Below, one piece after another: positions 1 to 13,918 of a stretch of DNA of 13,918 bases. Under the pieces are notes generated by a model. It was not told the origin of the DNA. It saw only the letters and a program-made list of their open reading frames with translations, and searched no databases. Source of the DNA: Actinomycetota bacterium (GTDB taxonomy: Bacteria > Actinomycetota > Actinomycetes > Nanopelagicales > Nanopelagicaceae); contig WLCS01000011.1 in NCBI GenBank assembly GCA_009705185.1, positions 1 through 13,918 of the forward strand, in the 5' to 3' direction. Each line of letters begins with the position of its first letter. The stretch's first letter is position 1. Made by a program: the position numbers and the translations under genes.

Positions 1-664
1 CATAGTTGATGGAAGCTTCATAACGAGCAACCATTGCAACAATTCTCTTGCCGACTTCAGGGTCAGTCGCGCGCGCAGCTAATAAATGTTCTGCGCCAAG
101 AATTTCAGTTGTTTCACCAAGAACAGATGTTGCGCCCATTTCTACAAGTCGATCACTTGCAACACCTAGGGCAGGGTTAGCTGTGATTCCTGACAACGCA
201 TCAGAGCCACCACATTCGAGACCCAAAACAATCGCGCTCCATGGTGCTTCAACGCGCTTTTCAGCTTTGGCCTCTGACACGTACTTATTTGCAATGGCAA
301 GTGCATCGGATTGTAACTTTTCCATCGAGCCAATTTCAGGAAGTGAAAGTACTGCCGAACGCTTGAGACCTAACTCTTTGGCACCTTCAATGATTGATTT
401 TTCTTCAGCGCTTCCGATTGTTAAAAAGAGCACTGCATAGTTATTTGGATTTGAGGCATAACCCGTAAGAGTAAAGAGGATGCGCTTGAGGTCGCTATCA
501 ATTTCTCCGGACCAATCGTGGCTAATTGCAACAGCGCCATCAGATGCATCGGCAATTGCGCGAGCGGTCGAGGCAAGTGCTGAATGCAGTGGCAGAACTA
601 ATACGTGATTACGCAAACCCCAACGACCGTTATCGCGCTTATAGGCAAAAAGTTTTTCGCTCAT
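1..664 (-). CDS. UxaA/GarD-family dehydratase-like large protein, C-terminus cut by window edge
   Basis: This is a partial gene of about 221 visible residues with no stop before the window edge. It belongs to the altronate/galactarate dehydratase (UxaA/GarD) family, whose characterised members dehydrate sugar acids to 2-keto-3-deoxy acids in the cytoplasm. The N-terminus carries the family opening YKRDNGRWGLRNHVLVLP (residues 8-25). Residues 150-172 carry the hallmark ECGGSDALSGITANPALG block with Cys151, and GETTEILGAEHLL follows at about 183-195. Two other family blocks are lost: HxHGCG reads SHDWSG (48-53), and GLGCE reads TIGSAE (82-87). The upstream paralogue keeps exactly those two blocks. 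The ATG overlaps the upstream TAA by one base (TAATG), so translation is probably coupled. The substrate is unknown; altronate or a 6-deoxy sugar acid are only guesses. I am sure of the family and unsure of the activity. Confidence 0.85.
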   Translation of the reverse strand, partial: MSEKLFAYKRDNGRWGLRNHVLVLPLHSALASTARAIADASDGAVAISHDWSGEIDSDLKRILFTLTGYASNPNNYAVLFLTIGSAEEKSIIEGAKELGLKRSAVLSLPEIGSMEKLQSDALAIANKYVSEAKAEKRVEAPWSAIVLGLECGGSDALSGITANPALGVASDRLVEMGATSVLGETTEILGAEHLLAARATDPEVGKRIVAMVARYEASINY

Positions 665-1482
665 TACACGCTCCTGACAACTCGAGGTGCGCGGATTTCG
701 CCGCTCTTGTTCTTCTCAGCAATTGTTTGCGCGCCGGCACTGACAGATTCGATCAAAGAAATAATGTCATTCTCAATAGTGGCTTCGGTGATATCGAAAT
801 CAGCGCGAATCGCTTGATGTAGCGCGCCAGAACTAGCCACATTGATTACTGGAATCAGCGGAAATCCTGATGGTGGCTGGGTTTCACTTGGGAAGCTAAT
901 AATGATGTGCGCTTTTTCTTGCGCAAGACGAGAGAAAGATTCGGCAGATGAAAAGGATGAATCAGAAATAATTACTGTGTGACCGGCTGCGACTAGTAAC
1001 TTTTCGAGCGCTGTAATCCCTGCATATCCGCGACCATTATCAATTCCCACTCGAAGTGTTGGGAGCTCTGCAGCAGTTGGCACAAATGCAGCATTTAATT
1101 CCTTGGCAGCTTTCACGCCAGCTTGCACAGTGCCTTCGACTCCGCCGCTCTCTTGAATGATGCGGTACTGGGTAGATTCATTGCTCTTTAATAATTTGGC
1201 AGCCAGCTCTTGTCCCTGAATAGTTTCACAACCAAGACCAATAACGAGTGCTGAATTTACATTGGGATGATCTGCTAACTGAATAAAGAAATTATCGATT
1301 CCAGCAACATCATCTCCAATAATTCCGCATCCATGTTGGTGGGCGAAGGTGACTCCGTCTACTTCCGTTGCAATACGTCGGGCAACATGAGTAGAACAGA
1401 CAACGGATGGAAGAATTAATTGGTGATTGCGAATTCCTGCGCCACGATTTCCGTGAGCGAATCCCTTAATCGCTGAACTCAT
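664..1482 (-). CDS. UxaA/GarD-family paralogue, shortened, ECGGSD motif degenerate
   Basis: A 272-residue protein homologous to the large domain of UxaA/GarD dehydratases but shorter; the usual large part is about 400 residues. It keeps the opening GNRGAGIRNHQLILPSVVC (residues 11-29), the HQHGCG block (48-53, Cys52), GLGCE (82-86, Cys85) and IQESGGVEGTVQAG (109-122). The ECGGSDxxSGITA block has degenerated to IDNGRGYAGITA (147-158), without the Cys. About 100 residues of the central core then appear to be missing. The tail (about 196-240, FPLIPVINVA followed by a DFDITEATI stretch) resembles the normal C-terminal end of the family. Its start overlaps the SAF gene by 4 nt (ATGA) and its stop overlaps the next gene by 1 nt, as expected for subunits made together. 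It could be a non-catalytic partner or half of a composite active site. Family assignment is firm; function is inferred. Confidence 0.85.
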   Translation of the reverse strand: MSSAIKGFAHGNRGAGIRNHQLILPSVVCSTHVARRIATEVDGVTFAHQHGCGIIGDDVAGIDNFFIQLADHPNVNSALVIGLGCETIQGQELAAKLLKSNESTQYRIIQESGGVEGTVQAGVKAAKELNAAFVPTAAELPTLRVGIDNGRGYAGITALEKLLVAAGHTVIISDSSFSSAESFSRLAQEKAHIIISFPSETQPPSGFPLIPVINVASSGALHQAIRADFDITEATIENDIISLIESVSAGAQTIAEKNKSGEIRAPRVVRSV

Positions 1483-1754
1483 ACTTGCTCCGATGAAAGT
1501 CGATCGCCCAAAATATTATGAACATGAACATGCTCGCCAACAGCTATGGGTGCAACGGCATGTCCCATGCGTTCGCCGTATTTGATAATGCCATCATTTT
1601 TGTTGATAGGCCGTGATGCAATTTTGTGGCCGCGAGGAATTCTGTTGAGAACTTTTATAGAGATGTCGTCTTGTTCAATGACATCACCTTCATTGAGATC
1701 TACTAGACAGACAGCGATGTTATCTCGCGGATCTAGGATCAGTATTTTTCTCAT
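1479..1754 (-). CDS. SAF-domain small subunit of a UxaA/GarD-type dehydratase
   Basis: A 91-residue stand-alone SAF domain, equivalent to the N-terminal domain of single-chain UxaA and GarD. Family marks visible are IPRGHKIA (residues 39-46), IIKYGERMGHA (56-66) and GEHVHVHNI (73-81), the last being the usual GxxVHxHN ending. In related enzymes this domain packs against the large domain and helps form the substrate pocket. In some, such as sulfolactate lyase SuyA/SuyB, it is a separate subunit. Here it is followed by two large-domain genes with a 4-nt overlap (ATGA), supporting a multi-subunit enzyme. The gene starts 11 nt after the upstream kinase stop with only a weak ribosome binding site, so it may depend on translational coupling. 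The reaction is not assignable from sequence. Confidence 0.88.
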   Translation of the reverse strand: MRKILILDPRDNIAVCLVDLNEGDVIEQDDISIKVLNRIPRGHKIASRPINKNDGIIKYGERMGHAVAPIAVGEHVHVHNILGDRLSSEQV

Positions 1755-1765
1755 GATGACGCACT

Positions 1766-3112
1766 CTACCTAATTCCTGCGATTTGGAAAGGATTAATGA
1801 GAGAGAGAAATTCTTGGTAACGATTTTCAAGTGCGACCATCTCATTTTCATCCGGTGTAATCACCTGAGCAATTGAACTGTTAAAAACATCGAGTCCTGC
1901 TCCAACATCGGCACCTCGATGACCAGCTGCTGCAATCATTGCAGCACCGATATCAGAACCAGAAGTTTTCACTAACGAGATTGGTCTATGTAAAACGGTG
2001 GCGCGGATTCGAGACCAAATAGCTGACTTAGATCCACCGCCGACGGTGTACAAAGTTCCTGAATTATCAGCACCGGCAGCAGCTAACGTTTCATATGCAA
2101 GACGTTCGGCAAAAGCAATCCCTTCAAGGATTGATCGGTATTCATCAACTTCATCAGTGGGTGCTTGTGATCGAATTTCTTTCATATCTTTATTAGCAAT
2201 TGGAAAACGTTCGCCTGTTCCTACCAGCGGATACACAACTGAACTTGCTGGTCCGTGTGCAGCAGCTTTGTTATCCCACTGGGCGATATCAGATTTGAAT
2301 TTATCAAATGAGATGCCACCAAGATTTGATGCAGCACCGGCTAACCAACGATCTTTCGGAAGTAAGTGACTGTAGAAACCCGGTCCTGCAATCTCTTTAC
2401 TGCCGACAACTTTTAATACAAGAGTTGTACCCAGCGTTGAAACCGCGCAACCAATTGAGGCATCCCCTACTGAAATCTGCGCTGTACATCCATCGGTCAT
2501 ACCCGCGTAAATTGGAATTGCACCGAGAGATGTTGTACCCAGCAATGTTCCGGGTGCGCCAACTGTTGGCAATGAGATTGACAATGATTGAGCTTGCGCC
2601 AGTGCTTCTGCTTTCCATTGTCCAGTGTTGATATCAACGCCAGTTTTGAGCGCGTGGCTCCAGTCGGTTGAGATATCAGAAATTTTCTGCTGCGTTAAGT
2701 GAGCAACTAAGTATTCAGCGGTGTGGGCAAATAAATATTGACCGCTTGCCGACTCTTTAATAATCGCTTCTGCACGACCTAGTGGTGAACCTGCGCGTCC
2801 GTCGTTATACATTGCAGCTGGCGCGATTGGCTCTCCGTTCTTGTCTGTAAGAACGAATGTGCCCGATGTAGCAGTAATACACATGGCGCTAATAGAAAGC
2901 GTGGCTTTCTCGGCTTCTACGAGAATCTGCTGCAGAAGAGAATCAATTGCTGTAATCCAACTTGCTGGGTCTTGAGTAAGACGACCATCTGCTCCGCGCT
3001 GCACTGGAGCAAGATCGTGTGTAATGCGCGCATGAATATTGGAATCAATATCGAGTAAAACTGCACGTGCGGATTGGGTTGCAAAATCTATTCCGAGAAA
3101 AACTTCTTTCAT
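1766..3112 (-). CDS. FGGY-family sugar kinase, D-ribulokinase/XK1-like
   Basis: A 448-residue FGGY carbohydrate kinase, a cytoplasmic enzyme that would phosphorylate a free sugar with ATP. The N-terminal phosphate-binding stretch is GIDFATQSARAVLLD (residues 7-21, with Asp9 and Thr12). Residues 82-106 carry TSGTFVLTD and AAMYNDGRA, which recall the cyanobacterial/plant XK1 D-ribulokinase group rather than classical xylulokinase. AGMTDGC (203-209) supplies the likely catalytic base Asp207. TLGTT (227-231) and VGGGSKSAIW (357-366) are the C-terminal nucleotide-binding segments. It starts directly after the HAD gene stop (TAA then ATG, no gap). A dedicated rhamnulokinase is present in the same operon, so this kinase should have a different substrate, possibly a product of the 3-epimerase encoded on the other strand. 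That substrate link is inference. Confidence 0.88.
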   Translation of the reverse strand: MKEVFLGIDFATQSARAVLLDIDSNIHARITHDLAPVQRGADGRLTQDPASWITAIDSLLQQILVEAEKATLSISAMCITATSGTFVLTDKNGEPIAPAAMYNDGRAGSPLGRAEAIIKESASGQYLFAHTAEYLVAHLTQQKISDISTDWSHALKTGVDINTGQWKAEALAQAQSLSISLPTVGAPGTLLGTTSLGAIPIYAGMTDGCTAQISVGDASIGCAVSTLGTTLVLKVVGSKEIAGPGFYSHLLPKDRWLAGAASNLGGISFDKFKSDIAQWDNKAAAHGPASSVVYPLVGTGERFPIANKDMKEIRSQAPTDEVDEYRSILEGIAFAERLAYETLAAAGADNSGTLYTVGGGSKSAIWSRIRATVLHRPISLVKTSGSDIGAAMIAAAGHRGADVGAGLDVFNSSIAQVITPDENEMVALENRYQEFLSLINPFQIAGIR

Positions 3113-3775
3113 TTACAGTGCAGCAATCGCTTCAGGAATTCCTACAAGAGATGGCAAGACGATGTCAGGAGTCTTTAAATCTGCATCAGTAGGATCTGGG
3201 TTTGCTTCACCGCGCAGAATCCATGCGGTGCACATACCTAATTTCTGTGCAGGAAGGACATCGGTATCCAAGCGATTTCCTACGTGCACTGTCTGCTCTG
3301 GAGCAGTTCCTAATTCGTTAAGAGCCAATTTAAATATTGCAGGATCCGGCTTTTCGATTCCCACTACTGCAGAGACTCCGAGGAAATCTACAAGCTGGGC
3401 AATTGAATCTCGCTCGAGTGCCTGCACAACAGTGCGCGCTTGATTAGCAACAATTCCAATCTTGCATCCAGTACTGCGCATGGTTTCGATACAGTTTTTA
3501 GCATCGGCATATAAATCATTTTCAGTAAATATCCACTTTGCTGTTGCACGTTTCATAAGCTCTTCTTTGGAATCTAAGGATCCTAAGAATTCAACACATA
3601 ACTTGCTGCGCAATGAACCGCTCTGAGACTTTAAATGCTCGTTGTAAACGCTTTCAAATTTCTGTGCATCAATATTTCCTGCGATTTCCTCAAGTGCGCC
3701 AAAGATAGCTCTCTTAAAGACATCATCTGAATAAATAATGCCTCCGATATCAAAGGTGACGCCTTGAGGGATCAT
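3113..3775 (-). CDS. HAD-superfamily hydrolase with altered catalytic motifs
   Basis: A 220-residue HAD protein with a helical cap at about residues 18-90, of the size of small phosphosugar phosphatases. Motif I is FDIGG (8-12): nucleophile Asp9 is present but the +2 acid is Gly11, as also seen in some family members such as the YihX group. Motif II reads IGIVANQ (106-112), with Ala where Ser or Thr is usual. Motif III Lys142 (EKPDPAIF) is intact. Motif IV is HVGNRLDTDV (164-173), with Asn167 replacing the usual first Asp and Asp172 kept. It may be a phosphatase with weakened Mg2+ binding, or have another role. Its ATG overlaps the upstream aldolase stop by 1 nt and its stop directly abuts the kinase start, so it is embedded in the operon. 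Substrate unknown; removal of phosphate from a sugar phosphate of the pathway is a plausible housekeeping role. Confidence 0.85.
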   Translation of the reverse strand: MIPQGVTFDIGGIIYSDDVFKRAIFGALEEIAGNIDAQKFESVYNEHLKSQSGSLRSKLCVEFLGSLDSKEELMKRATAKWIFTENDLYADAKNCIETMRSTGCKIGIVANQARTVVQALERDSIAQLVDFLGVSAVVGIEKPDPAIFKLALNELGTAPEQTVHVGNRLDTDVLPAQKLGMCTAWILRGEANPDPTDADLKTPDIVLPSLVGIPEAIAAL

Positions 3776-4557
3776 TACTTATCGCCGGTGAGTAGCGCTC
3801 GTCGTGCAATTTCATCAGGGCGGAATGCGATTGTTTGCGCGGCGGTATTAGGAATGAAATTGATTCCGCCAGCAGCCAGTGCACCTAAGCGAATGCGCGC
3901 AGCTTTGACAGCAATTTGTGTCGTAGCAAGAGCTTCTTCTTTTCCATTTCCAAATGTGCACAGTCCGTGATTTCCCAAGATGATCTGGCGAGGATTCATG
4001 CCGTATTCCTCTTTATATTTAATTGCACCTTTGTAGAAACCAAGGCCGAGTGAGAGACCTGGTTCGTCATAAGGAAGATATAAAGGAATAGGTCCACAAA
4101 TAACGCTTTCGTCAGGAAATACGGTTCCGCTGTAATGCTCTGCAGCTTTTACTGAGGCAGCAAGTGAAACAACGGGAGTTGGGTGAGTATGTAGTGACCA
4201 TGTTGATTCAAGAAGGTGGAATGCGACAACGTGCACCAAAGTTTCAATACTTGCCTTTTTGCTTACTCCCCCAGGAGTTACTGCCGATTTTAAAATCGCA
4301 TCGAGTGCGCTATCTAATTTGGGCGAGCGACCATTCTTATTAGCATCGTCAAGAATCTCTATCGATTTACTTAAGCTGACCCACACCCAGTCTTCTGCAG
4401 TGGCTTCGCCCATGACGACTCCGCTGGCTTTTACTAAGAAGCGATCATTTGCAGCATCAAGAACTGCAGCATTGCCTTCGGCCAAAATTGTCAGGTCAGC
4501 ATCGGGTGCACCTGCACGCACTGCTAAATCTGAAATTTCCTCAGCTAATGTGGACAT
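3775..4557 (-). CDS. Class II aldolase/adducin-family protein
   Basis: A 260-residue class II (Zn2+-dependent) aldolase-type protein. Numbered from the upstream ATG at 4560, it shows AEGN (27-30), KASG (44-47), an SIET segment with candidate catalytic Glu106, the zinc pair HTHP (His124, His126), FPDE and PYDEPG (148-151, 163-168), and the third zinc ligand in GNHG (His198). It should cleave a ketose 1-phosphate to DHAP plus an aldehyde, but it does not look like E. coli RhaD. Since rhaEW already supplies rhamnulose-1-phosphate aldolase, this one may serve another phosphorylated ketose. Two ATGs lie in tandem. AGGAG at 4563-4567 is only 2 nt from the first but 5 nt from the second, so I chose 4557. 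The gap from rhaB is 8 nt or less, indicating one transcript. Confidence 0.85.
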   Translation of the reverse strand: MSTLAEEISDLAVRAGAPDADLTILAEGNAAVLDAANDRFLVKASGVVMGEATAEDWVWVSLSKSIEILDDANKNGRSPKLDSALDAILKSAVTPGGVSKKASIETLVHVVAFHLLESTWSLHTHPTPVVSLAASVKAAEHYSGTVFPDESVICGPIPLYLPYDEPGLSLGLGFYKGAIKYKEEYGMNPRQIILGNHGLCTFGNGKEEALATTQIAVKAARIRLGALAAGGINFIPNTAAQTIAFRPDEIARRALLTGDK

Positions 4558-4565
4558 CATCGCTC

Positions 4566-6044
4566 CTATTCCTCTGAATGAACTAACTCTTCGTATCGCG
4601 CTCGAACGTCTGAAATTTCTTGAATTTTTTCAGGTGCATAGCGTCCCAGTTGTAAGTGACTTGAGGCAATCAATTTACGTGCTGATTCGATATCGACTAC
4701 ATCACCGGCTGCAATCGCTTGAACAAATGCATTACCAATTGCGGTGGCCTCGATCGGGCCAGCGATTACTTCACGTCCTGAAAGCGTTGCGGTCATCTGC
4801 GACAAGTGAGCGTTCTGCGCACCGCCGCCAACAATGTGGATTGCGGGCATATCTTCGCCGCTGCATTGCTGCAAAACATCTGCTGTCTTGGCATATTGCA
4901 ATGCAAGGGATGCAAATGTTGCTTGGGCTAATTGACCCGGAGTCTCGGGAACCGGCTGACCAGACTTACGCGCATATTCTTGAATTCTAGAAATCATATT
5001 TCCGGCATAAACAAATATCGGAGCATCAACGAAGAAAAGTGTGCGCCAAGGGTCAGCTTCTTTACGTGCAAGCTCGACAAGGTCGACGTACGAAATTTCG
5101 GTGCCTTGTGATTTTAAGTCACGGCGAATCTCTTGAATAATCCAGAGCCCCGTGATGTTACGCAACAAGCGAATACTTCGGTCAAATCCACCTTCATTTG
5201 TTAGGCGCTCATCAAGAGTAATTTCATTAGTGATGGCGGTATCAATCTCAACGCCCATCAAAGACCATGTGCCAGATGAAATGTATGCACTTCCTGGAGA
5301 TTCAAGTGGTGTGGCAACTACTGCAGCAGCTGTGTCATGGCTTGTTGTAGCAACACATTTCAGCGGACCAAGACCAGTTTTCTTCTGCAGATCTGGCGAA
5401 AGAGTTCCGCGCACTGTGCCGGCATCTTCTACTTCGCCCAGAATATGTGTTGGAATTCCGAGATCCCGAGCTAAGCCAAGTGCCCATTGATTATTGGTTG
5501 TGTCATACAGCCCAGTTGTGGATGCAATTGTGTATTCGGTTCCAATTTCTCCAGTAAGTGCAAAGAGAATCAGATCTGGCATCAACTGTAAGTACTGGGC
5601 TTTCTCTAATTCATCTGGTGTATTTTCAACAATCGAAAGCAGTTGGAAAACTGAGTTAATTTCAAGTAATTGTGCACCCGTTTCAAAGTGAAGTCTTTCG
5701 CGTCCAACAATTGACGATGCTTTTTCTAAGTACCCATCAGTGCGGTGATCGCGATGGCTTACGGGCAAAGTCACTAACTTCTTTTCTGCATCTAATAATC
5801 CGAAATCAAGGCCCCAAGTATCAACACCGAGTGATTCAAAGGGGCCATGAGGTGCCGCGAGTGAAAGTGCGTGCGTTACTTCTTCAATGATTCTCGGAAA
5901 ATCCCAACACCGTCTGCCGTGTGCATCTTGTGTAATAGGTGTTTCAAAGCGATATAGAACTTCAGTTGTAATTTCAGTGTTGATATCGACAATTACAAGT
6001 CGCCCAGATTCGGCGCCCATATCGAGAGACAAATAGCGTGACAT
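4566..6044 (-). CDS. rhaB: L-rhamnulokinase RhaB
   Basis: A 492-residue FGGY kinase matching rhamnulokinase in length (E. coli RhaB is about 489) and motifs. It phosphorylates L-rhamnulose to L-rhamnulose 1-phosphate with ATP in the cytoplasm. Visible marks are the N-terminal LDMGAESGRLVIVD (7-20), the RhaB-typical GVDTWGLDFGLLD (73-85), SHRDHRTDGY (96-105), SHDTAAAV (235-242) with catalytic Asp237 at the same number as in E. coli, SSGTWSLMG (256-264), and the C-terminal VGGGAQN. Upstream is a GAGGGGAA ribosome binding site about 8 nt from the ATG. It is the first gene of the left operon and is transcribed away from the ABC importer across a shared 226-bp regulatory region. Confidence 0.95.
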   Translation of the reverse strand: MSRYLSLDMGAESGRLVIVDINTEITTEVLYRFETPITQDAHGRRCWDFPRIIEEVTHALSLAAPHGPFESLGVDTWGLDFGLLDAEKKLVTLPVSHRDHRTDGYLEKASSIVGRERLHFETGAQLLEINSVFQLLSIVENTPDELEKAQYLQLMPDLILFALTGEIGTEYTIASTTGLYDTTNNQWALGLARDLGIPTHILGEVEDAGTVRGTLSPDLQKKTGLGPLKCVATTSHDTAAAVVATPLESPGSAYISSGTWSLMGVEIDTAITNEITLDERLTNEGGFDRSIRLLRNITGLWIIQEIRRDLKSQGTEISYVDLVELARKEADPWRTLFFVDAPIFVYAGNMISRIQEYARKSGQPVPETPGQLAQATFASLALQYAKTADVLQQCSGEDMPAIHIVGGGAQNAHLSQMTATLSGREVIAGPIEATAIGNAFVQAIAAGDVVDIESARKLIASSHLQLGRYAPEKIQEISDVRARYEELVHSEE

Positions 6045-6153
6045 GCAATATTCCCCTCTCGATCAGTGCCCTACTCTTGTGCAAAGGCGATAAAAAACCA
6101 AGACGGAAAAACCTTTCTAACATTTCGTTACAAAGCAGTACGCACATTCAGGA

Positions 6154-6168
6154 ATTGAATTGTTCAAT
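6154..6168. promoter_or_regulatory. 15-bp palindromic operator candidate (ATTGAATTGTTCAAT)
   Basis: The two arms ATTGAA and TTCAAT are perfect inverted repeats around TTG. The reverse complement, ATTGAACAATTCAAT, occurs exactly at 9791-9805. Looser relatives lie at 9811-9823 and 11104-11116. Repetition in three regulatory gaps of one pathway points to a transcription factor site; the factor is not encoded in the window. Confidence 0.7.
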
Positions 6169-6195
6169 GCGTAAATGACGCGGTAAAGAATTTCT

Positions 6196-6216
6196 TTAAA
6201 CCCTAGTACGGTTTAA
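6196..6216. promoter_or_regulatory. 21-bp palindrome with TTAAACC / GGTTTAA arms
   Basis: Two perfect 7-bp arms, TTAAACC and GGTTTAA, flank a 7-bp centre (CTAGTAC). The same 7-7-7 layout with near-identical arms (TTAAACA and TGTTTAA) recurs at 9811-9831. It overlaps the likely -35 region of the rightward promoter, so it may be a repressor or activator site. Centre-to-centre distance to the 15-bp palindrome is about 45 bp. Confidence 0.6.
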
Positions 6217-6270
6217 CTTTACTGAATAAGATTTCACAATTCGGCAAGTGAGTTAGATGAGGAGAATGCA

Positions 6271-7776
6271 TTGGCAAACAAGGGCGACCTTCTTCTAGAA
6301 ATGAAGGATGTTAAGAAACGTTTCGGTGGAGCAGTTGCTCTTCGCGGAACTTCTCTCTCTGTACGCGCGGGAGAAATTCATGCACTGCTCGGTGAAAACG
6401 GCGCAGGCAAATCAACAATGTTAAAAATTCTTGCTGGCGTGCATGTTCACGACGGCGGAGAAATCACTCTTGGTGGTTCAGCATTTATTTCTGGATCTCC
6501 GCAAGCATCTATCGACCAAGGTATCGCCGTTATCTATCAGGAACCTTCACTGTTCTTAGATCTTTCACTCGCCGAAAACGTATTCGTGGGAAGACAACCT
6601 AAGAAGGGCATCGCCATCGATTGGAAAGAGGCAGAAGCGCAAGCTTCTAAGCTTTTCAAAGAACTCGGTGTTGAACTCGATCCTAAGCGTCAAGCACGTG
6701 GACTTTCGATTGCAGACCAGCAAGTAGTTGAAATCGCTAAGGCGCTTTCAATGAACGCAAATATTATTTTGATGGACGAACCAACTGCAGCTCTCTCTGC
6801 CTCTGAAGTAGAACGCCTCATGACCGTGATGCGCAATCTTCGTGCAGCTAACAAGGCAGTTATTTTCGTAAGCCACCGCCTCGATGAAGTCTTCGCAATC
6901 TCAGACCACATCACCGTTATGCGTGATGGCGCAACTGTTTCAGAGAAGAAAATCGCTCAAACAGATTTGCAGACAGTTATTAAAGAGATGGTCGGCCGCG
7001 AGCTCACTGAACTCTTCCCAAAGACTGATCACCCGATTGGTGATGTAGTTCTTGAGGTAGAAAATCTCACTAATGCTGCCTACTTCCGCAATGTTTCCTT
7101 CACTGTGCGCAAAGGTGAAATCGTGGCACTTGCAGGACTTGTCGGAAGCGGCCGTTCTGAAATCGCTCGTTCAATCTTCGGAATCGATTCATACGATGAA
7201 GGTTCTGTAAAAATCAACCACAAGCCGCTGAAAAAGAACTCTCCTATTGCGGCTATGGACGTCAAGATTGCCCTCGTTCCTGAAGATCGTCGTCAACAAG
7301 GACTCTTCATGGTTGCCGGAGTAAATCGCAATATTTCGATGGAATCTTTCAGCCGTCTTACTGGTCGCTTCTTCATTAACTTTAAGAAGGAGCGCGCACT
7401 CACAAACGAATGGCGCGAGAACTTAAGTATTAAGTATGCGGATCAATCAGATCCAGTTGATCGTCTCTCTGGCGGAAATCAGCAGAAGACTGTGTTAGCT
7501 AAGTGGCTTGCTACAAATCCAGATCTTCTTATCGTTGACGAACCAACTCGCGGTATCGATGTTGGAACAAAGGCAGAAGTTCACCGCCTGATTGATAAGG
7601 CAGCTGGCGAAGGCAAAGCTGTTCTGATGATTTCAAGTGAGCTTCCAGAAGTTCTCGGAATGGCAGATCGCATCATTGTGATGCGCGAAGGTCGCCAAGT
7701 AACTGAACTTTCTCGCAAGGAAGCGACTCAGGAAAATGTCATTGCAGCAGCTACCACCGGAAAGAAGGGCATCTAA
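6271..7776 (+). CDS. rhaT: Sugar ABC importer ATP-binding protein (tandem ATPase, RhaT-like)
   Basis: A 501-residue cytoplasmic ATPase with two fused nucleotide-binding domains, the arrangement of RbsA/XylG/RhaT sugar importers. Domain 1 has Walker A GENGAGKST (residues 41-49), an ABC signature in degenerate form LSIADQQ (about 148) and Walker B ILMDEPTAAL. Domain 2 has the usual degenerate Walker A GLVGSGRSE (about 290), signature LSGGNQQK, and Walker B LLIVDEPTRGID. The start is TTG at 6271, chosen because GGAG at 6261-6264 is well spaced; a nearby ATG at 6266 is out of frame. It is followed by two permeases with 2-nt gaps. Rhamnose as cargo is inferred from the adjoining rhaB, rhaM and rhaI genes. 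Confidence 0.92.
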   Translation: MANKGDLLLEMKDVKKRFGGAVALRGTSLSVRAGEIHALLGENGAGKSTMLKILAGVHVHDGGEITLGGSAFISGSPQASIDQGIAVIYQEPSLFLDLSLAENVFVGRQPKKGIAIDWKEAEAQASKLFKELGVELDPKRQARGLSIADQQVVEIAKALSMNANIILMDEPTAALSASEVERLMTVMRNLRAANKAVIFVSHRLDEVFAISDHITVMRDGATVSEKKIAQTDLQTVIKEMVGRELTELFPKTDHPIGDVVLEVENLTNAAYFRNVSFTVRKGEIVALAGLVGSGRSEIARSIFGIDSYDEGSVKINHKPLKKNSPIAAMDVKIALVPEDRRQQGLFMVAGVNRNISMESFSRLTGRFFINFKKERALTNEWRENLSIKYADQSDPVDRLSGGNQQKTVLAKWLATNPDLLIVDEPTRGIDVGTKAEVHRLIDKAAGEGKAVLMISSELPEVLGMADRIIVMREGRQVTELSRKEATQENVIAAATTGKKGI

Positions 7777-7778
7777 AA

Positions 7779-8777
7779 GTGGCATCACTATTTAAGAGAA
7801 AAGCTTTGGGGCGTGAAGCAAGCCTTGGAGTAATTCTGATATTTGCAGTTGCAGTAACTGGCTTTATCAATCCGCGCTTCGTTACCGGTGATGGAACACG
7901 TGACTTGCTCTCCGCAACAGCCATTGTTGCTCTGTTGGCAATCGGTATCGCACCGATCATGATCATGCGCCATATCGACCTATCCATTGCATCAACTGTT
8001 GGTTTTTCTGCATGGCTAGTTGCCGATACCTGCGCTAAGAACCCTAGCTTTACCTGGGTTCAGTGCTTCCTAGTAGGTGGCTCACTTGGAATCGTTATCG
8101 GAATCCTTAATGGTCTACTCGTTGCAGGACTTCGACTACCTTCATTGGTGGTCACACTCGGAACTTTGTACATTGTTCGAGGCGGCGTTTATGTTGTTTC
8201 AAACTCTGTTGACTACAACGCACAGGAAATGCCTAAGAGCCTTCTGAAAATCGGCTCGACAGCATTCTTTGGATTGTTGCCAGTCCCATTCTTCTTAGCA
8301 CTCGTGCTCATGGCAATTGTTGCCTGGTTCCTGAAGTACACAAAGGCTGGTCGCGATTGCTATGCAATTGGTAGCAATCCCCCAGCGGCTGACCTTGTTG
8401 GACTTAAAGTTTTCCGCAGAACATTTCTTGCATATATCTTCTCCGGATTTATCGCAGGAATCGCAGGAGTCTTCTACTTGATGCGCTTTGCTCAAGTTGA
8501 CTCGACTGCGTTCTACGGACAAGAACTTGCAGTTGTTGCAGCGGCAGTAATCGGTGGAATCGGATTACTTGGTGGCGCAGGAACTGCTGTCGGCGTTGTT
8601 ATCGGTGCACTTCTTGTACAGACAATTCAGGGAGCACTCGCAGCACTTGGTGTAGATGCGTTCTGGAAAGCTGCAATCAACGGTCTCTTACTTATCGTTG
8701 CAATTTATGCTGACCGAATCCTTGCAAGTAGGAGCGAAAAAGCCTTACTCGCCCAAAGAATCAAAGAGAGGGTTTAA
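7779..8777 (+). CDS. rhaP: Sugar ABC importer permease 1 (RhaP-like)
   Basis: A 332-residue inner-membrane permease of the RbsC/XylH type (BPD_transp_2). Hydrophobic segments fill most of the length, roughly eight to ten membrane spans by eye. The family stretch RHIDLSIAS (normally GxIDLSVGS) is present near residue 65. The cytoplasmic coupling-helix region GRDCYAIGSNPPAADLVGLKV (beginning near 191) should dock on the ATPase. The start is GTG at 7779, 2 nt after the ATPase stop; AGAAGGG at 7763-7769 inside the ATPase gene serves as ribosome binding site. It is paralogous to the next gene and would form a heterodimeric channel with it. The P versus Q naming follows gene order in Rhizobium and is tentative. 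Confidence 0.88.
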   Translation: MASLFKRKALGREASLGVILIFAVAVTGFINPRFVTGDGTRDLLSATAIVALLAIGIAPIMIMRHIDLSIASTVGFSAWLVADTCAKNPSFTWVQCFLVGGSLGIVIGILNGLLVAGLRLPSLVVTLGTLYIVRGGVYVVSNSVDYNAQEMPKSLLKIGSTAFFGLLPVPFFLALVLMAIVAWFLKYTKAGRDCYAIGSNPPAADLVGLKVFRRTFLAYIFSGFIAGIAGVFYLMRFAQVDSTAFYGQELAVVAAAVIGGIGLLGGAGTAVGVVIGALLVQTIQGALAALGVDAFWKAAINGLLLIVAIYADRILASRSEKALLAQRIKERV

Positions 8778-8779
8778 TC

Positions 8780-9763
8780 GTGCCAGAGAAAAATAAATTT
8801 AAACTTCGCAAGTCCTGGGACACGGCAATTCTTGCACTGCTCTTCGTAGTCTGGGTATTGGCTTCAATGACCACAGATAACTTCTTGAGCTCTATCAACG
8901 TTTCGCAGATCTTCTCTAACTCAAGTGAAATCATGATCATGGGCTTTGCCATGGTCTTCTTGATTATCGCTGGCGAAATCGATTTATCAATCGCATCAAT
9001 CTTGGCTCTCAGTAGCGCCATGCTTGGTTATTCATATGCACACGGTGCACCAATCTGGCTTGCGATTCTTATCGCTATGGCAGTGGGTACAACATGTGGG
9101 TTTATTAATGGATTCCTAGTTACAAAGTTAGGCCTTGGTTCTCTTGCTGTCACGATCGGAGCTTTGGCGCTCTATCGCGGTATAGCAAACGGAATCCTAG
9201 GAACAAATACCATTAACGAATTCCCAGAGTTCTGGACTAACTTCGGCTTCGACACAATTGGAAAATCATTTATTCCACAGACACTTCCAGTAATTATTGT
9301 ATTTGGAATTTTCTTTGGTCTATTACTTCACAACACTCCATTTGGTCGTCGCACACTTGCAATTGGACAGAGCCAAATGGCTGCTCGATTCGCTGGTGTA
9401 AATGTTGTGCGCCATAAGATCATCATCTTTACATTCACTGGATTCATGTCAGGTGTCGCAGGAATCATTTACACATTCCGTTTCTCTACTGCGCAAGCAG
9501 ATAACGGTGTTGGACTTGAACTTCTAGTTATCTCTGCTTGTCTCTTAGGTGGAGTTTCCATCTTCGGTGGTATCGGAACTATGTGGGGCGTTGTAGCAGG
9601 TGTAATGCTTGCAAGCAGCGTTGAATCATGGTTAACACTTCGTGAGATCAATGCACAGTGGCGAACAATCGTTACAGGTATTTTGCTTTTGATTTCCGTT
9701 GCAGCACCAGTACTCGTTGATAAGTGGAAGCGAGCAAAGGCAACAGCTGCCAATAAGTCATAA
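8780..9763 (+). CDS. rhaQ: Sugar ABC importer permease 2 (RhaQ-like)
   Basis: A 327-residue BPD_transp_2-family permease, paralogue of the preceding gene, strongly hydrophobic with roughly eight to ten membrane spans. It carries IAGEIDLSIASILALSS (about residues 54-70) as the family hallmark and GRRTLAIGQSQMAARFAGV as the ATPase-docking loop. The start is GTG at 8780, two bases after the upstream TAA; a GAGAGGG at 8766-8772 provides the ribosome binding site. The membrane part of the importer ends here. The binding-protein gene follows only after a 248-nt gap with inverted repeats, so the two halves of the importer may be expressed at different levels. Confidence 0.88.
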   Translation: MPEKNKFKLRKSWDTAILALLFVVWVLASMTTDNFLSSINVSQIFSNSSEIMIMGFAMVFLIIAGEIDLSIASILALSSAMLGYSYAHGAPIWLAILIAMAVGTTCGFINGFLVTKLGLGSLAVTIGALALYRGIANGILGTNTINEFPEFWTNFGFDTIGKSFIPQTLPVIIVFGIFFGLLLHNTPFGRRTLAIGQSQMAARFAGVNVVRHKIIIFTFTGFMSGVAGIIYTFRFSTAQADNGVGLELLVISACLLGGVSIFGGIGTMWGVVAGVMLASSVESWLTLREINAQWRTIVTGILLLISVAAPVLVDKWKRAKATAANKS

Positions 9764-9790
9764 ATAGCTTTACTTGGGGTTCCTCCGGGC

Positions 9791-9805
9791 ATTGAACAAT
9801 TCAAT
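9791..9805. promoter_or_regulatory. 15-bp palindromic operator candidate (ATTGAACAATTCAAT)
   Basis: Exact reverse complement of the site at 6154-6168. It lies about 220 bp before the binding-protein start and inside the nested stem-loop, so the same bases could act as a DNA operator and as part of an RNA fold. Confidence 0.7.
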
Positions 9806-9810
9806 GCGCA

Positions 9811-9831
9811 TTAAACAATTCAACTGTTTAA
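9811..9831. promoter_or_regulatory. 21-bp palindrome with TTAAACA / TGTTTAA arms
   Basis: Perfect 7-bp arms (extendable to 8 bp with the flanking A and T, 9810-9832) flank a 7-bp centre ATTCAAC, the same 7-7-7 geometry as 6196-6216. Its left part, TTAAACAATTCAA, also differs by only one base from the core of the 15-bp operator, so it may be two overlapping half-related sites. Confidence 0.55.
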
Positions 9832-9964
9832 TACCGGAGGAATTCACTTTTTCTACGCATAATCTTCACCAAACCGTTATAAAACATATCTAGTGATTTA
9901 CGACAAGTAGTCCTAGAGTTTCGGCACGGACCCAGTTAGCGAATTTGCTGGCCATGGCACGGCG

Positions 9965-9986
9965 GTGAAATAAAAAATTATTTCAC
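9965..9986 (+). other. AT-rich hairpin in the leader of the binding-protein gene
   Basis: Arms GTGAAATAA (9965-9973) and TTATTTCAC (9978-9986) are perfectly complementary around AAAA. The hairpin ends 16 nt before the AAAGGAAA ribosome binding site, so in the mRNA it could protect the 5' end or influence ribosome access. No data support a specific role. Confidence 0.5.
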
Positions 9987-10011
9987 TTTGTTTTCAACGA
10001 AAGGAAACACC

Positions 10012-11034
10012 TTGAAGAAACTACTCGCAGCAATTGCAACAGCTGCTCTTGTTACAACAACACTTGTAACAGGCACAGTTGCTCCTGCTTCAGCAGCTAC
10101 TAAATTGAAGATCGCACACATCCCTAAGCTCGGCACAATTGGATATTTCCAAGCTGCTGATAAGGGTGTACAGCGCGCATGTAAAGAGCTCAAGGCAACT
10201 TGTGCATACAAGGGCCCAACAGAAATTACAGCAGCTGCACAGGTTAAGGAAATTAACGCAGCAGTTCAGTCTGGTTACAACGTAATCATTCTTGCTGCTA
10301 ACGATAAGGACGCACTTGTTCCAGCACTTAAGGCAGCACAGAAGAAGGGTGTAACAGTTGTTACATACGATTCAGATGTTGCACAAGCTGGTCGTTCAGT
10401 ATTCATTAACCAGGCATCATCAAAGGGAATTGGCCAGGCTCTAGCAGCTTCAGCTAACGACCTTGCTGGTGGTTCTGGTGAAATCGCAGTTCTTTCAACA
10501 ACTCCTGATGCTACAAACCAGAACGTATGGATTGACTTCATGAAGGAAGAAATCGCTGCTAAGTATCCAAACCTCAAGCTTGTTGCTACAGCTTATGGCC
10601 TTGATAAGCCAGAAGAATCAACAACAGAGACACAGGGACTTATCCAGAAGTATCCAAACGTTAAGGTAATCGTTGCACCAACATCTGTTGGAATTGTTGC
10701 GGCTGCTAAGTACGTCAGCGGATCTTCATCAAAGGGTAAGGTCTTCGTAACAGGTCTTGGTCTTCCAAACGACATGAAGACATACATCAAGGACGGATCA
10801 AACGCTCAGGCATCACTATGGGATGTTGAGAACTTTGGTTACGTAGCTGTTCAGGTTGCTAACTCAATCAAGAACGCAAAGGCATCTGTAAAGGTTGGCG
10901 CAAAGATCGCTTCAGGTAAGGGCGATAAGGGCCTCAAGTCTCGTACAGTTACTAAGGGTGCAGTAGGAAACGAAATCATCCTTGGACCAGCTACTGTCTT
11001 TACAAAGGCAAACGTAGATCAGTTCAACTTCTAA
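10012..11034 (+). CDS. rhaS: Secreted sugar-binding protein of the ABC importer (RhaS-like)
   Basis: A 340-residue substrate-binding protein of the ribose/rhamnose type (Peripla_BP_4 fold), which would deliver the sugar to the permease pair. The N-terminus is a clear signal peptide: KK, then a hydrophobic stretch, then an ASA cleavage motif near residue 27. There is no lipobox cysteine. The mature part begins KLKIAHIPKLGTIGYF. Two cysteines ten residues apart near the N-terminus (ACKELKATC) could form a disulfide. I chose TTG at 10012 because AAAGGAAA at 10000-10007 is well spaced and it gives a clean signal peptide; the TTG at 9988 would add an unlikely extension. Codon choice is strongly biased (ACA for Thr, AAG for Lys), as expected for a very highly expressed gene. 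It is flanked on both sides by strong hairpins. Confidence 0.9.
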   Translation: MKKLLAAIATAALVTTTLVTGTVAPASAATKLKIAHIPKLGTIGYFQAADKGVQRACKELKATCAYKGPTEITAAAQVKEINAAVQSGYNVIILAANDKDALVPALKAAQKKGVTVVTYDSDVAQAGRSVFINQASSKGIGQALAASANDLAGGSGEIAVLSTTPDATNQNVWIDFMKEEIAAKYPNLKLVATAYGLDKPEESTTETQGLIQKYPNVKVIVAPTSVGIVAAAKYVSGSSSKGKVFVTGLGLPNDMKTYIKDGSNAQASLWDVENFGYVAVQVANSIKNAKASVKVGAKIASGKGDKGLKSRTVTKGAVGNEIILGPATVFTKANVDQFNF

Positions 11035-11053
11035 TTAGAGGTTAACTCTGATG

Positions 11054-11089
11054 GATTCAGGCAGTTCCCTTCGGGGAACTGCCTGAATC
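11054..11089 (+). terminator. 16-bp perfect hairpin with UUCG tetraloop
   Basis: Arms 11054-11069 (GATTCAGGCAGTTCCC) and 11074-11089 are perfectly complementary over 16 bp around TTCG, closed by C-G, the exceptionally stable C(UUCG)G loop. It starts 20 nt after the binding-protein stop. The downstream tract is only TCTTTC, poor for intrinsic termination, so it may be a leaky terminator or a 3'-end stabiliser of the binding-protein mRNA. Confidence 0.8.
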
Positions 11090-11103
11090 TCTTTCAGGAC
11101 AAT

Positions 11104-11116
11104 TTGAACAGTTAAA
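11104..11116. promoter_or_regulatory. Degenerate operator candidate (TTGAACAGTTAAA)
   Basis: The halves TTGAAC and GTTAAA pair around a central A with one mismatch. The sequence agrees with the TTGAACAATTCAA core of the sites at 6154-6168 and 9791-9805 at 11 of 13 positions. It lies about 40 bp before the epimerase-like gene, a suitable place for a local promoter operator. Confidence 0.5.
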
Positions 11117-11156
11117 GCGAATCAAATAAACAATTAGGATCACGAGAAGAGGCACC

Positions 11157-12017
11157 ATGTCAGTATCAAAGCGACTTGAATTCGGTGGCCACGCACTTGT
11201 GTGGGCAGGCGATTGGTCTGCAGACGGTGCACGCGCAGCTATCAGTGGCGCAGCGCGCTCTGGGTATGACTATGTAGAGATCGCACTTCTTGATCCATGG
11301 AAAGTTGATACCGCGATGACTCGCGATTTATTGGCTGAGTACGGCGTTCGCGCACATGCATCGCTAGGCCTCTCCCCTACAACAGATGTCACAAGCACAG
11401 ATAAATCAATTATTGCTAAAGGTGATGAACTTCTTCGCAAGGCAACCGATGTACTTCACGAACTTGGTGGCACAGAACTTTGCGGTGTTCTCTATTGCTC
11501 GCTCCAGAAATATCCTGGACCAGCCTCAAAAGAAAATCGTGCTAATTCTGTAGCAGCAATGCAACGCTTATCTGATTACGCAGCCGATAAGGGCATCAAC
11601 GTAAATTTTGAAGTCGTCAACCGCTATGAAACCAACATTATGAATACAGGTATTGAAGGACTTAAATTCCTCGAGGAAGTAAATCGCCCAAATACGTATG
11701 TGCACCTTGATACCTATCATATGAATATTGAAGAAGATGGAATGGCTAAGTCAGTCTTAGCAGCTGGAGACAAACTAGGTTTTGTCCATATCGGTGAAAG
11801 CCATCGTGGGTACTTGGGTTCAGGCAACGTTGATTTTGATACTTTCTTCGATGCGCTGAAAAAAATTAATTACCAAGGCCCAATCACTTTTGAGTCATTC
11901 TCTTCAGCTGTTGTTGATCCAGCTCTTTCAAATGCCCTCTGCGTATGGCGCAACCTCTGGAGTGATTCAGATGATCTTGCCAGTACAGCGCTAAAATTCA
12001 TGAAGGAGAGAATCTAA
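11157..12017 (+). CDS. Ketose 3-epimerase (D-tagatose/D-psicose 3-epimerase family)
   Basis: A 286-residue TIM-barrel protein of the sugar phosphate isomerase/epimerase superfamily. The four metal-binding residues fall exactly at the numbers known for Pseudomonas cichorii D-tagatose 3-epimerase: Glu152 (FEVVNRYE), Asp185 (HLDTYHMNIEE), His211 (HIGESHRG) and Glu246 (FESF), with Arg217 also present. The family swaps configuration at C3 of free ketoses using Mn2+ or Co2+. The gene heads the rhaM-rhaI-rhaEW cluster and is followed by rhaM with a 2-nt gap. In a rhamnose pathway it could act on L-rhamnulose, whose C3 epimer would be 6-deoxy-L-psicose, or feed another ketose to the second kinase. 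The family call is strong; the natural substrate is unknown. Confidence 0.87.
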   Translation: MSVSKRLEFGGHALVWAGDWSADGARAAISGAARSGYDYVEIALLDPWKVDTAMTRDLLAEYGVRAHASLGLSPTTDVTSTDKSIIAKGDELLRKATDVLHELGGTELCGVLYCSLQKYPGPASKENRANSVAAMQRLSDYAADKGINVNFEVVNRYETNIMNTGIEGLKFLEEVNRPNTYVHLDTYHMNIEEDGMAKSVLAAGDKLGFVHIGESHRGYLGSGNVDFDTFFDALKKINYQGPITFESFSSAVVDPALSNALCVWRNLWSDSDDLASTALKFMKERI

Positions 12018-12019
12018 TA

Positions 12020-12343
12020 ATGCAAAGAGTTGGCTTCAGACTTCAGATTCGTCCTGAGATGGCAGATGAATATGCACGCCGTCATGCAGAGGTGTGGCCA
12101 GATATGTTGCAAGCGCTGCGCGAAACTGGCTGGACTAATTACTCAATTTATCTCGATCGCGCAGATGGAACACTCTTCGGATATTTAGAAACTCCGGATT
12201 TAGAAGCAGCAAAAGCGGGTATGGCAACACGTGAAGTAAATGCACGATGGCAAGCAGATATGGCACCTTTTTTCTTAGCTCTCGATGGCAAGAATCCTGA
12301 TGAAGGTTTCTTGCTCCTCGAAGAAGTTTTTCATCTCAACTAA
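12020..12343 (+). CDS. rhaM: L-rhamnose mutarotase RhaM
   Basis: A 107-residue protein matching RhaM in full length (E. coli RhaM is 104). It interconverts the alpha and beta anomers of L-rhamnose, supplying the form used by the isomerase. Catalytic His22 and Tyr18 sit at the same positions as in E. coli (EYARRHAEVWPDM, residues 17-29). SIYLD and LFGYLE (42-46, 52-57) are further family marks, and NARWQADMAPFF closes the core. GGAG at 12005-12008 lies 11 nt before the ATG, inside the end of the epimerase gene. Placement between the epimerase and rhaI in one operon supports the assignment. In Rhizobium the homologue is called RhaU. Confidence 0.95.
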   Translation: MQRVGFRLQIRPEMADEYARRHAEVWPDMLQALRETGWTNYSIYLDRADGTLFGYLETPDLEAAKAGMATREVNARWQADMAPFFLALDGKNPDEGFLLLEEVFHLN

Positions 12344-12379
12344 ATTTCATTCAACACCTACAGCAAGGGAGTACATAAA

Positions 12380-13546
12380 ATGGCAACAGTAAACGAGGCA
12401 AAGGAAGCCCTTAAGCGCTTCTGGATTGAAACTCCCTCATGGGCTTACGGAAATTCAGGTACGCGCTTTAAAGTATTTGCTCAGCCAGGTGTACCTCGCG
12501 ATCCATACGAGAAGTTAGCCGATGCTGCGCAGGTTCATAAGTTCACTGGCGCTGCCCCATCAGTTGCAATGCATATCCCTTGGGATAAAGTCGATGATTA
12601 CAAGCACCTTGCTGATTACGCAAAGGACCTTGGAGTACGCCTTGGAACAATTAACTCAAATACATTCCAAGATGATGATTACAAGTTGGGTTCTGTCTGT
12701 CACCCTGATGCAAAGATTCGCCAAAAGGCTGTCGATCACTTGTACGAGTGCATCGACATCATGGATCAGACAGGTGTCAAAGATATAAAGCTCTGGTTTG
12801 CAGATGGCACTAACTATCCTGGCCAAGATAATCTTGCAGCCCGCCAAGATCGCTTAGCTGAGTCACTTCGTAAGTGCTACGACCGCCTTGGTCCAGACCA
12901 GCGCATGCTTCTTGAATACAAATTCTTCGAGCCAGCTTTCTACTCAACAGATGTTCCAGACTGGGGAACTTCATATGTTCACTGTCTCGAACTCGGCGAG
13001 AAAGCTTCAGTCTGTGTAGATACTGGTCATCATGCACCTGGTACAAATATTGAATACATCGTTGCATTCTTGCTTCGTAAGAAGCGCCTTGGTGCATTCG
13101 ACTTCAACTCACGTTTCTATGCAGATGACGATTTGATCGTAGGAGCTGCAGATCCGTTCCAGTTATTCCGCATCATGCACGAGGTAAATCAGAACGGTGG
13201 TTTCGATGTTGGAACTCCAGTTTCGTATGTTCTAGATCAATGCCACAACATTGAAGAGAAGATCCCTGCTCAGATTCGTTCAATCACAAACGTGCAAGAA
13301 GCTGTTGCAAAAGCCCTTCTTGTAGATGCTGCTGCTCTTAAGAAAGCACAGCTTGCAGGAGATATCTTGGGTGGAAATGATATTTTGATGCACGCATACA
13401 ACACAGATGTACGTCCAATGCTCGAAGAACTTCGCGTTGAGATGGGTGCATCTGCAGATCCAAAGACTGCATATGCAAAGAGTGGATATGCACAGAAGAT
13501 TGCTGCCGACCGCGTCGGTGGTGCACAGGCCGGATGGGGAGCGTAA
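12380..13546 (+). CDS. rhaI: L-rhamnose isomerase, RhaI type
   Basis: A 388-residue metal-dependent TIM-barrel isomerase of the RhaI type (as in Pseudomonas stutzeri and actinobacteria), distinct from E. coli RhaA. It converts L-rhamnose to L-rhamnulose. Visible active-site segments are LLEYKFFEP (Glu179 and Lys181), CVDTGHHAPG (Asp214, His217, His218), FDFNSRFYADDDL (239-252) and DQCHN (286-290). By memory, the P. stutzeri enzyme has a metal-binding His in the sequence FHFND where this protein has Asp241 (FDFNS). AGGGAG at 12366-12371 lies 8 nt before the ATG. A 36-nt gap separates it from rhaM, and its stop overlaps the next ATG by one base, so rhaEW translation is probably coupled. Confidence 0.93.
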   Translation: MATVNEAKEALKRFWIETPSWAYGNSGTRFKVFAQPGVPRDPYEKLADAAQVHKFTGAAPSVAMHIPWDKVDDYKHLADYAKDLGVRLGTINSNTFQDDDYKLGSVCHPDAKIRQKAVDHLYECIDIMDQTGVKDIKLWFADGTNYPGQDNLAARQDRLAESLRKCYDRLGPDQRMLLEYKFFEPAFYSTDVPDWGTSYVHCLELGEKASVCVDTGHHAPGTNIEYIVAFLLRKKRLGAFDFNSRFYADDDLIVGAADPFQLFRIMHEVNQNGGFDVGTPVSYVLDQCHNIEEKIPAQIRSITNVQEAVAKALLVDAAALKKAQLAGDILGGNDILMHAYNTDVRPMLEELRVEMGASADPKTAYAKSGYAQKIAADRVGGAQAGWGA

Positions 13547-13918
13547 TGACGACACCTAAAGTCGTAAAGGAACTATTAGAGAGAAGCAACAGATTAGGTT
13601 CAGAGCCGAGATTTACTAACTACGCAGGTGGAAACACATCTGCGAAAGGCTCTGTTCCGAATCCTGCTACAGGTCACGAAACCACAGTGCTGTGGGTAAA
13701 GGGATCTGGTGGAGATTTAGGAACAATGACTGAATCTGGTCTTGCAGCTCTTGAGTTAGATAAATTCAAAGACTTGCAGAATGTATATCGAGGCGTTGAA
13801 TTTGAAGACGAGATGGTTGCGCTCTTTGATTACTGCAAATTTGGTACATCAGGTGCTGCTCCAAGTATCGATACAACGATGCATGGGCTTGTTCCATTTG
13901 ATCATGTAGATCATTTGC
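13546..13918 (+). CDS. rhaEW: Bifunctional rhamnulose-1-phosphate aldolase/alcohol dehydrogenase, N-terminal part
   Basis: Only the first 124 codons are inside the window. They match the N-terminus of the bifunctional class II aldolase/short-chain dehydrogenase (RhaEW, YuxG-like): RFTNYAGGNTSAK (residues 22-34), VLWVKGSGGDLGTM (49-62), then the MHG and FDHVDHL segment near 112-124, which carries the start of the zinc-ligand region. The aldolase half splits L-rhamnulose 1-phosphate into DHAP and L-lactaldehyde. The dehydrogenase half, not visible here, would oxidise or reduce lactaldehyde. The ATG overlaps the rhaI stop by one base (TAATG). The reading frame stays open to the window end. Confidence 0.9.
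   Translation, partial: MTTPKVVKELLERSNRLGSEPRFTNYAGGNTSAKGSVPNPATGHETTVLWVKGSGGDLGTMTESGLAALELDKFKDLQNVYRGVEFEDEMVALFDYCKFGTSGAAPSIDTTMHGLVPFDHVDHL

Follow-up and report, generated by a model that had tools for sequence, protein, structure and literature searches.

Sugar-acid dehydratases such as UxaA (D-altronate dehydratase) and GarD (galactarate dehydratase; structure 6u7l) carry a SAF domain, a cysteine site and an ECGGSD site in one chain. At one end of the window, by which we mean the whole 13,918-nucleotide stretch of DNA analyzed here, the same domains are spread over three chains, with the sites divided between two paralogues, A and B; the four cysteines are the same in total. The question raised by this locus is whether the three genes encode a single enzyme, and what each would contribute to it. 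The initial annotation proposed an obligate heteromer with one composite site. Comparison supports that proposal well, because the gene set is fixed, A and B have the same genome distribution, the cysteines are split three to one, conservation is reciprocal and haloarchaea have the same motif split. We estimate a probability of roughly 0.78 that SAF, A and B form one obligate heteromeric, iron-dependent sugar-acid dehydratase of the UxaA/GarD superfamily, a complex and an activity predicted here from sequence. Such an enzyme is a variant of this family and not a new kind of enzyme. Judged by titles and abstract openings, none of the open-licence papers listed describes a tripartite or complementary UxaA. 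If the reading is true, complementary loss would here have made an obligate heteromer out of a homomeric enzyme, and the unit, from bacteria abundant in fresh water, would be a clear natural example.

Organization of the SAF-A-B unit

As originally described, a SAF-domain gene is followed by two overlapping genes with UxaA/GarD large domains, all on the minus strand (Table 1). SAF and A overlap by 4 bases, A and B by 1. The small gene product matches Pfam SAF and the altronate hydrolase N-domain 3k3s (E 9e-16). A matches GD_AH_second only, whereas B matches GD_AH_second and the start of GD_AH_C. The GD_AH_second (PF04295) scores are 104.6 bits for A and 63.8 bits for B, against a curated cut-off of 27.3; GD_AH_C (PF20629) gives 102.1 bits for B and no match for A. 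Taken chain by chain, the NCBIfam galactarate dehydratase model TIGR03248 scores A at 30.7, the truncated B at 92.7 and SAF at 32 bits, each below the equivalog cut-off of 730.85. On the composite reading, annotating A alone as "altronate dehydratase" would be misleading.

Table 1. Features of the SAF-A-B locus and its surroundings; positions are those of the window unless a locus is named.
Feature	Position	Strand	Remarks
SAF-domain subunit	1479..1754	-	91 aa; separate gene equivalent to the N-terminal domain of UxaA; Pfam SAF E 2.8e-08
Subunit A	664..1482	-	272 aa; domain-2 cysteine site kept, ECGGSD block lost, C-terminal domain reduced
Subunit B	2..664	-	221 aa visible; PF20629 E 4e-29, PF04295 E 2.3e-17
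A Cys29 codon (LPSVVC)	1396..1398	-	Invariant in aligned rows
A Cys52 codon (HQHGC)	1327..1329	-	Invariant in aligned rows
A Cys85 codon (GLGCE)	1228..1230	-	Invariant in aligned rows
B Cys151 codon (ECGGSD)	212..214	-	Invariant in aligned rows
FGGY kinase, HAD phosphatase, class II aldolase, rhamnulokinase	1766..6044	-	Upstream of SAF-A-B
Full-length B relative	L004:2316-3479

B is truncated because the window starts at the end of its contig, in an assembly that is 67% complete. The full-length B relative of G002, a genome of the same genus, has 387 aa and ends in an ordinary C-terminal domain. The possibility, raised at the outset, that B continues into another intact UxaA copy is therefore not realized in the relatives. 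Compared with that full-length B, A is shortened; it has HQHGCG and GLGCE and is without the ECGGSD block, as first reported. The reported reverse pattern in B holds as well, with DWSG and IGSAE replacing the first motifs and ECGGSD kept. Only two retained cysteines had been recognized in A, Cys52 and Cys85; both are present, but a third, Cys29 in LPSVVC, had been overlooked.

Conservation of the unit in other genomes

The three-gene neighborhood, for which a search in other genomes had been proposed, does recur elsewhere. Scanned with the A alignment, genome contigs yielded 47 loci, all with actinobacterial titles. Wherever A is near-full (at least 251 aa), in 46 of 46 loci, SAF, A and B are consecutive, in that order and on one strand; the remaining locus, L063, runs off its contig. 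Among 201 sampled genomes of the order, A (counted at E < 1e-99) and the close B type (at least 62% identity) occur in the identical 36; this count is not independent of that of the 47 loci, because some of the genomes probably belong to species already represented there. Another 53 of the 201 have only a distant B relative (31-39% identical, a few as fragments), with the close A absent, and G238 has an A-like protein with B absent. Outside the class, the unit is present in G664, from another class of Actinomycetota, where SAF-A-B shows the same division of motifs, at 39% identity for A and 50% for B.

The alignment retained L057, although the end of A and the start of B look frame-shifted there. 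From the hits in the phylum, L160, L166, L169 and L170 were dropped by name, two of them (L166 and L169) being repeats of L064 and L069, L159 was excluded by length, and L172 was excluded as its best match was B. One in-frame TAA is present in B of G302 (L094), and A there has no stop. Four loci (L022, L040, L044 and L056) come from assemblies filed as Bifidobacterium breve, which are probably misnamed; the loci resemble those of freshwater actinobacteria.

A further, longer A-like protein is encoded in four related genomes (L136:4034-5158, L137:3520-4623, L138:2789-3820 and L006). The three full copies have 343-374 aa; HGC is lost in all three, the C29 and GCE cysteines are kept in two, and GD_AH_second is weak in the two that were scanned. 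SAF and B were not found in three of the stretches (L136, L137 and L138). Among the neighbors are solute-binding proteins and, in one stretch, a mandelate-racemase-type enolase.

Division of the four family cysteines

The motif counts and the alignment of invariant residues cover all loci, in 47 aligned rows that represent 46 loci and one duplicate (L004 = L022). HxxGC, LGCE and LPxVxCST are present in A in 47/47 rows, and CGGSD in none. Conversely, B has ECGGSD in 47/47 rows, HxxGC in none, and no cysteine in the GLGCE region in any row; in four rows (L025, L047, L051 and L052) B has a cysteine two residues beyond the place of C29. The invariant residues are C29, H48, C52, C85, E86 and Q110 in A, and E150-D155, E184, H193 and many further C-terminal ones in B.

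All 37 intact one- or two-component UxaA/GarD relatives examined have cysteine at all four positions. For the table of the four cysteines, as for the all-protein tree, 16 of the 46 acI loci were used. In it, the first three cysteines are each present in 18/18 A-type and 0/17 B-type proteins, and the fourth in 0/18 and 17/17, respectively. Thus neither large chain has all four; A has three and B one, and only jointly is the set complete. Two-component dehydratases (Priestia, Metabacillus, E. albertii) also have a separate SAF, as here, but their large subunits, unlike A or B, keep all four cysteines. By gene context, the L-fuconate dehydratase of Paraburkholderia is of this two-component SAF + large type (PMC6336799).

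What might these cysteines do? In D-arabinonate dehydratase, Cys134, Cys173, Cys208 and Cys276 (spacing 39/35/68) are proposed iron ligands, and these four were put forward as common iron-binding sites of the superfamily, sulfolactate sulfo-lyase apart (PMC6336799). The spacing in ten single-chain relatives is close, at 32-37, 33-36 and 63-73 residues, and the four family cysteines here would correspond to these published ligands. According to published work, these enzymes contain iron, and their reaction starts with abstraction of the alpha-proton, after which the 3-OH is lost by beta-elimination. We infer that the iron is bound at the cysteine site of A, and that the substrate and the base belong to B. 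Domain 2 of A (Cys29, His48, Cys52, Cys85, Gln110) would supply the cysteine-bound iron site, the C-terminal domain of B (ECGGSD, ETTE..AEHLL, EEKSLG, TGRGTP) the substrate/base site and the fourth cysteine, and SAF the N-terminal domain. Neither large subunit would be expected to work alone. The presumed iron and substrate sites of a poorly understood Fe dehydratase family would then lie on two chains, so that the role of iron could be tested by mixing subunits.

Reciprocal conservation and predicted folds

The two halves of A and B are conserved in opposite senses. Mean pairwise identity in A is 64.0% for domain 2 versus 45.1% for the C-terminal part, with domain 2 higher in 136/136 pairs; in B the values are 47.4% versus 79.7%, and domain 2 is higher in 0/120 pairs. 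The intact two-component actinobacterial relatives give 60.6% versus 68.9%, domain 2 being higher in 6/120 pairs. Each subunit therefore seems to be constrained mainly in the half whose motifs survive. Distances in A and B correlate with r = 0.938, which is expected anyway for linked genes.

A GarD-like fold is predicted both for A and for a B relative. The model of the latter (L004) matches GarD with a TM of 0.77; for the model of A, GarD was absent from the 50 Foldseek rows listed and ranked first on a second look. Conserved loops of the B model (154-160, 221-241 and 304-307) have low confidence, which may only reflect the 38-row alignment. In the structure of GarD, the second domain is reportedly the dimer interface. 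Since the predicted models of A and of the B relative match GarD, it is plausible that A and B pair in the manner of the GarD dimer.

A similar partition in haloarchaea

Units of the form large1-SAF-large2 occur on haloarchaeal plasmids, with the annotation "UxaA family hydrolase" given three times; their motifs are divided in the same complementary way as in A and B. In 11/11 units fetched (from 16 listed records, H101-H116), large1 has ECGGSD without the three cysteines, and large2 has the three cysteines without CGGSD; in one of the 11, Haladaptatus QDMS2, large2 has a cysteine at the fourth position, again without CGGSD. The identities are reciprocal here too, at 62.1% for domain 2 versus 51.8% for the C-terminal part in large2 (domain 2 higher in 54/55 pairs) and 64.2% versus 80.4% in large1 (0/55 pairs). 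The units differ from SAF-A-B in gene order. They also differ in that the A-like subunit is not shortened like A; it has about 365-390 aa when its start is annotated correctly. For Halostagnicola large2 (L083:5882-7089), the annotated start seems too late, as the match to A also spans an upstream "hypothetical protein".

In the all-protein tree, A joins haloarchaeal large2 (94.5/97, on long branches), but B does not join large1. Trees of the separate parts used about half of the 16 acI loci. In the C-terminal tree, the B clade is firm (99.3/100) and stands beside the two-component Priestia/Metabacillus enzymes (76.8/77), whereas large1 falls with other two-component enzymes (90.1/90) and not with B; the domain-2 tree does not recover A with large2. 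By the AU test, neither B+large1 (p 0.20) nor A+large2 (p 0.56) is rejected. The initial annotation had A and B arise by duplication followed by specialization. The trees do not demonstrate that history, with B placed by Priestia/Metabacillus and A either with large2 or, in the other tree, unplaced. Tentatively, and at less than even odds, the same partition may have arisen twice, in Actinomycetota and in haloarchaea. The resulting heterodimer would be asymmetric, its composite iron site alive on one side and the mirror site dead on the other. If so, a homomeric dehydratase would have been divided naturally between two subunits, one for the iron and one for the substrate.

Could B and SAF act without A?

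The SuyAB sulfolactate sulfo-lyase type has a separate SAF subunit and a large subunit that, like B, is without the three domain-2 cysteines. The statement that single-chain relatives carry all the motifs thus stands for the 37 intact proteins and fails for the SuyB-like large subunits, in which the first three cysteines are missing in 13/13. The intact and SuyB-like groups were defined once the motifs were known, and the all-protein tree separates them too. Five genomes with a SuyB-like subunit (G015, G064, G080, G126 and G170) have a single GD_AH_second match each, and so have no A partner. With the cysteines missing and no partner in these genomes, a large subunit that has lost the site does not necessarily need one. 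B and SAF might, by the same token, be the whole catalyst, SuyB-like and without cysteine-bound iron, with A, derived from a UxaA domain, acting as a regulator, as a stabilizer or in iron delivery; the complete absence of the ECGGSD block from A would agree with this.

We nevertheless regard such a division of labor as improbable. A keeps precisely the cysteine site of the intact dehydratases (18/18), and not just a binding surface. B relatives fall with the intact dehydratases, away from the SuyB-like clade (96.4/82), so that relatives that do without the motifs, foreseen in the initial annotation as an objection, do exist but belong to a different clade. Moreover, the identified neighbors of the unit include genes for uronates, fucose or rhamnose. 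No sulfonate neighborhood was seen among the scanned window genes, which instead include sugar kinases, aldolases and rhamnose-type genes. The name SuyB is itself assigned from gene context in Haloarcula, where the unit has a sulfate exporter and Ldh as neighbors. By that name and context, SuyB-like proteins would eliminate sulfite rather than water. Their loss of the three cysteines fits an iron site needed for the removal of hydroxide, and is at the same time the main argument against a need for A.

A locus in the order itself, L012, and other genomes of the order have a separate SAF and a SuyB-like large subunit; in L012 the neighbors read, from translations only, as Gfo/Idh and a 2-hydroxyacid dehydrogenase. 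The check for SuyB-like motifs covered a small number of the 53 genomes with only a distant B relative. These units may point to sulfolactate-type catabolism.

A and B might also have taken on new functions as two independent homomers, enzymes or pseudoenzymes, with only the operon in common. Nothing speaks for this directly, beyond a GarD-like fold being predicted for each alone, and we think it very unlikely, given the adjacency and identical genome distribution of the two, the complementary loss also seen in haloarchaea and the correlation of their distances, for what it is worth in linked genes. Assembly error or decaying pseudogenes, suggested by the contig end of an incomplete assembly and by the stop in B of G302, are refuted by conservation, with strongly conserved residues and frames open in 46 loci, including the complete chromosome CP015606, as well as in the haloarchaeal plasmid records.

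Gene neighborhoods and likely substrates

For the single heteromeric dehydratase that we favor, the surroundings offer several substrates. UxaC and a reductase of the mannitol-dehydrogenase family lie convergently downstream in 13 of the 47 loci (a total that counts the window), CP015606 (strain IMCC26077) among them, which puts the unit in the place where UxaA is expected. The one UxaC representative scanned is over the cut-off for glucuronate isomerase; the one reductase scanned is nearest to fructuronate reductase and passes no NCBIfam cut-off. In G196, a 99%-complete genome in one contig, B is the only GD_AH_C match and UxaC is two genes away. UxuA-family genes are present in 6 of 10 genomes searched, among them G196, where they are elsewhere in the genome.

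Other loci have other neighbors. An alpha-L-fucosidase gene lies 50 bases upstream of the unit in L019. In L022, the gene immediately upstream clusters with an FAA-hydrolase-domain gene, and a member of an FMN lactate-dehydrogenase-like cluster, present in 21 loci, is downstream. The kinase, phosphatase, aldolase and rhamnulokinase set of the window is common to 7/47 loci, counting the window, and includes rhamnose-type genes. Farther along the window, on the plus strand (6271-13918), are genes that read, from translations only, as an ABC sugar importer, followed in this list by an L-rhamnose isomerase, which scores over cut-off, and by the first part of a bifunctional aldolase/dehydrogenase. 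In the window, a phosphorylating rhamnose pathway would thus adjoin the dehydratase unit.

Because the neighborhoods vary, no one substrate can be assigned. The likely substrate is D-altronate where the unit sits with UxaC and the uronate reductase, and L-fuconate-like acids elsewhere. According to the published account of the D-arabinonate enzyme, D-altronate and L-galactonate have the same configuration as D-arabinonate at C2-C4, and both, like L-fuconate, are weak substrates of that enzyme. With this shared configuration and these weak side activities, one type of enzyme could serve several pathways.
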